The notes under the pieces were generated by a model. That model worked only from the letters and a program-made list of their open reading frames with translations, was not told where the DNA came from and did not search any database. Shown here piece by piece: positions 1 through 64,000 of a stretch of 64,000 nucleotides of DNA (position 1 is the first letter of the stretch; each line of letters opens with the position of its first letter). The DNA is taken from contig CP092079.1 of assembly GCA_022226955.1 (NCBI GenBank), positions 734,811 through 798,810 on the forward strand. The letters are read 5' to 3'. The position numbers and the translations under genes are program-made. Source of the stretch: Nitrospira sp. Lineage in GTDB: Bacteria > Nitrospirota > Nitrospiria > Nitrospirales > Nitrospiraceae.

Positions 1-942
1 CAAGGCGTAGAGTTCTCGCAGGGAGACTTCGATCTGCATGCGGCGGTCGGACTGTTCCGGAGTCAGCGGGAGGTGCGCCAGGGCCTGGCGATACTCGCGC
101 TCCGCTTCCGCTGTGCGCCCGGCCCGGTGTAAGAGCGCGGCGTACTCGGCGTGCAGCGCGGGGTCGTCTTGATGGAGGGCCATTGCCTGGGCATACTCGG
201 CGAGGGCTGCGTCGATATTTCCTTGTGCCAGCAGTACCATCGCGAGATTGCGGCGGGCCATCAGATGGTCGGGCGCGGCGAGCAAGGCGGCGTGGTATTC
301 AGCGGCGGCGCGCTGAAGCTCCTGCTTGTCGTGCCAAATGTTGCCAAGATTGGTGTGGGCGCCAGCATGAGACGGGTTCTCCGCTAGCACGAGTTCAAAA
401 TGACGCTGGGCTTGATCCGCCCGTCCAACTTTCTTCAGCACGAGTCCGAGGTTGTATCGAGCGGCCTGATGATGTGGATCGGTGCGAAGAATTGCACTGA
501 AGGATTGAATCGCCTGGCTCGGGTCGCCTTGCCGCGCATAGAGCAGACCGAGTCGAAAATTAGCGTCGATATGTGTCGACGCCAACCTAGAGACCGTCTC
601 AAACTGTGCGATGGCCTGTTGAAGATGGTGCTGTTCTTCAAAAGCAATCCCGAGTTGATAGTGCGCTTCGACGAGGTCGGGGGCCAAGGCGACGGAGCGT
701 TCTAAGACTGCAACGGCTGCGTCGGGGTTCTGCTGGTTTAGGAGTGCGGTGCCTTGGCGCAGGAGTGCATTCGCAGAATTGGTGTCAGGTTGGCTGTCTT
801 TCTGCAGCTCCTGCTGCGCCGATTCAGTGGTCGGGGATGCGAGTGGGGCGGCGCGAGCAATCCAGCCGTTCGGAACCCCCAGGACGGCAAGTGCCAGGAG
901 TGCGGCGATTACAGAACGAAATGGCTGAGATCCGTCTGGCAT
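1..942 (-). CDS. TPR-repeat protein, 3' end beyond window
   Basis: This frame stays open from an ATG at 942 to the left edge, giving 314 residues with no stop, so the C-terminus is missing. A short hydrophobic stretch near residues 13-30 suggests a signal peptide or membrane anchor. After a low-complexity linker come successive 34-residue helical repeats with the TPR pattern (for example the stretches containing YNLGLVLKKVGR and AHTNLGNIW). TPR proteins are scaffolds for protein-protein contacts; the partner cannot be read here. The gene starts 28 bases after the stop of an OmpA-like lipoprotein, so the two are probably one operon acting at the envelope. Confidence 0.75.
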   Translation of the reverse strand, partial: MPDGSQPFRSVIAALLALAVLGVPNGWIARAAPLASPTTESAQQELQKDSQPDTNSANALLRQGTALLNQQNPDAAVAVLERSVALAPDLVEAHYQLGIAFEEQHHLQQAIAQFETVSRLASTHIDANFRLGLLYARQGDPSQAIQSFSAILRTDPHHQAARYNLGLVLKKVGRADQAQRHFELVLAENPSHAGAHTNLGNIWHDKQELQRAAAEYHAALLAAPDHLMARRNLAMVLLAQGNIDAALAEYAQAMALHQDDPALHAEYAALLHRAGRTAEAEREYRQALAHLPLTPEQSDRRMQIEVSLRELYAL

Positions 943-970
943 GACGGCCTGTTCTCCCGCGATCATTTGC

Positions 971-1762
971 TTACCGGTTTTCTTTCGGCGCAATCAGGAT
1001 TTCGACGCGGCGGTTTTTTCTGCGGCCCTCTTCGGAGTCGTTTGACAAGAGGGGCTGATTCTCACCGAACCATTGGAGTGTCAGCCATGACAGCGGGACT
1101 CCGCTCTGCGCCAATATGGACGCGGCATTCGAGGCTCTGGCTTGTGACAGCGCCTGATTATCCTGAAAACGCTGACGGAGCCGATCACGAATCGGTTTGT
1201 CGTCGGTATGTCCTTGAATGGCAATCTGGATATTCGCTTCGTCTTTGAGAATTGCGCCGAGCCGTCCGAGGACGGCGATGCCGTCTTCGCTGATGCGATC
1301 GTCTCCGGATGCGAAGAGCACCTGATCGGAGAACCGGACTCGAATGTACTCGGCGGTCGATGTCTCAGTGGTTGAGGTCTTGTTGATCGAGGTCTCGTTG
1401 AGAGAGGCCTCGGCTGTTTTCGAGGTCTGGTCGGTGGCGGGCATGGCGGAGGATGTGACCGGCGGGGCGTCGTCCATGCGAGCCTGGGCGGCCGACGGTG
1501 GGCGGACATCGTGTTTGGCGATGTGTGACCCGGCCGGCGATGGTGACGCCGCGCCGGCTTTTCTGCGCTCTACGACGATGGAACCATTTTGAATTTCCGG
1601 TTTGAGCCGCTCGTAGATGTCGTCCCACATAGTGCGGAATTGAACTTCTTGACTGGTCGGAGCAGGCGCGGCGACGGGCTGCGGCGGAGAGCTACAGCTC
1701 GTGAGCAGGACGCCGAGGAGGAAGAGCGTTGATGAGAATCGTGCGCTGTTGTGGATATCCAT
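971..1762 (-). CDS. OmpA/MotB-domain lipoprotein
   Basis: The N-terminus has a hydrophobic segment ending in LLTSC, a lipobox, so this is probably a lipoprotein. A Ser/Thr/Pro-rich linker of about 100 residues follows. The C-terminal 120 residues match the peptidoglycan-binding OmpA/MotB domain: a beta strand with LFASGDDRIS, then IQGHTDDKP, then the terminal NRRVEILI motif. Such proteins tether the outer membrane to the cell wall. The ATG at 1762 has a GGAG about nine bases upstream; an in-frame ATG at 1777 is an alternative. It precedes the TPR gene in the same direction. Confidence 0.85.
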   Translation of the reverse strand: MDIHNSARFSSTLFLLGVLLTSCSSPPQPVAAPAPTSQEVQFRTMWDDIYERLKPEIQNGSIVVERRKAGAASPSPAGSHIAKHDVRPPSAAQARMDDAPPVTSSAMPATDQTSKTAEASLNETSINKTSTTETSTAEYIRVRFSDQVLFASGDDRISEDGIAVLGRLGAILKDEANIQIAIQGHTDDKPIRDRLRQRFQDNQALSQARASNAASILAQSGVPLSWLTLQWFGENQPLLSNDSEEGRRKNRRVEILIAPKENR

Positions 1763-1893
1763 TGCGGCAGACTCCATTCCGTAGGGTCAAACGTCTATCC
1801 GGTCAGGAATGTCGAGCCTGCCGGAGTATGGATTATGCGGAATAGATTTCAGCCGGCACAATAGTACCTTCGTATGGGGCGCTGGCCGTCCGC

Positions 1894-3528
1894 TCAAAAC
1901 TCTCCCGCCTGCACCACATCTTCCAGACTGTTGATGTCGAGCCAGTGGCCGACAGTGTAGAGAACGCGAATCGGCTGCTTCCGCTTGAGTAATTCTTGAA
2001 GCAGCTGTGGAATGCCGGCTGTGCGGTTGCTGGGCTGGGCCAGCAGTTCCGCGATGACTTCGGCGATGCGTGTCGCGGCGGCTGGCGAGACTTTGAGAAA
2101 GCCCATCCAGACGCCGTGGATGTCGGCTTCGGGGATCTTGTCGCCCAGTTGTTTGAGATAGACCTTCGCGTTGAAGGCCTTCCGAGAATTGGGGATGCTG
2201 CATTCGGCGAAGCCGCCGAGCCTGGTGTAGCTGAGCTGATCCCGCCAGTTGCTGTCGAGGAAGATGACGCAGTCGTCCGGTTCTTGGCAGAGGGACTGGG
2301 GAATGTAGGTGTTGAATAGGACATCGCCATAGGAAATGAGGGTCTGTTGCGCGCGGCCCTTGCGCGATTGCAGCGCCTTGAGGAGGGACGCGAGCTCGCC
2401 GGTGTCGGTATAGTCGTCGTTATCGACGTAGGTGAGATTCGGGAGGTTCACGGTGTCTTTTTTATAGCCCCGGACAACGACGATGTCTTTCACGCCGACG
2501 GCGTTGTAGGCGTCGACGATGCGGGCGAGGATAGGTGTGCCCTGGATTTTGACCATCGTCTTGGGCTGGTGCTCGGTCAGTTCGCCCAATTCGCTGCCGC
2601 GGGAAGCCGCCAGAACGATCGCGCAGGTATCCTCGGCGCCTTTGGGCAGATAGCGGTCTTCCGCTTCTTGCAGCTCGGCGGCATTCTGCAGCCGGAAGAT
2701 TTCCGATACCGGCGCAACTTTGTCTTCGATGGACAGCAGATGTTCCTGCTCTTTGAGTGTGCGCGCGGTCTTTTGCATGGCGGCAACGGCGCTGCGCAGC
2801 AGATGGTTGGCCCAGATCACCATCGAGAAGTTGTGTTGCCGAAAGACATCCGTCGGCGTGGCGTAGTATTTCGTCGGCACGATGACGACGGGGCAGCGAT
2901 TGCCCCATTCTTGCTTGAACGCCAGGATTTCATCGGGCACGGCCAAGGCGCTGTGGATGAGAATGCCGTCGGCGCCGGCCTGGCGATAGGCTTCGGCGCG
3001 GCGGAGCGCTTCGGCGAGCCCCCAGCCGCAGATGAAGGCTTCGACCCGGGCGATGATGGAAAAGTTTGGGTCCTGCTGGGCGTCCTTGCCGGCTTTGATC
3101 TTGCCGCAGAACTCGTGCATGTCCGCCATGGGTTGGGCGTCGCCCTTGATGAAGCTGTTCGTTTTAGGGAAGAGCTTGTCTTCGATGCAGACGGCGGCGA
3201 TTTTGCGCTGCTCCAGTTTGCGGACGAGGCGCTGCATGTTGTTGAAGTTACCGTAGCCGGTGTCGCCGTCGAGAAGGATCGGAATCGTCGTCGCGTCGGA
3301 CATGAATTCGAGAGTTTCGAGCACCTGCGTCCAACTGGCTTCATTGTTGTCGCGCACGCCGAATTGGGCCGAGATCGACAGGCCGCTGGCCCAGATGCCT
3401 TTGAAGCCGGCTTCCTGAACGATCTTCGCGCTCAAGCCGTTGTGGGCTTCGCAGATGAATTCAAGCTGGCTGGATAAAAGGAGATTGCGAAACTGTGTCG
3501 TGGTGCTGAGACCGGGTGTCGAGCTCAT
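1894..3528 (-). CDS. pepM: Phosphoenolpyruvate mutase fused to a nucleotidyltransferase
   Basis: Residues 1-290 are a PEP mutase of the isocitrate lyase superfamily. It carries the diagnostic EDK-x5-NS motif (EDK at 116-118, NS at 124-125) that separates true PEP mutases from related lyases, plus the metal-binding LLDGDTGYG strand. The enzyme converts phosphoenolpyruvate to phosphonopyruvate, the entry step of phosphonate synthesis. Residues 300-544 form a sugar-nucleotidyltransferase-like domain (AIVLAAS-RG near 304-311, PK at 322-323), as in PepM fusions proposed to activate phosphonates with CTP. The glycine loop reads AASRGSEL rather than the usual AAGxGxRL. No phosphonopyruvate decarboxylase or aminotransferase lies nearby. 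An AAGGA site precedes the start. Confidence 0.9.
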
Positions 3529-3649
3529 GAAGATCCTTCCTTGTGCCGGCTGAAATAGCGCGCCGACGCTAGTTGGAGAGGATACCGGTTTTCATGAGAG
3601 AAATCACGCGGCCTTTTGCGGAGGCCTGTTGGTGTGGCGGGCGGTTCGC

Positions 3650-4072
3650 TTAGCCGAGCGCTCCGTCGCTGAATTCCGCCCGGTCCAATTTCTCGAAGAA
3701 CGCGCCGACGCCGGGCCCCAACTGTTCTTCGAGCTGCGGATCGTTATCCAGGACGGTTCTCGCAAATCCCACGATCAAGAGAATCCGGCGGACGGCTTCC
3801 CGAGGCGTGAGGGTGAGGTCGGATCTGACGGCGCGGGTGTGAATCGCGATTTCGGCGAGGAGGGCGTCTTGCTCTTCTTGAATGGCCGCGTAAGTTCCTG
3901 ACGCTTTCACTTGGTGATGTTGCTGCATCGCCACTTCCGAGAGGGCGCGCAGGGCTCGTTCGACGGCTTGCGCGTTGTCTTCATCCAGGCGGTCGCGCAG
4001 GCGGGCCGGTACGACCGATCCCGGCTCCAGCAGCGAGTGGACGATTTTTGACAGCGAGAGTAAATACGCCAT
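3650..4072 (-). CDS. Hypothetical helical protein
   Basis: A 140-residue protein with no family I recognise. The start at 4072 is chosen because CAGGAG lies six bases upstream; the frame stays open to 4108 but the extra residues look non-coding. The sequence is mostly helical, with charged stretches such as RLRDRLDEDNAQAVERALRA and no signal peptide or membrane segment. It lies downstream of nothing obvious and runs in the same direction as the PEP mutase gene, after a gap of about 120 bases. It may be a small cytoplasmic regulator or structural protein; function unknown. Confidence 0.6.
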   Translation of the reverse strand: MAYLLSLSKIVHSLLEPGSVVPARLRDRLDEDNAQAVERALRALSEVAMQQHHQVKASGTYAAIQEEQDALLAEIAIHTRAVRSDLTLTPREAVRRILLIVGFARTVLDNDPQLEEQLGPGVGAFFEKLDRAEFSDGALG

Positions 4073-4219
4073 GAAGCGGCTCCTGGGTGACGATGTCAGG
4101 CACGGCATCCGGTATTGTTCGACAATACAGAGGCCGCATTATGCCATGGATCGAGGCGAGTCCATAGTATTCAATGGCAATCGTACGCGCGCTTGGGACT
4201 GTCGCGGGTCGCTCATGCT

Positions 4220-4545
4220 GGGAGAGGTGGCAGGTGCGGTGTTTTGACAGCTTGTATTGGAGCGCTTAGCGTACAGCTCTTTGCTTGCGCGAAGCAGTCG
4301 GGAGATTACCGATCTTCCGAGACCTTTTTCTCTCCTCATTGAGACGCTCCATCTGAACGCCGACTCGCGATTGATCCATGCGCTGGTGCTGAAGGTGGAT
4401 GCGCTTCAGCCGCACAGTCTGTTGGTTGCCAGCCTGGTCAGCTTGGGCTATGCGGGGTTTGTGCTGATCGAAGGGGGTGGACTATGGCAGGGTTTTTCAT
4501 GGGCAGCGTATTTGGCGGTGGTGTCTATGAGTCTGTTGATTGAGG
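4220..4545 (+). pseudogene. Remnant of a DUF2127 membrane protein
   Basis: The frame open from 4257 contains a stretch (LHLNADSRLIHALVLK, then YAGFVLIEGGGLWQ and WAAYLAVVSMSLL) matching the core of DUF2127 membrane proteins. The beginning of that family, a hydrophobic segment like GVLTACIGALS, appears in a different frame just upstream, ending near 4342. After about 4540 the match stops and the sequence is no longer hydrophobic. The region is therefore read as a frameshifted, truncated gene rather than a working 122-residue protein. The family has no well-established function. Confidence 0.5.
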
Positions 4546-4672
4546 GCGATTCCCAGGCGGACGAAGCGCTAAATGCCAGTATTTACGCGGGAGTTTCTGT
4601 TGACAGGGTCTGTCACAACACGTAGCGTAGTCAAAATGGTTGTCCTGTTTATGCGGTTGAGGAGGTGCAACG

Positions 4673-5809
4673 ATGCCGAAAAAGAAGACTGCGACGAATG
4701 CGAGGAAGACCTGGGGGATTTATACCTACATTGCCGGCGACAACAATCTTTCTGATTATGGATTGCTGGATATCGAGGAGATGGCCAAGGCTGGTGCGTC
4801 GAAGGATGTGTATGTCTCGGTGCAGATTGACACAGCCGGCGAGCATACGGGATCCATTCGCTATGAGCTGACCGAGCCGGACTTCGAGGGGGTGTCGCAC
4901 CGCGCCGTGATTCAGCGCCTTCCTGAACAGAATACGGGGGAGCCGCGCTATCTGGCGCAGTTTGCGAAATGGGCGGCGAAGCGCTATCCAGCGCAGCACC
5001 GGTTGCTGGTGGTATGGAATCATGGCGCCGGATTTATGCATACGCCCACCAGAGACATCGGGTACGACGATTCCAGCAAAGGCGACGCCTTGACGATGGG
5101 GGAGTTGCGCTGGGCGTTGGAACAGGCGGGGTTCGGACGCGGCGTGTCCGGCAAGCTGGGGATTCTGGGGTTCGATGCCTGTCTAATGAATATGCTTGAA
5201 GTCGCCTATGAGTTCACGGGTGTGGCGGATTTTGTGGTGGGGTCTCAGCAGACCGAGCCGGGCGATGGGTGGCCGTATGCCGAGGTGATCGCCGGTGCGA
5301 AGTCGAGTCGCGATCCTGGCGTCGTCGCATCAAAGATCGTGAAAGCCTATATTGCCTATTACAAGAAGACTGGCGATCTGGGTGTGACCCAGTCGGCGCT
5401 TGAGCTGCGGAAATGTTCTGCCATCGGCAGCGCGGTGGATCAGCTTGGCGCGGCATTGATCAAGATGATCGGCACGTTGAAAGGCAGAATTCTCGAGGCC
5501 CGAGTCGAGGCTCAAGGCTATGAGGAACCGACGTATGTCGATATGGTGGATCTCGCGAAGCAGATCTCGCTGAAGTGTCCCGATGCCAAGATCCGGGCGG
5601 CGTGCCGCGCCGTGATGACTGCGGTGAAGGTGGCGGTGATCGCTAATGGCAGCTATGGTCCTTCGGTGGCTCGTTCATGCGGCCTCTCGATCTGGTTCCC
5701 TTTGGTCCGAACCGATTATGTGACGCGCCGCAGTGAATATGTCGCATTGCGCTACACGAAAGATTATCCCAACTGGGCAAAGTTTCTGGATGCATTATTG
5801 GCTGGGTAG
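4673..5809 (+). CDS. Clostripain-like cysteine peptidase (C11)
   Basis: A 378-residue member of the clostripain family (peptidase C11, clan CD). The catalytic His is in WNHGAG (H117) and the catalytic Cys in FDACLMNM (C170), the expected order and spacing for this clan. The N-terminal IYTYIAGDNNLSDYG is a typical family opening. No signal peptide is visible, so the protein is either cytoplasmic or exported by another route. GAGG lies about eight bases before the ATG. Clan CD enzymes usually cut after Arg or Lys; the substrate here is unknown. It stands alone between a pseudogene and a GIY-YIG gene. Confidence 0.88.
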   Translation: MPKKKTATNARKTWGIYTYIAGDNNLSDYGLLDIEEMAKAGASKDVYVSVQIDTAGEHTGSIRYELTEPDFEGVSHRAVIQRLPEQNTGEPRYLAQFAKWAAKRYPAQHRLLVVWNHGAGFMHTPTRDIGYDDSSKGDALTMGELRWALEQAGFGRGVSGKLGILGFDACLMNMLEVAYEFTGVADFVVGSQQTEPGDGWPYAEVIAGAKSSRDPGVVASKIVKAYIAYYKKTGDLGVTQSALELRKCSAIGSAVDQLGAALIKMIGTLKGRILEARVEAQGYEEPTYVDMVDLAKQISLKCPDAKIRAACRAVMTAVKVAVIANGSYGPSVARSCGLSIWFPLVRTDYVTRRSEYVALRYTKDYPNWAKFLDALLAG

Positions 5810-5862
5810 TAGCGGGAGCTTTCATTCACCAGCGCCGGCGTGCAGGTTCAGCCTGGAGAGGG

Positions 5863-6123
5863 CTAGATTGTCGAGGTTTGATTATGGGCTGCGATCAACG
5901 CCAGCTTGGCTGGTCGGCCAAGGGCCTTGATCGCGGCTTCCCGCCGCAAGGCATCTCCTTTTGACTCCACCGTTTCGGTATAGCGCAGCATGAGCGGTCC
6001 ACGGCGCTTGGTATATTTGGCGCCTTTGCCGGTTTCGTGGGCCGCCATGCGCTGCTTCAGATCGTTGGTGATGCCGGTATAGAGACTCCGGTCGGCGCAT
6101 TCGACGATATAGACTACCCACAT
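5863..6123 (-). CDS. GIY-YIG domain protein (UPF0213-like)
   Basis: An 86-residue single-domain protein. The GIY-YIG nuclease signature is present as VYIVEC followed by LYTGITNDLKQRM, with the family's Arg and the later KGAKYTKRRGPLML segment. Small solo proteins of this type (YhbQ/UPF0213 group) are DNA nucleases or repair-related proteins of uncertain role. The ATG at 6123 has GAGGAA upstream. It converges with the clostripain-like gene, leaving 53 bases between the two stops. Confidence 0.85.
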   Translation of the reverse strand: MWVVYIVECADRSLYTGITNDLKQRMAAHETGKGAKYTKRRGPLMLRYTETVESKGDALRREAAIKALGRPAKLALIAAHNQTSTI

Positions 6124-6261
6124 GTCTGCGGTTCCTCAGCCGGTTGGGATGACGATTCGCGCATCTTGCCTGTTGCCGATTCTAAATGAAATACGATCTC
6201 TGGTCGCTGGAAGTTTTGCATAAGAGTGAATCTCAGATGTGAGCGCACCCTGTCTCGATGC

Positions 6262-6276
6262 TATACTCCGGTCCCA
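6262..6276 (+). promoter_or_regulatory. Possible -10 box of a leaderless promoter
   Basis: TATACT at 6262-6267 lies nine bases before the ATG at 6276. Transcription starting about seven bases past this box would begin almost at the start codon, and no ribosome binding site is seen before it. No convincing -35 box was found, so this is tentative. Confidence 0.3.
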
Positions 6277-7232
6277 TGACGAACCTAGCGACTCCCGACA
6301 CAGAGCTCACGTTGTCGTTTGGTAACCAGCGGGCGGTGGTTTCGCCCTGGGGTGCGTCGTTGCGCCGGTATTTCCTCGTGGAAGCCGGCGGCCACGAGGT
6401 CGATATCGTTTGGGGTTATTCGAGCGGCAGTCAAAAGAAGGGCGGGCAGGGGGATGTGTTGATTCCCTTTCCCGGCCGTGTTGCCGAGGGGCGCTATGTG
6501 TTCGATGGCGAATCGTTTCAGCTCGACCGCAACGACAAGGAAGGTCCCAACGCAATTCATGGATTTGTCCGAACCCTGCCCTGGCAGGTGTCTCGCGCGG
6601 AGGCGGGCAGCGTCAGTTTCGACATTCGTCTTGAGGCGGAACAGTTCGGCGGCAAGGGCTATCCCTTCTCACTCGCGATCCGCGTGATCTATGAATTAGA
6701 CGAGAAGGGATTATCTTGCTCGTTCGATGTGCTGAATGCCGGGACGCGGCCGGCGCCGGTCGGGGTGGGCTTTCATCCCTACTTCACGGTGGGCACGCTG
6801 TCGATCGATGACGCCGATGCCAGGATTCCCGGCGCGGGCATTCTGGAATTCAACGACAAGCTCACACCGACGGGAACGATTCTCTCCGTCGCAGGCACCG
6901 AGTGGGACTGCCGCGCCTTTCGCCGGATCGGCGAGAAGAAGTTCAATCACTGCTATGTGCAGCTCGACCGCGATGCGGAGGGGATGGCGACGGCCTCGCT
7001 TCGCCATGCCGCGAACGGCCGGGTGATCGATGTCACGATGGATCGGGCTTTCACGGCCATTGTGGTGTACACCGGGGATGCCATTGCCGATGCGCCGCGC
7101 CGCGCGTTCGCGATCGAGCCGATGACCTGCGCGTCGGATGCCTTCAATCATCCTGAATGGGGGCTAAAACGACTGGTTCCAGGAGAGCGCTTTTCCGGCC
7201 GCTATACGATTTGGCACCGGATCGAGTCCTGA
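6276..7232 (+). CDS. Aldose 1-epimerase family protein
   Basis: A 318-residue protein of the galactose mutarotase superfamily. Features of the fold include the early strand with WGASLRRYFL, IPFPGRVAEGRY (the substrate Arg region), NAIHGFVR with the conserved His, and VGFHPYF with the second catalytic His, followed by the late MTCASDAFN segment. The enzyme interconverts alpha and beta anomers of hexoses. The ATG at 6276 is preferred over one at 6258 because the protein then opens like its relatives; neither has a ribosome binding site. It converges with a GNAT gene. Confidence 0.85.
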   Translation: MTNLATPDTELTLSFGNQRAVVSPWGASLRRYFLVEAGGHEVDIVWGYSSGSQKKGGQGDVLIPFPGRVAEGRYVFDGESFQLDRNDKEGPNAIHGFVRTLPWQVSRAEAGSVSFDIRLEAEQFGGKGYPFSLAIRVIYELDEKGLSCSFDVLNAGTRPAPVGVGFHPYFTVGTLSIDDADARIPGAGILEFNDKLTPTGTILSVAGTEWDCRAFRRIGEKKFNHCYVQLDRDAEGMATASLRHAANGRVIDVTMDRAFTAIVVYTGDAIADAPRRAFAIEPMTCASDAFNHPEWGLKRLVPGERFSGRYTIWHRIES

Positions 7233-7264
7233 GTCCTGTCCGCGATCGTCGGCGGACGTCATGG

Positions 7265-7834
7265 CTATCCGTCGGTCGCGGTCTCTTCTGTGCGATCCGT
7301 GAACTCCCGCTGGAGCATGCCGTAGAGTTCAAGATCGATGAATCGGCCGAACCGGACGTAGTGTTCACGCATCCGGCCTTCGTAGGCCATCCCCACTTTC
7401 TGTAGAACCCGTCCTGACGCAACGTTGCCCTGGAAGTGCGGGCTGTAGATGCGATGCAGGTTCAGTTGCCTAAACCCATAGCCGAGGACCGCACGCACCG
7501 CTTCGGTGCCATAGCCACGATTCCAGTAGGGAATGCCGAGCCAGTAGCTGAGCCGCGCATGCCGGTGGACCTGCACTATGTCCAGGCCGATGAATCCGAT
7601 GAATGTCGGATTATCCGTCAGGGCGATGGCGAAGCTGATGGCGGTGCCATCCTCATGGGCCTGTTGGCGATCCGCAATCCATTGCTCGGCCATGCCGTTC
7701 TCGTATGGGTGCGGGAGGAATGTGCCGGCGGCGACTTCTTTAGCTCCCGCGAGCCGCTGTATGTCGGGTGCGTCCGACGGTTGAAACGGCCGGAGGAGCA
7801 AGCTTGTCGTCTTGAGAGAAGGAGAGTCCGGCAT
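7265..7834 (-). CDS. GNAT-family N-acetyltransferase (RimJ/RimL-like)
   Basis: A 189-residue acetyltransferase of the GNAT fold. The N-terminus (LKTTSLLLRPFQPSDAPDIQ) is typical of the RimJ/RimL branch, which acetylates protein N-termini or small molecules. The acetyl-CoA-binding region is YWLGIPYWNRGYGTEAVRA, with the R-G-Y-G-T loop, followed by NLHRIYSPHFQGNVASGRVLQKVGM, the usual branch motif. The acceptor substrate cannot be deduced. It stands alone, converging with the aldose epimerase gene. Confidence 0.85.
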   Translation of the reverse strand: MPDSPSLKTTSLLLRPFQPSDAPDIQRLAGAKEVAAGTFLPHPYENGMAEQWIADRQQAHEDGTAISFAIALTDNPTFIGFIGLDIVQVHRHARLSYWLGIPYWNRGYGTEAVRAVLGYGFRQLNLHRIYSPHFQGNVASGRVLQKVGMAYEGRMREHYVRFGRFIDLELYGMLQREFTDRTEETATDG

Positions 7835-7968
7835 ATCGCGAGCGATTCATTGATGGTGGAAGGTTGGTCTCTTGGCAGAAGCTTCTATTCTGGCGAACCG
7901 GACCGATAGAGGCGTGAGAACTGTGCGTGAAAACGAAGCAGGGCGTTGGTAAGAATCGTCGCCGGTGG

Positions 7969-8961
7969 CTAGAATCCCAATTCCTTTTCGAGATCGGCTT
8001 TTTTCTTGTCGAACTTTTTCTGATCGTCCGCGCTCTGTTCTGTGATCGCCCCTCTCATTTTGTCGCCTGCTTTTTCCAGTGCTCGCTGAGAGTCCTCCCC
8101 CTTTTTCTTGATCTGGGCGGCGATCTCTTTCCCTTTAGGGGAGCCAGAAAATTCATAGTACGCGGAGGCATTCATCTGGGTAAAGGTGGGATCGGAGCGC
8201 TTCATGATGGTATCGCCCCGCTGGTCGGCTCGATCCTTCGCCGGTTTGTCTCCGCTCGGCAGATATTTCATCCATTCCGCGGCGGTTCTCAACTTTTGGA
8301 GAGAACTCATCGTCGATGTCGTAACGGCCATGGCATTGCCGGACAGGCCCGGCGCGTCTTTCTCCTCGGCCTTCATCAGCCGGTCGGCATTTGTCGAGGC
8401 GAGCTTGGCCAGTTCCTGTCGATAGGCCGGTGGCGAGGCGTATGGTGCGCGTTCGCCCGTTTTGGCGTCGCGAAGGCCGCTACGATTCTGGTCGACGTTC
8501 CAAGCGCTTTTGAAGAGGGACAAATCTTCTGGTGCGGCCTGCGCGGCTTTGAGCATGACCCGGTTGGCATCGGTATATTCTCCGATGGCCTCAAAATATG
8601 TGAAGGCCGAGGTGTTTCCGTCCGGTCGAATGGAGCCAGGTGAGTAGAATAGCCCCTTCGCTTCAGCCGCTTTCGCGAGATCCCGGCCGAGTTTCGAGAG
8701 GTTCGCTTTTGCCGCGGCGAAGGCCGCTTTATCGTATCGGTCGACGCAGTCGTTTCCCATGATGGATCGATAGGCGACGAATAGCGCGGCAGGCGAGCCG
8801 GCTTGTTCGGCTTTGCGCAGGGCCGCGACTTGGGCCTTGGCCGATTTCTCTTCCTCATCGCCCAGGCAGATGTCGTCCGCGTGAGCGGCGGTGGCGGTCA
8901 GGGCCAAGAGGATGGCGGCCGAGCCGGCTATGCTGCGCATGGTCATGCTGCGATTCTCCAT
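7969..8961 (-). CDS. Secreted hypothetical protein, lysine-rich
   Basis: A 330-residue protein with a clear signal peptide: a basic start, a hydrophobic AILLALTATAAHA core and a likely cut after AHA. The mature part is helical, Lys- and Ala-rich, with several short helical pairs that could be degenerate TPR or Sel1-like repeats; the last 60 residues are strongly charged and probably coiled coil. I recognise no family. Its ATG overlaps the stop of the upstream DUF4412-like gene (TAATG), so the two are translationally coupled and probably work in the same periplasmic process. Confidence 0.7.
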   Translation of the reverse strand: MENRSMTMRSIAGSAAILLALTATAAHADDICLGDEEEKSAKAQVAALRKAEQAGSPAALFVAYRSIMGNDCVDRYDKAAFAAAKANLSKLGRDLAKAAEAKGLFYSPGSIRPDGNTSAFTYFEAIGEYTDANRVMLKAAQAAPEDLSLFKSAWNVDQNRSGLRDAKTGERAPYASPPAYRQELAKLASTNADRLMKAEEKDAPGLSGNAMAVTTSTMSSLQKLRTAAEWMKYLPSGDKPAKDRADQRGDTIMKRSDPTFTQMNASAYYEFSGSPKGKEIAAQIKKKGEDSQRALEKAGDKMRGAITEQSADDQKKFDKKKADLEKELGF

Positions 8962-9719
8962 TAGCGTCCGAAAATACCCTTGAGCATCTTATTCATGTCC
9001 ACGGGGCTGTCGCTCTCGTCGGATTTGCTGCCCGCGCTCTCTCTCGTCGGACGTTTCCCTTTGGGCCGGTCTTCTCCCGCACTCTTCATCATTTCGTCCA
9101 GGTTGGGCATGCCGCCCTGGCCCATCATGGCGCCCATGTCGTTCTTGGTATAGCCGGCGGGGATTTCAAAGAGCGCCGGATCCTGCTTCTCGATTTTGAG
9201 ATTGGTCAGTTCGCTGGCCATGCGGATTTTCTTGTCGCCTTCCTTCGAGAGGAGATCCATCTTGACCGTGATGCCGTCCTTGCTCGTCCAGAAGAACCCG
9301 CCGAACTTGGCGCCGTCCTTCTTTTTGACCGCGATGATCTTGGATTTGGTCGTTTTGATTCCGTTGATGGTCTCTTCCCCGACATTTTTCTGTTCGAGAA
9401 TGTCCAGGTCTTCCACACCGCCCTGGCTCGACTGAGTTAGCGGCATTTCCATATACATGTCGCCGAATAGTTGCCACATCACGTTTTTATCCCGGCGCAT
9501 GATCATGACGCTGCCGTCCGCGCCGCCCATTTCCATCCGGTCCTTGTCCGGGGTGTGGTACATGCGCGACTTCATGCTCACGCCGCCGTCCGTCTCCATC
9601 GTGCTGTCGGCCGAGTACTCGACTCGCGATTCACGGGACGGCGAGGTGGCGATGACGGTCGAGGGTAGCAACAGGCCGATCAATAGCAGTACGACAGAAC
9701 GAGACGTTGTCATCATCAC
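8961..9719 (-). CDS. Secreted DUF4412-like protein
   Basis: A 252-residue exported protein with a signal peptide (LLLIGLLLPSTVIA). The body resembles DUF4412 proteins: an early strand on residues bearing KSRMYHTPDKDRMEM, a Met-rich middle (VMIMRRDKNVMWQL, DMYMEMP) and a later LTNLKIEKQDPALFEIPAGY. Such proteins are related to the LolA-like periplasmic fold, but no activity is established. The C-terminal 60 residues are disordered and rich in Lys, Ser, Asp and Gly. The ATG has AAGGAGGAG upstream, and its stop overlaps the next start, so it is the first gene of a two-gene operon. Confidence 0.7.
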   Translation of the reverse strand: MMMTTSRSVVLLLIGLLLPSTVIATSPSRESRVEYSADSTMETDGGVSMKSRMYHTPDKDRMEMGGADGSVMIMRRDKNVMWQLFGDMYMEMPLTQSSQGGVEDLDILEQKNVGEETINGIKTTKSKIIAVKKKDGAKFGGFFWTSKDGITVKMDLLSKEGDKKIRMASELTNLKIEKQDPALFEIPAGYTKNDMGAMMGQGGMPNLDEMMKSAGEDRPKGKRPTRESAGSKSDESDSPVDMNKMLKGIFGR

Positions 9720-10157
9720 TCCTCCTTATCGAGACGCGGGGCTTCAAGGCCAAGGAGGCTAGCGAGAATCCGATGGTGAGTCAATAGGGAGAGCGTAGGA
9801 ATGCTGTTGGAGGCATTCATCGTTCAGACGCGGCAATACATGTCATTTGAGGGGAGCCGGTCTCTGACAGAGTTTGCCTCACGCGCTTCTCGGAAGAAAT
9901 TGCCGGGTAAGGGGACCATTCTGCCGTCAGGGTGAGCAATATATTCAGGCTCTGGATGGAATCGTGAGTGAACGGGAGTGCGGTGCGCGTCGTTTTTGGG
10001 TCTGAGGAGAGCAGGCTCTCAAGTTCGTCGTCGTCCCAGCCGAAATCGGAGCCATATCGGCGCGCTCATGTATGGATCGACTGGGTGGGCTTGCCTTGCT
10101 TCACGATTGGCTCCTGGGGTTGCGGGATCGATTGCCAAGTATGATTGCCGAGTTGCC
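9720..10157. other. Gene-poor divergent region with a possible coding remnant
   Basis: These 438 bases separate the minus-strand DUF4412-like gene from the plus-strand glycosyltransferase and must hold both promoters, though no clear -35/-10 pair stands out. On the minus strand, roughly 9824-9985, one frame without a start codon reads like protein (HPDGRMVPLPGNFF and neighbouring residues) and ends in TGA. It could be the tail of a lost gene; I do not recognise a family. Confidence 0.3.
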
Positions 10158-11237
10158 ATGAGAATTCTTCATCTGGGGAACGCGTACTTTCTGGAGTCGT
10201 TCAGGCTGCTCGGCCATGATGTGAAATGGGCAGGGTACCATCGGACTGCCGACCTTCCGCTCACCCGCGCACTCCTCGATGTCAGAAACCTGCTGACGCA
10301 ACTTCCTCCGCATTGGTATCCGGACCTGATTGTGCTGGGCGATGAGAGTTCGCCGCCGCTGGTGCTGGGACTGGAAACGCTTCCAGTGCCGGTGGTCTGG
10401 TATGCGATCGATTCGCACATTCATGCGAACTGGCACATCTATTATGCCGCCGCATTCGATGTGATCTTTGTCGCACAGAAAGACTGGGCGCCGGCCTATC
10501 GACTGGACGGAGACCGGCAGCATGTCTCCTGGATGCCGCTGTTCTGCCATCGGTCTAACGACCGGGATCTTGGATTGGCCAGAGACATTCCGCTGTCGTT
10601 CGTCGGCACACTGGACGCCGCCAGAAATCCAGATCGTGTCGAGCTGATTCAGCGTCTGCAAGCGCGGTATCCGATTGCGGCGCAGTCGGGGCCGTACTGT
10701 GAGATCTTCAATCGATCGATGATGGTGCTGAATCAATCCGTGGCGAACGACGTGAACTTCAGAACGTTTCAAGCCATGGCCTGCGGCGCATTGCTGCTGA
10801 CGGAGCATGTGGGGAACGGGTTCGGCGACTTATTCCAGGACCGGACGCATTGCGCGCTGTATGAGAAGGGGAATGTCGAGCACATTATCGAGCTCGCCGA
10901 CTATTATCGCGCGCACCCGGCCGAGCGGACCGCCATCGCCCGGCAGGGATATGAGGCCGTCATGGCGGCTCATACCAGCTTGCATCGGGCGCAAGCGTTG
11001 CTGGATACGGTCGCCCGACAACCGCTTCATGAATATGTCGCCAAACGCCAGCTGCGCCAGGCGCCGATTCGCTGGTCGCTGGCGGCGGTCTATGAGAGCG
11101 CGGCGCGCACCTATGGGCAGGCCGGCGCGCGGGCCGATGAGGACATTCGAAGGCGGCACTTCATGACGCTGTCAGCGCAATATCGCTCCCTGGCCGAAAC
11201 GATCCAAGGCCATCTCAATCCTCTCGTTGCCGCGTAG
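10158..11237 (+). CDS. CgeB-like glycosyltransferase family protein
   Basis: A 359-residue protein of the CgeB/DUF3880 type within the GT-B glycosyltransferase superfamily. It opens with MRILHLGNAYF, has an N-terminal Rossmann half ending near DVIFVAQKDW, and a C-terminal half with ISLSFVG-like LSFVGTLDAARNPDR, then NFRTFQAMACGALLLTE, the donor-binding helix typical of these enzymes. The frame is open upstream to 9978, but only the ATG at 10158 gives a family-like start. It probably modifies a surface polysaccharide or protein; donor and acceptor are unknown. Confidence 0.8.
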   Translation: MRILHLGNAYFLESFRLLGHDVKWAGYHRTADLPLTRALLDVRNLLTQLPPHWYPDLIVLGDESSPPLVLGLETLPVPVVWYAIDSHIHANWHIYYAAAFDVIFVAQKDWAPAYRLDGDRQHVSWMPLFCHRSNDRDLGLARDIPLSFVGTLDAARNPDRVELIQRLQARYPIAAQSGPYCEIFNRSMMVLNQSVANDVNFRTFQAMACGALLLTEHVGNGFGDLFQDRTHCALYEKGNVEHIIELADYYRAHPAERTAIARQGYEAVMAAHTSLHRAQALLDTVARQPLHEYVAKRQLRQAPIRWSLAAVYESAARTYGQAGARADEDIRRRHFMTLSAQYRSLAETIQGHLNPLVAA

Positions 11238-11321
11238 GCTATCCATTCAGAGCTTCAACGATGCCCTCATCTCAATTTCCTCTGTGAGCCATAATTGATC
11301 CGGCATGGGTCATGAGTTGCC

Positions 11322-13070
11322 CTACCTGTCTGGTGTTGGCTGGACGATCCTGAATCGCACTTCGTCGGCTTGGGTGTAGGCGGACGTGCGTTCGCCGGCG
11401 AATAACCCGCAACGGTACAGTCCTGGAGTCCATCCTGTCGCGGGCGCGGTGAGCCGGAAGTAGCCAGATTGGTCGTTCATCGCCAGCATGACTTGGTCTT
11501 GCGCAATGGGCGGCGCGTCGCCGGCGACCTCGGCGAGTTCCTGAAAGCAATGGGCGGAGAGTGGGATGGCGTCGTATGAAGCCGATACCAGTCGAAACAC
11601 CAAGTAAATCTCCGGTTGCGCCACGGAGAACGTGTCGTTCGGATTCAGCGGAATGAATTCGTGCGCGCCGGTCGGGAAATCGTCCCGCATGACCTTGCCG
11701 GCTGGAATGACGAAGCGAAACCAGCTGAAGTCGGAATCCCGGCCCATGAGCGAGGCTTGCGGGTCCAACGTCTTCTGCGGTGTTAGCCGCTCCAGCCCCG
11801 GTTCGAGCCGCGAGTCTTCCGCCGGCGCCGCGGATGGAGTGGACGTTGCGGCGGCTTCCTCCACCTTCATTTGCGCCAACTCAGGAACATGCGGACGGAT
11901 CTTGTCGAGCCAGCGGGCCAGTTTATCTTTCGCGAGGACGCGGGTGCCGGCAGGCAGGGAAACTTCTTTATTGCTCTCTTCGAATTCCACGGCGGCGTCG
12001 TACAGTGTTTGAAAATGCACGTAAGCGTCTTCCCACTGTTCTAACTCCACCAGGCATTGTCCCATTCGAAAGACGGTGTCGGCATAGTCGTCCTCGCTGG
12101 GATTCATGTTGAGGACGCTGCCAAAGATGGTCAGAGCGTCTTGGCACCGGCCGAGTTGCATGAGCGTCACCCCAAGCTGATGTCTGGCGAGGGTGTCCCG
12201 CGGGTTCAAGGCCACCACGCGGCGATAGATCGGCTCAGCGTCTTGGTAATGGCCGGTCGAAAACAGTCTCCAGGCGTCGGCGCGAATCGCCGCCCATTCT
12301 TTGAGTTGCTGCTCGTTTGCGTCCGGCGTGAGCGCCGGAGTAAAGCGGCGGCCTCGTTCCATCGATTCGGAGTGCTGTGCGAGTTGGTTTTTAGCCGAGA
12401 GTTCCAGCGGAGAGCCGGCAGGCACGTGGGCGAGCACGTATTGCACTTCGGCATCGGCGCCGCGATAGTCCAGAAGGTCGAAGCGCGCCCGCGCCATTGC
12501 GAGTTTCCAGCCGAGCAGTTCCGGCGCCAGAGACACGGCGGTCCGATACGATGTCAGGGAATCTTCCAGGCGGTCGAGCTTGCGAAGTTCCTGGGCCAGC
12601 CGCAGATGGATCAGCGGATTATTCGCGTCGATCTCCGCGATGCGGCGCAGTTCGGCAAGGGACTCCTCGGCCTGGCCCCAGTGCAGCAGGACGCTCCACT
12701 TCGCCCAGCGGATGTCTAAGGCGGCCGGTTGTTGGGCAAGCGCAGTGTCGTACGCGCGCACCGCTCCTTGCGGGCCGCGGCCGGCGGCGAGAATGTCTCC
12801 GCGCAATTTATGGAGCGGGAGCGCGTGCGGATGGTGCTGAAGGCCTGTTTCGAGCAGGTCGAGCGCCGGGAGCATGGCGCCGCTTTCCCACAGGGTTTTG
12901 GCCTGCTCCGCCAGGCGCTCCGGCGGCAAGTGCGCCGGATCTTGCGCCCATGATTCGGCGGTGGCCGAGAGGAGCGCGGCGAGCCAGATCGTCAGCAGGG
13001 CGATTCCGTATTGGCATCGCCGGATGCGGATGGTTCGAGACCGGTGCAATAGGGCGCTGTTTCCAAACAT
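11322..13070 (-). CDS. Exported TPR-repeat protein
   Basis: A 582-residue protein. The start at 13070 is set by AAGGAG five bases upstream; the frame is open to 13193. An N-terminal hydrophobic helix (IALLTIWLAALLSATA) followed by AESWAQ is a signal peptide. Residues 40-360 are TPR repeats, for example LPLHKLRGDILAAGRGPQGA and ARHQLGVTLMQLGRCQDAL. The last 180 residues form a separate beta-rich domain (from about SWFRFVIPAGKVM) that may bind a ligand and is not recognised. Likely a periplasmic scaffold; converges with the glycosyltransferase gene. Confidence 0.75.
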   Translation of the reverse strand: MFGNSALLHRSRTIRIRRCQYGIALLTIWLAALLSATAESWAQDPAHLPPERLAEQAKTLWESGAMLPALDLLETGLQHHPHALPLHKLRGDILAAGRGPQGAVRAYDTALAQQPAALDIRWAKWSVLLHWGQAEESLAELRRIAEIDANNPLIHLRLAQELRKLDRLEDSLTSYRTAVSLAPELLGWKLAMARARFDLLDYRGADAEVQYVLAHVPAGSPLELSAKNQLAQHSESMERGRRFTPALTPDANEQQLKEWAAIRADAWRLFSTGHYQDAEPIYRRVVALNPRDTLARHQLGVTLMQLGRCQDALTIFGSVLNMNPSEDDYADTVFRMGQCLVELEQWEDAYVHFQTLYDAAVEFEESNKEVSLPAGTRVLAKDKLARWLDKIRPHVPELAQMKVEEAAATSTPSAAPAEDSRLEPGLERLTPQKTLDPQASLMGRDSDFSWFRFVIPAGKVMRDDFPTGAHEFIPLNPNDTFSVAQPEIYLVFRLVSASYDAIPLSAHCFQELAEVAGDAPPIAQDQVMLAMNDQSGYFRLTAPATGWTPGLYRCGLFAGERTSAYTQADEVRFRIVQPTPDR

Positions 13071-13386
13071 GTCGCTCCTTGAGGACGGAGGTTGTGCGAG
13101 TACGATACACGGGGATTCTGAAATACACCACTGCGGGGGACAGGGTCGAAACGGCCTGGTGGGGATGAGACACTGAGAGCGACAGGGATTCACTGCCTGT
13201 TGAGATAGGCGGCGGATTTATGGTTTGATCCGGCCCGATGAATAGCAGGTGAGGGGCCGCGCAGGATGGCGGGCATCGATTGACCCTGAGGCTCAGTTTG
13301 ATAAGCTGGTCGAGGATTGCGCGCGTGGCGTGCAGAGACGTTCCGGCGAGAGTGTGAAATCGGGTTGATCGATGGGAGGCGTGGCT
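13071..13386. other. Divergent intergenic region
   Basis: These 316 bases lie between the minus-strand TPR gene and plus-strand galE. They should hold the promoters of both. I see no gene, no strong inverted repeat and no clear sigma70 box pair here. Confidence 0.4.
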
Positions 13387-14406
13387 ATGATTCTGGTCAC
13401 TGGCGGGGCGGGATATATCGGGTCTCATACTTGCGTGGAATTGCTGCAAGCTGGCTTCGAGGTCACGGTCTTCGATAATTTCAGCAACAGCCATCCTGAA
13501 GCGGTCGCCCGCGTGCAGCGCATTACGGGAAAGCCGGTTCCGCTGATCCGTGGCGATTGCCGCGATCGGGCGGCGCTGGTGGCCGCTCTGCGCGGGAGCA
13601 AGGCCACGGCGGTGATTCATTTTGCCGGCCTCAAGGCGGTGGGCGAGTCCGTCCAACAGCCGCTCTCTTACTATGACAATAATGTGGTTGGGACGCTGCG
13701 GTTGCTGGAGGCCATGGGCGAGTGCGGCGTCAAGCAGCTGGTGTTCAGCTCGTCGGCCACGGTCTATGGCGATCCGCAGCGGCTGCCGTTGACGGAAGAT
13801 CATCCGCTTTCCGCGACGAATCCCTATGGCCGGTCGAAGCTGATGGTGGAAGAGATCTTGCGCGACTTGCAGCGTAGCGATGCGTCTTGGCGGCTGTGCA
13901 TTCTGCGGTACTTCAATCCGGTAGGCGCCCATGCTAGCGGCCTGATTGGGGAAGATCCTCAGGGGGTGCCAAATAATCTGCTGCCCTTTGTCGCGCAGGT
14001 TGCGGTGGGGCGATTAGCTAAATTGAATGTTTGGGGCGGCGACTATCCCACGCCTGACGGCACTGGGGTGCGCGACTACATTCATGTGGTGGACTTGGCG
14101 CTCGGGCATCTCAAGGCGCTGCAGGCGCTGGAGCGATCGAAACAGATGACGGAATGTTTGACCGTGAATTTGGGGACGGGGAACGGATATAGCGTATTGG
14201 AGATCGTCAAGGCGTTTGAGCAGGCGAGTGGAAAGGCGGTGCCCTATCAGATTGCGGCGCGCCGTCCCGGCGACATTGCATCCTGTTACGCCGACCCGAC
14301 GCATGCGCTGGCGCAATTAGGATGGCGGGCAGAACGGGGGCTCGCCGCGATGTGCGCCGATACCTGGCGCTGGCAGAGCGCGAATCCCAAAGGATATGGC
14401 GGATGA
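13387..14406 (+). CDS. galE: UDP-glucose 4-epimerase
   Basis: A 339-residue short-chain dehydrogenase-like epimerase that interconverts UDP-glucose and UDP-galactose. It has the NAD-binding TGGAGYIGSHTCVELL motif at the N-terminus, the FSSSATVYG strand carrying the catalytic Ser/Thr, the YxxxK pair as NPYGRSKLMVEE, and the substrate-binding RYFNPVGAHASG and RDYIHVVDLA segments. Length is normal for GalE. The ATG at 13387 has GGGAGG upstream. It would supply UDP-galactose for surface glycans, which fits the nearby glycosyltransferase. Confidence 0.95.
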   Translation: MILVTGGAGYIGSHTCVELLQAGFEVTVFDNFSNSHPEAVARVQRITGKPVPLIRGDCRDRAALVAALRGSKATAVIHFAGLKAVGESVQQPLSYYDNNVVGTLRLLEAMGECGVKQLVFSSSATVYGDPQRLPLTEDHPLSATNPYGRSKLMVEEILRDLQRSDASWRLCILRYFNPVGAHASGLIGEDPQGVPNNLLPFVAQVAVGRLAKLNVWGGDYPTPDGTGVRDYIHVVDLALGHLKALQALERSKQMTECLTVNLGTGNGYSVLEIVKAFEQASGKAVPYQIAARRPGDIASCYADPTHALAQLGWRAERGLAAMCADTWRWQSANPKGYGG

Positions 14407-14481
14407 CATTCCCGTCTCAGGGACGGCCGTGATAGACTGCGTGGCCATCGCCGGAGTCTAATCGTTCAGTCATGTTCCTCC

Positions 14482-14946
14482 ATGTTCGACCTCATTCTCT
14501 ATCAGCCAGAAATTCCTCCTAACACCGGCAACCTCATCCGGCTCTGTGCGAACACGGGCGTGCGCCTCCATTTGGTGAAGCCGCTCGGTTTTACGCTGGA
14601 GGACAAGCAACTGCTGCGCGCGGGGTTGGATTATCACGAATTCGCGACGATTGCCGTGCATGAGAGCTGGCCGGCCTGCGCGGAGCAGTTCGCGCATCGC
14701 CGGATCTTTGCGGCCTCGACCAAGGGGACGCGCCGCTATGACCTCAACGTCTATGCGCCTGGAGATGTATTTCTTTTCGGTCCTGAAACTCGGGGATTGC
14801 CGGTTGAGCTTATCGAAAGCGTTCCTGAGGCACAGCGCATTCGCGTGCCGATGAGGCCCGACAGTCGCAGCTTGAACCTCTCGAATGCGGCGTCGGTGGT
14901 GCTCTATGAAGCGTTGCGGCAGACTGGTTTCGAGGGGTGCCGATAG
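14482..14946 (+). CDS. trmL: tRNA (cytidine/uridine-2'-O-)-methyltransferase TrmL
   Basis: A 154-residue SPOUT-family methyltransferase. The opening LILYQPEIPPNTGNLIRLCA, the strand FLFGPETRGLP, and RIRVPMRPDSRSLNLSNAASVVLYEALRQ are the three knot motifs typical of TrmL (YibK). TrmL methylates the wobble ribose of tRNA-Leu isoacceptors, using S-adenosylmethionine. The length is that of a complete minimal SPOUT protein. It follows galE by 75 bases and converges with the J-domain gene. Confidence 0.93.
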   Translation: MFDLILYQPEIPPNTGNLIRLCANTGVRLHLVKPLGFTLEDKQLLRAGLDYHEFATIAVHESWPACAEQFAHRRIFAASTKGTRRYDLNVYAPGDVFLFGPETRGLPVELIESVPEAQRIRVPMRPDSRSLNLSNAASVVLYEALRQTGFEGCR

Positions 14947-14964
14947 GCCGCGTGGCGCTGCCGG

Positions 14965-15834
14965 TCAGACGTCGTTCTCAGCCAGGTAGCGGCCGAGCCC
15001 TTCCTGCTCCGCGTAGTAATAGGCATAGTGCAGCGTCGCAAGATTTGCAACGCGCTCTTCCGCCTCGTCCCGGCTATCGGCGTAAATGATCTGTAGCCCA
15101 TAGCGCACCGTTAGCGCATCGAGAAAATCCTGTAATCCGGTCTTGTGATACTGCCCCAGGCGTCCGCTGGCCAGGCGCTGGAAGAGTGCGCCTTCGATCA
15201 CCAGAAAACGATGGGGGATTTTAAGGAGCGGTTCCAGTTCACGCATGAACCGCTGGCGGTTTTCCGAAGGGTTGGAGAAAATCGTATTGAGTTCTTCCGC
15301 GCGTTTTCGCTCGACGCGAAAAATATCCGGCGCTTCGACGATGGCATAGTCGCCAGCGTGGAGCGTTTGGCGGCTGGTGCCGGCGATTCTGGTCAATCCT
15401 GAAAAAATGTAGGGCTGGTGCTCTTTGGTATCGACGGCGATATGAATAGCCGGTACTGCGATCTTGGGCTGATTCTTTCGGGACAGCATGATGGGAAGAT
15501 GCGGCCCGCGTTGCTCGGTGCGGGACCTGGGTGGCGACGCCTGCGGTTGTGCGGCGGTGGTTGGGCGCGGCGGCGGCGTGGTGGACGCGGTGGTATGAGG
15601 ACGCACCGGCGTGGCGCTTGTCGTGGCGTCGTAGCGCTGGCGCGCAGTCGGATCGTTGAGCGTCTGATAGGCCTGGTTGATGAGGGTCGTGCGGGCTTCC
15701 GCTTTGCGGTGCAGGGCCGTCGCATGGGTGAATCGATCCGGATGCCAGACTTGCAACTGTTCATGCCAGGCTTTCTTGATGTCTTCACTGGTGGCCGTCG
15801 GCGGCAGTTCGAGCACTTGGTAATACGTGAGCAT
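14965..15834 (-). CDS. J-domain protein fused to an ERCC4-type nuclease domain
   Basis: A 289-residue fusion. Residues 1-70 are a J domain with the Hsp70-activating HPD tripeptide at 31-33 and the closing DPTARQRYD helix. Residues 71-118 are a Pro/Thr-rich flexible linker. Residues 130-289 resemble the ERCC4 (XPF) nuclease fold: VDTKE with D135, then HAGDY (GD at 161-162), and VERKRAEEL (ERK at 175-177), matching the GD-n-ERK-x3-D signature except that Glu replaces the last Asp. RFMRELEPLL and FLVIEG follow as in the family. This suggests a DNA nuclease tied to the DnaK chaperone cycle. Cellular role unknown. Confidence 0.75.
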   Translation of the reverse strand: MLTYYQVLELPPTATSEDIKKAWHEQLQVWHPDRFTHATALHRKAEARTTLINQAYQTLNDPTARQRYDATTSATPVRPHTTASTTPPPRPTTAAQPQASPPRSRTEQRGPHLPIMLSRKNQPKIAVPAIHIAVDTKEHQPYIFSGLTRIAGTSRQTLHAGDYAIVEAPDIFRVERKRAEELNTIFSNPSENRQRFMRELEPLLKIPHRFLVIEGALFQRLASGRLGQYHKTGLQDFLDALTVRYGLQIIYADSRDEAEERVANLATLHYAYYYAEQEGLGRYLAENDV

Positions 15835-16122
15835 GCGATTCTCCTGACTGGCACGGTTCTCGTGTGGAGTGTAGCGGAGTTGGGGCCTGGAGCGCTACCG
15901 GGCGCGTTGCGCCTGGCGCTGGCGGTGCAAGTTGCCGCGAGAAGAGGCATCTGATAGATTCGCCTCCGGTTATGTACGCGCTGGTGTCTCAGCCGATAGG
16001 ATCTCAACGGTTTCAATAGACTCGATTCCATCTCCACCATCAAACCGAGGAATGTGTGCCCGGCGCCGGCGTTCTGCGCGCCGCGACCTGGCCGATTCCG
16101 GAAAGCGTCGGCGTAGATTGCT

Positions 16123-18546
16123 ATGGCTTCTTCATCTAAGACCGTTGTGTCGGAGTTAGCTCAGGACAAGATCGGACGTCTCATTGCGGCAGAACTCGGT
16201 GTCGGGGCGCATCAAGTAGCGGCCGCGGTCGCGCTGCTCGATGAAGGCGCCACGGTCCCGTTCGTGGCGCGCTATCGCAAGGAAGTCACTGGCAATCTTG
16301 ACGATACGCATCTGCGCACGCTGGAAGAACGGTTGCGTTATCTCCGCGAGCTGGAAGAACGGCGGGCCACGATTCTGGCGTCCATCGAGGAACAGGGAAA
16401 GTTGACGGACGAATTGCGGGGAACGATTGACTCGGCAACGACCAAGCAGACATTGGAAGACCTGTATCTGCCGTATAAACCCAAGCGGCGCACGCGCGCG
16501 CAGATTGCCCGCGAGGCTGGGCTAGAGCCGCTGGCCGATGCGCTGTTGGCCAATCCCATGCTGGAGCCGGAGCAGGAGGCCGCCAAGTATCTCGTGGTGA
16601 AAGCGGCCAGCGATGGGGTGGACGCGATCAACGTGCCCGATGTCAAAGCGGCGCTGGAAGGCGCTCGCGACATTCTGGTCGAGCGATTCGCAGAGACGGC
16701 AGAGTTGCTTGCCGCTCTTCGGACTAGACTCTGGGACCAAGGCTATGTCACCTCGACGGTCGTGAAAGGGAAAGAGACGGCGGAGGAAGAAAAGTTTCGC
16801 GACTACTACGCCTATGCGGAAACCATCCGCACGATTCCCTCGCATCGCGCGCTGGCGATGTTTCGGGGATGGGGGCTGGGCGTGCTGAAGGTGGAGCTGG
16901 GGCTTGGCGAGGAGCTGGAGGCGGTTGTGCCGCATCCCTGTGCGGCCATGATTGCGGCGCAGGCCGGAATCGAAGATCGCGGGCGGCCGGCCGACAAGTG
17001 GCTGGCGGATGTCTGTCGCTGGACCTGGCGGGTGAAAGTGCATCTGCACCTCAGTACGGAATTGCTGCTCCAGTTGCGCGAGGCGGCGGAAGCAGAAGCG
17101 ATCAGAATCTTCGGCCGCAATTTGCATGATTTGCTGCTGGCGGCGCCCGCCGGTCCGAAAGCCGTGCTCGGTCTCGATCCGGGGCTCCGCACCGGCTGCA
17201 AGATAGCGGTCGTCGATGCCACGGGCAAGTTGCTTGAAACGGCCACGATCTATCCGCACCAGCCGCGCAATGAATGGCAAGAATCGCTGGCCACGTTGGG
17301 GCGATTGGTAGTGCAGCATGGTGTGGAGCTGATCTCCATCGGCAACGGCACGGCGAGCCGGGAGTCCGATAAGCTGGCGGCGGAGCTGGTCAAGCTGCTG
17401 GCGGCGAAGAAGCCGGAGCAGAAGCTGGCCAAGATTGTCGTCAGCGAAGCCGGCGCGTCGGTCTATTCCGCGTCCGCATTTGCGGCGGCGGAGTTTCCAG
17501 CGTTGGATGTGAGTCTGCGCGGCGCGGTGTCCATTGCCCGCCGTCTGCAAGATCCGCTGGCCGAACTGGTGAAGATCGAGCCGAAGGCCATCGGGGTTGG
17601 CCAGTATCAGCACGATGTGAATCAGCATCTGCTGGCGCGCTCGCTCGATGCGACGGTGGAAGATTGCGTGAATGCGGTGGGCGTCGATGTGAATACGGCG
17701 TCGATTCCGCTGCTGGCGCGCGTGTCGGGCCTGAATCAACTGCTGGCGAAGCACATTGTCGAATACCGCGATGCGAATGGGCCGTTCAAAAATCGCCTGA
17801 CCATGCGCAAGGTTCCGCGGTTGGGTGAAAAGACCTTTGAGCAAGCCGCCGGGTTTTTGCGGATCAACGACGGCGACAATCCGCTGGATCGCTCCTCGGT
17901 CCATCCGGAGGCCTATCCGGTCGTCGAGCGCATTCTCGCGCGGGTCGGAAAAGGCATCGGAGAGGTGATGCGGCAGCCGGTTTTGCTCAAAGGATTATCG
18001 CCGGCGGACTTTACCGACGAGCAATTTGGCGTGCCGACGGTCCGCGATATCCTAACGGAATTGGAAAAGCCTGGCCGCGATCCGCGCCCTGAATTCAAGA
18101 CGGCCACGTTCCAGGAGGGTATTGAATCGCTGGCCGATCTGATGCCCGGTCTCATTCTGGAAGGGGTCGTGACGAACGTCGCGGCCTTTGGCGCGTTTGT
18201 CGATATCGGCGTGCATCAGGACGGTCTCGTGCATGTGTCGGTGTTGGCGAATAAGTTTGTCAAAGATCCGCATGAAGTGGTGAAGCCAGGTCAGATCGTC
18301 AAGGTGAAGGTGATGGATGTCGATCTGAAGCGCCAGCGCATTTCTCTGACGATGCGGCTGGACGATGCGCCAGGCAGCGTCTCTTTGTCGCGGGCTTCTT
18401 CCGGCGAGGCCGGCGCAGGGCCTGCCCGTGAGGCGCCTGGGAAACGTCCCGCTGCACCGCCGCGCGGGCAGGATCGACAGCCGCCGCCCGGCGGCACCAT
18501 GGCGATGGCGCTGGCATTGGCGCGCGCCAAGCAGAAGTCCTCGTAA
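16123..18546 (+). CDS. tex: Tex-family RNA-binding transcription accessory protein
   Basis: An 807-residue Tex protein. The order is standard: helical N-terminal region with [17 protein letters not shown], a YqgF/RNase H-like domain near 345 ([17 protein letters not shown]), helix-hairpin-helix motifs around 520-600, and an S1 RNA-binding domain near 680-750 ([24 protein letters not shown]). Tex binds nucleic acids and affects transcription and stress tolerance in several bacteria. The C-terminal 60 residues are a disordered Pro/Ala/Gly-rich tail. The ATG at 16123 has no clear ribosome binding site. A hairpin follows the stop. Confidence 0.95.
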
Positions 18547-18554
18547 TCCGACCG

Positions 18555-18580
18555 CGGCCGGCGCGAGTCCGTGCCGGCCG
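18555..18580 (+). terminator. Hairpin after tex
   Basis: Arms CGGCCGGC (18555-18562) and GCCGGCCG (18573-18580) pair perfectly, and inner bases extend the stem to a four-base loop. It begins nine bases after the tex stop. There is no T run after it, so it may end transcription with Rho or protect the mRNA end. Confidence 0.5.
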
Positions 18581-18774
18581 TGCCTCGTCAGCTCGTGAGG
18601 CTGCGCCTGGCTGGCGATGGCAGTAGCTCGCCGGCTTCCGCTCGCCGCGTCTTTTCCTTTTCCAATTCACGCACCAATCGTTACGAAAGAGGGGCTTGCC
18701 AAACCTGGCCATGCCGTGCTATTTATTCAGGAGTCCTGAATGAATTGCTTGGGGTTCAATGAAAGGAGTGCGCT

Positions 18775-19029
18775 GTGGATGCATTAAAAGTGTTCGACAC
18801 GTGGGTGGACGTGCCAGGGAAGACGCTGCATTTCGATGTGATGACGGGAGATCAGGCGACGGCGCTCAGATTGGCGAACGAGTATGTCGCGGCTCAGGGC
18901 TATGCGGCCATTGCGGTGACGGCAGAGGAATGCCGGTTCTGCCATCAGGAGCCGCTGGTCATGTTTACGGAGTCTCAGCAAAAAGAGTTTCGTCAGTCGG
19001 GCGGATTCATCGTGTCCTTGTCCGCATAA
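18775..19029 (+). CDS. DUF2024 family protein
   Basis: An 84-residue protein matching DUF2024: VFDTWVDVPGKTLHFDVMT at the start and the conserved AEECRFCHQE cysteine pair near residues 52-55, followed by a short beta/helix end. The function of the family is unknown; the CxxC pair could bind metal or be redox active. The start is a GTG at 18775 with AAAGGAG six bases upstream. It begins a tight group with a MarR regulator (14 bases on) and a secreted globin. Confidence 0.85.
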   Translation: MDALKVFDTWVDVPGKTLHFDVMTGDQATALRLANEYVAAQGYAAIAVTAEECRFCHQEPLVMFTESQQKEFRQSGGFIVSLSA

Positions 19030-19042
19030 AGGAGTGACACCC

Positions 19043-19711
19043 ATGGCGAGAAGTCTGCCGATGCACGGAGAAAAGACGGTGGTCGATCACATCACGGCCG
19101 GATTGGGAAAGATTGCGACGGCCTTGCGGAGCCAGGCGTGGGAAGGCGGGACCGCGCGCAAGTTGACGCCGACACAGGGACAGATCCTGGTCTTGCTGGC
19201 CGAACGGGCTTCGACGGCGGTGCGGCTGAACGATGTGGCCGGCGAGTTGTGCTTGACGGCGGCGACGGTGAGCGATGCGGTGATCACTCTCGTCGAGAAA
19301 CAGCTGGTGAAGAAAACGCGGTCGGCGGAAGACCGGCGGGCGCTGGTTCTCACGCTGACGGCAGCGGGCCGGCGCGAAGCGCAACAGATCTCCGGATGGA
19401 CCGAGGTCGTGCAGGCCGGGGTGAAGGGGCTGACGCCGGACGAGCAGGCGGTGTTTTTGCGGGGACTGACCAAAGTGATGCATTCCCTGCAAGAGCAAGG
19501 GGCGATTTCGGTGGCGCGTATGTGCGCCGGCTGCACCTACTTTCAGCCGTATGTCCATGCCGATGCGGCGCGGCCGCATCATTGCGGATTTGTGAACAAG
19601 CCGCTGGGAGAAGGGCAGCTGCGGCTGGATTGCCCAGATTTTATTCCTGGGTCGGCGGTCGACCAACCGCGCCGATGGCAGGCGTTTGTGCGTGGTGGAG
19701 AGGGGCGATGA
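19043..19711 (+). CDS. MarR-family regulator with C-terminal cysteine/histidine cluster
   Basis: A 222-residue protein. Residues 20-115 are a MarR winged helix-turn-helix (LTPTQGQILVLLAER, recognition helix around LTAATVSDAVITLVEK, wing SAEDRRALVLTLTAAG). After residue 155 comes an extension with C161-x2-C164, H180-C181 and C197, a likely metal or iron-sulfur site. This suggests a redox- or metal-responsive repressor. The ATG at 19043 is chosen because AAAGGAG lies eight bases upstream; a GTG at 19034 would overlap that site. It sits between DUF2024 and the secreted globin, which it may control. Confidence 0.85.
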   Translation: MARSLPMHGEKTVVDHITAGLGKIATALRSQAWEGGTARKLTPTQGQILVLLAERASTAVRLNDVAGELCLTAATVSDAVITLVEKQLVKKTRSAEDRRALVLTLTAAGRREAQQISGWTEVVQAGVKGLTPDEQAVFLRGLTKVMHSLQEQGAISVARMCAGCTYFQPYVHADAARPHHCGFVNKPLGEGQLRLDCPDFIPGSAVDQPRRWQAFVRGGEGR

Positions 19712-19743
19712 GCCCGTTTATTAATCAATACAGGAGGGGTGCG

Positions 19744-20187
19744 ATGAAGGTGCAGCGCGCAGTGAATATGGCGGTCTTGAGTGTGGTGCTAATGGCAGGG
19801 GCGGCCTGCGCGGGGAGTCCTGCACAAGGCAAGCCGCTGTATGACCGACTGGGTGGAAAGGGCGCGATCACGGCGGTGGTGGAGACCTTCGTGAGCAACG
19901 TCGGCGGCGATAAACGGATCAATGGGTATTTTGCGAGCACGGACCTGGCCAAGCTCAAGGAGCATTTGGTCAATCAGATTTGCGAGGCGAGCGGCGGGCC
20001 TTGCAAGTACAGCGGGCGCACGATGAGACAGACGCATGACGGGATGGGCGTGACAGACGCGGCGTTCGGCGCCTTGGTCGAGGATCTGGTCGCGGCCTTG
20101 GATCATCACAAGGTTGGCAAGGCGGAGAAGGCTGAGCTGTTGGGCGTGCTCGGCCCGATGAAGGGCGACATCGTCGAGAAGAAGTAG
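19744..20187 (+). CDS. Exported group 1 truncated hemoglobin
   Basis: A 147-residue protein: a signal sequence of about 22 residues ([13 protein letters not shown]), then a group 1 truncated globin of about 120 residues. [20 protein letters not shown] is the family opening, INGYF follows, and [10 protein letters not shown] carries the likely proximal haem His (H98). Truncated globins bind O2 and often detoxify nitric oxide. Most lack a signal peptide, so a periplasmic or lipid-anchored form (C22 could be lipidated) is notable. AGGAGGGG precedes the ATG. It is the last gene of the DUF2024-MarR group. Confidence 0.85.
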
Positions 20188-20193
20188 TTTCTC

Positions 20194-20221
20194 CCGGTGC
20201 GAGGGGCGCCCCTCGCACCGG
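20194..20221. terminator. Perfect 28-base palindrome after globin gene
   Basis: From CCGGTGCGAGGGG to its exact complement, all 14 base pairs match. It starts six bases after the globin stop. There is no T run; a strong hairpin ending the operon is the likely role. Confidence 0.5.
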
Positions 20222-20373
20222 TCTCGGCCGGCTGCCGGATGGAGTCTTGCCGTGTTACTCCTGCCTGAAATCGTTCTCGATATTCCGGCTATGCCGCCAT
20301 GGGATTGCATTTGCGGACAGTCGAGCGGTAAGCTGCCCACGGTTGTACGTACGGAGTAACGAGGCGGTTGAGT

Positions 20374-20844
20374 ATGCGTATTGGCCGGGTAGAGCGAACG
20401 GTCGGCGTAATTTTGCTGCTGGCGCTTTGCGGCGGCTGCGGGAGCGAGTCGTCGTCATCGACTCCTGTCGCGGCATCGTCGCTGGCGGGAGCCGATGCCG
20501 ATCATAACGGGGTGCGAGACGATATCGACACCTATATCGACTCTATGGCGGCCGACGCCGATACGAAAAGGGCGCTTCGTCAGTATGCCAAGGCCGCGCA
20601 ATCCTCCATCCTCGACGCGAACGATGCTGGCAAATCCGTTACTCATGTGACCGAACGGTTTCGCGCATTGGAATGCCTGATGGCCCGCCGTCCGGCGGAT
20701 TTTCATCCCATTTTTGTTGAGCTTCGGGCGAGAGTCTTAGATACCAATCCACGGTCGGAAGCCTATTTGAAAGCCGACGGCCAAGCCGCGGCGGTCAATA
20801 TTCCATTGCTCCCGGCCGATCAATGGATAGGAGCATGTCTATGA
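20374..20844 (+). CDS. Hypothetical lipoprotein
   Basis: A 156-residue protein with a lipoprotein signal: hydrophobic VGVILLLALCGGC with the lipobox LCGGC. A Ser-rich linker follows, then a short acidic stretch ADADHNGVRDDIDTYI that looks like a calcium-binding loop, then a helical domain. No family is recognised. The ATG at 20374 is used; an in-frame TTG lies two codons upstream. Its stop overlaps the next gene's start (ATGA), so it is co-translated with the lipase-like protein and may anchor or chaperone it. Confidence 0.65.
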   Translation: MRIGRVERTVGVILLLALCGGCGSESSSSTPVAASSLAGADADHNGVRDDIDTYIDSMAADADTKRALRQYAKAAQSSILDANDAGKSVTHVTERFRALECLMARRPADFHPIFVELRARVLDTNPRSEAYLKADGQAAAVNIPLLPADQWIGACL

Positions 20845-21719
20845 ATGGGGCATCCCTGAAACTGAGTTTGTTCGCGGCGTTGGTGTTGGGGGCAACACCG
20901 AGTTGGGGACAGTTTTCTCCCCAAGCGGCTTGCCAAAGCGAGGCGGCTCCACGCACGGCGATCTATTATGTGAATGGCGTGACGACGACGCTTGATGAAG
21001 CGAGACTGAACGGCGGGAAGCTGGAGTTGGAGTTTTTGACTCGATTGCCGTCGATGACACCGGCCAGTCTTCGGTCCAGCTGTTATCTTTTTTTTCTCAA
21101 CTATAACCCCACGTCGGGAGCGGTCAAAGATTTCACGGAAGCTGGGCAGCAACGGTTAGGTATCGACCCGTCCGATATGTGGCGGCGGCTGGAGTCATTC
21201 GCGTCGCTTGGTCCGACAATGGTGTCGCTGTTGCAAGGGCCCATGACGCAGGCGAACCAGATCGATCAGGCGGCTGTGCAGCGTCATGCGGCGGCCTATC
21301 GAGCGCAGATGACAGCGCCGCTGTGCCGGCGCGTGGTTGTCGTGCCGCATTCTCAGGGGAATCTGTATGCCAATGCGGCCTACGATGCGGCGGTGGGAGC
21401 GTCTCCGGTGCCGGCTCCTGCTGTCGGAGCGCTGAAGATTGTCGGGGTGGCCACGCCGGATACTGCAGTGAAGGGCAATGGCCGGTATCGGACATCGACC
21501 GGGGATTTGCTGATCGGCGCGATCAATGTGGTGTTGCCGTCAACGCTCGATGCCAATACCAATTGGGGGCTGAACCCGATTCTTACGTCGTTTACGCCGC
21601 TGTACTCCGGCGGCCACAGCTTTATGGGATATTTGTCGTTCGACGACAGTCGGAACCAGATCTTGGGCGACATTCAATCGTCGCTCAGCGAAGTCAATGC
21701 GGTGACGGTTTGCCCGTAG
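20841..21719 (+). CDS. Exported alpha/beta-hydrolase-like protein
   Basis: A 292-residue protein with a signal peptide (LSLFAALVLGATPSWG). Around residue 165 the strand RRVVVVPHSQGNLYANAA matches the nucleophile elbow of lipases/esterases (G/P-H-S-Q-G), with Ser as likely nucleophile. A later GGHSFMGYL could hold the catalytic His. The ATG at 20841 overlaps the previous stop and has AGGAG seven bases upstream; ATG 20835 is too close to that site. Substrate unknown. It is the second gene of a coupled pair with the lipoprotein. Confidence 0.6.
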   Translation: MNGASLKLSLFAALVLGATPSWGQFSPQAACQSEAAPRTAIYYVNGVTTTLDEARLNGGKLELEFLTRLPSMTPASLRSSCYLFFLNYNPTSGAVKDFTEAGQQRLGIDPSDMWRRLESFASLGPTMVSLLQGPMTQANQIDQAAVQRHAAAYRAQMTAPLCRRVVVVPHSQGNLYANAAYDAAVGASPVPAPAVGALKIVGVATPDTAVKGNGRYRTSTGDLLIGAINVVLPSTLDANTNWGLNPILTSFTPLYSGGHSFMGYLSFDDSRNQILGDIQSSLSEVNAVTVCP

Positions 21720-21749
21720 CGAGTCGTATCGAGCGATTGCGTCGCTTCA

Positions 21750-22364
21750 TTAGCGTTGCGGTTTTTTCTTCACCCTAAAATAGTCTCCTCCTTTGACGAA
21801 CTCGTCGTCGCTGCCCCAGGCGATATGCTTGTCCAGGCGCTTCATGAGCGGCACGTGCTTGGAGCAATGGACATAGGCTTCTTCGACGTTTACGAGGATC
21901 CACGATTCCGGGTGCCGTCCGCCTTTGACTTGCATAGCTTCGAGAATGCCGGGAGGCAGATTCGGCATGCCTTCCATTGCATTCGGCGTCAGGACATGCG
22001 CCTGTCCGTTGACGTGGAGGCCCATCGTGGTCAGATAGTAATCGAGAAAGATCATGCCGATATGGGGATTCTCCAGAATGTTGCCCACACTGGCCAGGAC
22101 ACCGTTGCCGCGATATTCCGGATAGACCAGCGTTTTCTCGTTCAGCACGGCTACGAATCCTCTAGTGCCGGCGCGAAAGGAGCAATCGCAGGCGCCGCTG
22201 GCGCTGGCCGTGGCAATGAAGGCCATTTCCTGCCGGGCAATGAACTGCTGCATCGGTCCATTTAAATGATCCAGGACTTGATTGGCTTGAAACGCGGCGG
22301 CGCGATGAGTTGTGCCGAACTGTTCTTGTGCCTGCTGTTCTCCCGAGATATCCGATCGGTTCAT
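21750..22364 (-). CDS. Pyridoxamine 5'-phosphate oxidase-like flavin protein
   Basis: A 204-residue protein of the split-barrel flavin family. MAFIATASASGACDCSFRAG is the first barrel strand pair of these proteins; GNGVLASVGNILENPHIGMIFLD is the typical FMN-binding middle, and YVHCSKHVPLM the closing strand. Members include pyridoxamine phosphate oxidases and general stress flavoproteins; this branch probably has another substrate. AAGGAG precedes the ATG at 22364; the frame is open to 22418. It stands alone upstream of the sigma54 regulator gene. Confidence 0.8.
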   Translation of the reverse strand: MNRSDISGEQQAQEQFGTTHRAAAFQANQVLDHLNGPMQQFIARQEMAFIATASASGACDCSFRAGTRGFVAVLNEKTLVYPEYRGNGVLASVGNILENPHIGMIFLDYYLTTMGLHVNGQAHVLTPNAMEGMPNLPPGILEAMQVKGGRHPESWILVNVEEAYVHCSKHVPLMKRLDKHIAWGSDDEFVKGGDYFRVKKKPQR

Positions 22365-22497
22365 AGCGAGGCTCCTTGTTGTGCAGTGACGAGGCGGGAT
22401 GGATAGGCCATTCTCCACTAGCGAGGGGGTGTTTGTCGATCTCGTGAGCGAGGCGTCCGGCTTAGTGCCGTGCGATTGGCCTGGCGGAGTGAGCGAG

Positions 22498-23841
22498 TCA
22501 GTCGCCGACGCCGAATTTCTTGAGTTTGCTCAGCAGGGTCTTGTAGTCGATATCCAAGGTTTTGGCGGCGAGTGTTTTGTTGCCATTGCTGGCGTCGAGC
22601 ACGCGCAGGATGTGCCGTCGTTCCATTTCATCGAGGGGGAGCCCTGCGAGATCGCTTTCCTGAAGTGCCCGGCTCGGTTTTGGCAGCACTTGCTCGACAT
22701 CGGCCTGGGCGATCGGTCCGGTGCCAGTTCCCATTAGAATGATTCGCTCGATCACATTGCGGAGTTCGCGCACGTTGCCCGGCCACGCATAGGTGGTCAG
22801 CCGCTGTAATGCGTCTGTGGCAACGGTTCGTTTGGTGGCTCCGGGGATTTGGAGCGTCTGAAGAATGTGGTCGATCAACGCAGGAAGATCCTCGGTCCGC
22901 TCGCGCAGCGGCGGGACGCGCAGGGTGACGGTATTGATGCGGTAGAGGAGGTCGTCGCGGAAGCGGCCTTGATGGACGAGCTCTTGAATGTCCTGGTTCG
23001 TGGCGCCGACGATGCGCACATCCGCGTGAAGCGTTCGAGTGCTGCCGACTGGGCGGTACTCGTTGCGATCGAGAAAGCGCAGCAGGCTGACCTGCATCGG
23101 ACCTGGCATCTCGCCGAGTTCATCGAGAAAGAGCGTCCCTCCTTCCGCGGCGGCAATCAGGCCGATCTTCGTTCCGGTCGCGCCGGTAAAGGCGCCCTTG
23201 TCATGCCCGAACAGTTCGCTTTCGAGCAACTCGCGGCTGACGGCCCCGCAGTTGATCGCCAGAAACGGGCCGCCGGCTCGCCGGCTGAACTCGTGGAGCA
23301 GCCTGGCGGCGACTTCTTTTCCTGAACCGGTTTCGCCCTGAATGAGGACCGGCGCGTTGGACGGCGCGACTTGCGCGATCTGCTGCTTGAGGTTGCGCCA
23401 GGCCTTGCCGGGGCCTTCCGCAATTGCGTCGCGGGTGAATCCGCCGTGGCGGGCTGCGAGATTTTCTTTCCGCAATGCGCGGACGGTTTTCAGCTTGCTC
23501 AGCGCCGCTTTCACGACGCCGGCGTCAAAGGGGGTCTCTTTCACGAGGAAATCCCAGGCGCCCTGCTTGATCGCCTCGACAGCCTCTTTCACGTCGCCGT
23601 GGCCGGTCAGCATCAGCACATCGACATCGGGCTGATGGTCGGCGATCCACTTCAGCACCGCCCGGCCGTCCATGCCGGGCATCCGCAGATCCGTAATGAC
23701 GCAATCGAACGGCGCGGCTTGCAAGGCCTCGATGCCGGCCTGGCCTTGTGTCACGGCGGTGACCTGGCAGCCTTCCTCGCGCAGCGTCTGTTCGAGCATC
23801 AGGCGGACATATTCTTCGTCATCGATGATAAGTATGCGCAT
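22498..23841 (-). CDS. NtrC-family sigma54-dependent response regulator
   Basis: A 447-residue regulator with three domains. Residues 1-120 are a receiver with phospho-acceptor D51 (VITDLRMPGMDG). Residues 140-380 are the AAA+ sigma54-activating domain: Walker A GETGSGKE at 169-176, the sigma54-contacting GAFTGA at 216-221 and Walker B near 234-241. The C-terminus (MERRHILRVLDASNGNKTLAAKTL) is a Fis-type DNA-binding helix-turn-helix. The ATG overlaps the stop of the histidine kinase gene (TAATG), so the two form a coupled two-component system. No target promoter was identified in the window. Confidence 0.93.
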   Translation of the reverse strand: MRILIIDDEEYVRLMLEQTLREEGCQVTAVTQGQAGIEALQAAPFDCVITDLRMPGMDGRAVLKWIADHQPDVDVLMLTGHGDVKEAVEAIKQGAWDFLVKETPFDAGVVKAALSKLKTVRALRKENLAARHGGFTRDAIAEGPGKAWRNLKQQIAQVAPSNAPVLIQGETGSGKEVAARLLHEFSRRAGGPFLAINCGAVSRELLESELFGHDKGAFTGATGTKIGLIAAAEGGTLFLDELGEMPGPMQVSLLRFLDRNEYRPVGSTRTLHADVRIVGATNQDIQELVHQGRFRDDLLYRINTVTLRVPPLRERTEDLPALIDHILQTLQIPGATKRTVATDALQRLTTYAWPGNVRELRNVIERIILMGTGTGPIAQADVEQVLPKPSRALQESDLAGLPLDEMERRHILRVLDASNGNKTLAAKTLDIDYKTLLSKLKKFGVGD

Positions 23842-25400
23842 TAGTGTGTCTGGATGGGAAACGCGATGAAAAAGGTGCTGCCTTGGCCGGGCGTGGATTC
23901 CGCCCATACCCGGCCGCCGTGTTTTTCCATCACGAGTTTCACAATGGCAAGGCCGACGCCAGTCCCTTCGTATTCGCCGGGACTATGAAGGCGCTCGAAG
24001 AGGTCGAAAATCTTGCCGGCCTGGCCGGCGTCGAACCCGATGCCGTTGTCGCGAATCCACAGAATCTGTTCGGTCGCGGTTTGCTGCCCGCCGATGGCCA
24101 CCGCCGGCGAGGCGGTGTGGCGGGAAAACTTCAGCGCGTTGTCGAGGAGATTGGTGATGGCTTGGCGCACGCTGACCGGTTCGCCGTAGAGGTCTGAATA
24201 CGGCAGGTTGACGGTGGTCCTCACGGTGGCCCCCGCCAGGAGCTGCTGACGCTCGACCAGCAGGCTGGAGATCATCTCCATGACGTTGAAGCGAAGGCGA
24301 GGAAGGTTTTGTTGTTCCAAGCGCGAATACTTCAGCAGGGCGTCGATCATGTGCGTGAGGCGGAGAGCAGAGCTGCGGATAATATCGATATGATGCCGGA
24401 GTTGCGTGTCTTGCGACTCGGTAAACTGTTTTTCCAGCAGAGAGGAAAAGCCTTCGATCTCGCGCAAGGGCCCTTTGAGGTCGTGGGCGATGGAGTAGGT
24501 GAAGGCTTCCAGTTCCTTGGTCTTTCGAATGAGCGCGGTGCTGTGGTCGCGCAGGCTTGTCAGCATAGCGGTGAGCGACCCGGCGAGAGCGCCGACTTCG
24601 TCGCGGCTTGGCCAGGGTTCGAATTGCGCGGCGAGGTCGTGGTGGGCGACACGGTCGGCGGTGGCTGCGAGGCGCTTGAGGGGGTTGGCAACCTGCCGCT
24701 TCATGACGATGTAGATCGCCACGATCAGGAACCCGAGCAAGCCGAGGATGCCGACGACCATGGTCCTGGCTTGATCGACCAGCCGGTCGCCCTCGATTTT
24801 CATCTCGACATCTATTTTCCGATGCACGTCGATCAGTGAGGTAATGGCGTCTTGTGTGCGCGCGGCGACTTGCTCGTAGGCCGCCTCTGTGGCGGTTGAT
24901 GCAGCGAAGTTGTCCGCGATGGCTTTCGCCAGATCCTCTCTCTGTGCGCGCAGTGAGGTGATGCCGTCGGCGATGGCGACGATGGCTAGATCTTCCTGTA
25001 CGGCGAGGTCTGTCTGCCCGTGTTGTTCCAGCATGCCGTAGAGGATTGGATGGGTGCGCGCTGCATGGGTGGCTTGATAGGTATCGAGGGCGGTCAGGGT
25101 GCGTCGTTCGATCTCGGCAATAGCCTGGAATCCTGCCGTCCGGTTTGCGCCGGAGAGATGCTCCCGGGTCTGATGCATGCGGGTTTCAATCTCGGCCACA
25201 TCGCGGAGCATCTCCGAGGCGGTCACGACGCCGGGGATCGTAATGCGCTGATGGCGGTCGACGTAGCTATTCACGCGAGATAGATAGACAAGCGTGGCGG
25301 AGAAACTGCCGATGAGCAACAGGAGAATCAGCCCGAATGCCACGGCCAGTTTTTGGCCGATGGAAAGACGCGCGATGAATCCAGGGGGTGCGGACGGCAT
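23841..25400 (-). CDS. Sensor histidine kinase with HAMP domain
   Basis: A 519-residue membrane sensor. One helix near residue 20 (LAVAFGLILLLLIGSFSATLVYL) and another near 205 flank a periplasmic, mainly helical sensor region of about 165 residues. A HAMP linker follows (RQVANPLKRLAATADRV), then the dimerisation domain with the phospho-accepting His in AYSIAHDLKGPLRE-like context (SIAHDLKGPLRE), and an ATPase domain ending in EYEGTGVGLAIVKLVMEKHGGRVW. The start at 25400 is an ATG; a GTG at 25415 is possible. Coupled to the sigma54 regulator, so it should phosphorylate it. Confidence 0.9.
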   Translation of the reverse strand: MPSAPPGFIARLSIGQKLAVAFGLILLLLIGSFSATLVYLSRVNSYVDRHQRITIPGVVTASEMLRDVAEIETRMHQTREHLSGANRTAGFQAIAEIERRTLTALDTYQATHAARTHPILYGMLEQHGQTDLAVQEDLAIVAIADGITSLRAQREDLAKAIADNFAASTATEAAYEQVAARTQDAITSLIDVHRKIDVEMKIEGDRLVDQARTMVVGILGLLGFLIVAIYIVMKRQVANPLKRLAATADRVAHHDLAAQFEPWPSRDEVGALAGSLTAMLTSLRDHSTALIRKTKELEAFTYSIAHDLKGPLREIEGFSSLLEKQFTESQDTQLRHHIDIIRSSALRLTHMIDALLKYSRLEQQNLPRLRFNVMEMISSLLVERQQLLAGATVRTTVNLPYSDLYGEPVSVRQAITNLLDNALKFSRHTASPAVAIGGQQTATEQILWIRDNGIGFDAGQAGKIFDLFERLHSPGEYEGTGVGLAIVKLVMEKHGGRVWAESTPGQGSTFFIAFPIQTH

Positions 25401-25481
25401 GGCGTACGGTATCACAGGGCGCGAGAGGTGTCAGCCGATTCTATCCGAGCCCTGCGCGCGTGTCCCGGGATGCAATGCAAT

Positions 25482-26252
25482 TTACTGACGGCCGGTTCCC
25501 CAGCGGCGATGAAGAAACCGTTCCATCGGAGCGAAAAGTGTCTTGTCGACGGCCAGCCCGATGACGACGATCACGAGCATCACGCCGATCACTTGATCCA
25601 TGGCGTTCAATTCTCGGCCGTAGTGCAGCAGGTGTCCGAGGCCGAATCCGGTCAGGATCGTCACGAAAATTTCCGCTGCCATCAGCGACCGCCAGGCGAA
25701 GGCCCAGCCTTGTTTCATGCCGCTCAGCAGGAAGGGCAGCGAAGCCGGCAGCACCACATGCGTCCAGGTATGCAGTCCGGTCGATCCCATGCTGCGGGCG
25801 GCGCGGGTATAGATGGGCGGGATCGTCCGCACGCCGTTGTCGGTGGCGAGAATCAACGACCAGAGGGTGCCCATCACCACGACGAAGAGCATGGCTGATT
25901 CCGTCTGGCCGAACCAGAGGAGCGCGAGCGGCACCCAGCAGACGCTCGGCAGTGTCTGGAGCCCCAGCGCGAGGACGCCAATGGTGTCTTGCGACCAGCG
26001 GGATGAGGCGGTGAGAAGTCCCAGGGGAATTCCGGCGAGGATGCCGAGGCTGTATCCGATCAGCAGCCGCCGCAGAGTGACAAGGGTCGCGTCCCAGAGG
26101 GTGCCGTCTTCCACAGCCGATCGCAGATAGTCGAAGACACTTTCCGGAGATGGCAGCAAGAGAGGCGACCAGACCTTGGCTTGCACGGCGAAATGCCATG
26201 CTGCCAGGAGCGCCAGAAAAAACAATGATGCGGACAGCCATCGTACGATCAT
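25482..26252 (-). CDS. ABC transporter permease, SsuC/TauC type
   Basis: A 256-residue inner-membrane permease of the nitrate/sulfonate/taurine family (BPD_transp_1). About six hydrophobic helices are visible, with the coupling-helix signature near ARSMGSTGLHTWTHVVLPASLPFLLSGMK before the last helices. It would form the channel for the substrate delivered by the binding protein at 27051-28031. Its start overlaps the ATPase gene by four bases. No desulfonating monooxygenase accompanies the set, so the substrate need not be a sulfonate. Confidence 0.88.
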   Translation of the reverse strand: MIVRWLSASLFFLALLAAWHFAVQAKVWSPLLLPSPESVFDYLRSAVEDGTLWDATLVTLRRLLIGYSLGILAGIPLGLLTASSRWSQDTIGVLALGLQTLPSVCWVPLALLWFGQTESAMLFVVVMGTLWSLILATDNGVRTIPPIYTRAARSMGSTGLHTWTHVVLPASLPFLLSGMKQGWAFAWRSLMAAEIFVTILTGFGLGHLLHYGRELNAMDQVIGVMLVIVVIGLAVDKTLFAPMERFLHRRWGTGRQ

Positions 26253-27049
26253 CCCGCCACCTCGGTCTGCACGTAGCCTTTCAGGACACGGGTGATCTCC
26301 GTGGCGTAGCGGGCGAGGTCCACGCTGTTGATGTCGCGCGGGCGCGGCAGGGGAATGGCGAACTCCTCCCGGATTCGTCCGGGGTTCGGCGAAAACAGGA
26401 TGACGCGGTCGCCCAGACAGACGGCCTCGCGCACGTTGTGGGTGACGAAGACGATGGTTTTGCGATGCTGGCTCCAGATGCGCTGAATGTCGCCGTAGAG
26501 CTGTTCGCGCGTGAGGGCATCGAGGGCGCCGAAGGGCTCGTCCATCAGGAGCACGCTGGGGTTCGGCGCCAGCGCGCGGGCCAGGGCGACCCGCTGTTTC
26601 ATGCCGCCGGAGAGTTCATGGACATTGGAATGCATGAACCGCTTGAGGCCGACGAGTTCCAGAAAATATTCGGCCTTCTCCTGGCGTTCCGCCGCAGTCA
26701 ATCCATTGCTGAGTTTCAGGCCGAAGAGCACATTGCCCAGCACGGTCAGCCAGGGAAACAGCGCGGCTTCCTGAAACATCATGAGACGGTGCGGGCCAGG
26801 GCCGGTGATCGCCTGGCCGTCGGCTTCGACGAGGCCGCGGTCGGGCCGGTCGAGGCCGGCCACGATGTTGAGCAAGGTCGATTTGCCGCAGCCGCTGGGT
26901 CCGACGAGGCAGACGAATTCGCCTTCGGCGATATGGAGCGTCACGTCGTCCAGCGCCTGTACATTCAACGAGCTGGTTTTGAACGACTTTGAAATATGTT
27001 CAAGCGCGAGTTTGCTGGTGCCGGCTGTTGCGCCGTTCGATTCTGGCAT
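26249..27049 (-). CDS. ABC transporter ATP-binding protein, SsuB/TauB type
   Basis: A 266-residue ATPase with Walker A GPSGCGKS, Q-loop MFQEAALFPWL, signature ELSGGMKQRVALARAL and Walker B VLLMDEPFGALDALTR, followed by the switch His in FVTHNVREAV. It powers the neighbouring permease. The sequence is closest in style to the nitrate/sulfonate/bicarbonate group. It starts one base after the binding-protein stop and overlaps the permease start, so all three are one transcript. Confidence 0.92.
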   Translation of the reverse strand: MPESNGATAGTSKLALEHISKSFKTSSLNVQALDDVTLHIAEGEFVCLVGPSGCGKSTLLNIVAGLDRPDRGLVEADGQAITGPGPHRLMMFQEAALFPWLTVLGNVLFGLKLSNGLTAAERQEKAEYFLELVGLKRFMHSNVHELSGGMKQRVALARALAPNPSVLLMDEPFGALDALTREQLYGDIQRIWSQHRKTIVFVTHNVREAVCLGDRVILFSPNPGRIREEFAIPLPRPRDINSVDLARYATEITRVLKGYVQTEVAG

Positions 27050-27050
27050 A

Positions 27051-28031
27051 TCAGTTGAGCCTTTCGATTAAGCGGGACAAGTCGGGGGCCGTGCGAATAA
27101 ATCCGGCACGCTGCGCGTTGGCGACGAATTGTCGATATTCGTCGAGTGAGGCCTCTGCAGTGAGGCCGATGCGCGGCCAGGCGCGGGCGATCAATTCGGC
27201 GGAGACCTTGGCTTGGGTTTCCGCGGCGAGTTCCTGCTGGACTATCTGCTTGGCCTCTGCCGGATGTGCAAGGATCCACTCGGTCAGTTCGCGATGGGCC
27301 TGCGCAAACTTTTTGGCGAGATCGCGCTTGGCGGCGAGAAACTTCACGCTCGACACAAGCACAGTAATACTCTCTTTCGATTGTTCCAGCGCGACGGTGC
27401 CGCCGGCATCCTGTTCCAGGCGGGAAACCCAGGGTTCCACGGTCCAGACGGCATCGAGTTTCTTTTGCTGAAACAGCGGGAGTTGATCCGCATTGGGAGT
27501 CGGGACGATGAAGGCCTCGCCGCCGGTCTGTGTGATTTTCAACCCGCCGTTGGCCAGCCAGGCTCTGCAGGCGACATCTTGGGTATTGCCGAGTTGCGGA
27601 GTCGCGATGGTTTTCCCGCGAAAGTCGGTGGGCTGCTTGAGCCCGGAATTCGGCTGGACGACCAGCGCGGCGCCACCGGTAGCGGCGCCGGCGATGATCC
27701 GGATTTCTTCGCCGCGTGATTTGCTATAGACATTCAATGCCGGGCTCGGTCCCACATACGTGAGGTCGATAGAGTTCGCCAAAATCGCTTCCATGGCGCT
27801 GGGGCCGGCGTTGTAGATATACCACTCGATCTTCACGTCTTTGCCGAGCCGTTCCTCGAACCATCCATGGCCGGTGCGTGAGAGATGCTGGGCGACCAGA
27901 GCTTGGACGTGCGTGATGTTGGGGAAATGTCCCACGCGGAGCGTCTCTCCCGCTGAGGCACCGTTGGGCGGTAGGGCCAACAGCAGCAGGGCAAGGACTG
28001 ACAGAATGATGTGACGGTATGTGCGTGGCAT
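27051..28031 (-). CDS. ABC transporter substrate-binding protein, SsuA/TauA type
   Basis: A 326-residue periplasmic binding protein with a signal peptide (ILSVLALLLLALPPNGASA). The mature start (LRVGHFPNITHVQALVA), the hinge strand LTYVGPSPALNVYSK and GKTIATPQLGNTQDVACRAWL are typical of the NMT1/SsuA group that bind taurine, sulfonates, nitrate or thiamine precursors. A hairpin at 28057-28085 separates it from the upstream lipoprotein gene, so it may have its own promoter. Its placement beside two molybdate-type loci makes an oxyanion or sulfur-compound substrate possible; the sequence alone does not decide. Confidence 0.88.
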   Translation of the reverse strand: MPRTYRHIILSVLALLLLALPPNGASAGETLRVGHFPNITHVQALVAQHLSRTGHGWFEERLGKDVKIEWYIYNAGPSAMEAILANSIDLTYVGPSPALNVYSKSRGEEIRIIAGAATGGAALVVQPNSGLKQPTDFRGKTIATPQLGNTQDVACRAWLANGGLKITQTGGEAFIVPTPNADQLPLFQQKKLDAVWTVEPWVSRLEQDAGGTVALEQSKESITVLVSSVKFLAAKRDLAKKFAQAHRELTEWILAHPAEAKQIVQQELAAETQAKVSAELIARAWPRIGLTAEASLDEYRQFVANAQRAGFIRTAPDLSRLIERLN

Positions 28032-28056
28032 GGTGCATCCCTTTTTGAGTGAGTGG

Positions 28057-28085
28057 ACCGGCGGCGGGATGCTCCCGCCGCCGGT
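28057..28085 (-). terminator. GC-rich hairpin between lipoprotein and SsuA-like genes
   Basis: A 13-base stem (ACCGGCGGCGGGA and its exact complement) closes a three-base loop. It lies after the stop of the minus-strand lipoprotein gene and before the binding-protein start, so it probably ends or tunes transcription between the two parts of the minus arm. Confidence 0.6.
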
Positions 28086-28099
28086 CGCGGGTCGTGTAT

Positions 28100-28813
28100 T
28101 TAGCGCCGCGGTTCCAACCCTGGATAGATGGGCATGACCGCGAGAGCTTCTCGATATTTGATCTGAAGTTCTTCCTGTTGATCGGGCGCGAACAGCTGGC
28201 CTCCCGAGCGCACCGCGGCCAGGTATTCTTCGGGTTCGAACGTCGCATCGAACGCAGCGGACCGTTCCGGTACATTCGGCATCTGTCGGTCGTACTTGCT
28301 GATGTCGGGACCGGGGCTATGCCGATCATGCACTTCGCTCAGGGCGAGGATGAGAAGGTGGCCGCGAATCGAAAGCCATCCCGCGGTCGTTTCTTCTTCG
28401 CCTTGGTCGGTTGCATGACTTAAGTGGAAGCGTACGCGCTGAGCCGGGGTGGCTTGGGCCAAGCCCTTTGCCAGGTGCGGCGCCAGCAGGACGATTTCTT
28501 CATCCCGGAAAGCTCTGGTTCGGTCCGCGTCACCGCTGAACAGGCGGTGAATCGCATTCCGTCGTTCCCACACTCTCACGTTCCTCAACAGCGTGCCGAT
28601 CTCTGTCGGCGTGAGTGTGGCGGGATGCGAGTTCGCCAATGAATCGGGATCCGCTTCCAGCTGTATCGTATTGAGCCCCGATTGGTAGATGGCCTTCGGC
28701 GCCGAAACCGGTTGCGTGGCGCAACCGGCGATCAGCGCCAGCCCCGCCAGAAGAAGCCATCCTTTCGATGGCGATGGATGGATGTGTCGTGCTGCATACG
28801 TTGCGCGGTTCAT
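28100..28813 (-). CDS. Lipoprotein of the oxyanion-uptake arm (paralogue of 33940-34602)
   Basis: A 237-residue lipoprotein: hydrophobic WLLLAGLALIAGC with lipobox LIAGC. The body shares a pattern with the lipoprotein at 33940-34602: a short strand LTPTEIGTLL, a basic segment around an Arg-rich turn, FRDEEIVLLAPHLAKGLAQATPAQRVRFHL, then a Gly-Trp strand (TTAGWLSIRGHLLILAL) and EYLAAVRS near the end. Each copy sits beside a porin and a ModA-like protein, so the family probably belongs to that uptake machinery, perhaps at the outer membrane. Its ATG overlaps the stop of the preceding ModA-like gene (ATGA). Function not established. Confidence 0.7.
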   Translation of the reverse strand: MNRATYAARHIHPSPSKGWLLLAGLALIAGCATQPVSAPKAIYQSGLNTIQLEADPDSLANSHPATLTPTEIGTLLRNVRVWERRNAIHRLFSGDADRTRAFRDEEIVLLAPHLAKGLAQATPAQRVRFHLSHATDQGEEETTAGWLSIRGHLLILALSEVHDRHSPGPDISKYDRQMPNVPERSAAFDATFEPEEYLAAVRSGGQLFAPDQQEELQIKYREALAVMPIYPGLEPRR

Positions 28814-29634
28814 GGTTTAGCCTCCTGCGGTTGAACGGTGCCGGTAGGACGGGGCGCTTGATCGAACCCATGTTCTTGTAGTTGGGTTTGAATCCGAGGT
28901 GTCAGGAGGAATTCGATGAAGTCTCCCGCCCCGGAGAGATTCTTGGCCGTCCAGACGATCGCCACGCCATATCGAATCGGGGTGTGCGAGTCCTCAGGGG
29001 CCGTATCGAGAATGCGGACGTGCGGGTCGGCTACGGCATCGGTTCGGTAGACAATGCCGATTTCGGCTTCACCTTTGGCAACTAGGTCCAGCACGGCGCG
29101 CGAATGCTCGCCGTATATATATTGTGCCTTGAGCTGCGGTTCCAGCTTGCTGTACTTGAGGAATTGCGCGGCGACCTTTCCGACCGAGGAAGCTTTGAGG
29201 TCGCCGATGGCGATGCGCCGAACCGGGACGGTGTAGAGGTCTTGAATCGAAGCGATTGGCGCGGGAAGCGTCGTGCCGGTGATGAGGACCAGCGATGTGC
29301 CAGCATAGACGCGCTTACTGCCCTGAATGACGAGGCCTTTTTTTTCAAGTTGATCGATTTCCTCGGACAGCGATGGCAAAAACACATCGACTGGCGCGCC
29401 TTCCTCGATCTGCTTCCGGAGCGTTTGGGACGGACCGTAGATCACGCGCACGGCGATTTCCTTATGGTGCGACTCGAAGATCGGCAGCACTTTCCGGAGC
29501 GCGTCTTTGACGCTATTGGCGGCGGCAATCGTCAGGATCTCCGGTTGTGCTTGTGCAGCTGGCGCGGCCGCCAGCGCGGCGCCGATGACGCTCAGTCCTA
29601 GCAGAAATGTTGTCAGTACGGTTCGGTCGGTCAT
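28810..29634 (-). CDS. modA: ModA-like molybdate/oxyanion-binding protein
   Basis: A 274-residue periplasmic protein with a signal peptide (TTFLLGLSVIGAALAAAPAAQA). It has the ModA landmarks: TIAAANSVKDAL with the first oxyanion-binding Ser, then VIYGPSQTLRKQIEEGAPVDVFLP with the second. These bind molybdate or tungstate in ModA. It lies 42 bases after the porin gene and overlaps the lipoprotein gene, but no ModB/ModC follows in this arm, so it may hand its ligand to ModBC of the plus arm or to the SsuBC-like pair. The ATG at 29634 has GAGG seven bases upstream; another ATG is at 29649. Confidence 0.85.
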   Translation of the reverse strand: MTDRTVLTTFLLGLSVIGAALAAAPAAQAQPEILTIAAANSVKDALRKVLPIFESHHKEIAVRVIYGPSQTLRKQIEEGAPVDVFLPSLSEEIDQLEKKGLVIQGSKRVYAGTSLVLITGTTLPAPIASIQDLYTVPVRRIAIGDLKASSVGKVAAQFLKYSKLEPQLKAQYIYGEHSRAVLDLVAKGEAEIGIVYRTDAVADPHVRILDTAPEDSHTPIRYGVAIVWTAKNLSGAGDFIEFLLTPRIQTQLQEHGFDQAPRPTGTVQPQEAKP

Positions 29635-29676
29635 GAGATTCCTCGTCATGGTGTGCAGAAGTCGGTTTCTAATTTT

Positions 29677-31293
29677 TTAGAAATAGAGTTGGTATTGCAC
29701 ATTGATGCGATTTTCGATGAGATCCTGTCCGAAGCCGGGGAGGCTTTCGAATGGATAGCGGTCCGGGGCGCGTCCGCCGCTTCCCTGCGTGATATTGGAG
29801 TAGTCGATGACGAGACGGTTATTGTAGGTGCCGTCAAAGCTATAGCTGATGGCGGCGCCAAATTCTTTGGTGAGGTCTTGTTTTTGTTTCGTCGAAGGAT
29901 CCATCACTCCATACCGGACGGCCACTTCGAGTTTTCGAGGGATGACATATTTTCCCACCTGCGCGTACCAGCCCCAGGCTTGGCCGAGATCGACCGGAGG
30001 GCCAAGCACCACGGCGGTTGCCGGGTCGAATGGAATGCTGCCCGCATCGGTATTGCGCACCCGCTGGTGCCGGAAATAGCCTTCCGCTTGGATCGACCAG
30101 CCCTGGTATTTCGCAATGAAGTCTGTTTCGTAGGTCTGGAAATCGTAAACCCCGCCGCCCAACAGCCGGCCGTTGCCGTTCTTGGTGACAGCCTGGCGGT
30201 AGGCCCGGTCGACAATGTCGGAACGAATCGAGCTCAGGTAGTTTTGCGCCGGGTTGTAGGCATAGCCGAAGGCAATCGCGACTTGCGGGGTGCGCGAGTT
30301 CAGGATGTCGCCCTGGCCATAGCCGGGATTGCCGGAGATTTTGTAGAGCAGCCGGGCTGTGTACATCATTTCGCTGGTGAAGAGGCGAGTGTCGTAGTTG
30401 AATGTCCGGCGCTGCGCGCTGGGAAGACTTGCGTTGTTGGGGAGCGCCTGGCTGACGGCCGTGCCTTCCCGGGAAAGATTGGTCCCGGCTCCGTTCCAGA
30501 TGCCGATGGCGTAGTTGAACTTGTACTGATCTTCGTCGCTGAGAATGCTGATGCCGATATCGCGGCTATTGATGAGATTGGCCGCGAAGGCGTTTTGCAC
30601 GCGCATATTGTCCGCAAACGTCGCGGTGGCGATGGAGCTGATCTGTGAACGGTTGAACCAGACGCGCTGCTGTCCGATTTGGACGGTTGCGAGGGGAATG
30701 TGCCAGGACGCGATGTAGGCATCGAGCAGTCTGGCGGTTCCGCTGCCGCCCTCTTGGTTCCCGGTTGTCTGATCGAGAGCCCAGGAGAAGTTGTAGCGGA
30801 TATCCGGGTCGAATGCGTAGCCGAGGAATTGGAGCCGCGCGCGAGGCACGGAGAATTCGCTGGTATTGCTCTGATGGCGCACCGCCCGATATTCGACCTG
30901 GCCGCCTAGGATTTCTGGGTTGCGCGAGTCTCCGATAGATCCCCAGGCCTCGTTGTAGGTGCGATAGTTGTAACGAACTTGGGTGAGCAGCCGGAGCTTC
31001 AGGAAAAACTTCTCGCCGACACGGATATTGAGGCCATTGTTAACGTCAATGTTGAAGTTAAGCTTAGAGAGCCGCTCCTTCGTTTCGATGACTTTGAGCC
31101 CCTTATCGTATTCCTCTTGGGTGATGAGTCCCTTCAGGTAGAGATACTTCAAGCCTGGGTCTTCGCCGGAATAATATTCCCACTTCCCATCCTTCTTGAC
31201 GAGCTGGCCTTCCTCGACGGCGTGCGTGGACGATGCGCCGGCCAGCAAGACGGCTCCCATCAGGATCTGAGTCAATAACCGGGACCTTCTCAT
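29677..31293 (-). CDS. Outer-membrane porin (OprP/OprO-like), minus arm
   Basis: A 538-residue beta-barrel porin. After a signal peptide (LLTQILMGAVLLAGASSTHA) comes a short helical segment (LVKKDGKWEYYSG, LITQEEYDKGLKVIETKERL) and then alternating amphipathic strands to a C-terminal Phe (NVQYQLYF), the usual outer-membrane signal. The layout is that of phosphate/anion porins such as OprP. A second copy with the same N-terminal helix pattern lies at 34668-36389. Together with the ModA-like and lipoprotein genes it probably brings oxyanions across the outer membrane. AGGGGAAG lies before the ATG at 31293. Confidence 0.85.
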   Translation of the reverse strand: MRRSRLLTQILMGAVLLAGASSTHAVEEGQLVKKDGKWEYYSGEDPGLKYLYLKGLITQEEYDKGLKVIETKERLSKLNFNIDVNNGLNIRVGEKFFLKLRLLTQVRYNYRTYNEAWGSIGDSRNPEILGGQVEYRAVRHQSNTSEFSVPRARLQFLGYAFDPDIRYNFSWALDQTTGNQEGGSGTARLLDAYIASWHIPLATVQIGQQRVWFNRSQISSIATATFADNMRVQNAFAANLINSRDIGISILSDEDQYKFNYAIGIWNGAGTNLSREGTAVSQALPNNASLPSAQRRTFNYDTRLFTSEMMYTARLLYKISGNPGYGQGDILNSRTPQVAIAFGYAYNPAQNYLSSIRSDIVDRAYRQAVTKNGNGRLLGGGVYDFQTYETDFIAKYQGWSIQAEGYFRHQRVRNTDAGSIPFDPATAVVLGPPVDLGQAWGWYAQVGKYVIPRKLEVAVRYGVMDPSTKQKQDLTKEFGAAISYSFDGTYNNRLVIDYSNITQGSGGRAPDRYPFESLPGFGQDLIENRINVQYQLYF

Positions 31294-31381
31294 CTCGCTT
31301 CCCCTTCGTCTCACCGGAACTCCCGGTTGTGCGGTCAGTTCGCGGTGTGAATGAAAAAATGTGTCGGTGGCGCGCGCCCAG

Positions 31382-31627
31382 TTATCTGGACTGGCTGGCG
31401 TTTAGTGTGAGCATCGACAGCAATGCGAAGCGGGCATAGGCGTCTCGGCGAAACATTCTCGTCCGTTCGACCGGAGTAATCTTCGAATCAGGGATGATGG
31501 GTTCGATCGATCCAATGCGGATTTTCTGACTGGCTTTGTGGAGGGCTTCATCGGCGTCCGTTGAAAGGTTTTGTGAGATTCCTGGCGCAATGTCATTGCA
31601 ATGCGCAATGTTCATAAATCCGATCAT
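31382..31627 (-). CDS. Small hypothetical ORF in the porin leader
   Basis: An 81-residue open frame starting at ATG 31627, immediately after the likely minus-strand promoter and 89 bases ahead of the porin gene. The sequence (for example PVERTRMFRRDAYARFALL) is plausible protein but matches no family I know, and there is no ribosome binding site. It could be a leaderless small protein, a leader peptide, or only untranslated leader. An in-frame TTG lies at 31636. Confidence 0.3.
   Translation of the reverse strand: MIGFMNIAHCNDIAPGISQNLSTDADEALHKASQKIRIGSIEPIIPDSKITPVERTRMFRRDAYARFALLSMLTLNASQSR
31587..31610. repeat. Cluster of GCAATG/CATTGC half-sites
   Basis: GCAATG at 31587-31592 faces CATTGC at 31594-31599 across one base; another GCAATG follows at 31605-31610, and one overlaps at 31598-31603. 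Related CAAT/ATTG pairs lie at 31664-31675 and 31783-31793. They could be binding sites of the adjacent XRE-PBP regulator; this is inference. Confidence 0.3.
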
Positions 31628-31641
31628 GATTAACAAGTGAT

Positions 31642-31671
31642 TAAATACAGTAAATGGAGTTACATTGTCAA
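31642..31671 (-). promoter_or_regulatory. Likely promoter of the porin-ModA-lipoprotein arm
   Basis: On the minus strand TTGACA (31671-31666) and TATTTA (31647-31642) are separated by 18 bases, a good sigma70-type pair in an AT-rich stretch. Transcription would start near 31635 and give a leader of about 340 bases before the porin gene. A palindrome ATTGT-CA-ACAAT overlaps the -35 box. Confidence 0.5.
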
Positions 31672-31773
31672 CAATATGTTTTTAGCAGGAATGATGCAAA
31701 GCGATGCGTGGTTCGCAGTAATAAAACTGTATCGATAAAATGTTGGTAAAGGGTCAGCTTGTGTATTTTATAG

Positions 31774-31803
31774 TTGACATATGCAATTCATTGTTGCTAT
31801 TTG
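31774..31803 (+). promoter_or_regulatory. Likely leaderless promoter of the XRE-PBP regulator
   Basis: TTGACA (31774-31779) and TATTTG (31798-31803) are 18 bases apart. The expected start of transcription coincides with the ATG at 31810, and no ribosome binding site precedes it. A CAAT-TC-ATTG palindrome lies in the spacer. Confidence 0.5.
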
Positions 31804-31809
31804 CTTTCC

Positions 31810-32994
31810 ATGACGAAGCGAAAGCCATCTTCCAATGTTCCCTCTTTCTGTCTGAATCGTCTCAAGGAGGTTCGTACGGCCAGAGGACTTTCTCAGAGCG
31901 AGTTAGCGGCTCGGGCAGATGTGACTCGTCAGGCTATTTCCTCGATTGAAGCCAATCGCTATCTCCCCACCACGGTTGTGGCACTCCAACTGGCGCAGGT
32001 GTTGAACACGTCCGTCGAGGAGTTGTTCTCGTTGCAATCCGCCGGAGAAGTGATTGAGGCCGGGTTGATCGATGTGCCAAAGCCAATGTCTTCGGCCGAT
32101 CCATTGCCGAGAGTGAAGGTCGTGAAGGTGAATGGCCGGTATCTGGCCCGACCGGTGACAGGGCTCGGCGAAGTATTGAGCTATACGGTCGCGGCCGATG
32201 GATTTCTGGAATCGCGGGAGACGAGTCGGCGCGGACGTTCGGATCGGTCTGTTGTGCAGGTGCGGCTCTCGCGCGATCGGCAGGCCATCGAGCAAGAGAT
32301 TGCGGTGGCGGGGTGCGATCCGGCGATTTTCCTAGCGGGTGAACATCTTCGTCGGCGGAAGGATACCACCAGTGTGGTCGGCTGGACGATGGGGAGCATC
32401 GCCGCGCTCCAGGCCTTGCAGCGGGGCGAGGTGCATGTGGCGGGGATTCATTTGACGGACGATTCGACGGGCGAGAGCAATTTGCCGTTTCTCCGCCGCC
32501 ACGTGAAGGCGAGCGCCTATGAGGTGATTACGTTTGCGACCTGGGAAGAAGGATTAGTCGTTCGTCAGGGCAATCCCAAACAGATTCGATCGGTTGCCGA
32601 TCTCGCGGGCAATGATGTGACGATGATCAATCGGGAGGAGGGGGCAGGCGCGCGTCTGCTGCTCGATCAGCGGCTTCGGAGCGCAGGGCTCGCCGGGTCG
32701 CAGGTCAAAGGATACGACCGTACGGCGGCTTCTCATCTCCACGTTGCCCGGTTGGTTGCGGAAGGGCAGGCTGATGCCGGCTTGGGGATCAGGTCCGCCG
32801 CGCAATCGTACGGTCTCGAATTCATTCCGCTGCAGTCGGCGCGCTACGATCTGGTGGTCCCGAAATCCTATCTCTCCAGCCATCCGTCTTTGACTCATCT
32901 CTTCGACACATTAGCCAGCCGGCCGTTCAGGTCTGAGATTGCCGCGATCGGCGGGTATGACACGACGGACACGGGCAAGCTCCAGACATTGTAA
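31810..32994 (+). CDS. XRE-type DNA-binding protein with a ModA-like PBP sensor domain
   Basis: A 394-residue one-component regulator. Residues 14-75 are an XRE/Cro helix-turn-helix (LKEVRTARGLSQSELAARAD, VTRQAISSIEANRY). The rest, from about residue 95, is a substrate-binding-protein-like domain (VVGWTMGSIAALQALQRGEVHVAGIHL, AGVRLLLDQRL-like GARLLLDQRL, EGQADAGLGIRSAAQ) of the PBP_like group found in molybdate-linked regulators. It should sense an oxyanion in the cytoplasm and control the two divergent transport arms, between which it sits. It appears to have a leaderless mRNA. The ATG at 31810 opens with a basic segment; the frame continues upstream to 31774. Confidence 0.85.
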   Translation: MTKRKPSSNVPSFCLNRLKEVRTARGLSQSELAARADVTRQAISSIEANRYLPTTVVALQLAQVLNTSVEELFSLQSAGEVIEAGLIDVPKPMSSADPLPRVKVVKVNGRYLARPVTGLGEVLSYTVAADGFLESRETSRRGRSDRSVVQVRLSRDRQAIEQEIAVAGCDPAIFLAGEHLRRRKDTTSVVGWTMGSIAALQALQRGEVHVAGIHLTDDSTGESNLPFLRRHVKASAYEVITFATWEEGLVVRQGNPKQIRSVADLAGNDVTMINREEGAGARLLLDQRLRSAGLAGSQVKGYDRTAASHLHVARLVAEGQADAGLGIRSAAQSYGLEFIPLQSARYDLVVPKSYLSSHPSLTHLFDTLASRPFRSEIAAIGGYDTTDTGKLQTL

Positions 32995-33013
32995 TGATGC
33001 GGGTGAATATTTC

Positions 33014-33886
33014 ATGACTCTTCGATGGATGCGAGCGGCAACGGTGTGGATCTGTCTGTCGGTTAGCGCGCTCGCGGCTATAACGAGCTGCGCGTCGATC
33101 TCGAGTCCGGTTCGAGATGCTCAACGTCCTCGGGTGCTGGTTATCGCCACGTCGCCAGCTGTGGAAGAGGCGATGGTGCAATTGGGTCGGGCGTTCGAAG
33201 CCAGTCATCCAGATGTGCGCGTGCAACTCTCGATCGATACGTCGCTCGATCTTCGGCGGACCGTTGCTGGGATGGAGAACCGGGGCAAGTCCTTCATTGG
33301 CTCAGGGCCCATTCATCTGGTGGCGCCTGGCGGCGATGAGGTCATCACCCGTATGGAGCAAAAATATTATCTGCTCCCGGAAGCGAAAGCCCTATATGCG
33401 ACGGAACGGCTGGTGCTGGCGGTTCCGGAGTCGTTGAGCGAGGCTCCCGAATCGTTCGAGGCCCTAGCCACGGTGCCGGCCGTGCGAATTGCAATTGCCG
33501 ACCAGCGGACGCGATTGGGCGTGGAGACCAGCCGGTTGCTGTCCGCGCTGGGGCTCACCAGTGCGGAGGGTTCCCGTATCGATCTGGCCAATGACCCAGC
33601 GGGGATTTTGGATCATCTGCTCAGCGGTCAGGCCGATGTCGGCATTCTGTTCGGTCAGGATGCCGCGCGGGCTCAGCAGCGGGTGCGTGTTGTGGCCACG
33701 GCCCCGACCGGGCTGTACAAGCCGATTCCTCATTTCATCGCCATGGAGCGGTATTGTCCGGATCGTCCGCTCTGCGAAGAGTTTTTGCGATTTGTCACCA
33801 GTCCAGATGGGCAGTCGGTCGTGAAACGGTTGGGATATGGACCGGGAGCGCTGCCTGAATCCCCGGTGCGCGTTTTTATGCCCTGA
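33014..33886 (+). CDS. ModA-like periplasmic lipoprotein, divergent
   Basis: A 290-residue protein with a lipobox (LAAITSC) and the fold of small oxyanion-binding proteins: VLVIATSPAVEEAMVQLGRAF at the start, LHLVAPGG-like strand IHLVAPGGDEVI, RIAIADQRTRLGVETSRLL and ILDHLLSGQADVGILF, then the typical closing EEFLRFVTSPDGQSVVKRLGYG. The first oxyanion-contact residues differ from classic ModA, so its ligand may differ. It starts 19 bases after the regulator stop and is probably co-transcribed with it. As a lipid-anchored binder it may act as a sensor or docking protein. Confidence 0.75.
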   Translation: MTLRWMRAATVWICLSVSALAAITSCASISSPVRDAQRPRVLVIATSPAVEEAMVQLGRAFEASHPDVRVQLSIDTSLDLRRTVAGMENRGKSFIGSGPIHLVAPGGDEVITRMEQKYYLLPEAKALYATERLVLAVPESLSEAPESFEALATVPAVRIAIADQRTRLGVETSRLLSALGLTSAEGSRIDLANDPAGILDHLLSGQADVGILFGQDAARAQQRVRVVATAPTGLYKPIPHFIAMERYCPDRPLCEEFLRFVTSPDGQSVVKRLGYGPGALPESPVRVFMP

Positions 33887-33939
33887 GTGGGCGGCCGGCT
33901 AAGGGGAAGCGTCTTTTTATTTATTGACGGAGAGAGTGC

Positions 33940-34602
33940 ATGCGTTATCGATATCGTGTGTTCGTCTTGGGGCGAATGATTCTTTGTCTGGTTGCGATGG
34001 GATTGTCCTCTTCCTGTGCGCGGTTGCCGTACACCACCACTGTCGTGCATGACGACGCGCGCCTGGTGGTGGCGCTTCAACGGGACGTTGACGGCTCGGT
34101 CTATTCGCATCCGGTGCGGCTGACGCCGGCGGAATTGACGGACATTTTGCAGGGGTTCTCGTTCCGGCCCAAGCAGCGTGTGCCGTTGCGTTGGTTTGCT
34201 GAAGAAAATCCTCCCAAGCCGGTCTTTCGCCCTGATGAGCTGGAAGCATTGGTCGGACGGCTCTCGGAAGGATTGCGCGCCGCCGGACCAGAAGAGCGAG
34301 TGCATTTCGAGCTCCGGGCGCCGGGTCTCAACCCCAGCGTCCGCCGCGATGTGGTCGGTGGATGGGTGGCGGTCCGGGACCCGTATCTATACGTGACGCT
34401 GGAATATGTGCATGTGCAGATCCCGACAAGAAAAGCGGATCTCTACGATTACAACTATCCCACTCCGCCGCCGCCGCCTGCCGAGTATCTGCTGTACTTC
34501 GAGCCGGGCCGCTTTTGGACGGTTGATCAGAAGGGCTTGTCGGCGCTGGACTATCGCGCATTCCTGAAGGCGCCGAAAGTCGGATCGTCTCCGGGGCCGT
34601 AG
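33940..34602 (+). CDS. Lipoprotein of the oxyanion-uptake arm (paralogue of 28100-28813)
   Basis: A 220-residue lipoprotein (signal with LSSSC near residue 25). The body parallels the minus-arm lipoprotein: VRLTPAELTDILQGFSF, FRPDELEALVGRLSEGLRAAGPEERVHFEL, a Gly-Trp strand (VVGGWVAVRDPYLYVTL) and a late PPPPPAEYLLYF. The pairing of this family with a porin and ModA in both arms is the main hint to a role in anion uptake through the outer membrane. GGAGAG precedes the ATG. It is followed by the second porin gene after 65 bases. Confidence 0.7.
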   Translation: MRYRYRVFVLGRMILCLVAMGLSSSCARLPYTTTVVHDDARLVVALQRDVDGSVYSHPVRLTPAELTDILQGFSFRPKQRVPLRWFAEENPPKPVFRPDELEALVGRLSEGLRAAGPEERVHFELRAPGLNPSVRRDVVGGWVAVRDPYLYVTLEYVHVQIPTRKADLYDYNYPTPPPPPAEYLLYFEPGRFWTVDQKGLSALDYRAFLKAPKVGSSPGP

Positions 34603-34667
34603 CCCTCATCGCATCGTGGTCGTCGCCCTTCATGCCCCATTTTTTATGTGTGCTGCTTGAGGAAATT

Positions 34668-36389
34668 ATGGCTATGTCTTATCGCGTTCGATGGTTGGCA
34701 GCCGGGTGGTTGGTGCTGCTGGGATTCTGCCTGGGACCGGCTTGGGCTGCGGATACCGGGACGCTTGTCGAAAAAGACGGGCGGTATGTCTTTGTGGAAA
34801 GCATGGATCCGGCCACCAAGCTGCTGTTGCAGCGGGCTGTCACGCAAGGCACGATCACGCAGGAAGAGTACGATCACGTCGTCAAGGAATCGCAGGCACG
34901 CACCTATCTCTTACAGCCAAGCTTCAAGGCCTGGTATGACCGCGGGTTTAACTTCTCGATGAACGACAACGATTTCTTCCTCAAAATCCGCGGGCGGTTC
35001 GCTGCGCGCTATACGCAGCGCTATCGAAACGAGGCCTATCGGAATTCCGGGGACTCGAAGAACTTTCCTGAATTGTTGGGAGTCTTTGGCGATTATCGGG
35101 CTTCCAGGTCTGGCGAGGAGGCGTCGACCTTCAATTTGAGAACGGCCAGAATCTATTTCATGGGGCATCTGTTCAACCCGGATTTCAAATACTACATTCA
35201 GCTTGCTGGAGAGACTGCGGAGAATGCTCAGGCGCCTGGCGCGTTATCCGTCTTCGACATGAATGTTACGAGCACGCACATTCCCTGGCTGAATGTGCAA
35301 GTGGGGCAATACAAGGTGTACTTCAGCCGGTCGCAGATCAATTCGACCGCCTCCATGCAGTTCGCCACGCGCGCGCTCGCGATGGATGCATTCACGGCCA
35401 ACGGGCTCAATCGGCGAGATGTCGGTATCACAATCATGAACGACGAAGAAATTTATCCGGTGACCTATTATTTTGGTGTGTTCAACGGCGCCGGTCCGTT
35501 GGTGAATCGGTTTGCGCAATTTTCCAGTGAAGAGCCGACGCTGGGATGTCCCGGCGGGCAGACGGGCGGCAATCCCTTCCCATCTCCGTCCGGATGTCCG
35601 ACGAATCAACGAAGCTTGAATGCCAATCTGCGCAGCAATGTAAACCAGCTGATGTATGTCGCCCGGCTCCAGGCCAATCTGATGGGGCGGGCAGGATATG
35701 GCGAAGGAGATATGGCCTATTCCGAAACGCCGCAGCTGGCGGTCGGTGGTGCGTATGCCTATAACCCCTCCATCGACACCAGCACCAATAACGCCTTTGT
35801 CGGGATCGATTTGGCCAATCTGAGTGTCCGGCGCCAACTCGCCGCGCTCGGCAACGGACGGATGCTGGGACAGGGGGTGGTCGATTTTTCTACCTGGACG
35901 CTGGATTCAGTGTTCAAGTACCGTGGGTTCTCTCTGCAGGCCGAATATTGGTTTAGAAACGTGATTAGGCATAACAAAGAATTGCCCTGTATGCAGACGG
36001 CGGTGGTGGGGGGGCCTTGTACGGTCTTTGCGCCGGGCCAGTTCGGGAATTCCACTGGCTGGTACGTGCAATCCGGCTATTATCTGATCCCGCGAAAAGT
36101 CGAAGTGGCGGCGCGTTATGCCTGGTGGGATCCGGATACGCGGTCGGGCGGAGATCTGATTAAGGAAGTCGATGTGTCGTTGAACTGGTTTCTCGGCGGG
36201 ACTTATGACCACCAGATCATGCTGACTTACAGTAATACTGCGATGGGGCAAGGCGGGTTTGCCATTGGGCGCAGCGCGCCGTTGCCGGCTGTTGGGGCGG
36301 CGTTCCCGTCCGGGACAGTACCGCTGGATAGGAACGCCAGCACGTTGATTGAAAACGCGGTGCGTCTTAATTATCAAATATTTTTCTAA
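34668..36389 (+). CDS. Outer-membrane porin (OprP/OprO-like), plus arm
   Basis: A 573-residue porin, paralogue of 29677-31293. It has a signal peptide ending near GPAWA, the same short helix pattern (LVEKDGRYVFVES, TITQEEYDHVVKESQ), then barrel strands to a terminal Phe (RLNYQIFF). One extracellular loop around residues 290-325 is rich in Gly, Pro and Cys (for example LGCPGGQTGGNPFPSPSGCP), which the minus-arm porin lacks, so the two may differ in selectivity. GAGGAAATT lies before the ATG at 34668. It is followed 12 bases on by modA. Confidence 0.85.
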   Translation: MAMSYRVRWLAAGWLVLLGFCLGPAWAADTGTLVEKDGRYVFVESMDPATKLLLQRAVTQGTITQEEYDHVVKESQARTYLLQPSFKAWYDRGFNFSMNDNDFFLKIRGRFAARYTQRYRNEAYRNSGDSKNFPELLGVFGDYRASRSGEEASTFNLRTARIYFMGHLFNPDFKYYIQLAGETAENAQAPGALSVFDMNVTSTHIPWLNVQVGQYKVYFSRSQINSTASMQFATRALAMDAFTANGLNRRDVGITIMNDEEIYPVTYYFGVFNGAGPLVNRFAQFSSEEPTLGCPGGQTGGNPFPSPSGCPTNQRSLNANLRSNVNQLMYVARLQANLMGRAGYGEGDMAYSETPQLAVGGAYAYNPSIDTSTNNAFVGIDLANLSVRRQLAALGNGRMLGQGVVDFSTWTLDSVFKYRGFSLQAEYWFRNVIRHNKELPCMQTAVVGGPCTVFAPGQFGNSTGWYVQSGYYLIPRKVEVAARYAWWDPDTRSGGDLIKEVDVSLNWFLGGTYDHQIMLTYSNTAMGQGGFAIGRSAPLPAVGAAFPSGTVPLDRNASTLIENAVRLNYQIFF

Positions 36390-36401
36390 GGAGCCGGCAC
36401 T

Positions 36402-37163
36402 ATGGTGCGAATCATTGCCCTCATCTGTGCGTTCGTGTTCTCAGGTGCGAGCCTGGCCGGCGCAGCGGAGGTTTCCATTGCGGCGGCGTCGGACCTGAAT
36501 TTCGCGTTCAAGGAACTCGCCGTCGAGTATGAAAAGGCCACCGGCAATCATGTGAAGCTGTCGCTGGGGTCGTCGGGAAACTTTTATGCGCAGATCCAGA
36601 ACGGCGCACCGTTCGATCTCTATTTTTCCGCCGACATTGGATATCCCAAGAAACTGGAAGAGGCAGGGTTGACGGTGCCAGGATCGCTCTATCGCTACGC
36701 GGTCGGGAGGATTGTGTTGTGGGCCGGGACGGCGTCGCGGTTGGATGTCTCTAAGGGACTCGATGTTCTGCGGGAGCCTAGCATCAGGAAGATTGCGATT
36801 GCCAATCCCAAGCATGCGCCGTATGGCCGCGCAGCGGTGGCGGCGATGGAATCGGCTCATTTGTATGAGGCGGTGAAAGAGAAGCTGATTTTGGGCGAGA
36901 ATATTTCACAGGCGGCGCAATTCATTGAATCCGGCGCTTGCGAGATCGGCATCATCGCGCTGTCACTGGCGCTGTCTCCCGCAATGGCCGACAAAGGGAC
37001 CTACTGGGAGATTCCAGCCGATGCCTATCCTCCGCTGGAGCAGGGGGCGGCGATTCTCAAACAGTCCAAGAATCAGGAGGCGGCTGGGCGCTTCCTGGAG
37101 TTTTTGAAAGGCTCGCAGGGACAGGACATTATGAGGCGATATGGATTTACGTTGCCTGAGTAA
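36402..37163 (+). CDS. modA: Molybdate-binding protein ModA
   Basis: A 253-residue ModA with a signal peptide (LICAFVFSGASLAGA). The two oxyanion-binding serine regions are clear: VSIAAASDLNFAFKEL and LSLGSSGNFYAQIQNGAPFDLYFSAD. KIAIANPKHAPYGRAAVAAM and the closing QGQDIMRRYGFTLPE are also standard. It delivers molybdate or tungstate to ModBC; those genes follow in the same direction after three short genes. AAGGAG precedes the ATG, and its 3' end overlaps the next gene by 23 bases. Confidence 0.93.
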   Translation: MVRIIALICAFVFSGASLAGAAEVSIAAASDLNFAFKELAVEYEKATGNHVKLSLGSSGNFYAQIQNGAPFDLYFSADIGYPKKLEEAGLTVPGSLYRYAVGRIVLWAGTASRLDVSKGLDVLREPSIRKIAIANPKHAPYGRAAVAAMESAHLYEAVKEKLILGENISQAAQFIESGACEIGIIALSLALSPAMADKGTYWEIPADAYPPLEQGAAILKQSKNQEAAGRFLEFLKGSQGQDIMRRYGFTLPE

Positions 37164-37482
37164 ATCGATCCGTCATCCGGTCCGCGTGGCGTCGATGGCG
37201 GGGTTGTTGTGTCTAAGCGCCGGCTGTTCCGATGCAGTCACGATGGTGCGCGAGACGGAGACCGGCGGCGTGGTCAGCTATCTGTTTAAGGAAGAGCGCG
37301 GCGGACCGATGGGGTCGCTGCATCGGAAAGAAGCGTTGAAAGCGATGGAGAGGAAGTGTCCATCCGGTTATGCCGTGTTGAAAGAAGGGGAACTGCAAGG
37401 GTACGGCAGTATGTCCAGTGTGGAGGGGCAGGAGGGAGAGATTACCGGCCGGCGATGGGGGATGCAGTTTCTATGCAAGTAG
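37141..37482 (+). CDS. Small hypothetical lipoprotein
   Basis: A 113-residue protein with a lipobox (LCLSAGC near residues 23-29). The mature part, about 85 residues, contains CPSGYAVLKEGELQGYG and a final Cys three residues before the end, suggesting one disulfide. No family is recognised. It overlaps modA by 23 bases and the next gene by 10, so it is translated as part of the molybdate operon and probably acts in the periplasm. Confidence 0.65.
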   Translation: MDLRCLSKSIRHPVRVASMAGLLCLSAGCSDAVTMVRETETGGVVSYLFKEERGGPMGSLHRKEALKAMERKCPSGYAVLKEGELQGYGSMSSVEGQEGEITGRRWGMQFLCK

Positions 37483-38060
37483 GCAGGATTCACCAGCAAG
37501 GAGTAGTTTGTTTTTTGAGCGTGAGCGTGCTTCTGATTGCCGGCACGGCGGCATGGGTTGACGAGGGTGCTCTGCTCCAGCGCCCTCAAGCGGAGGCGGC
37601 TTCTCACGAGCGGTCTTGCCGTGCGTCCAACCAGGATTCAGTCAGGGCTGAGCAATTTGACGGCGTGCAGATCGAAGCCTCCGACCTCGTGCTGTATGAG
37701 CAATTCTTTGAATCTATTTTACGAGCCCCGCTCGTTCAACGAATCGATCATCCGCAGGTCGATCGCCTGCGCGGCTACTGTTATCGGAATGTATTCGTCG
37801 TCGTGCGCCAGGATTTTCGCACTCCTCGGCCCACGGGGTGGGTGCAGCTTAATTTCACTGTTTTGAGTGTTGCGACGGTGCAAGAGGAATTGGAGCGGGC
37901 CTATCGCGCCTCTTCCGTCTATCTGCTGGGGGAAGAGGCGCGTGCCAAAATTGTCCGGTTTCGTGTGAAGCCGGATGTGATGCGAGGCGATCGAAGGGTT
38001 GCTCGCCTCGAAGTCGCGGGGCCTGAGGGATTCATGATCGGGTTCGATCAGGAAAAATAG
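37473..38060 (+). CDS. Hypothetical exported protein in the molybdate operon
   Basis: A 195-residue protein with an N-terminal hydrophobic stretch (VVCFLSVSVLLIAGTAAWV) that is a signal peptide or anchor. The mature part includes FDGVQIEASDLVLYEQFF, a C-rich turn GYCYRNVFVVVRQDF and GWVQLNFTVLSV. No family is recognised. The ATG at 37473 overlaps the previous stop region by 10 bases, which supports this start; the frame is open to 37356. Position suggests a role with ModA or the porin. Confidence 0.6.
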   Translation: MQVGRIHQQGVVCFLSVSVLLIAGTAAWVDEGALLQRPQAEAASHERSCRASNQDSVRAEQFDGVQIEASDLVLYEQFFESILRAPLVQRIDHPQVDRLRGYCYRNVFVVVRQDFRTPRPTGWVQLNFTVLSVATVQEELERAYRASSVYLLGEEARAKIVRFRVKPDVMRGDRRVARLEVAGPEGFMIGFDQEK

Positions 38061-38153
38061 CAGGAGAGATGTTCGGTTCATGTGTCGCAGGAGGTGTCCG
38101 ATTCATTCATCGGCAGTTGAAATGGTGCCACTGTCTTATTAAGGAGGTGTCCA

Positions 38154-38357
38154 GTGAAGCTCAGTGCAAGAAATCAATTCCAAGGAGCGGTGACGAAGAT
38201 TACGGAAGGCCAAGCGATGGCCGAGGTTACGGCGAAAGTCGGCACGCTTGAATTTGTAGCCGCAATTACCGAAGGGTCGGTTAAGAACATGGGGTTGAAG
38301 GTTGGCGATTCGGTCACGGTGTATGTGAAAGCCACGGAAGTGATGATTGGCAAATAG
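38154..38357 (+). CDS. Mop-type molybdate-binding protein (molbindin)
   Basis: A 67-residue single Mop/TOBE domain: LSARNQFQGAVTKITEGQAMAEV then AITEGSVKNMGLKVGDSVTVYVKATEVMIG. Free-standing Mop proteins assemble into oligomers that store or buffer molybdate in the cytoplasm. The GTG start at 38154 has a strong AAGGAGGTG upstream. It lies just before modB, separated by an inverted repeat, and suggests the cell stores the imported anion. Confidence 0.93.
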   Translation: MKLSARNQFQGAVTKITEGQAMAEVTAKVGTLEFVAAITEGSVKNMGLKVGDSVTVYVKATEVMIGK

Positions 38358-38389
38358 TGTGTATTGACATTCCTGAGCGCAGATTTCTA

Positions 38390-38425
38390 CCAATGCGCCG
38401 AAGTCGACCGACTCCGGCGCATTGG
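38390..38425 (+). promoter_or_regulatory. Long inverted repeat before modB
   Basis: Arms CCAATGCGCCG (38390-38400) and CGGCGCATTGG (38415-38425) pair exactly, and the stem continues inward with one mismatch. It begins 33 bases after the mop stop and covers the first possible modB start codon. No T run follows. It may be an attenuator or a translational control hairpin for modBC. Confidence 0.5.
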
Positions 38426-39126
38426 ATCATGACGGCCATGTGGGTGGGTTTGTGAACTGGCTGGCCATCTGGGTGACCTTCAAGCTGGCGAGTCTCACGG
38501 CCGCCGCGTTGATGGTGATCGGATTGCCGATTGCCTATTGGCTGGCCTATTCCACCTGGCGATGGAAGTTCGTTGTCGAATCGATTGTCGCGCTGCCGTT
38601 GGTGCTGCCGCCGACGGTGCTCGGCTTCTACATTCTCGTGGCCATCGGTCCGCACAGTCCGATCGGCCGGTTCTATGCCGACCTTGTCGGCCATCCGTTG
38701 CCGTTTACGTTTGAGGGGCTGCTCTTCGCGTCGATCTTGTACAGTCTCCCATTTGCCGTGCAGCCGTTTGCCACAGCGTTCGAACAGGTTGATCGGACGG
38801 TGATCGAAGCTTCGTGGACTTTGGGGCTGTCGAAGGTGAAGACATTCTTCAAGCTCATTCTGCCGTTGTCGACAGCGGGGCTCATTACCGGCGCGGTGTT
38901 AAGCTTTGCCCATACGCTGGGAGAGTTTGGAGTGGTGTTGATGGTGGGCGGCAATATCGAAGGCGTGACGCGCACGGTCTCCATCGATATTTACGACGAG
39001 GTGCAGGCGCTTAATTATGCCGGCGCAGCCAAGACGGCCGCATTTCTTCTGGTCATTTCCTATCTTGTTTTGTTGCTGGTCTATGCCATGAATCGAAAGG
39101 TCTGGGCGGTATGGCCGCAGAAGTAA
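38422..39126 (+). CDS. modB: Molybdate ABC transporter permease ModB
   Basis: A permease of up to 234 residues with five or six membrane helices and the ModB coupling region (LSKVKTFFKLILPLSTAGLITGAVLSFAHTLGEFGVVLMVGG). IEGVTRTVSIDIYDEVQALNY is highly typical of molybdate permeases. The start is uncertain: a TTG at 38422 lies inside a hairpin, GTG at 38440 and GTG at 38452 (after GGGTGGG) are the better candidates. Its 3' end overlaps modC by 16 bases. Confidence 0.93.
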   Translation: MDHDGHVGGFVNWLAIWVTFKLASLTAAALMVIGLPIAYWLAYSTWRWKFVVESIVALPLVLPPTVLGFYILVAIGPHSPIGRFYADLVGHPLPFTFEGLLFASILYSLPFAVQPFATAFEQVDRTVIEASWTLGLSKVKTFFKLILPLSTAGLITGAVLSFAHTLGEFGVVLMVGGNIEGVTRTVSIDIYDEVQALNYAGAAKTAAFLLVISYLVLLLVYAMNRKVWAVWPQK

Positions 39127-40196
39127 TCGTCGATGTGATGAAGACCTTTCCTGGGCGAACAGCTATTCGCGCCAGTTTCCGTTATCCGGTTGAGGCCTCG
39201 ACGGTGTTGATCCTGTTTGGTCCGTCCGGTTCGGGCAAGACGACGGTGCTGCGCTCGATGGCAGGGCTGGAGGGGCCTGAGGCTGGCAGGATTCAGTTCC
39301 TCTCCAGGGTCTGGCTGGATACGGATGCGCGCATCAATGTGTCGCCGCAAGACCGGCAGATCGGCTATATGGCGCAGAGCTACGCCTTGTTCCCCAATTA
39401 TTCCGTGGCCGGAAACATTGCGTATGGATTGGAGAATCTCACGCTGGCTGAGCGGCAGGCGCGGGTGCGGGAGATGGTGGAACTGTTTCAGTTGACCGGA
39501 TTGGAAGAGTCAAAGCCGCGTGAGCTATCCGGAGGCCAGCAGCAGCGGGTGGCGCTGGCTCGCGCTGTGGCGCCTCGGCCGCAGTTGTTGTTACTGGATG
39601 AGCCGCTCTCCGCGTTGGACGCGCCGACTCGGTTGCAGCTCCGAGGTGAGCTGAGAAGTTTGTTGAGACAATTGGCGCTGCCGTCGATTATCGTGACGCA
39701 CGATTGGGCCGAAGCCTTGACGCTGGGCGATGTGATGGCGGTGATGAGTGAGGGAGCGGTTCTTCAAGTGGGGACCCCTCAAGAGGTATTCTGCAAGCCG
39801 GTCAATGCGGAGGTCGCCAGAGTGGTTGGTGTTGAAACGGTGGTGCAGGGCACATTGGCCGATGCCCATGATGGGCTGGCGACAGTGCGAGTGGGAGCGG
39901 TCTCTCTGACGGCGGTCGCCGAGGAGCCTGTCGGAGCTGATGTGTTCGTGTGCATTAGGGCGGAAGATGTGACGCTTGAACTCGCGGGGGCCGGGCCCAC
40001 CAGCGCCCGAAATCATCTCCAGGGAACCGTGAGTGCGATTGCCTCACTCGGCGCTCTGGCGCGGGTCACGATCGAGTGCGGGTTTTCTCTGGTCGCAGTT
40101 ATTACAAGGTCGGCGTTGACAGAACTGGAGTTGACGGTCGGCACTTCGGTCAGAGCGTCTTTCAAAGCCGGGTCGGTGCATCTGATCTCGCGTTAG
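39111..40196 (+). CDS. modC: Molybdate ABC transporter ATPase ModC
   Basis: A 361-residue ATPase with Walker A GPSGSGKTT, Q-loop YMAQSYALFPNYSV, signature RELSGGQQQRVALARAV and Walker B LLLLDEPLSALD, then the switch His in IVTHDWAEAL. The C-terminal 130 residues are a TOBE/Mop regulatory domain (NHLQGTVSAIASLGALARVTIECG), which binds molybdate and can inhibit transport when the cell is replete. It overlaps modB, completing the ModABC set with modA at 36402. Confidence 0.94.
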   Translation: MAAEVIVDVMKTFPGRTAIRASFRYPVEASTVLILFGPSGSGKTTVLRSMAGLEGPEAGRIQFLSRVWLDTDARINVSPQDRQIGYMAQSYALFPNYSVAGNIAYGLENLTLAERQARVREMVELFQLTGLEESKPRELSGGQQQRVALARAVAPRPQLLLLDEPLSALDAPTRLQLRGELRSLLRQLALPSIIVTHDWAEALTLGDVMAVMSEGAVLQVGTPQEVFCKPVNAEVARVVGVETVVQGTLADAHDGLATVRVGAVSLTAVAEEPVGADVFVCIRAEDVTLELAGAGPTSARNHLQGTVSAIASLGALARVTIECGFSLVAVITRSALTELELTVGTSVRASFKAGSVHLISR

Positions 40197-40435
40197 TGTC
40201 AGCGCTATTTCATTCGCCTATCTCTCTTCCAATCGATCTCTTCAGATTTTGTGGGTAACTCTGTTCAACGGACGGTTTGTTTAGAATCGCGACCATCTCC
40301 GTAGGTGTTACCGTCGTAACCGGTATGGTAGATGCCAAGACTGAAATCCAAGATCGGCTGCATCCTACGGACTGCAGAAATACCCATTAATGGAAGCAGT
40401 CGTAGGTGCAGGCGGTTCACCATCAGGAGTGAATG

Positions 40436-40768
40436 TTATGGGAGTTGGACGACGGTCACAGTCCAGTCGCCATCCGACACGATCTTCAAATAATATTCGC
40501 CGGCTTTCGGGTAGTAGCTAGAATCCGCTCCCGGCTTATCTTGGGTCACTATTGGCAATAGCCCTTGACGTTCGCCGTCTGCCGTAAAGAGGTAAATTGC
40601 AAATTTCTGCCCCTTCGCGTCCCAGCGTAATTCCCATCGATCTTGCACTGTGAATGGTCTTGTATTCCTGGTGCCGTTGGCTGATTTTGTGACAATTACA
40701 TGTTCCTCAGCAGCCCAAGATGGCGCAGCGGAGAGAAGTGCTATGCATAATAGTGCCACCTTCCACAT
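40436..40768 (-). CDS. Small secreted hypothetical protein
   Basis: A 110-residue protein with a signal peptide (VALLCIALLSAAPSWA). The mature part is beta-rich (FTVQDRWELRWDAKGQKFAIYLF, AGEYYLKIVSDGDWTVTVVQLP) and looks like a small beta sandwich or a single periplasmic domain; no family is certain. The ATG at 40768 has GGAGG upstream. It stands alone, convergent with modC across 240 bases that hold no gene. Confidence 0.65.
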   Translation of the reverse strand: MWKVALLCIALLSAAPSWAAEEHVIVTKSANGTRNTRPFTVQDRWELRWDAKGQKFAIYLFTADGERQGLLPIVTQDKPGADSSYYPKAGEYYLKIVSDGDWTVTVVQLP

Positions 40769-40837
40769 GCTTCCCTCCTTATAACTCAGGGGCATTGCAC
40801 AACCCGTTCAGGTTCCGGTGTTCTGACTGTAGCACGA

Positions 40838-41068
40838 TTAGTGGGAAGTCAGATTGATGGGTGTGAGCACTTTGCCGTCGCGTTTTTTTGATAGCGTTTG
40901 AACGTCGTTTCGTCGGTGCTGTCGATTACGACCATATCCAGAGCGCCGGCCTAAGGATGCAGATTCAGATTCAGATTCATCACGATCATATCGCCTTCCC
41001 ATAGTCCAGCACATTGATTTGTCACGTACGTGGAAAGATATTTCTCCGCCGCGCCGGCTTGGTGGCAT
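40838..41068 (-). pseudogene. Decayed S24 (LexA/UmuD-like) repressor remnant
   Basis: No single frame is intact, but pieces in different frames line up with an S24 peptidase domain: FHVRDKSM (the Ser-Met site), then CAGLWEGDMIVMN in another frame, an in-frame TAG, then MVVIDSTDETTFKRYQK (the Lys strand), and after a run of seven A bases KRDGKVLTPIN in a third frame. A hexamer CAGATT repeated three times (40960-40978) falls in the second piece. This reads as a broken repressor gene next to the intact XRE-S24 gene on the opposite strand. Confidence 0.45.
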
Positions 41069-41446
41069 TCGCCGATGCTCTATGAAGGGTGAGTAACATG
41101 GGGTGGATTACCGCGTGAGGTATTTGCTCACGCTCGATACGGGCGATGTGCTTGAAGAGGATGTGACTGTGCGGAATCAATAGTCGCCGTCCCGTTCAAT
41201 GCACCGTGAATAGACGTTTAAGCGGCGCGTGCAGACAGTTGGACGGGTATTTTTGAGATAGATAGCCGCATCGGCGCGGAACAGGTCGGACGGGGGGATT
41301 TGCATGATCGCAGCTAATCTCCGAGGTATGTCTAAAGCCTGCCACCTCTCGATTAGTCCAGAATTGGTTGATGGAAATTCCTGGAATGGTTGCCGCGCTA
41401 TAACAGGGGAGGCGAGTTTTATAGGGAACCGCGCCGGTTTTCCTGC
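41069..41446. other. Gene-free stretch upstream of the S24 repressor
   Basis: About 380 bases with no convincing gene. A minus-strand open frame at 41177-41476 is protein-like in part but matches nothing I know and would cover the repressor's promoter. The stretch may be further debris of the decayed repressor locus. Confidence 0.35.
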
Positions 41447-41475
41447 TTGACAGAGGATATTCCCGTATGTAACCA
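41447..41475 (+). promoter_or_regulatory. Promoter of the XRE-S24 repressor
   Basis: TTGACA at 41447-41452 and TAACCA at 41470-41475 are 17 bases apart. The expected start of transcription is about 41482, five bases before the ATG at 41487. There is no ribosome binding site, so the mRNA is probably leaderless. The operator palindrome covers the -10 box. Confidence 0.5.
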
Positions 41476-41484
41476 TTGGTTACA
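41468..41484. promoter_or_regulatory. Perfect operator palindrome of the XRE-S24 repressor
   Basis: TGTAACCA, one central T, and TGGTTACA form an exact 17-base palindrome lying between the -10 box and the start codon. Binding by the encoded repressor would block its own promoter. One matching half (TTGGTTACA) occurs at 47588-47596 before the subtilase gene. Confidence 0.65.
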
Positions 41485-41486
41485 TC

Positions 41487-42032
41487 ATGAAATCGAACGA
41501 TCTAAAGCGGATTCGCGAGGGGTTAGGGCTCACGCAGCAACAACTGGCTGAGGCCTTGAGCACAACCCGTGTGTCGGTGGCGCGGTATGAAGCGGGGATG
41601 CGGCGGATTCCCGGCATGGTGCGTGTGGCGTTAGAACAGCTTCAGCGACGGACTGAAATTCCTATGGCGGGCATTGTGGCGGCCGGATCTCCGATTGAGC
41701 CGGTGCCGCAGTCTGACCTCATCGATGTCCCGCCGAGCATGTTGCGCGGGGGCGATACCTTCGCGCTTCGTGTGAAAGGGGAGTCGATGAAAGACGATGG
41801 CATTCTGCCGGGCGATCTGGTGATCGTGCGCAAGCAGGATCACGCCCGCAACGGGCAGACGGTTGTCGCGTTGGTGAATCAGGATGCGACGATCAAGACC
41901 TATTTCAAAAAGGATACGCATATCGAGCTGCATCCGGCCAATGCGGCGATGCAGCCCATTATTGTGACTCCCAACGATCAGTTTCATATCGAAGGGCTCT
42001 TGATCGGCGTCATTCGCCATTGCGTCATTTAG
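41487..42032 (+). CDS. XRE-S24 (LexA-like, self-cleaving) repressor
   Basis: A 181-residue repressor. Residues 5-55 are an XRE helix-turn-helix (IREGLGLTQQQLAEAL, TTRVSVARYEAG), unlike the winged helix of classic LexA. Residues 58-181 are an S24 domain: the cleavage site Ala-Gly at 66-67 in IVAAGSPIEPV, the nucleophile S100 in KGESMKDDGI and the general-base K137 in DATIKTYF. All the elements of RecA-stimulated self-cleavage are present, so it may serve as a damage-responsive repressor. It sits on a perfect operator and is followed by two small genes that it may co-control. Confidence 0.88.
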   Translation: MKSNDLKRIREGLGLTQQQLAEALSTTRVSVARYEAGMRRIPGMVRVALEQLQRRTEIPMAGIVAAGSPIEPVPQSDLIDVPPSMLRGGDTFALRVKGESMKDDGILPGDLVIVRKQDHARNGQTVVALVNQDATIKTYFKKDTHIELHPANAAMQPIIVTPNDQFHIEGLLIGVIRHCVI

Positions 42033-42051
42033 TTTAATCAAGGAGGGGACC

Positions 42052-42306
42052 ATGCTGACAGATGGACGAATTTTAGTGACGGACCGGTTAGTCTCTCTTG
42101 AACGGACGATCGATTCGATGAACGTGCAGCTTCGAGACGTGCGCTGGGAGCTTGGACATGCGAAGGCGGAACCGTTGCCAATCCGGTTATGGCGCAATCT
42201 AGTAGGCGGAAGATCAGAGCAGGAATATATGTCGACGGTGTGTAATCGTAACGTGCGCCCGAATATAAAGGTGGTGTCCCATGGTGATGCAAGAGTGTCA
42301 CGGTGA
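42052..42306 (+). CDS. Small hypothetical protein downstream of the repressor
   Basis: An 84-residue protein preceded by a very strong AAGGAGGGG site 3 bases before the ATG, 20 bases after the repressor stop. The N-terminal half is a likely amphipathic helix or coiled coil (LVSLERTIDSMNVQLRDVRWELG); the rest is basic. No family is recognised. Because it follows the autoregulated repressor directly, it is probably induced with it. Confidence 0.6.
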   Translation: MLTDGRILVTDRLVSLERTIDSMNVQLRDVRWELGHAKAEPLPIRLWRNLVGGRSEQEYMSTVCNRNVRPNIKVVSHGDARVSR

Positions 42307-42463
42307 TGGTGTGATGAACGGATCCTGCGCAGATTGTGGGACGCTTGCTGCGCAACGCATGGCTTGTGTCGATATACTCACCCATTCAACGGTCGAGTTA
42401 TGTCCGGCTTGCTGGAATGCCTATCGGCAACGGCAGGTGTTTAGTGCGGGATGTTGTGGGTAA
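42281..42463 (+). CDS. Small zinc-ribbon-like protein
   Basis: A 60-residue protein with two CxxC pairs (SCADCGT and LCPACWN), a likely zinc ribbon, ending in a CC pair. AAAGGTGG lies six bases before its ATG, and it overlaps the preceding small gene by 26 bases. Such ribbons often bind nucleic acid or protein; no family is certain. It would be the third gene of the repressor operon. Confidence 0.5.
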   Translation: MVMQECHGDGVMNGSCADCGTLAAQRMACVDILTHSTVELCPACWNAYRQRQVFSAGCCG

Positions 42464-42657
42464 GGAATGGGAAAAACGTCATGCCGACGATACTTGCCTG
42501 TCATGGTCTGTTCGCAAGGCGGACATGTTAACCGAACGGCCGAAAGCGGTCGGTTTCGATCACTTGGGTTGGACGTCAGTATTGAAGGCAGTTCCGAGGT
42601 AATGAGCGGAACTCGTTGAATTGCTGGATGGTTTAAGCGATTAGGATGGAGAGTTTT

Positions 42658-42733
42658 TGGTGGCGGTGTCCCGGATTGAACGGGAGACCCGCGGCTTATG
42701 AGTCCGCTGCTCTACCAACTGAGCTACACCGCC
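42658..42733 (-). tRNA. tRNA-Met (anticodon CAU)
   Basis: On the minus strand a full cloverleaf is seen: acceptor GGCGGTG pairing CACCGCC, D arm GCTC...GAGC, anticodon arm with CTCATAA (anticodon CAT), T arm with GGTTCAA-like TTCAATC, and an encoded CCA end. 76 bases including CCA. The anticodon CAU with this acceptor suggests elongator methionine; a lysidine-modified Ile tRNA cannot be excluded from sequence alone. Confidence 0.93.
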
Positions 42734-42967
42734 ACATGATTGTATTTGCTGAAAAATACGGTCGGATGATAGCCGAAGCACAGTAGCAATGTCTACCTGT
42801 GGAAGAGGCTGAAAACACAGAAAATTGAGCTATAACGCGCCAATGTGGAGTAGCGTCCCCCCTCTTTTGAGGTAACCAGAGTGGGGAATGCGCCAATCCA
42901 ATGGGTTCGGTATTCTTTCATTACTGGCGGTTATTGACGGATTGTACACACTGTAAAGGAGCGACAC

Positions 42968-43219
42968 ATGGAAGTGCAGATTGGCGGACACAAGCATTCT
43001 TCACAGATCCACTCAAATCATTTGGCCCCGGAATTTCTTCGCCAACTTACTTCGCGAGAGTTGATGGATGCGTTGATGGCTGCGGATATGCCTATGGGCG
43101 GGACCAATGAGCAACGAATCGAACGGCTGTTGTCAGTTATGCAGCCGCAAGATCTGACCGCATTTCTCCCTCAGCATGTGGTGGATCGCGTGTCTCTTAC
43201 GGCGGGTCCCTCCATCTGA
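42968..43219 (+). CDS. Small hypothetical protein with SAP-like segment
   Basis: An 83-residue protein with AAAGGAG six bases before the ATG. An N-terminal His-rich stretch (GGHKHSSQIHSNH) is followed by FLRQLTSRELMDALMAADMPMGGTNEQRIERLLSV, a helix-turn-helix shape resembling a SAP DNA-binding motif. The family is not certain. It stands alone between the tRNA gene and the YciH gene. Confidence 0.6.
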   Translation: MEVQIGGHKHSSQIHSNHLAPEFLRQLTSRELMDALMAADMPMGGTNEQRIERLLSVMQPQDLTAFLPQHVVDRVSLTAGPSI

Positions 43220-43265
43220 GAGCGTGGCGTATTTCCTCTCGTGTCTTGTGTAGGGGGGAGGTTGT

Positions 43266-43655
43266 TTATCCACCGGCAAACACTGGGCGAAATCCGGCGT
43301 CTGTTAAAATACGTGCGACCAGCTTCCGCTGGTCTCCCTGAATCTCGATCCGACCTTCTTTGACGGTTCCGCCAGCTCCACAGGCTGTCTGAATGTTCCT
43401 TGCGAGCTGCTCTTTTTCAGCTTGGCCGACTCCGGCAAGCCCTGCTATTACAGTGACGGTCTTCCCTCCTCGATGCGCGGTTTGTCTGATGATATCTACC
43501 CGGCCACGGTTCTTCTTTACTAGCGGTATTGTTGTCGGTGCGGTGGCAGGTTGCTCTCCAGTGGTTGGTGGGAGCGCGATTTTTTTCAGCGCTGCAAACG
43601 GACTTTCCCATTGGATTGGTTCACCGTCCGTGGGAATACGCGTTTTGTTTTTCAT
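43266..43655 (-). CDS. yciH: SUI1/eIF1-like translation factor (YciH)
   Basis: A 129-residue protein. Residues 50-129 are the SUI1 domain: GRVDIIRQTAHRGGKTVTVIAGLAG, then LARNIQTACGAGGTVKEGRIEIQGDQR and ILTDAGFRPVFAGG, the standard order. YciH resembles eukaryotic eIF1 and affects initiation fidelity on unusual, including leaderless, mRNAs in studied bacteria. The N-terminal 45 residues are a flexible extension. No ribosome binding site is obvious before the ATG. Confidence 0.93.
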   Translation of the reverse strand: MKNKTRIPTDGEPIQWESPFAALKKIALPPTTGEQPATAPTTIPLVKKNRGRVDIIRQTAHRGGKTVTVIAGLAGVGQAEKEQLARNIQTACGAGGTVKEGRIEIQGDQRKLVARILTDAGFRPVFAGG

Positions 43656-43837
43656 TGTGTCAGTGCGCCATGGTTTTCGTCAGCACTGTGATCGTTGCCT
43701 GGAGAGGTTGGCGAGGATTGTAGATCTGGATTGCGAGGGAATCAATGGAAGGAAGATCTTTAGGGTAGGAGATTGAAGGGCGGAGATAAACGGTGTGTAG
43801 TGTCTGTGGCTCAGGACTGGACCTTTATTCAGGTATG

Positions 43838-44386
43838 TTAGGTCTCGACAGGATGAATGGTGGTGAGCTCGATCTGTACGGCATGGGTGCCATCGCCTAT
43901 CAAAATCTGCCCATCCTGGATGGAGCAATGGAGGTCCATACTGCGTTGTGCGAGTTGAGCCAAAGCCCGGCTTCCGTCTTGCGGGATATTAATCACTGTT
44001 AGGTTCTTGCAACGGGCGAGCAGGAGGCTGGTTTTCTCCCACCACCGATCGGCTCCTCTGCCACCGTAAGAGTAGACGGCGACCTGGGTTGCGCGACCGC
44101 AGGCCTGCCGTATCAGTTTCTCCTCAGGTTCGCCCACCTCAATCCAGAGCTCGATCGCACCGGTGAGATCTTTTTGCCAGAGCGCCGGCTCGTCTTCCGT
44201 ACCGATGCCGCGGCCGAAGATGAGGGCGTCGTGCGCATGTCGCGCGAAGGCCAGCAGTCTCACCATCATGCGCTCATCGGTCTCAGATGGATGGCGCGCG
44301 AGTGTGACGGCATGGTCTTCATAGTAGTGTCGATCCATGTCGGCGATATGCAGTGTGGCTTTGAAGATGGTGGCATTGGGAGCCAT
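43838..44386 (-). CDS. yaeQ: YaeQ family protein
   Basis: A 182-residue YaeQ protein: TIFKATLHIADMDRHYYEDHAVTLARHPSETDERMMVRLLAFA is the family opening, followed by GTEDEPALWQKDLTGAIELWIEVGEP and the closing ILIGDGTHAVQIEL. The family has a nuclease-like (PD-(D/E)XK) fold, with the D/E residues of ELWIEVG, and is of uncertain role. The length is complete. It is transcribed in the same direction as VF530 and YchF downstream on the map, but separated by 68 bases. Confidence 0.93.
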   Translation of the reverse strand: MAPNATIFKATLHIADMDRHYYEDHAVTLARHPSETDERMMVRLLAFARHAHDALIFGRGIGTEDEPALWQKDLTGAIELWIEVGEPEEKLIRQACGRATQVAVYSYGGRGADRWWEKTSLLLARCKNLTVINIPQDGSRALAQLAQRSMDLHCSIQDGQILIGDGTHAVQIELTTIHPVET

Positions 44387-44454
44387 AGCGCGGTAATGCT
44401 TTCCGATGAAGGGATGTCAGTCGAGCGTCGGAGTCGATTGGTTCGTCTGCGCGC

Positions 44455-44685
44455 TCACGTTCGTTCCACGATATACATTAATTCAAGTCGTTCGCGCGCC
44501 CAGGGGGTTTTGCGCAGAAACGTAAGGCTGGATTTGATACTGGGGTTGTTGAGAAAACAACGCACAGGGAGCCGTCGGCCCAGTTCTTCCCACCCATGGC
44601 GCTCGACTAGGTGGGTGACGATTGTTTCCAGCGTGATCCCATGCAAGGGATCGCGAGGATGAGACTTGGGTGGCGGCTGATCCAT
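44455..44685 (-). CDS. VF530 family DNA-binding protein
   Basis: A 76-residue protein matching the VF530/DUF2132 family: [33 protein letters not shown] then [27 protein letters not shown], almost the whole protein. Members are small helical DNA-binding proteins of unknown role. It starts eight bases after the ychF stop, so the two form an operon. Confidence 0.93.
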
Positions 44686-44693
44686 GATCTAGG

Positions 44694-45785
44694 CTAGACA
44701 TTGAACCGGAAGTGCATCACATCGCCGTCCTGGACCACATACTCCTTGCCTTCTAGCCGCATTTTGCCTTTTTCTTTCGCGCCTGCTTCTCCTTTGCAGG
44801 CGATGAAGTCGTTGTAACTGATGACCTCTGCGCGAATAAAGCCTTTTTCAAAATCGCCATGGATCACGCCGGCGGCCTGCGGGGCGGTGTCGCCGACATG
44901 AATAGTCCATGCGCGCACTTCTTTGATACCGGCAGTAAAGTAGGTTTGCAAGCCCAACAATTGATACGCGGCGCGAATTAAGCGGTTGAGCCCCGGTTCG
45001 GTCATGCCGGTGTCGGCGAGGAATTCTTTCTTTTCCTCATCCGAGAGCACGGAGATTTCCGATTCCAGCGCGGCGCAAATGGCCACGACCGGTGCACCTT
45101 CTTTCGCGGCATACTCTTCCACGCGGGTCAGCAGGGGATTGTTGGTGAATCCCTTTTCCGACACATTCGCCACGTACATGACTGGCTTCATCGTCATCAG
45201 GCAGAGCGGTTTCAGCAAGGCGCGTTGTGCCGGATCCAGCTTCATCGTGCGGGCCGGCTTGCCTTCATTCAGGCAGGCAGCGACTTGTGGCAGCAATTCC
45301 CCAAGCTTTGCGGCGTCTTTGTCGCCGGCGCGGACGGCTTTCAGGTTTCTTTCCTGTGTTTTTTCTACTGTCGCGAGATCGGCTAGGGCCAGTTCGGTGA
45401 CAATCGTTTCGATGTCAGACAGCGGGTCGACCTTGCCGGACACGTGGATCACATTGTCATCCTCGAAGCAGCGCACCACATTCACAATCCCATCGGTTTC
45501 CCTGATCGTCGCGAGAAATTGGTTGCCCAAGCCTTCCCCCTTGGAAGCGCCGGCAACCAGTCCGGCAATATCCACAAACTCGGTCGTGGCATATTGCATC
45601 CGTTGCGGGCTCACGATATCGGCCAGCGCCTGCATGCGCGTATCCGGCACTTCCACAATGCCGATATTCGGTTCGATGGTGCAGAACGGATAGTTTTCTG
45701 CTGCGATACCCGATTTGGTCAGCGCATTGAACAAGGTAGACTTGCCCACATTGGGCAGCCCGACGATTCCACATTTCACACTCAT
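44694..45785 (-). CDS. ychF: Redox-regulated ATPase YchF (OLA1 family)
   Basis: A 363-residue YchF. The nucleotide site is [14 protein letters not shown], followed by [20 protein letters not shown], and [10 protein letters not shown] in place of the G4 motif that would select guanine, as expected of this ATP-using member of the Obg family. The C-terminal TGS domain is seen in [14 protein letters not shown] to the end. YchF binds ribosomes and influences stress responses. AAGGGG precedes the ATG. Confidence 0.96.
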
Positions 45786-45944
45786 GACAACCCCTTCATC
45801 GTCATTGCAATAGTAGGTGCGCTCTGCCGCGGTCTCCGCGTGGTCAGAGGCGGATTAACCAATGAAAACCGGTCGCGCATTCTACGTGGTCAGAGACGGT
45901 TTGGTCCACCCCTTCCAATGGCAGACTGGGGTGATCGAGTAGGG

Positions 45945-47177
45945 TTAGTGCGCAGCAAGTATCAGCTTGACGATGCCGGAGATGTCTTGGATATCGGCTG
46001 ACGAGGAGAGGTTATTCGTGAGGCGATTGTAGCCGGCTTCAAAAGACAGCAGGGTAGCCCAGGCTTTGGAGCGTTGCAGGTCCCAGGCAAGGATGCCTTT
46101 TCCGCCGACTTGTTGCGTGTCGATCAGCCGGTCGCTTGAACGGACGCTGGCATAGTTGCCTGCGGCACTGAGCCAGACGCACTGATTGTGGCGATATTGG
46201 ACGGCCACAGATGCGGAGGGCGATTCGATTCTGGTGCCTGACCAGTCTTGCGTTTCCTCTCGGTACGTTAGTGTCGGTGTGATGGTGAGGGTGGTCGACG
46301 GGCGAATCGCGGCGGTGAGTGTTTGCAAACGAATCGTATTTCCTGCTCCGTTGCGTTGTAGATCGCTGCCCAGGATGTATGCAGAGGCGAGGCGGGCATT
46401 CCAGGCGGCGCCGGTATAGGCTAGGGCACCTTCAAGGGTATGCGTATGGCTTCGTTGGGGTGCCACTCCGATCGGTTCCGCGGAACTGCGTAGTCCTGTA
46501 TTTGAGTAAGTAAGCATGAATTCAGGCAAGCCGGGACTCTTCCAGGCGAGTCCTAATCGGCCGTAGGTTTGTCCCAGCCTTGTTCTTGCGTTGTCGCCGG
46601 TCACATTATTCCATTGTTGCCCTACGGCACTTCGTAGCGTTGTCTGCCCGGACGTCCATTCTCCCCAGACTTCACGTATTGCCAGGTCGGGTCCATTCAG
46701 AAAGGCTTGGCCGGCTGAACGATAGAGCGCGCCGTATCGTACGGAGCCTGCCGTGCCGGTAATGCCGAGCCGCAGCATTCGACTGGCTGGGTCGTCTCGG
46801 GTATCGCCGACGATCTTGTTCTGCAACCACGTTGCGCCACCCTCACTGTGTGCCATTTCTGCCTCTGTCACCAGCAGACCGTTGAGTATGTTTATCGAAG
46901 AAAGAAGTCCACGTGTGCGGGGTTGCTCTGTTTCCGGCGTTAGGTTTTGCAGCCGAGTTGCGGTCACCGTGGGTGGAGGGGCAAAGTATGTCGATGTCAA
47001 ACTGGTTTGATAGAGCGCAGAGGAGGCAGGTTTGAGATCGGTCTGAGGTGTTGGATCAGAAAACTGCGCACTCCAGGTCGCAAAGATTTGGTCGGACATA
47101 GCCCCGTCGCCGGCCCATAGTAATGAGGCGGATAGCAGTAATGGGAGTATGAGGATGAGACTCCAGAAAAGAGGCAT
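45945..47177 (-). CDS. Outer-membrane beta-barrel-like protein
   Basis: A 410-residue exported protein with a signal peptide (LILILPLLLSASLLWAGD). The mature part is rich in alternating amphipathic strands with Thr, Ser, Ala, Tyr and Gln and many short turns (for example TLTYREETQDWSGTRIESPSASVAVQYRHNQ), the pattern of an outer-membrane barrel. It does not end in Phe, so assignment as a porin is not certain. No family is recognised. It converges with ychF. Confidence 0.65.
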   Translation of the reverse strand: MPLFWSLILILPLLLSASLLWAGDGAMSDQIFATWSAQFSDPTPQTDLKPASSALYQTSLTSTYFAPPPTVTATRLQNLTPETEQPRTRGLLSSINILNGLLVTEAEMAHSEGGATWLQNKIVGDTRDDPASRMLRLGITGTAGSVRYGALYRSAGQAFLNGPDLAIREVWGEWTSGQTTLRSAVGQQWNNVTGDNARTRLGQTYGRLGLAWKSPGLPEFMLTYSNTGLRSSAEPIGVAPQRSHTHTLEGALAYTGAAWNARLASAYILGSDLQRNGAGNTIRLQTLTAAIRPSTTLTITPTLTYREETQDWSGTRIESPSASVAVQYRHNQCVWLSAAGNYASVRSSDRLIDTQQVGGKGILAWDLQRSKAWATLLSFEAGYNRLTNNLSSSADIQDISGIVKLILAAH

Positions 47178-47662
47178 ATGTATTGGGCATGAGCTAAGAG
47201 TTCACTACTAAATGTAGCACTTGAAAAAATATCGTAAACCGCTGAATGAAAAGGCCTGTTGAGGCTATTCCCTCGATGTAGATTGGAGGAGCAATTGGAT
47301 AGATATTGCGTCTGACAGTCTAACTATTTCAGGTAGTTAGCTGTTATGCGAAGGAATGCCGAATAGGACTAGTTCGAACGGTATTGCATGAGGAGGAGAC
47401 GCGGAGGTGCTGTTCGGAGCACAGCCGGCAGATGACTCCAGTAGTATCAGGAAAAAGCGTTTATTGCGCCCCCCCTCCTTAGAGAAGCGTTATTTCCCCA
47501 GAGGAGGGGTATTAACTCATTCTCTATCTTGATACTCTTCAAAACATTAGAAAACGATTGAATGTAGGTTGTCTCCCACCCTGTGGGTTGGTTACAAAAG
47601 AAGGGCGCTCAAATCTCGGTACACGTACTTAATCATTCTGAAATGGTTTAGGAGATTTACCA
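47178..47662. other. Long leader/intergenic region before the subtilase
   Basis: 485 bases without a gene. Features seen: an inverted repeat CTAACTA-loop-TAGTTAG (47320-47340); GTGCT/AGCAC near 47410-47425; a C-rich run facing GGAGGGG around 47469-47510; CCCAC-CCT-GTGGG near 47576-47588; and TTGGTTACA at 47588-47596. This could be a structured 5' leader of the subtilase mRNA. I see no known riboswitch. Confidence 0.35.
47320..47340. repeat. Inverted repeat in the subtilase upstream region
   Basis: CTAACTA and TAGTTAG pair exactly across seven bases. It could be an operator or a hairpin; nothing in the sequence decides. Confidence 0.35.
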
Positions 47663-50600
47663 ATGGCGAGTCGAAGGTCATGCTCTAGATCAAAAGGTAT
47701 TGTCGGTTCTTATGTACGGAGAAGGCAGGCAGCCTGGCTAAGCCTATGCATACTAGTGGCGCTTTCTTCATTCGGAGGTATCTGGGCTAATGCAGAAACA
47801 GCTCGCAGCGCCCGTCCAGATCGTGGCGCTACGGTCGGTTCCGGCGGTCACAATATGCAGGGCCGATATAAGGACGGAGAAGTGATCGTCAAATTCCGCA
47901 ATGGGGCGTCGGGTGCCACCATTGCAGCTGCCGAAGTAAAGACCGGCGCGCATGCGACGAAGTCGTTTGCCGCAGGTTCCCATCGGTTGCATCTCCTCAA
48001 GCTGAAAAAGGGGAGCTCGGTCGAAGACGCCATTGCAATGTATCGGCAAGACCCCGCTGTTGAGTATGCCGAACCGAACTACCTCTATGAATTAGCCAGT
48101 GTTCCTAATGACACACTGTTCAGCCAGTTATGGGGGCTTCATAATACTGGCCAAACGGTTCGAGGCGTGACGGGTGCGGCCGGCGCCGATATTCATGCCG
48201 CGGAGGCCTGGGATATTACCACTGGCAGCCCCAATGTTGTGATTGCAGTTATCGATACAGGGATTGCTTATGACCACCCGGACCTTGCTCCTAACATGTG
48301 GACAAATGCCGGTGAAATTCCGAATGACGGCATCGATAACGATGGCAACGGATATGTAGATGACTATCATGGGTACGACTTTGCCAATAACGATGGCGAT
48401 CCGATGGATGTGGTGCATTTTCCCACCGGTATGCTGGGGCATGGCACAGGTCTGTCGGGCACCATGGCCGCGGCGGGGAATAACAGTCTCGGCGTAACCG
48501 GCGTCATGCAGAGAGCGAAGCTCATGGCGCTCAAAGCTGGAAGCGGGGTCGCGTTTGAACATGTAACGGGCGACGGGTTTATTCCTGCCGGCAACTATGC
48601 GATCGCAAATGGCGCTCGCATAATCAATGCAAGTTTTGGAAGGGTGGGAGGCGCGTGCAGCCAAGCAGAGTACGATATGTTGAGTGCCGCCAATGCGGCT
48701 GGCGTTATGGTTCTGGCTGCCGCAGGGAACAATACTCAGGACAACGATCTGGTGCCATGGTACCCGGCGCAGTACAGCGTGGCGACTTCGTGTGGGCCGG
48801 CTCTGCCGAATGTCATTGGAGTGGCTGCGACAAATCAGAACGATGGCCTGTCGTATTTTTCAAATTTTGGCGCGGCGTCTGTCCAAATCGCAGCGCCGGG
48901 AACCGATGAAACCTATACGACCTACCCCACGCAGAATGTGGTCAATATCCTGTTACATACGTTCGATTCGAACCCTGCCGGGTTGGGGTATGTCTTTAGC
49001 GGGGTCAATAACAGTTGGGCCTTCACCAATGCGCAGTCTGTCAGTCCTCCGAACAGCCTCACGGACAGTCCGGGCGGCAACTATCTGGACAACACCAATT
49101 CCTTTGCCACGGGTCCGAGCTTTAGCACGGTTGGCCGACATGGCTGTCTTCTGGTCGGCGATGTGCGCCTGTCTTCCGCAGGCGCTGGGGATGGTATTTT
49201 GGTGCAGGCTTCCGGAGATGGAGGCACGACGTGGACCAGGGGGAACAGGTTTACTGCCTCCTCAGGCGGCGCATTCACGAACCGGCCTCTGGAAGAAATC
49301 CGCGATAATAATTCATCCGTCCGATTCCGGATGAATTTCTTCTCTGACAATGCAGGCGCTGCGGATGGTGCGTATCTTGATAACCTGCGCGTTGACTGCG
49401 TGTCGGGGCCCCCTTCTGGAGTGACGGACTATGGTTATACGGGCGGGACGTCATCGGCTACGGCGCATGTGTCGGGTGTCGTCGGATTGCTCCTTTCTGT
49501 CAATCCAGGCCTAACGGTGGCGCAGATCCGTAATGCCATTATCAATACCGGCGATGTGCTTCCGTCACTTGCTGGAAAAACCCTGACGGGTCGTCGGCTT
49601 AATGCTCGGGCAGCGCTCGACAGTATCAATGTGTTTGCAGTCACTGTTAATAAGGCAGGCACTGGTTTGGGGACGGTTACATCGACGCCGAACGGGATCA
49701 ACTGCGGCGCAACCTGCAATCTCCAATTCTCAGGAGGGACTAGTGTGACGCTGACGGCGACAGCTTCTCCGGGATCTGTGTTCTCCGGGTGGAGTGGTGG
49801 TGGGTGTGTCGGCGTGAACACCTGTACCTTATCCACTACAGCCGCGGTGACGGCGACCTTTAACACGGCGCCGCCTCCTCAATTCACTGTAACCGTCAAT
49901 AAGGTCGGCACTGGGAACGGAACGGTTACGTCGGCTCCGGCTGGAATCAATTGCGGCGTCGCGTGTTCTGCTCAATTCTCGGGGGGGACTACTGTCACGC
50001 TCACGGCAACTCCGGACGGTGGATCCGTTTTTGCCGGTTGGAGCGGCGGCAGCTGTGCAGGAACAGGAGCCACCTGTGAGCCCACTACAAATGCAACGGT
50101 AACGGCAACCTTTAATGTTGCGCCGCCGACACCGTTTACTGTAACGGTCAGCAAAAACGGCACGGGTGCGGGGATAGTCACATCGAGTCCAGCTGGTATC
50201 AATTGCGGGGGGACCTGTGACGCCCAGTTCAATCAAGGTACAACCGTGACGCTCACAGCGACTCCGACCGCGGGCTCTGTCTTTGCCAGTTGGAGCGGCG
50301 GGTGCACAGGAACAGGCACCTGTCAGGTTACCTCCACGGTAGCAGTGACGGCAACTTTTAACACGATGCCGCCTTCAGGGACGTTTACGGTGACTGCTCT
50401 CAAGGCCGGAACCGGATCAGGAACGGTCACATCAAATTCAGCTGGGATCGACTGCGGTGGGACCTGCAGCTTCAATTTTCTTCAAGGTACGACTGTGACT
50501 CTCTCTGTGGTCGCGGATGCCGGTTCGACGTTTAGCGGCTGGAGCGGCGGTGGTTGCACAGGATCCGGTACGTGCACTGTGAATACTGCGGCTACTGTGA

Positions 50601-50770
50601 CGGCATCGTTTGACGGTCCCGTTTCAGTGGGTGGAGGGGCTCAGGGTTCTTCTGGTGGGGGAGGCGGATGCACGATTGCACCGGCTGGGTCGAATGATGC
50701 CCTGATGCCGATCTTACTTCTGTTGTCTCTGAGTGTGTTGTGCTGGAGAGCTCGAAGGCGTGTTCGCTAG
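47663..50770 (+). CDS. Subtilase with tandem repeats and a C-terminal sorting tail
   Basis: A 1035-residue subtilisin-like (S8) protease. A signal anchor (WLSLCILVALSSFGGIWANA) precedes an inhibitor-like propeptide (about 70-140, YKDGEVIVKF). The catalytic triad is D198 (VIDTG), H260 (GHGTG) and S597 (GGTSSATAH); an inserted domain of about 150 residues precedes the Ser, giving a larger than usual protease. Residues 655-985 are four Gly/Thr repeats of about 83 residues with GTVTS and C-x-C pairs. The end is a Gly-rich stretch, Cys1003, a hydrophobic helix and RARRR, like tails cut by CPBP-type sortases. TAGGAG precedes the ATG. Confidence 0.92.
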   Translation: MASRRSCSRSKGIVGSYVRRRQAAWLSLCILVALSSFGGIWANAETARSARPDRGATVGSGGHNMQGRYKDGEVIVKFRNGASGATIAAAEVKTGAHATKSFAAGSHRLHLLKLKKGSSVEDAIAMYRQDPAVEYAEPNYLYELASVPNDTLFSQLWGLHNTGQTVRGVTGAAGADIHAAEAWDITTGSPNVVIAVIDTGIAYDHPDLAPNMWTNAGEIPNDGIDNDGNGYVDDYHGYDFANNDGDPMDVVHFPTGMLGHGTGLSGTMAAAGNNSLGVTGVMQRAKLMALKAGSGVAFEHVTGDGFIPAGNYAIANGARIINASFGRVGGACSQAEYDMLSAANAAGVMVLAAAGNNTQDNDLVPWYPAQYSVATSCGPALPNVIGVAATNQNDGLSYFSNFGAASVQIAAPGTDETYTTYPTQNVVNILLHTFDSNPAGLGYVFSGVNNSWAFTNAQSVSPPNSLTDSPGGNYLDNTNSFATGPSFSTVGRHGCLLVGDVRLSSAGAGDGILVQASGDGGTTWTRGNRFTASSGGAFTNRPLEEIRDNNSSVRFRMNFFSDNAGAADGAYLDNLRVDCVSGPPSGVTDYGYTGGTSSATAHVSGVVGLLLSVNPGLTVAQIRNAIINTGDVLPSLAGKTLTGRRLNARAALDSINVFAVTVNKAGTGLGTVTSTPNGINCGATCNLQFSGGTSVTLTATASPGSVFSGWSGGGCVGVNTCTLSTTAAVTATFNTAPPPQFTVTVNKVGTGNGTVTSAPAGINCGVACSAQFSGGTTVTLTATPDGGSVFAGWSGGSCAGTGATCEPTTNATVTATFNVAPPTPFTVTVSKNGTGAGIVTSSPAGINCGGTCDAQFNQGTTVTLTATPTAGSVFASWSGGCTGTGTCQVTSTVAVTATFNTMPPSGTFTVTALKAGTGSGTVTSNSAGIDCGGTCSFNFLQGTTVTLSVVADAGSTFSGWSGGGCTGSGTCTVNTAATVTASFDGPVSVGGGAQGSSGGGGGCTIAPAGSNDALMPILLLLSLSVLCWRARRRVR
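49630..50620 (+). repeat. Four tandem beta-repeat units in the subtilase
   Basis: Four units of roughly 83 codons start near 49633, 49882, 50137 and 50381, each opening with F-x-V-T and G-T-G and carrying NCG...C and GWSGG motifs. They resemble Big/InlB-B-type stalk repeats that hold a surface domain away from the cell. Confidence 0.75.
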
Positions 50771-50793
50771 TCTTCCCATCGTTATCCGGCCGA

Positions 50794-50819
50794 AGTCTTC
50801 AGGCAACTGCCTGAAGACT
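50794..50819 (+). terminator. Hairpin between subtilase and CPBP protease genes
   Basis: An 11-base stem (AGTCTTCAGGC and its complement) with loop AACT begins 24 bases after the subtilase stop. No T run follows. It may reduce read-through so that much more substrate than protease is made. Confidence 0.5.
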
Positions 50820-50840
50820 CGGCGAGATAGCCGTGCATCT

Positions 50841-51332
50841 ATGGTTTCTGTTGCATCAGTTCTCTATGAGCTTTTGGGGCACAGGCCTATCTCAGGCTTT
50901 TATCGTTCTTCCGTATTTCTTTCCAGTCTGGCCATAGGAGCGATTTTCTTTGTCGTGTTGCCTTTGCTGGCGGCTGTCCAGCCGTTGCCTTGGGAACGGA
51001 TGCTGTCTATGGCATTCCTCACGGCTGTAGTGTGGCAGCCGATTGTCGAGGAGCTTTTGTTCCGAGGATGCATGCAGGGCGTTCTGATACGCCGTGCCTG
51101 GGGGCGCCGCACGGTCATTGGGTTAAGCACGGCGAACCTTTTGACGTCGATCGTATTCGTCATTGCCCACATCCCGACACACCCGCTTCTTTGGGCAGTA
51201 CTCACGCTGTTCCCTTCTCTCGTTTTTGGAATTCTGCGCGATCGATCGGGGTCGGTGATTCCGTCTATCGCGCTCCATATTTTTTATAACATAGGCTATT
51301 TTCTTATTGCCGGAGGCTCCGCCATTGTCTAA
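50841..51332 (+). CDS. mrtJ: CPBP glutamic intramembrane protease (MrtJ-like)
   Basis: A 163-residue membrane protein with five or six helices. The CPBP signature EELLFRG lies near residue 70, then STANLLTSIVFVIAHIPTHPLLWAVLTLFPSLVFGILRDRSGSVIPSIALHIFYNIGYF, which closely follows the proteases of the JDVT-CTERM sorting system. These glutamic-type proteases cut Gly-Cys-hydrophobic-Arg tails and may transfer the protein to lipid. The adjacent subtilase has such a tail. The ATG at 50841 is used; the frame is open to 50733, overlapping the subtilase gene, with no better start. The ribosome site is weak. Confidence 0.78.
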   Translation: MVSVASVLYELLGHRPISGFYRSSVFLSSLAIGAIFFVVLPLLAAVQPLPWERMLSMAFLTAVVWQPIVEELLFRGCMQGVLIRRAWGRRTVIGLSTANLLTSIVFVIAHIPTHPLLWAVLTLFPSLVFGILRDRSGSVIPSIALHIFYNIGYFLIAGGSAIV

Positions 51333-51372
51333 ATGCGGGTGACTGGTTTTTAAGGGAAGCGCTGCTCATGTT

Positions 51373-51558
51373 CTATCCCATAGCAGCCCAGATTTTCTGT
51401 GCGTTCTCACCGGTGAAGGTCATGTCGTCTTGTGCAGAGGAGCTGCGCTCGAAATAGAGATGCAGTAAGCCTCCACCAAAATGGGCTTCGCGAACGAGAT
51501 CCAGATTTATCGCCACCTCACCTGCGCGTTCCTCATCCTTCACTTTGATAAATCGCAT
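51373..51558 (-). CDS. Small hypothetical protein
   Basis: A 61-residue protein: FIKVKDEERAGEVAINLDLVREAHF then LLHLYFERSSSAQDDMTFTGENAQKIWAAM, a plausible small alpha/beta protein of the kind often predicted to bind a partner. No family is known to me. The ATG has AGAG some bases upstream. It converges with the CPBP gene and is downstream of the monooxygenase-like gene. Confidence 0.5.
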   Translation of the reverse strand: MRFIKVKDEERAGEVAINLDLVREAHFGGGLLHLYFERSSSAQDDMTFTGENAQKIWAAMG

Positions 51559-51615
51559 GATTGGGTTCTCTTGGTTGTAATCTCCTCATGGGGCGTCGAC
51601 GTGACGGATGTCTAT

Positions 51616-51897
51616 TTAGAGCAGGCCGCGCTCGATTTCATGCAGGTAGAGAAAGTTCGGTGCTTTCACGCCTGCGTTTTTTCTAATCTCGACCAGCTCA
51701 GGCGACTCGAAGAAGCGGTGAGCATTATCTAAAGACGACCACTCTGAAAAATGCACAATGCGGTTGGCGTCGCGGTCGTAGCGCAGAAGCTGGTAGCTGA
51801 TTTCTCCAGCGGCCTTTCTGATGGCGGCCGCCTGGTCGAAAATCGTTTTCCAGGCTTGGTAGGACTCGACTTCATGAATAATCAACACATATGGCAT
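51616..51897 (-). CDS. Antibiotic-biosynthesis-monooxygenase-like domain protein
   Basis: A 93-residue dimeric alpha+beta barrel protein: YVLIIHEVESYQAWKTIFDQAAAIRKAAG at the start, then VHFSEWSSLDNAHRFFESPELVEIRKNAGV, the usual two halves. Members range from quinone-forming monooxygenases to haem-degrading enzymes and uncharacterised proteins. GGAGCCCTC leads to the ATG. No neighbouring pathway gene identifies a substrate. Confidence 0.85.
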   Translation of the reverse strand: MPYVLIIHEVESYQAWKTIFDQAAAIRKAAGEISYQLLRYDRDANRIVHFSEWSSLDNAHRFFESPELVEIRKNAGVKAPNFLYLHEIERGLL

Positions 51898-52013
51898 GAG
51901 GGCTCCATGCGCAAAAGACCGGTTCAGATGACTGAGATAGGCCGAGGGCAGTCTACTGCATACCGCGAAGCGGATGCATCATGCCTGTCTGTAGGACGTT
52001 GGCTCCAGATGGA

Positions 52014-52343
52014 TTAGCTGGTGCGTTTCAGCAGTGCGGCGAAGCGTGCGAAGGGTGTGAAGGTTGAAGGGCGGTCCTGCGTCTGGCTTGCCGGGGCTTC
52101 ATCCGGCGTGGCGGTTACTTGATGCCGCTGGTGTTCATTGTCATGGCAATAGAGGCAGAGTAATTCCCAGTTGCTGCCATCGGGCGGATTATTGTGATGG
52201 TTATGGTCCTTATGATGGACGGTGAGCTGGCTCAGCTTCTTGCCGTCAAACTCGCGCCCGCAGTGGGCGCAGAGCCACGGGAATAGTTTGAGCGCCTGTT
52301 CGCGAAAGGTCTGTTTCCGTTGAGGCCGGTTGTCCGGTATCAT
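52014..52343 (-). CDS. yajD: YajD-like HNH endonuclease domain protein
   Basis: A 109-residue HNH protein. Two CxxC pairs (LCAHCGR, LCLYC) bind zinc, and LTVHHKDHNHHNNPPDGSNWELLCLYCHDNEHQ is the HNH core with its metal-binding His and Asn. The order matches YajD, a small HNH family of uncertain role. The start at 52343 is the first Met giving a family-like N-terminus; the frame continues far upstream but the extra residues look non-coding. Confidence 0.85.
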   Translation of the reverse strand: MIPDNRPQRKQTFREQALKLFPWLCAHCGREFDGKKLSQLTVHHKDHNHHNNPPDGSNWELLCLYCHDNEHQRHQVTATPDEAPASQTQDRPSTFTPFARFAALLKRTS

Positions 52344-52676
52344 GCGAGCCTCGCAGTGAACAGCAACTCGATACGTATCTATCTTACCGCAAGGCGCAGG
52401 AGAAGTCCTATGCTGGGGCCCACGTTCAGTGAGCTGTCCGGCCCCGCAAGTGGAGCTACCGGTGAATGTGAGCGGTTGCTGTCGAAATGCGAGAGAGAAT
52501 AGGGACCGAAGGTCTGTTTCAGCTGCCTTGGGGGAAGGAGGTAATATTTTCCCTTCCCCCAAATTAACTCCTTTGCAGACTCCGTCCGATAAAGTACAAT
52601 AGCCCCGCTTCCCACAGCCGACATTTCTCACTTTACATGTATATGTGAAGAAGGCGGTGAACGATGAGAGCGATCT

Positions 52677-53537
52677 ATGACTAGACCATCCGGCGATTCC
52701 ATCAGCGCGCAGCCTGAATCGGAGACTATTCAATGGGCCACCGCGATCCCGTTTTTTCTTGTTCATCTGATGAGCCTTTGGGCCTTCCAGACGGGCATCA
52801 GCATTGAACTGGTTGTGCTGGCTCTTGCCAGTTATTACCTGAGGATGCTGGCCATCACCGCGGGGTATCACCGCTACTTTTCCCACCGCTCCTATAAAAC
52901 TAGCCGGGTCTTTCAGTTTCTTTTGGCCGTGCTGGCCATGACGTCGGCGCAGAAGGGGGTGTTGTGGTGGGCCGCCCACCATCGGCATCATCACAAGCAT
53001 TCCGATCAGGCATTAGATCGCCACTCTCCAGTGCAGCGAGGGTTCTGGTACTCCCATGTCGGCTGGCTGTTGACCAACGAATCCGATGAGACCGAGTTCG
53101 CCATCGTGAAGGACTTGGCGAAATATCCGGAGCTGCGCCTGCTCAACCGGTTTCACTATGTGCCGCCCTTTTTGTACGCGCTGCTGATTTACGCGATTTG
53201 GGGGTTCCCGGGGCTCATCTGGGGATTCTTCATTTCCACGACGATGCTCTATCACTGCACGTTCTTTATCAACTCGCTGACCCACATTATCGGTCGTGTG
53301 CGATACGACTCCCGCGATGGCAGCCGAAATAGCTTTATTCTGGCGATTCTCTGTTGCGGGGAAGGCTGGCACAACAACCATCACTACTACCAATCGTCGG
53401 TCAATCAGGGATGGCGCTGGTGGGAGATCGACTTTTCCTATTACTTGTTGGTCGTGCTGTCCTGGTTCCGGATTGTATGGGATCTCCGAACCGTTCCCGA
53501 TCACATCAAGAACAATACCTACGCTCCTAGCAGCTAG
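52677..53537 (+). CDS. Acyl-CoA/fatty-acid desaturase
   Basis: A 286-residue membrane desaturase with the three histidine boxes that hold the diiron centre: HRYFSH at residues 65-70, HHRHHH at 101-106, and HNNHHYY near 231. Four membrane helices are visible in pairs around the first two boxes. It introduces a double bond into fatty acyl chains, tuning membrane fluidity. The length and box spacing are those of delta-9 type enzymes. GAGAGCG precedes the ATG. Single gene. Confidence 0.92.
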   Translation: MTRPSGDSISAQPESETIQWATAIPFFLVHLMSLWAFQTGISIELVVLALASYYLRMLAITAGYHRYFSHRSYKTSRVFQFLLAVLAMTSAQKGVLWWAAHHRHHHKHSDQALDRHSPVQRGFWYSHVGWLLTNESDETEFAIVKDLAKYPELRLLNRFHYVPPFLYALLIYAIWGFPGLIWGFFISTTMLYHCTFFINSLTHIIGRVRYDSRDGSRNSFILAILCCGEGWHNNHHYYQSSVNQGWRWWEIDFSYYLLVVLSWFRIVWDLRTVPDHIKNNTYAPSS

Positions 53538-53585
53538 ATACTCCAAGGGCGTTCCGCGGCGCGGTCGATCTTTTGCGCGTGGCAC

Positions 53586-55046
53586 TCACATGCCGATTTT
53601 TGAAAAATCGATATGTCCACGCTCAACGTTTGTGCTCACGAGTTGTACGTGCAGCCGGTCTCCCACGTCGATGCCGTTCGCACCCGTCGTCAGCTTCCCT
53701 TCCACCGGCGGATCCAGGATCCGTACCCAGGTACCCTTGTCTGAGGCGCCTGTCACAATTGCGTCGAACCGTTGCCCGATCATCGGCTCCAGCAAGAGGG
53801 CGGCGGCGGATTTCCGAAGCTGCCGCTCGACCCGCTCGGCATCGTCTTCCTTCTCTGTGCAGTGGCCGGCCAGATACTCTAATTCATCGAGGCGATAGGG
53901 GGACGGCGAGCCGGCCAGCGCCGCCTTGACCAATCGCTGCGTGATCAGGTCGGGGAAGCGCCGGTTGGGCGCGGTGGAGTGGGTGTAGCCCTTGACGGCA
54001 AGGCCAAAATGCTCCGGTGCGCCGTCCAGCGAACGGTCGAGGACATATTCGCCCCGGCCGATCAGTTTCACAATCGACAGGGACAGATCCGGGAATCTGA
54101 GAGGATCGACTTGCTGCTGTTTGACGAGGAACGCTTCGAGCGCCTGAGAGTTTGGTTCTCCCGGCAAGGATTCGCCCCAGCCAGCCGCGACCTCGACGAT
54201 CCGTTGCCAGCGGTCAGGCGAGCGGAGTATGCGGCGGAATGACGGCACGCCTTTGCTTTTCAAATAGGCCGCTGTGGCCTGGTTGGCCGCAATCATGAAA
54301 TCTTCGATCAATTCCTTCGCGCGGTTCTTCTCCTCGACTCTGAGGGCCGTCAGCATCTCATCTTGAAAGACCGCGTGCGGCTCAATCGTTTCAAGGCTGA
54401 GCGCGCCATGCTTGTGTCGCCGGGCTTTGAGCCGTTGCGCCACTCGATCTTGCAGGCGAAGCTGAGCGTCAAGCCCTGGCACGGCTGTCATCCGTTCGGG
54501 CGCCGGTCCGGCTCCTGTCAGCCACGCCGCCACCGCGTTATACGCTAGCTTGGCATGGTTATGGACTCGAGCTCGGTAGAGGGTGGAGCGGAGCACCGTT
54601 CCGTCCTCCGCAACTGAAAATTCCACGACGAGCGCGAGGCGGTCCTGCCCTTCGCCCAGCGACGTCAGATCCGTCGAGAGTTTTTCCGGCAGCATGGGGA
54701 AGAGCTCGCCGGATGTATAGACGGATGTCGTATTGTGCCGGGCATGCGCATCCAAGGCGGAATCTTTCGGAACCAGCGCGTCCACATCGGCAATCGCGAC
54801 CAGGATATTCACCGACCGGTTCGGTTGCGGCGTCGCGACCGTGAGCTGGTCCAAGTCCCGAGAATCGTCATTGTCGATCGATGCCCACTGCAGCGCCCTC
54901 AGATCGCGCAGGGAAGAAGAGTGATCGGAGGCGGGCGCGTGGATACGGCTTAATTCGGCCATCGAGGCCGCTGAAAATTCCGGCCAGAGGCCGCGTTCGA
55001 GCATGGTGCGACGGGCGATGTTTTTGAGATCTGAACGATTGGTCAT
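53586..55046 (-). CDS. RNB-domain exoribonuclease (RNase II/R family), short
   Basis: A 486-residue enzyme of the RNase II superfamily. The catalytic acidic cluster appears in SIDNDDSRDLDQLTV, followed by LVAIADVDALV, TLYRARVHNHAKLAY, LIEDFMIAANQATAAYL and STAPNRRFPDLITQRL, all in RNB order. The cold-shock domains normally in front of the RNB core are absent, and a single S1-like tail (RFDAIVTGASDKGTWVRIL) ends the protein. It degrades RNA 3' to 5', possibly with limited substrates. GAGGGA precedes the ATG; divergent from the DUF2630 gene. Confidence 0.9.
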   Translation of the reverse strand: MTNRSDLKNIARRTMLERGLWPEFSAASMAELSRIHAPASDHSSSLRDLRALQWASIDNDDSRDLDQLTVATPQPNRSVNILVAIADVDALVPKDSALDAHARHNTTSVYTSGELFPMLPEKLSTDLTSLGEGQDRLALVVEFSVAEDGTVLRSTLYRARVHNHAKLAYNAVAAWLTGAGPAPERMTAVPGLDAQLRLQDRVAQRLKARRHKHGALSLETIEPHAVFQDEMLTALRVEEKNRAKELIEDFMIAANQATAAYLKSKGVPSFRRILRSPDRWQRIVEVAAGWGESLPGEPNSQALEAFLVKQQQVDPLRFPDLSLSIVKLIGRGEYVLDRSLDGAPEHFGLAVKGYTHSTAPNRRFPDLITQRLVKAALAGSPSPYRLDELEYLAGHCTEKEDDAERVERQLRKSAAALLLEPMIGQRFDAIVTGASDKGTWVRILDPPVEGKLTTGANGIDVGDRLHVQLVSTNVERGHIDFSKIGM

Positions 55047-55229
55047 AGGTCCCTCAGGATAATGTGAGCCTGCAATGAATCGCGAGAGATATGTATGGGT
55101 CTAGCTATACCATGAACGCGGCATGCATGGCGGCGTTCTTTCTGTCGTGCGTCGGTTGACTGCCTGCCGGTGCCGGCGTACGATCACCATCTATTCATGC
55201 CGACGCTATCCGTACCAGAGGAGGTTCAC

Positions 55230-55475
55230 GTGGAGAATCGCAACGAAGATCAGTCGGTCCTCAATCACATTCAGCGTCTCGTCGAAGAAGAGCATCGATT
55301 GCACGAACTCAAAGCGCAGCCTAAATCCGATGGGAAGCGGCTCGCGCAAGTGCAGGTTGAGTTGGACCAGTGCTGGGATCTCCTGCGGCAGCGACGCGCC
55401 CTTCGCGATGTCGGGCAGAATCCGAACGAAGCGAAGGTTCGTCCGCCGGAGGTCGTCGAGAATTATGAACAGTAG
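55230..55475 (+). CDS. DUF2630 family protein
   Basis: An 81-residue protein: SVLNHIQRLVEEEHRLHELK then LDQCWDLLRQRRALRDVGQNPNEAKVRPPEVVENYEQ, matching DUF2630 across its length. It is a helical hairpin, role unknown. The GTG start at 55230 is chosen because AGGAGG lies six bases upstream; an earlier in-frame ATG lacks such a site. Confidence 0.85.
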   Translation: MENRNEDQSVLNHIQRLVEEEHRLHELKAQPKSDGKRLAQVQVELDQCWDLLRQRRALRDVGQNPNEAKVRPPEVVENYEQ

Positions 55476-55867
55476 GCCGGAAGGGAAACGTGGAGTGAAT
55501 GCCTGTCCGGCATGGATGCGGTTGTGTCGTACCGAGCCTCTCAACGAATGACGTGATCTCTACAAGCCGTGCGGGAAGACCGTCTTTCCGTACGGTGCCT
55601 GATCGCTGCCCGCGTGCGATGATCGTCCTATCCGCACTGTGCGGAGCGAGCGAAACCACTCATAGCATGAAAAGTTGCATGGCCGTCGGCGTCGCAATGC
55701 CATGGAACCTACGCGAGAGGCCTGCATTCTTCCGCCGCTCTTTGTTTTTTTATCCTTGGAAAGAAGGCCTGTCATTTGCAATGAGAGGGTGTGGCCGGTT
55801 GCGGAGAATATATCGCCGTTGACAGCGGTATGATCTGGCAGGGGGATTTTGCGTGAAAGGAACAGGT
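55476..55867. other. Gene-free stretch
   Basis: 392 bases with no gene I can support. A TTGACA at 55819-55824 could be a -35 box for the secreted protein at 55868, but no good -10 follows at the right distance. Short open frames on both strands do not look like protein. Confidence 0.35.
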
Positions 55868-56224
55868 ATGAAAATCTGTGTGGTGTTGGCGATGGCCACG
55901 ATGCTGCTGGTGCCCTCACTCAGCGATGCCCGTTGCCGGTCTTTGGCCGAGAGCGCCAGTATGGGGAGCGAATACGGCACCTTCCCGCTCTATCCGGCTG
56001 AACAGATGGTCGAGGCCGGTCAGAAGCGCGACAGTGTGGCGCTTCAATGGGCTGGGTACGGTCTCGGAGTCCCGCTGTTCATTGTGGCGATCCCATTCGG
56101 CATGGTTGGAGCCGGTGTCGGCGCCGCGTCGCATCCATGGACGACCTGTCTGGAAACAGAAGGCCGATTGCCGATGGCAGAGGTTCAGCACACCGCGGCT
56201 CAGCGGCCGCCGCTTCAGGAATGA
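55868..56224 (+). CDS. Small exported hypothetical protein
   Basis: A 118-residue protein with a signal peptide (ICVVLAMATMLLVPSLSDA) and a later hydrophobic helix (LGVPLFIVAIPFGMVGAGVGAA), which would place it in a membrane with both ends on one side. Two cysteines (positions about 24 and 95) could pair. No family is recognised. AAAGGAAC precedes the ATG at 55868; the frame opens slightly earlier. Confidence 0.6.
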   Translation: MKICVVLAMATMLLVPSLSDARCRSLAESASMGSEYGTFPLYPAEQMVEAGQKRDSVALQWAGYGLGVPLFIVAIPFGMVGAGVGAASHPWTTCLETEGRLPMAEVQHTAAQRPPLQE

Positions 56225-56257
56225 GCCTGCCTGAGTATTGAACTAATCGGCAGGCAT

Positions 56258-56686
56258 TCACCGCTCCTCGTGCCTTTCCGACGGTCGCTCCAACTGATCG
56301 ACTTTCCCCATCCACTTGTACCGGTGGAGCGCCACAAAGTCGTAGACGGCATCGCGAAGAGGGCGCGGGATAACGATGAAACCGTAGAACAACGGCCAGA
56401 GGCCCGACAACTGCTTTGCGATTCGCAGCGCAGCCGTGGATTTGGTAAAGACTTGCGTGCGTTCGAGCAGCAGAAAGGTCTCGAAATTGTCCGGGGATAG
56501 TTGAAGCTCTCGCAGTATTAGACGCGCCGGTTGAGATTGCAGTGTCTCAAGTCTGAAGGTGCCGTGAGGAGTACGATTGGTGACAAACCTCACCCACACG
56601 TTGCACCAATTGCAGACGCCGTCATACACGATGACCCGTTCATGCGCGGTCCACTCATGGAGTGCTGGATCGATTTTCTGCGCCAT
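56258..56686 (-). CDS. DCC-type thiol-disulfide oxidoreductase-like (DUF393) protein
   Basis: A 142-residue protein of the DCC/DUF393 family: VIVYDGVCNWCNVWVRFV with the D-G-V-C-x-x-C redox motif, then STAALRIAKQLSGLWPLFYGFIVIPRPLRDAVYDFVALHRYKW. The fold is thioredoxin-like; the physiological partner is unknown. AGGAAGG lies ahead of the ATG at 56686; the frame is open to 56722. Single gene converging with a small exported-protein gene. Confidence 0.9.
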   Translation of the reverse strand: MAQKIDPALHEWTAHERVIVYDGVCNWCNVWVRFVTNRTPHGTFRLETLQSQPARLILRELQLSPDNFETFLLLERTQVFTKSTAALRIAKQLSGLWPLFYGFIVIPRPLRDAVYDFVALHRYKWMGKVDQLERPSERHEER

Positions 56687-57199
56687 CCATCGCCTTCCTG
56701 TGCCGAGTCCGCACCTGTTCATTCATCAATGCAGAGACATTGTATCCATGAGAGACCGGTTGGGTCCATGCTGTTCGAGGGATGTGAAATGGGATACCTG
56801 CACAGCGGGGCATTTCCCAACTCAGCTCATAATGGAAATGTCTTTGAGGAATTAAAATCTTAACTGAACATTCTGAAGATGATCGATCAGGATGTTGAAG
56901 TACGAAGAAAGCCTGCCCATCTTCCTGCCACGTTGACGCCGAGCGAATAAGCGCCGGTCTTGTTCTCCCACATGCCGTGCAATTCAGCGTACTCCCGTTC
57001 TTGTCTTTCACCAGGGTAGAACTGCTTAGTTCAGTTTCTCTTCGACAAAAACTGCAAAGAGGGCGGCGCGGTCGTTCGATTTATTCGTACGGTCGGCGTA
57101 TGCTTTTCGCGAAACGGTGGGCGGGTTCAGGCCGGGATGGCTTATGGGTCCGGTTGAGACGCGGGGCAACAATGCGCGCCTCAGAAAGGTGGGTGCAGC
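56687..57199. other. Gene-poor stretch with a possible coding remnant
   Basis: 513 bases between divergent genes, with no complete gene. On the minus strand, about 56887-57035, one frame lacking a start codon reads like protein (LHGMWENKTGAYSLGVNVAG) and ends in TGA, perhaps the tail of a lost gene. Promoters for both flanking genes must lie here, but none is clear. Confidence 0.3.
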
Positions 57200-57796
57200 A
57201 TGATGGGGAAAGGCTTTCTCAGCGGTCTCGTCGTCGGCGCGGTGGCGACCATCCTGTTCAGCCAGTGGGTGTTCACTGCCGCAGGCAAAGAGGCGGGGAC
57301 GGTTCCCTGTGTGCCAGCCGACAAAGTTGCCGAGTATGTGCATAGCGTGATTCAAGCCGACCGGGAGTTCTACACCACCGACATTGTGGAACGGATGCAG
57401 TTGCGGGGGATCGTCTTTGCCTCGGAACATTGGAGAGAAACCGCGAGGCTGCCCCTTCCCGCGCAGTTCTTGCTCGAATCGGGGCGGCTCGTTTCGCAGC
57501 AGCGCAACGGGGTTCGGTTCCGGCTGATCAGCGATTGGGCGATCAATAAGACGAATCGCCCGGCCACTGAGTTTGAGCGGGCAGGCCTGACGGAAATCTT
57601 ATTGAATCCCGACCGCCCCTATACCAGTGTGACGACCGAAGGGGGACAGCCGGTTTTCCAGGCATTGTACCCGGACAAGGCGGTGTCGCAGACTTGTGTC
57701 AGTTGTCACAATGCGCATCCCAATAGTCCGAAGAAAGATTTTAAACCGCATGATGTGATGGGCGGAATCCTGTTAACCCTTCCGCTTCCCCATTAA
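57200..57796 (+). CDS. Exported monohaem protein (DUF3365/Tll0287-like)
   Basis: A 198-residue protein with an N-terminal anchor or signal peptide (GFLSGLVVGAVATILFSQWVF). The C-terminal region has CVSCHNAHP, one c-type haem-binding site, preceded by SDWAINKTNRPATEFERAGL and GQPVFQALYPDKAVSQT, the pattern of the Tll0287-like haem sensor domain. It may be a sensor or small electron carrier in the periplasm. AAAGGTGG lies before the ATG. The next gene follows after 11 bases. Confidence 0.88.
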   Translation: MMGKGFLSGLVVGAVATILFSQWVFTAAGKEAGTVPCVPADKVAEYVHSVIQADREFYTTDIVERMQLRGIVFASEHWRETARLPLPAQFLLESGRLVSQQRNGVRFRLISDWAINKTNRPATEFERAGLTEILLNPDRPYTSVTTEGGQPVFQALYPDKAVSQTCVSCHNAHPNSPKKDFKPHDVMGGILLTLPLPH

Positions 57797-57807
57797 GGAG
57801 AGTCTCT

Positions 57808-58596
57808 ATGCCGGATATGGTTCACGTGCAGTGTATGAATCAGAACACCTATCTTGGGCAGCTCATCAAGCAATGCGCCCGGATCGACCAGTCTATTGAG
57901 CAGGGGGGAACGGTCACTATCAATCTGAGTGACGGCGACCGATCGATTGTCCTTAAGGTCAGCCGTGACCAGGTCGTCGAGCAGGCGGCACCACTGCCGC
58001 GTTCCTTGACAGGAAAAACTCCGACATTGGCCGATAACGAGAGCCTCGTGGCCATGGCCACGAATTCGTTCAGCTTCGACATCGGCGAAGCGAATCGGAA
58101 TATTTCCACCAGTGAGATTCACGCACAGTTTACGAAGGCGGCTGCATCGACCCAAGCAGGCGACGCCAAGGCGGCGTTGCGTCCGGCAATGGAGTTGCTC
58201 GAGCCGGCCGTGACGTACCGAAGTCCCGATTGGATCGTGCTCGCCGATTGTCAGTATGCGGCGTTGGATGGATTCACGGTGACGGTCAAGCAAGGTTTCA
58301 AGACCGATCTGGCCAGCATTCCACGGTTGCTCTGGGGCGTGATCGCATCGTTTGAACTCTCGCTGGCTGCGCCTATCGTACACGATTTGATCTACCGGGC
58401 GGGCGGAATTGTAGCCTTGCCTGACGGAGAGGTGTTACCCGTCGGTACGCGTTTCGAGCGAAAAGAGGCCGACGATCTCTTTCTGGAATTGATGACGCGC
58501 AGCAAGATCGGCTATTGGAAGCGTAACGTGGCCTACCTGGCCGTCCGCGCGTTCGGCGGATCGTCGTGGCAGCAAGATCGGGCGCAGGAGTCCTGA
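57808..58596 (+). CDS. DUF1353 domain protein
   Basis: A 262-residue protein. The C-terminal half matches DUF1353: GFKTDLASIPRLLWG, AAPIVHDLIYRAGG, then FERKEADDLFLELMTRSKIGYWKRNVAYLAVRAFGG. The family is best known in phage proteins; function unknown. The N-terminal 130 residues are different and contain a strand-rich segment (GTVTINLSDGDRSIVLKVS) I do not recognise. AAGGAG precedes the ATG, 11 bases after the haem protein gene, so they may be co-transcribed. Confidence 0.85.
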   Translation: MPDMVHVQCMNQNTYLGQLIKQCARIDQSIEQGGTVTINLSDGDRSIVLKVSRDQVVEQAAPLPRSLTGKTPTLADNESLVAMATNSFSFDIGEANRNISTSEIHAQFTKAAASTQAGDAKAALRPAMELLEPAVTYRSPDWIVLADCQYAALDGFTVTVKQGFKTDLASIPRLLWGVIASFELSLAAPIVHDLIYRAGGIVALPDGEVLPVGTRFERKEADDLFLELMTRSKIGYWKRNVAYLAVRAFGGSSWQQDRAQES

Positions 58597-58850
58597 GATC
58601 TGTCGGAGGTATCGAGACACAGCTGGCGGTATATTGAAGGCGAGATCGAGCGACATTCGAATTCTGTTTCAGGATCGCGGAATAGGGATTGCTTGTTCAG
58701 CGCCATCGATTTCGGTGTACGGTGACGAGGCGAACGAGCAATTAGGCAAGGCTGGGCTTGAGGGCGGCCGTGAGTGCGCCGAGCACGGTTGCAGTCGGCA
58801 TGGAGAGGCCGCGCCAGATCGTACCTAGGAGAGTTGTCTGGAGGAGTGTC

Positions 58851-59777
58851 ATGCGGATACTTGTGCTGGGGGCCGGCGGCGTTGGAGGCTATTTTGGAGG
58901 GAGATTGGCAGCGGCCGGTGTCGACATTCGGTTTTTGGTCAGGCCATCGCGGGCTGAATCGCTGGCTCGGCAGGGATTGGTTATCGTCAGTCCGCTCGGC
59001 GATCTCCGCATCCCGGTCGAAACACTGACGGCGGTGGAGTCTTCGTTCGATGCGGTGCTGCTGGCTTGTAAGGCGTACAGCCTTGATGATGCGATAGAAA
59101 CCATCGCGCCAGCAGTCGGGCCGTCTACGATGATTTTGCCGCTCCTCAACGGAGTGCGCCATCTCGATATCCTCGATGCCCGATTTGGCCGGGAAAGTGT
59201 TTTGGGCGGGCTATGCCATATCGGTGTGATGGTGAATGCGTCTGGAGAAGTTCAGCATCTCAATACACTGCAACGCTTCGTTCTTGGCGCGCGATCGCCA
59301 GGACAGGCTGCGGCAGTGGCGGTGTTCCATCGCGTCGTGCAACGCAGTGGATTCGAGACGGTCTTAAGCGGCGCTATTATGCAAGAGATGTGGGAGAAGT
59401 TTACCTTCCTCGCGACGTATGCCGGCATGACCACGCTCATGCAGGCGCCTGTCGGCGCAATTTTGGCGGCTGGAGAAGGCGAGGCCATCATGCGCGAGAT
59501 GCTGGAGGAGTGTACTGCCACGGCTACGGCCAGTGGCTTCGCGCCACGCCGGGAGGCGATGGCGCAGATGATCTCCTCTTTGACCGAGCGTGGGTCTAGG
59601 GGAACCGCGTCGATGTTTCGCGACATGATACGTAACGGCCAGACCGAGCATGAACATATCATTGGCGACATGCTCGCCCGTGCGCGTGCGGCGCAAGTGT
59701 CTGCGCCGTTGCTGCGGATCAGCCTGGCGAACATGCAAGCCTATGAATCGAAGCGTTCCGAAACGGTTATGCCATGA
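58851..59777 (+). CDS. panE: 2-dehydropantoate 2-reductase family protein
   Basis: A 308-residue NADPH-dependent reductase. The Rossmann motif is LVLGAGGVGGYFGGRLAAAG, then LLACKAYSLDDAIETIAP, LPLLNGVRHLDIL, and the catalytic Lys in the helix IMQEMWEKFTFLATYAGMTTL; the C-terminal SMFRDMIRNGQTEHEHIIGDML is the usual substrate-binding helix. It reduces ketopantoate to pantoate in pantothenate and CoA synthesis, though relatives act on other keto acids. GGAGG lies upstream of the ATG at 58851. Confidence 0.88.
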   Translation: MRILVLGAGGVGGYFGGRLAAAGVDIRFLVRPSRAESLARQGLVIVSPLGDLRIPVETLTAVESSFDAVLLACKAYSLDDAIETIAPAVGPSTMILPLLNGVRHLDILDARFGRESVLGGLCHIGVMVNASGEVQHLNTLQRFVLGARSPGQAAAVAVFHRVVQRSGFETVLSGAIMQEMWEKFTFLATYAGMTTLMQAPVGAILAAGEGEAIMREMLEECTATATASGFAPRREAMAQMISSLTERGSRGTASMFRDMIRNGQTEHEHIIGDMLARARAAQVSAPLLRISLANMQAYESKRSETVMP

Positions 59778-60018
59778 TGTCTCTGTGCTCGGCGGCTTGG
59801 TTCAATGGCTTGTATGGAAGTAACGATTTTCAGCGCTTCCTCCTCGCTGTCGACTGAACGAACCATTCCGATGATGTGATTGGAGCAGCCGGCGCTGTTG
59901 TGAAGCCGTCGATCATATCGTCGCCATTGCAGGCGAGACATGCGGTGAATACATCGTCATCCGCAGGATGAGTGTCGTTTCATTCTCGACCGGAGATCGA
60001 ATGCACGGGGGCATCCGG

Positions 60019-61485
60019 CTACAACTCTAATCCAGACCTGCCTACGTCCCGGTTGGCCGTTTCGACCGAAACCGGGGAGTCGTCCGAAGGGATATCGCGA
60101 ATCTGAATCGAGTCGACGCGCTGTTGGGCGAGGACGTCCGAGATAATGACGACCTTGTCTCCGACTTGGAAGGCTTCACGGTCTTTGAGGATGCGGAATG
60201 CCGTTTGAAGAGTCTTCTCAGGGTCTGAACTGAAATCGATTTTGAAGGGAAAGACTCCGCGATTGAGCATCATGGTCCGTCGCGGCTGGCTCATGTTGGT
60301 AAAGGCGTAGATGTTGGTGGCGAACGGGCGGCAGTTGGCGACGAGGTCGGCCATAATCCCGCGTCTGGTGATCACGACAATGCCTTTGGCCTTGACGCCT
60401 TCGGCGAGCCGCACGGCCGCCGCCGCCAGTTGTTGCTTGTTCTCCTCGTTGCGCAGATTTTTCGCAAACTGCAAGCCGGGAATCGTTTCAGATTTTCTCG
60501 CAATCCTGCGAATGAACTCGACGCACTTCACCGGATACTTGCCCACCGTGGTTTCCCCGGACAGCATGACGGCATCGGCCTCTTCGTAGATCGCATTGGC
60601 GACATCGGTGACCTCGGCCCTGGTGGGGTAGGGGTTGTGGATCATGGATTCGAGCAGGTGGGTCGCCACGATGACACGTTTGCCATACTCGGCGCACAGT
60701 CGCACGATGGTGCGTTGCACGTTCGGCAGGTCCTCCAGGTTAATTTCCACCCCGAGATCTCCGCGCGCGACCATGATGCCGTCCGATTCCTGGACGATAG
60801 ATTCGAGATTCCTGACCCCTTCCTGATCCTCGATCTTGGCGATGATCTTCACCCGCCCGGCCTTGTCGCCCATGAGCCCTTTGAGTTGCCGGATATCCTC
60901 GGCTTCGCGCACGAACGAGAGGGCGATAAAGTCCACATCCAGTTCCAGCCCGAACAGAATATCCTTCACATCCTTGTGCGTAATCGAGGGAAGATTGACG
61001 CGGACACCGGGAAGGTTCACGTGGCGTTTGCTTTTCAGCAGCCCGCCATCCAAGACGCGGCATCGCATGTGGCGCTCATGTTTTTCCAGCACCTCGAAAT
61101 TGATCAATCCATTGTCCACGGTGATCCGGTCTCCGACGTTGACGGTTTCCAGCAAGTCCGCATAGTTGATGTGGATCGAGCTTTCCTCAACGCTCTGCGC
61201 CCCGCGCGTGGTCACGGAGACGATGTCGCCCTGCCGCAGATTGAGCTCGTTGGAGAGATCTCCGGTGCGGATTTCCGGGCCTTGCGTATCGAGGAGGATG
61301 GGAATGGGAAACTTCACTTTTCGATTGAGCGACTTGATGTGCCGGATGACTTTGGCGTGAGACTCGTGATCGCCGTGGGACATGTTCAGCCGGGCGATGC
61401 TCATGCCGGCCTCGTAAAGCTTCTGCAGCATCTCGTAGGATTCCGTGACGGGGCCGATGGTGCAGATGATGCGAGTCTTGTGCAT
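60019..61485 (-). CDS. pyk: Pyruvate kinase
   Basis: A 488-residue pyruvate kinase converting PEP and ADP to pyruvate and ATP. Key motifs: TRIICTIGP at the start, ARLNMSHGDHE, LLDTQGPEIRTG, IIAKIEDQEGVRNLESIVQESDGIMVARGDLGVEI with the catalytic Lys and metal ligands, and MLSGETTVGKYPVKCV. A C-terminal allosteric domain follows. The ATG at 61485 has AGGGAG upstream; the frame is open to 61740 but the extension is not protein-like. It is divergent from the bestrophin-carbonic anhydrase operon across about 300 bases. Confidence 0.95.
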   Translation of the reverse strand: MHKTRIICTIGPVTESYEMLQKLYEAGMSIARLNMSHGDHESHAKVIRHIKSLNRKVKFPIPILLDTQGPEIRTGDLSNELNLRQGDIVSVTTRGAQSVEESSIHINYADLLETVNVGDRITVDNGLINFEVLEKHERHMRCRVLDGGLLKSKRHVNLPGVRVNLPSITHKDVKDILFGLELDVDFIALSFVREAEDIRQLKGLMGDKAGRVKIIAKIEDQEGVRNLESIVQESDGIMVARGDLGVEINLEDLPNVQRTIVRLCAEYGKRVIVATHLLESMIHNPYPTRAEVTDVANAIYEEADAVMLSGETTVGKYPVKCVEFIRRIARKSETIPGLQFAKNLRNEENKQQLAAAAVRLAEGVKAKGIVVITRRGIMADLVANCRPFATNIYAFTNMSQPRRTMMLNRGVFPFKIDFSSDPEKTLQTAFRILKDREAFQVGDKVVIISDVLAQQRVDSIQIRDIPSDDSPVSVETANRDVGRSGLEL

Positions 61486-61788
61486 GCATGCTCCCTTGAA
61501 CAGTGGCCGATTCCTGCGGGCTGAGATCGAACCGGCGGATGAGTGACGAGATTGCGCCGGGAAGACGGGCAAAACGCAAGTCATTCTACGTGGTCTCGCC
61601 AGTTGAGTCCATCGGACTATCGCGCAGCCCATCGCGCGGCGTAGAGAGGCGCGCACGCGCTTGTCTACCCCATATGGCTTGGTGTAGAAATACGAACCGG
61701 ATGTCGCAGGGCCGCGCCTCATGATGAGACCGCGAGGCACTTGTTTCCGGGCACACTCAGGCGGCCGGGCGTTTCAAATTCGACGATC
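61486..61788. other. Divergent promoter region of pyk and the bestrophin operon
   Basis: 303 bases between the two starts. No gene and no strong palindrome is seen. TCAAAT at 61773-61778 could be a -10 box for the bestrophin gene, which has no ribosome binding site, but no matching -35 was found. Confidence 0.35.
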
Positions 61789-62802
61789 ATGTACACAGGC
61801 ACACATTATCCACTGCCGCAGACCTTGTGCTGGACGCGCCGCCAAATTTATTGGCTCTTCGGGATCGCACTCGTTCCAACACTGCTATACGTCACCACCG
61901 ACTGGAAGGGACTGGGGATTCCTTGGGTTCCCATTGGCCTGATCGGGACTGCCGCGGCATTCATCGCCGGCTTCCGCAACAATGCCACCTACGATCGCGT
62001 GTGGGAAGCGCGAACGATCTACGGGTCCATCGTCAACAACAGCCGGACCTGGGGACTTATGGTGCGCGACCTTATTCACCCGAAGGCTGGCGGTCTGGAT
62101 GGCGATGCCAAAACGGCTCACACGAGGCTGATCTACCGCCATGTCGCCTGGTTGACGGCCTTGCGATACCAACTGCGGCAGCCGCGCGCGTGGGAGTCGA
62201 CCCAGTGGGGAGCCAATCTTGAGTTTCGTAATCGATACTACAAGGTGGAAGAACATGCCGGAGACATTGAGACCGCTCTCGCGAACTGGATTTCGGCCGA
62301 TGAGCTGGCGCGTCTGCGGAACGTCAGCAACCAGGCCGCGCATCTGTTGGTGTTGCAAGGTGAAGACCTCCGCCGGCTTCGGGACCACGGGGCATTCGAA
62401 GCCAATGCGCACGTGGCGCTTGAGCAGGTGCTCGCGTCGCTGTTGAACAATCAAGGCGCCTGCGAGCGCATTAAAAACTTTCCCTATCCGAGGCAGTTCG
62501 CCACGCTCAGTCTGACCTTTGTGCGATTATTTGTGTACGCGTTGCCGTTTGGGCTTATCGGCGAGTTTGCTAAAGTGGGCACGCATGCGGTGTGGCTGAC
62601 AATTCCCTTTTGCATTCTTGTCGGCTGGATCTTCAGCATCTTGGAAGCCATCGGAGAGGTGTCGGAAAATCCCTTTGAAGGAAGCGCCAACGACGTGCCG
62701 ATCACGGCCCTCAGCCGCACCATTGAAATCGACCTCCGCCAAATGCTTGGCGAACGGGATTTGCCGGCCCCGCTGACGCCGGTCAATAATATCCTGATGT
62801 GA
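61789..62802 (+). CDS. Bestrophin-like anion channel
   Basis: A 337-residue member of the bestrophin/UPF0187 family. The N-terminal region (YPLPQTLCWTRRQIYWLF) is followed by helices, FRNNATYDRVWEARTIYGSIVNNSRTWGLMVRD, which is the family signature and lines the pore, YRHVAWLTALRYQLR, and a C-terminal EAIGEVSENPFEGSANDVPITALSRTIEIDLRQMLG. Bestrophins conduct chloride and, in several cases, bicarbonate. Its stop overlaps the start of the next gene, a carbonic anhydrase, which points to bicarbonate as the physiological ion here. The start at 61789 lacks a clear ribosome site. Confidence 0.92.
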   Translation: MYTGTHYPLPQTLCWTRRQIYWLFGIALVPTLLYVTTDWKGLGIPWVPIGLIGTAAAFIAGFRNNATYDRVWEARTIYGSIVNNSRTWGLMVRDLIHPKAGGLDGDAKTAHTRLIYRHVAWLTALRYQLRQPRAWESTQWGANLEFRNRYYKVEEHAGDIETALANWISADELARLRNVSNQAAHLLVLQGEDLRRLRDHGAFEANAHVALEQVLASLLNNQGACERIKNFPYPRQFATLSLTFVRLFVYALPFGLIGEFAKVGTHAVWLTIPFCILVGWIFSILEAIGEVSENPFEGSANDVPITALSRTIEIDLRQMLGERDLPAPLTPVNNILM

Positions 62803-63557
62803 TCATTATGAATGAAGCCGCTACGCATCTTCGCGTCATTCGCCAGCATTACCCCGATGCCCATAGCACCACCGACGCGGTCGATCGCTACCTCGACCTC
62901 TTCCAGCGTCGGTTGGGGCTGCGTCCCTCCGATATTTTGCTTGCGGACAGTATCTGCGCCGACGACATCAATTGCATCGAGTATCCGCAGCGAGCCAGCC
63001 AGATGCCTGGTCCGTTCAAGCTTGGCGGGCTCGACGGATTTCCATTTGCAGGACTGACCGGGATGGGGGCATTCGCTGGGCATGTGCCAGACCGTGGAGC
63101 CGTGTTCATTTATCATGGGCCGCACATCGGGATCACCAAGGCAGGTGTCCTCGGCCAGATCCTGCGCGTTGGGCAGTCGGCGCCCAGCGGCTGCTGCGGG
63201 GCTTGCCGGGCTGCATTGGCCAAACTGCAGGCTGGGACGATCAACCCCGGCGAAGTCGAGGAACTGGACTATCAACAGCAGACTCTTGAGCAGATCGTGC
63301 TCAAGAATGCCGCGCGCATCGTCACCGCACCTCATCCGCTGAAGGAAGCGACCGAGGTGATCGGAGAGGCCATTACCGCGCGCATCGATCTGCTTGTCTC
63401 GCGCACGACCTACAAGGCCAGATACGTTATTTTAGCGGGAGCGATTCTGATCAACGGCGATCATGACATGGGTTCTTTCACGACGCCCAGGCGGCTGATT
63501 GTGAAAGATTTGCAGTCCGGCACGACCGAAGATCTGCTCGCTGCCTACCAGGCCTAA
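62799..63557 (+). CDS. LCIB/C-type beta-carbonic anhydrase-like protein
   Basis: A 252-residue protein similar to the LCIB family of beta-type carbonic anhydrases first known from algae. ADSICADDIN carries a zinc Cys (C53) and Asp (D55), GPHIGI the zinc His (H109), and SGCCGACRAAL the third zinc ligand (C132 or C133); GFPFAGLTGMGAFAGHVPD is another hallmark. These enzymes interconvert CO2 and bicarbonate. The GTG at 62799 overlaps the bestrophin stop (GTGA), so the proteins are co-translated; ATG 62808 is an alternative start. Assignment is by motif recall and should be checked. Confidence 0.85.
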   Translation: MIIMNEAATHLRVIRQHYPDAHSTTDAVDRYLDLFQRRLGLRPSDILLADSICADDINCIEYPQRASQMPGPFKLGGLDGFPFAGLTGMGAFAGHVPDRGAVFIYHGPHIGITKAGVLGQILRVGQSAPSGCCGACRAALAKLQAGTINPGEVEELDYQQQTLEQIVLKNAARIVTAPHPLKEATEVIGEAITARIDLLVSRTTYKARYVILAGAILINGDHDMGSFTTPRRLIVKDLQSGTTEDLLAAYQA

Positions 63558-63769
63558 CAGCGGCCGCGGCATCTTCAGGCCGGCACGTAAGCCATTGTTG
63601 TAGGCTCATTACCGCAGAAGCCATACGACGGGGCTTGCCCCACCGTTCATCCTCATGATTGTGAATCCAGGCAGCTCACCATTGTTCACCGCAAGTGCGA
63701 CGATCTTCGGTGACGGTCGCATCGACATGCATCCGCAGCGCGATAGAGGGACAATTCGTCAGCGCCGTC
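63558..63769. other. Convergent intergenic region
   Basis: 212 bases between two stops. I see no gene and no convincing hairpin terminator. Confidence 0.3.
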
Positions 63770-64000
63770 TCAGGCAAGTCCTGAGGTTGGGCGCAGCGAT
63801 GATGGACGCTTGATCCGTGGATGGGTCAAGGCCCATTCATGCATCGCCTGCAGGATGGGTTCGAGAGAACGCCCCAGCGGGGAGAGGCGATATTCGACAT
63901 GGAGCGGCGTTTCTTCGAAATCATGCCGTTCGACCAGACCGTCGGCCTCCAATTCACGCAGTTGCTTGGCAAGCGTTCGGTGCGTGATGCCGCTCAGATC
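63770..64000 (-). CDS. HxlR-family regulator, 5' end beyond window
   Basis: The last 76 residues of an HxlR-type winged helix regulator. LSGITHRTLAKQLRELEADGLVERHD is the recognition helix, followed by the wing VEYRLSPLGRSLEPILQAMHEWA. The frame is open to the right edge, so the N-terminus, with its usual CP/CxxC sensor residue, is missing. HxlR proteins often control redox or aldehyde detoxification genes. It converges with the carbonic anhydrase operon. Confidence 0.9.
   Translation of the reverse strand, partial: DLSGITHRTLAKQLRELEADGLVERHDFEETPLHVEYRLSPLGRSLEPILQAMHEWALTHPRIKRPSSLRPTSGLA

Follow-up and report, generated by a model that had tools for sequence, protein, structure and literature searches.

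The window, a 64,000-nucleotide stretch of Nitrospira sp. contig CP092079.1, encodes on its forward strand a Bestrophin_2 channel of 337 amino acids (61789..62802), followed by an LCIB-family carbonic anhydrase (CA) of 249 amino acids (62808..63557). Both open reading frames lie where an earlier note on this DNA had placed them. That note also had the two genes overlap at GTGA; the overlap exists (GTG at 62799, TGA at 62800-62802), but an in-frame ATG that follows the bestrophin stop by five bases, at 62808, is the more likely start of the LCIB protein. We favor this ATG because one just past the bestrophin stop recurs in a sister Nitrospira (L036) and in L037, L039, and L042; L045 apparently starts via the GTGA overlap. 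Same-strand spacing in the nearest clade runs from −4 to +5 nt, so the genes are tightly packed under either start, and their translational coupling is plausible. No RNA family, promoter, or terminator sought at the pair scored above chance. In base composition the pair differs little from the window mean, which gives no added hint on its origin; a plasmid origin was rejected, as there was no plasmid match.

The second protein matches the LCIB_C_CA profile PF18599 over positions 3 to 221 of 223 (211 bits against a cut-off of 25, E = 1.7e−62), which bears out the family assignment proposed from the sequence alone. Counted from ATG 62808, the landmark residues previously listed as C53, D55, H109, and C132/133 become C50, D52, H106, and C129-C130. 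C50-A51-D52 (62955..62963) supplies a cysteine zinc ligand, the CRDE/CSD position, and a catalytic-type aspartate; H106 (63123..63125) is the second ligand, and C130 of the C129-C130 doublet (63192..63197) is the third. In an alignment of the window protein with relatives from the best 80 of 96 loci, C50, D52, H106, and C130 are invariant (81/81), as expected for a β-CA-like zinc site. The spacing of C50, H106, and C130 is that of the zinc ligands C46, H102, and C126 of the diatom protein PtLCIB4 (PMC6352938).

An AlphaFold2 model of the protein (pLDDT 86, pTM 0.86) recovers the LCIB fold. Its best Foldseek matches are all LCIB-family structures (PtLCIB4, 5b5y, TM 0.78-0.82; 6kfs, TM 0.84), followed by CrLCIB/LCIC (TM 0.63-0.68) and, weakly, by canonical β-CAs. 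Because residues 51-55 and 74-80 are modeled with low confidence, we assigned the zinc ligands by alignment and did not read active-site geometry from the model. PtLCIB4 and 6kfs thus share with the window protein a fold (TM 0.78-0.84), a C-56-H-24-C ligand spacing, and a first cysteine without a following arginine, but they are only ~27-30% identical to it; moreover, PtLCIB4 is a diatom protein without an operon, whereas its bacterial counterparts are partnered by a channel gene. Constitutive activity is described for PtLCIB3 and PtLCIB4 (PMC9614477), while CrLCIB, LCIC, and the CrLCIB-LCIC complex showed no CA activity (PMC8825250). The Chlamydomonas proteins carry R beside the first zinc cysteine, where PtLCIB4 has S; at the corresponding position 51, the 81 aligned proteins (best 80 of 96 loci plus the window) have S, C, or A, and none has R. 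Since the ligands are invariant and this arginine is absent, the window protein resembles the active LCIB type; our understanding of the S47R mutant in this argument is inferred from sequence and reviews. In one other genome, an LCIB-family match (G285:C1:1294641-1295279) is interrupted by one TGA; this genome has another copy that is intact.

The first protein is likewise what had been proposed, a bestrophin channel. It matches PF25539 (160 bits, E = 8.5e−47) and the Klebsiella channel KpBest (phmmer E = 2.5e−25), and its AlphaFold2 model (pLDDT 89) superimposes on KpBest with a TM of 0.86-0.91 by target length. In an alignment of 52 bestrophins, the pore-neck residues T54-F58-F62 (61948..61974) correspond to I62-I66-F70 of KpBest and I76-F80-F84 of eukaryotic bestrophins; F58 and F62 occur in all 51 readable rows. 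Two of the three neck positions are therefore Phe as in eukaryotic bestrophins, and the first is Thr instead of Ile. KpBest, whose neck is IIF, conducts Na+, and its I66F mutant favors Cl−; the anion-selective eukaryotic bestrophins have an IFF neck (PMC8496536). Because F58 sits at the position of KpBest I66, anion selectivity of the window channel is suggested, a reading taken weakly from one residue. Although family and fold are shared, the window channel differs from KpBest in its TFF neck and in a long C-terminal tail ending P-V-N-N-I-L-M (62740..62799). The tail pattern P-x-x-N-N-I-x-[LM] is common throughout the long bestrophin clade to which this protein belongs, with or without LCIB, and is absent from short paralogues; it is a trait of that clade and not specific to LCIB. 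A role for PxxNNILM as an LCIB docking motif was rejected because long bestrophins of genomes lacking this LCIB also carry it. What bacterial bestrophins do for the cell is, to our knowledge, poorly defined.

Recurrence and gene neighborhood of the pair

We scanned a genome collection for LCIB relatives and kept the best 80 of 96 loci, chosen by similarity, from Bacteroidota, Gemmatimonadota, Acidobacteriota, and one other Nitrospira. With the window included, a bestrophin gene lies directly adjacent on the same strand at 54 of 81 loci from four phyla (48 upstream of LCIB, 6 downstream), about 4.9 kb away at 2, and nowhere nearby at 25. The adjacency predicted for relatives is thus conserved. 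Bestrophin and LCIB distances are also correlated (Mantel r = 0.43; 0 of 2,000 permutations as high). Most of the named carriers belong to heterotrophic genera (Flavobacterium, Pedobacter, Chryseobacterium, Runella, and Spirosoma).

Because these loci were selected by similarity, we drew an independent sample of 295 Bacteroidia genomes, spread evenly over the class of G351 and including two seed genomes. LCIB of this kind occurs in 14 of them and a long-clade bestrophin in 63: 13 of the 14 genomes with LCIB carry the bestrophin, against 50 of the 281 without (Fisher p = 8e−9; 1.5e−7 with the seed genomes removed; both overstate significance, as the genomes share descent). Six of nine close-type LCIB genes in this sample adjoin the bestrophin, with gaps of up to ~250 nt. 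The 50 genomes with a long bestrophin but without this LCIB type show that the channel does not require LCIB.

Two apparent bestrophin-LCIB fusions (frames of 582 and 361 amino acids in G384 and G614) were rejected; the extra length is read-through in another frame over a normal bestrophin. In Foetidibacter luteolus (L086:5752-5948), the bestrophin gene is disrupted by a stop and a frame change beside an intact LCIB gene.

Further transport genes occur beside these channels and enzymes. At 18 of 80 loci (best 80 of 96; L049, L055, L087, L101, and 14 more, one of them the L086 locus with its disrupted bestrophin), a gene for a 2TM-type K+ channel (PF07885, Ion_trans_2) lies directly upstream of the bestrophin, giving the order K+ channel-bestrophin-LCIB; none was found beside unpaired bestrophins. 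A Castor/Pollux-type channel adjoins L199. CPA1-type Na+/H+ exchangers adjoin six long bestrophins without a CA neighbor (L158, L160, L166, L172, L258, and L263), a Na+/H+ exchanger adjoins one unpaired LCIB, and aquaporins are neighbors at three loci. Such neighbors would fit a function in ion and pH balance.

The other genes around the pair in the window seem to stand apart from it. Downstream are an HxlR-type regulator on the opposite strand, a pirin-like protein, and an old yellow enzyme, named from inspection of their sequences, which we take to be not obviously related. Upstream, on the reverse strand, lies a pyruvate kinase gene (60019..61485) that is indeed divergent from the pair, as the earlier note had pointed out (ATG at ~61485), but is not a conserved neighbor. 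Copies 86-100% identical occur in 7 of 59 congeners searched, with different neighbors, and a second pyruvate kinase, ~40% identical, is encoded elsewhere in the genome; we therefore rejected this accessory copy as a functional partner and place it outside the system.

The pair in Nitrospira and its relation to algal LCIB

Within Nitrospira the pair is rare, occurring in 2 of 79 genomes: that of the window and G322, which has the same pyruvate kinase and old-yellow-enzyme flanks and a bestrophin split across a contig break. In a tree, the window LCIB branches with proteins from an Acidobacteriota metagenome-assembled genome and Gemmatimonadota, far from other Nitrospirota LCIBs, and for this reason the lineage is likely to have gained the pair horizontally. 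A canonical β-CA (Pro_CA) was sought in the window genome and not found. Pro_CA is encoded in 51-53 of 79 congeners, many times in frames of ~750 amino acids; its absence from both pair-bearing genomes is only suggestive, given that about a third of congeners also lack it. DabA is present in the window genome and the CA search left out the α and γ classes, and we do not claim LCIB as the cell's only CA.

Nitrospirota more often carry an LCIB of the CRDE type than one of the window's CAD/CSD type. The window protein falls outside the CRDE subgroup: it has A51, R is found at this position in none of the 81 aligned proteins (best 80 of 96 loci plus the window), and it lies on a separate branch. 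Within the 1.5 kb examined, no bestrophin was found beside CRDE-type Nitrospirota LCIBs. These genes instead adjoin ion transporters of the SLC13/CitMHS kind at 19 of 28 Nitrospirota loci (among them L010-L017, L020-L024, L027, L030, L034, and L035), usually with an SLC13/Na_sulph_symp-type gene upstream and often with a second, CitMHS-type gene downstream. Such loci could represent a Na+-linked bicarbonate system.

Chlamydomonas LCIB and LCIC group with the CRDE type. An interaction of algal LCIB/LCIC with BST1 and BST3, two bestrophins, has been reported (PMC6708349), in line with the joint action described in the earlier note, and the bacterial pair is drawn from the two families whose algal members are both required for the CO2-concentrating mechanism (PMC6708349). 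Chlamydomonas LCIB, however, is of the CRDE type, has no measured activity alone, resides in the chloroplast, and belongs to a separate LCIB branch. Because the algal-like and the bestrophin-linked LCIBs are different branches, there is no support for reading the operon as a simple forerunner of the algal pair, one of the origins that had been suggested for it.

Other systems also join a CA to a membrane protein. The ~750-amino-acid Pro_CA frames of other Nitrospira resemble the pair in apparently coupling a transporter-sized protein with a CA, but they are single fused proteins built on a canonical β-CA and contain no channel plus LCIB. We presume that they are SulP-CA fusions, the SulP half being assumed from size. 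DAB (DabA/DabB) and MpsAB likewise partner a CA-like protein with a membrane protein; in these, however, CO2 hydration is energy coupled and the membrane subunit is unrelated to bestrophin.

Exchange of the carbonic anhydrase partner

In nine genomes of the 295-genome sample, a canonical β-CA directly adjoins the same long bestrophin clade on the same strand (L199, L202, L205, L206, L207, L210, L251, L252, and L255). These proteins show the CSDSR...HxxC pattern, and Pfam confirmed Pro_CA (PF00484) for all three that were submitted. By a rough estimate from the few CA genes in a genome of ~4,000, chance would produce well under one such adjacency. On the bestrophin tree, four changes of the β-CA label are required even on starred branches, and at least eight of the LCIB label; L255 is nested within a clade mostly paired with LCIB. 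The genome with L210 (G417) also encodes an LCIB, on another contig. No CA neighbor was found at the loci of short bestrophin paralogues in LCIB genomes. This partner swap is the strongest evidence that the channel-CA link is functional and concerns CO2/bicarbonate. Among open-licence papers, we found no description of a bacterial bestrophin-CA operon with an interchangeable CA in heterotrophs.

The swap bears on two alternatives. In the first, LCIB would simply make HCO3− for biosynthetic carboxylations while the bestrophin conducts another anion or serves osmotic balance, the two genes sharing only their expression. A soluble CA could be needed where no canonical Pro_CA was found, and 25 of 81 relatives (best 80 of 96 loci plus the window) have LCIB without an adjacent bestrophin. 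We nevertheless regard mere coexpression as rather unlikely: the replacement of LCIB by β-CA beside one bestrophin clade, with at least four label changes, speaks for a specific link, and 13 of the 14 LCIB genomes in the Bacteroidia sample keep the bestrophin somewhere. In the second, LCIB would have lost CA activity and would gate or scaffold the bestrophin as a CO2/bicarbonate sensor, for which the CA fold of CrLCIB and LCIC, with no measured activity, offers a precedent (PMC8825250). The invariant zinc ligands, the absence of the arginine of the inactive algal proteins, and the presence of an ordinary β-CA in the LCIB slot of nine genomes make a dedicated sensor highly improbable. We consider it very probable that bestrophin and CA form a functional channel-CA pair.

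Direction of bicarbonate flow and meaning of the pair

In bacteria, the cytoplasm has a negative potential and is as a rule slightly alkaline. Where a CA equilibrates CO2 and HCO3−, the more alkaline compartment, normally the cytoplasm, has the higher HCO3− concentration, and at equilibrium a potential of about −120 mV would keep an anion about 100-fold less concentrated inside (our own calculation). The driving force on HCO3− would thus point outward, a direction that rests on general biophysics and could reverse in de-energized cells.

This matters for the possibility, raised in the earlier note, that the pair feeds carboxylations in an autotroph: the bestrophin would admit HCO3− and LCIB would interconvert it with CO2 for carboxylases of the reductive tricarboxylic acid cycle. 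The host genus Nitrospira, the canonical β-CA not found in the window genome, and the reported interaction of LCIB with bestrophins in an algal CO2-concentrating mechanism (PMC6708349) speak for it. Uptake is, however, quite unlikely. Most carriers are heterotrophs, and among 79 Nitrospira genomes the pair occurs in only 2. Import through a passive anion channel would have to run against the membrane potential, and such a channel should leak bicarbonate from an energized cell; DabA, encoded in the same genome, is a better candidate for uptake. The algal channels BST1-3 are themselves proposed to carry HCO3− from the alkaline stroma to the acid lumen, which is topologically export. Recurrent pairing, mostly in heterotrophs, instead points to a general bicarbonate/pH module and not to an algal-style CO2 concentrator. 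Handling of CO2/bicarbonate, the broader part of the original proposal, is upheld by the two protein families, the zinc site, the conserved adjacency, the co-occurrence, and the β-CA swap.

The reading we prefer, with a probability of about 0.5, is a CA-fed, gated bicarbonate exit channel that serves as an acid-loading, proton-motive-force, and osmotic relief valve. Soluble cytoplasmic LCIB would hydrate CO2 to HCO3− and H+ beside a pentameric bestrophin, through which HCO3−, and probably also Cl−, would cross the inner membrane passively, in the same topological direction as proposed for BST1-3. With the channel open, base would be exported and protons kept, and reentry of CO2 would make the cycle equal to proton entry. 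Such a valve could load acid, limit excess proton motive force, relieve osmotic stress, and dispose of respiratory CO2, and would be useful only if the channel is gated; in many Bacteroidota, the K+ channel may serve as the partner that balances charge. Our observations cover the families, zinc site, channel fold, recurring pairing, and substitution of LCIB by β-CA; from them we infer CA activity, the selectivity of the channel for anions, contact between the two proteins, gating, direction, and the role in physiology.

Both components are members of known families. Work to engineer CO2-concentrating mechanisms into crops relies centrally on algal LCIB and bestrophins. One bestrophin clade is repeatedly joined in operons with two different CA families, which makes a strong genomic case that it handles CO2/bicarbonate, and the small bacterial pairs offer a direct test of the bestrophin-CA partnership. 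More tentatively, the pair may belong to a widespread bacterial modular bicarbonate valve, composed of this bestrophin clade, an interchangeable CA, and often a K+ channel, in which CO2-dependent gated proton entry would set cytoplasmic pH and membrane potential. If so, the LCIB-bestrophin partnership of algae would put the same chemistry to a separate use.
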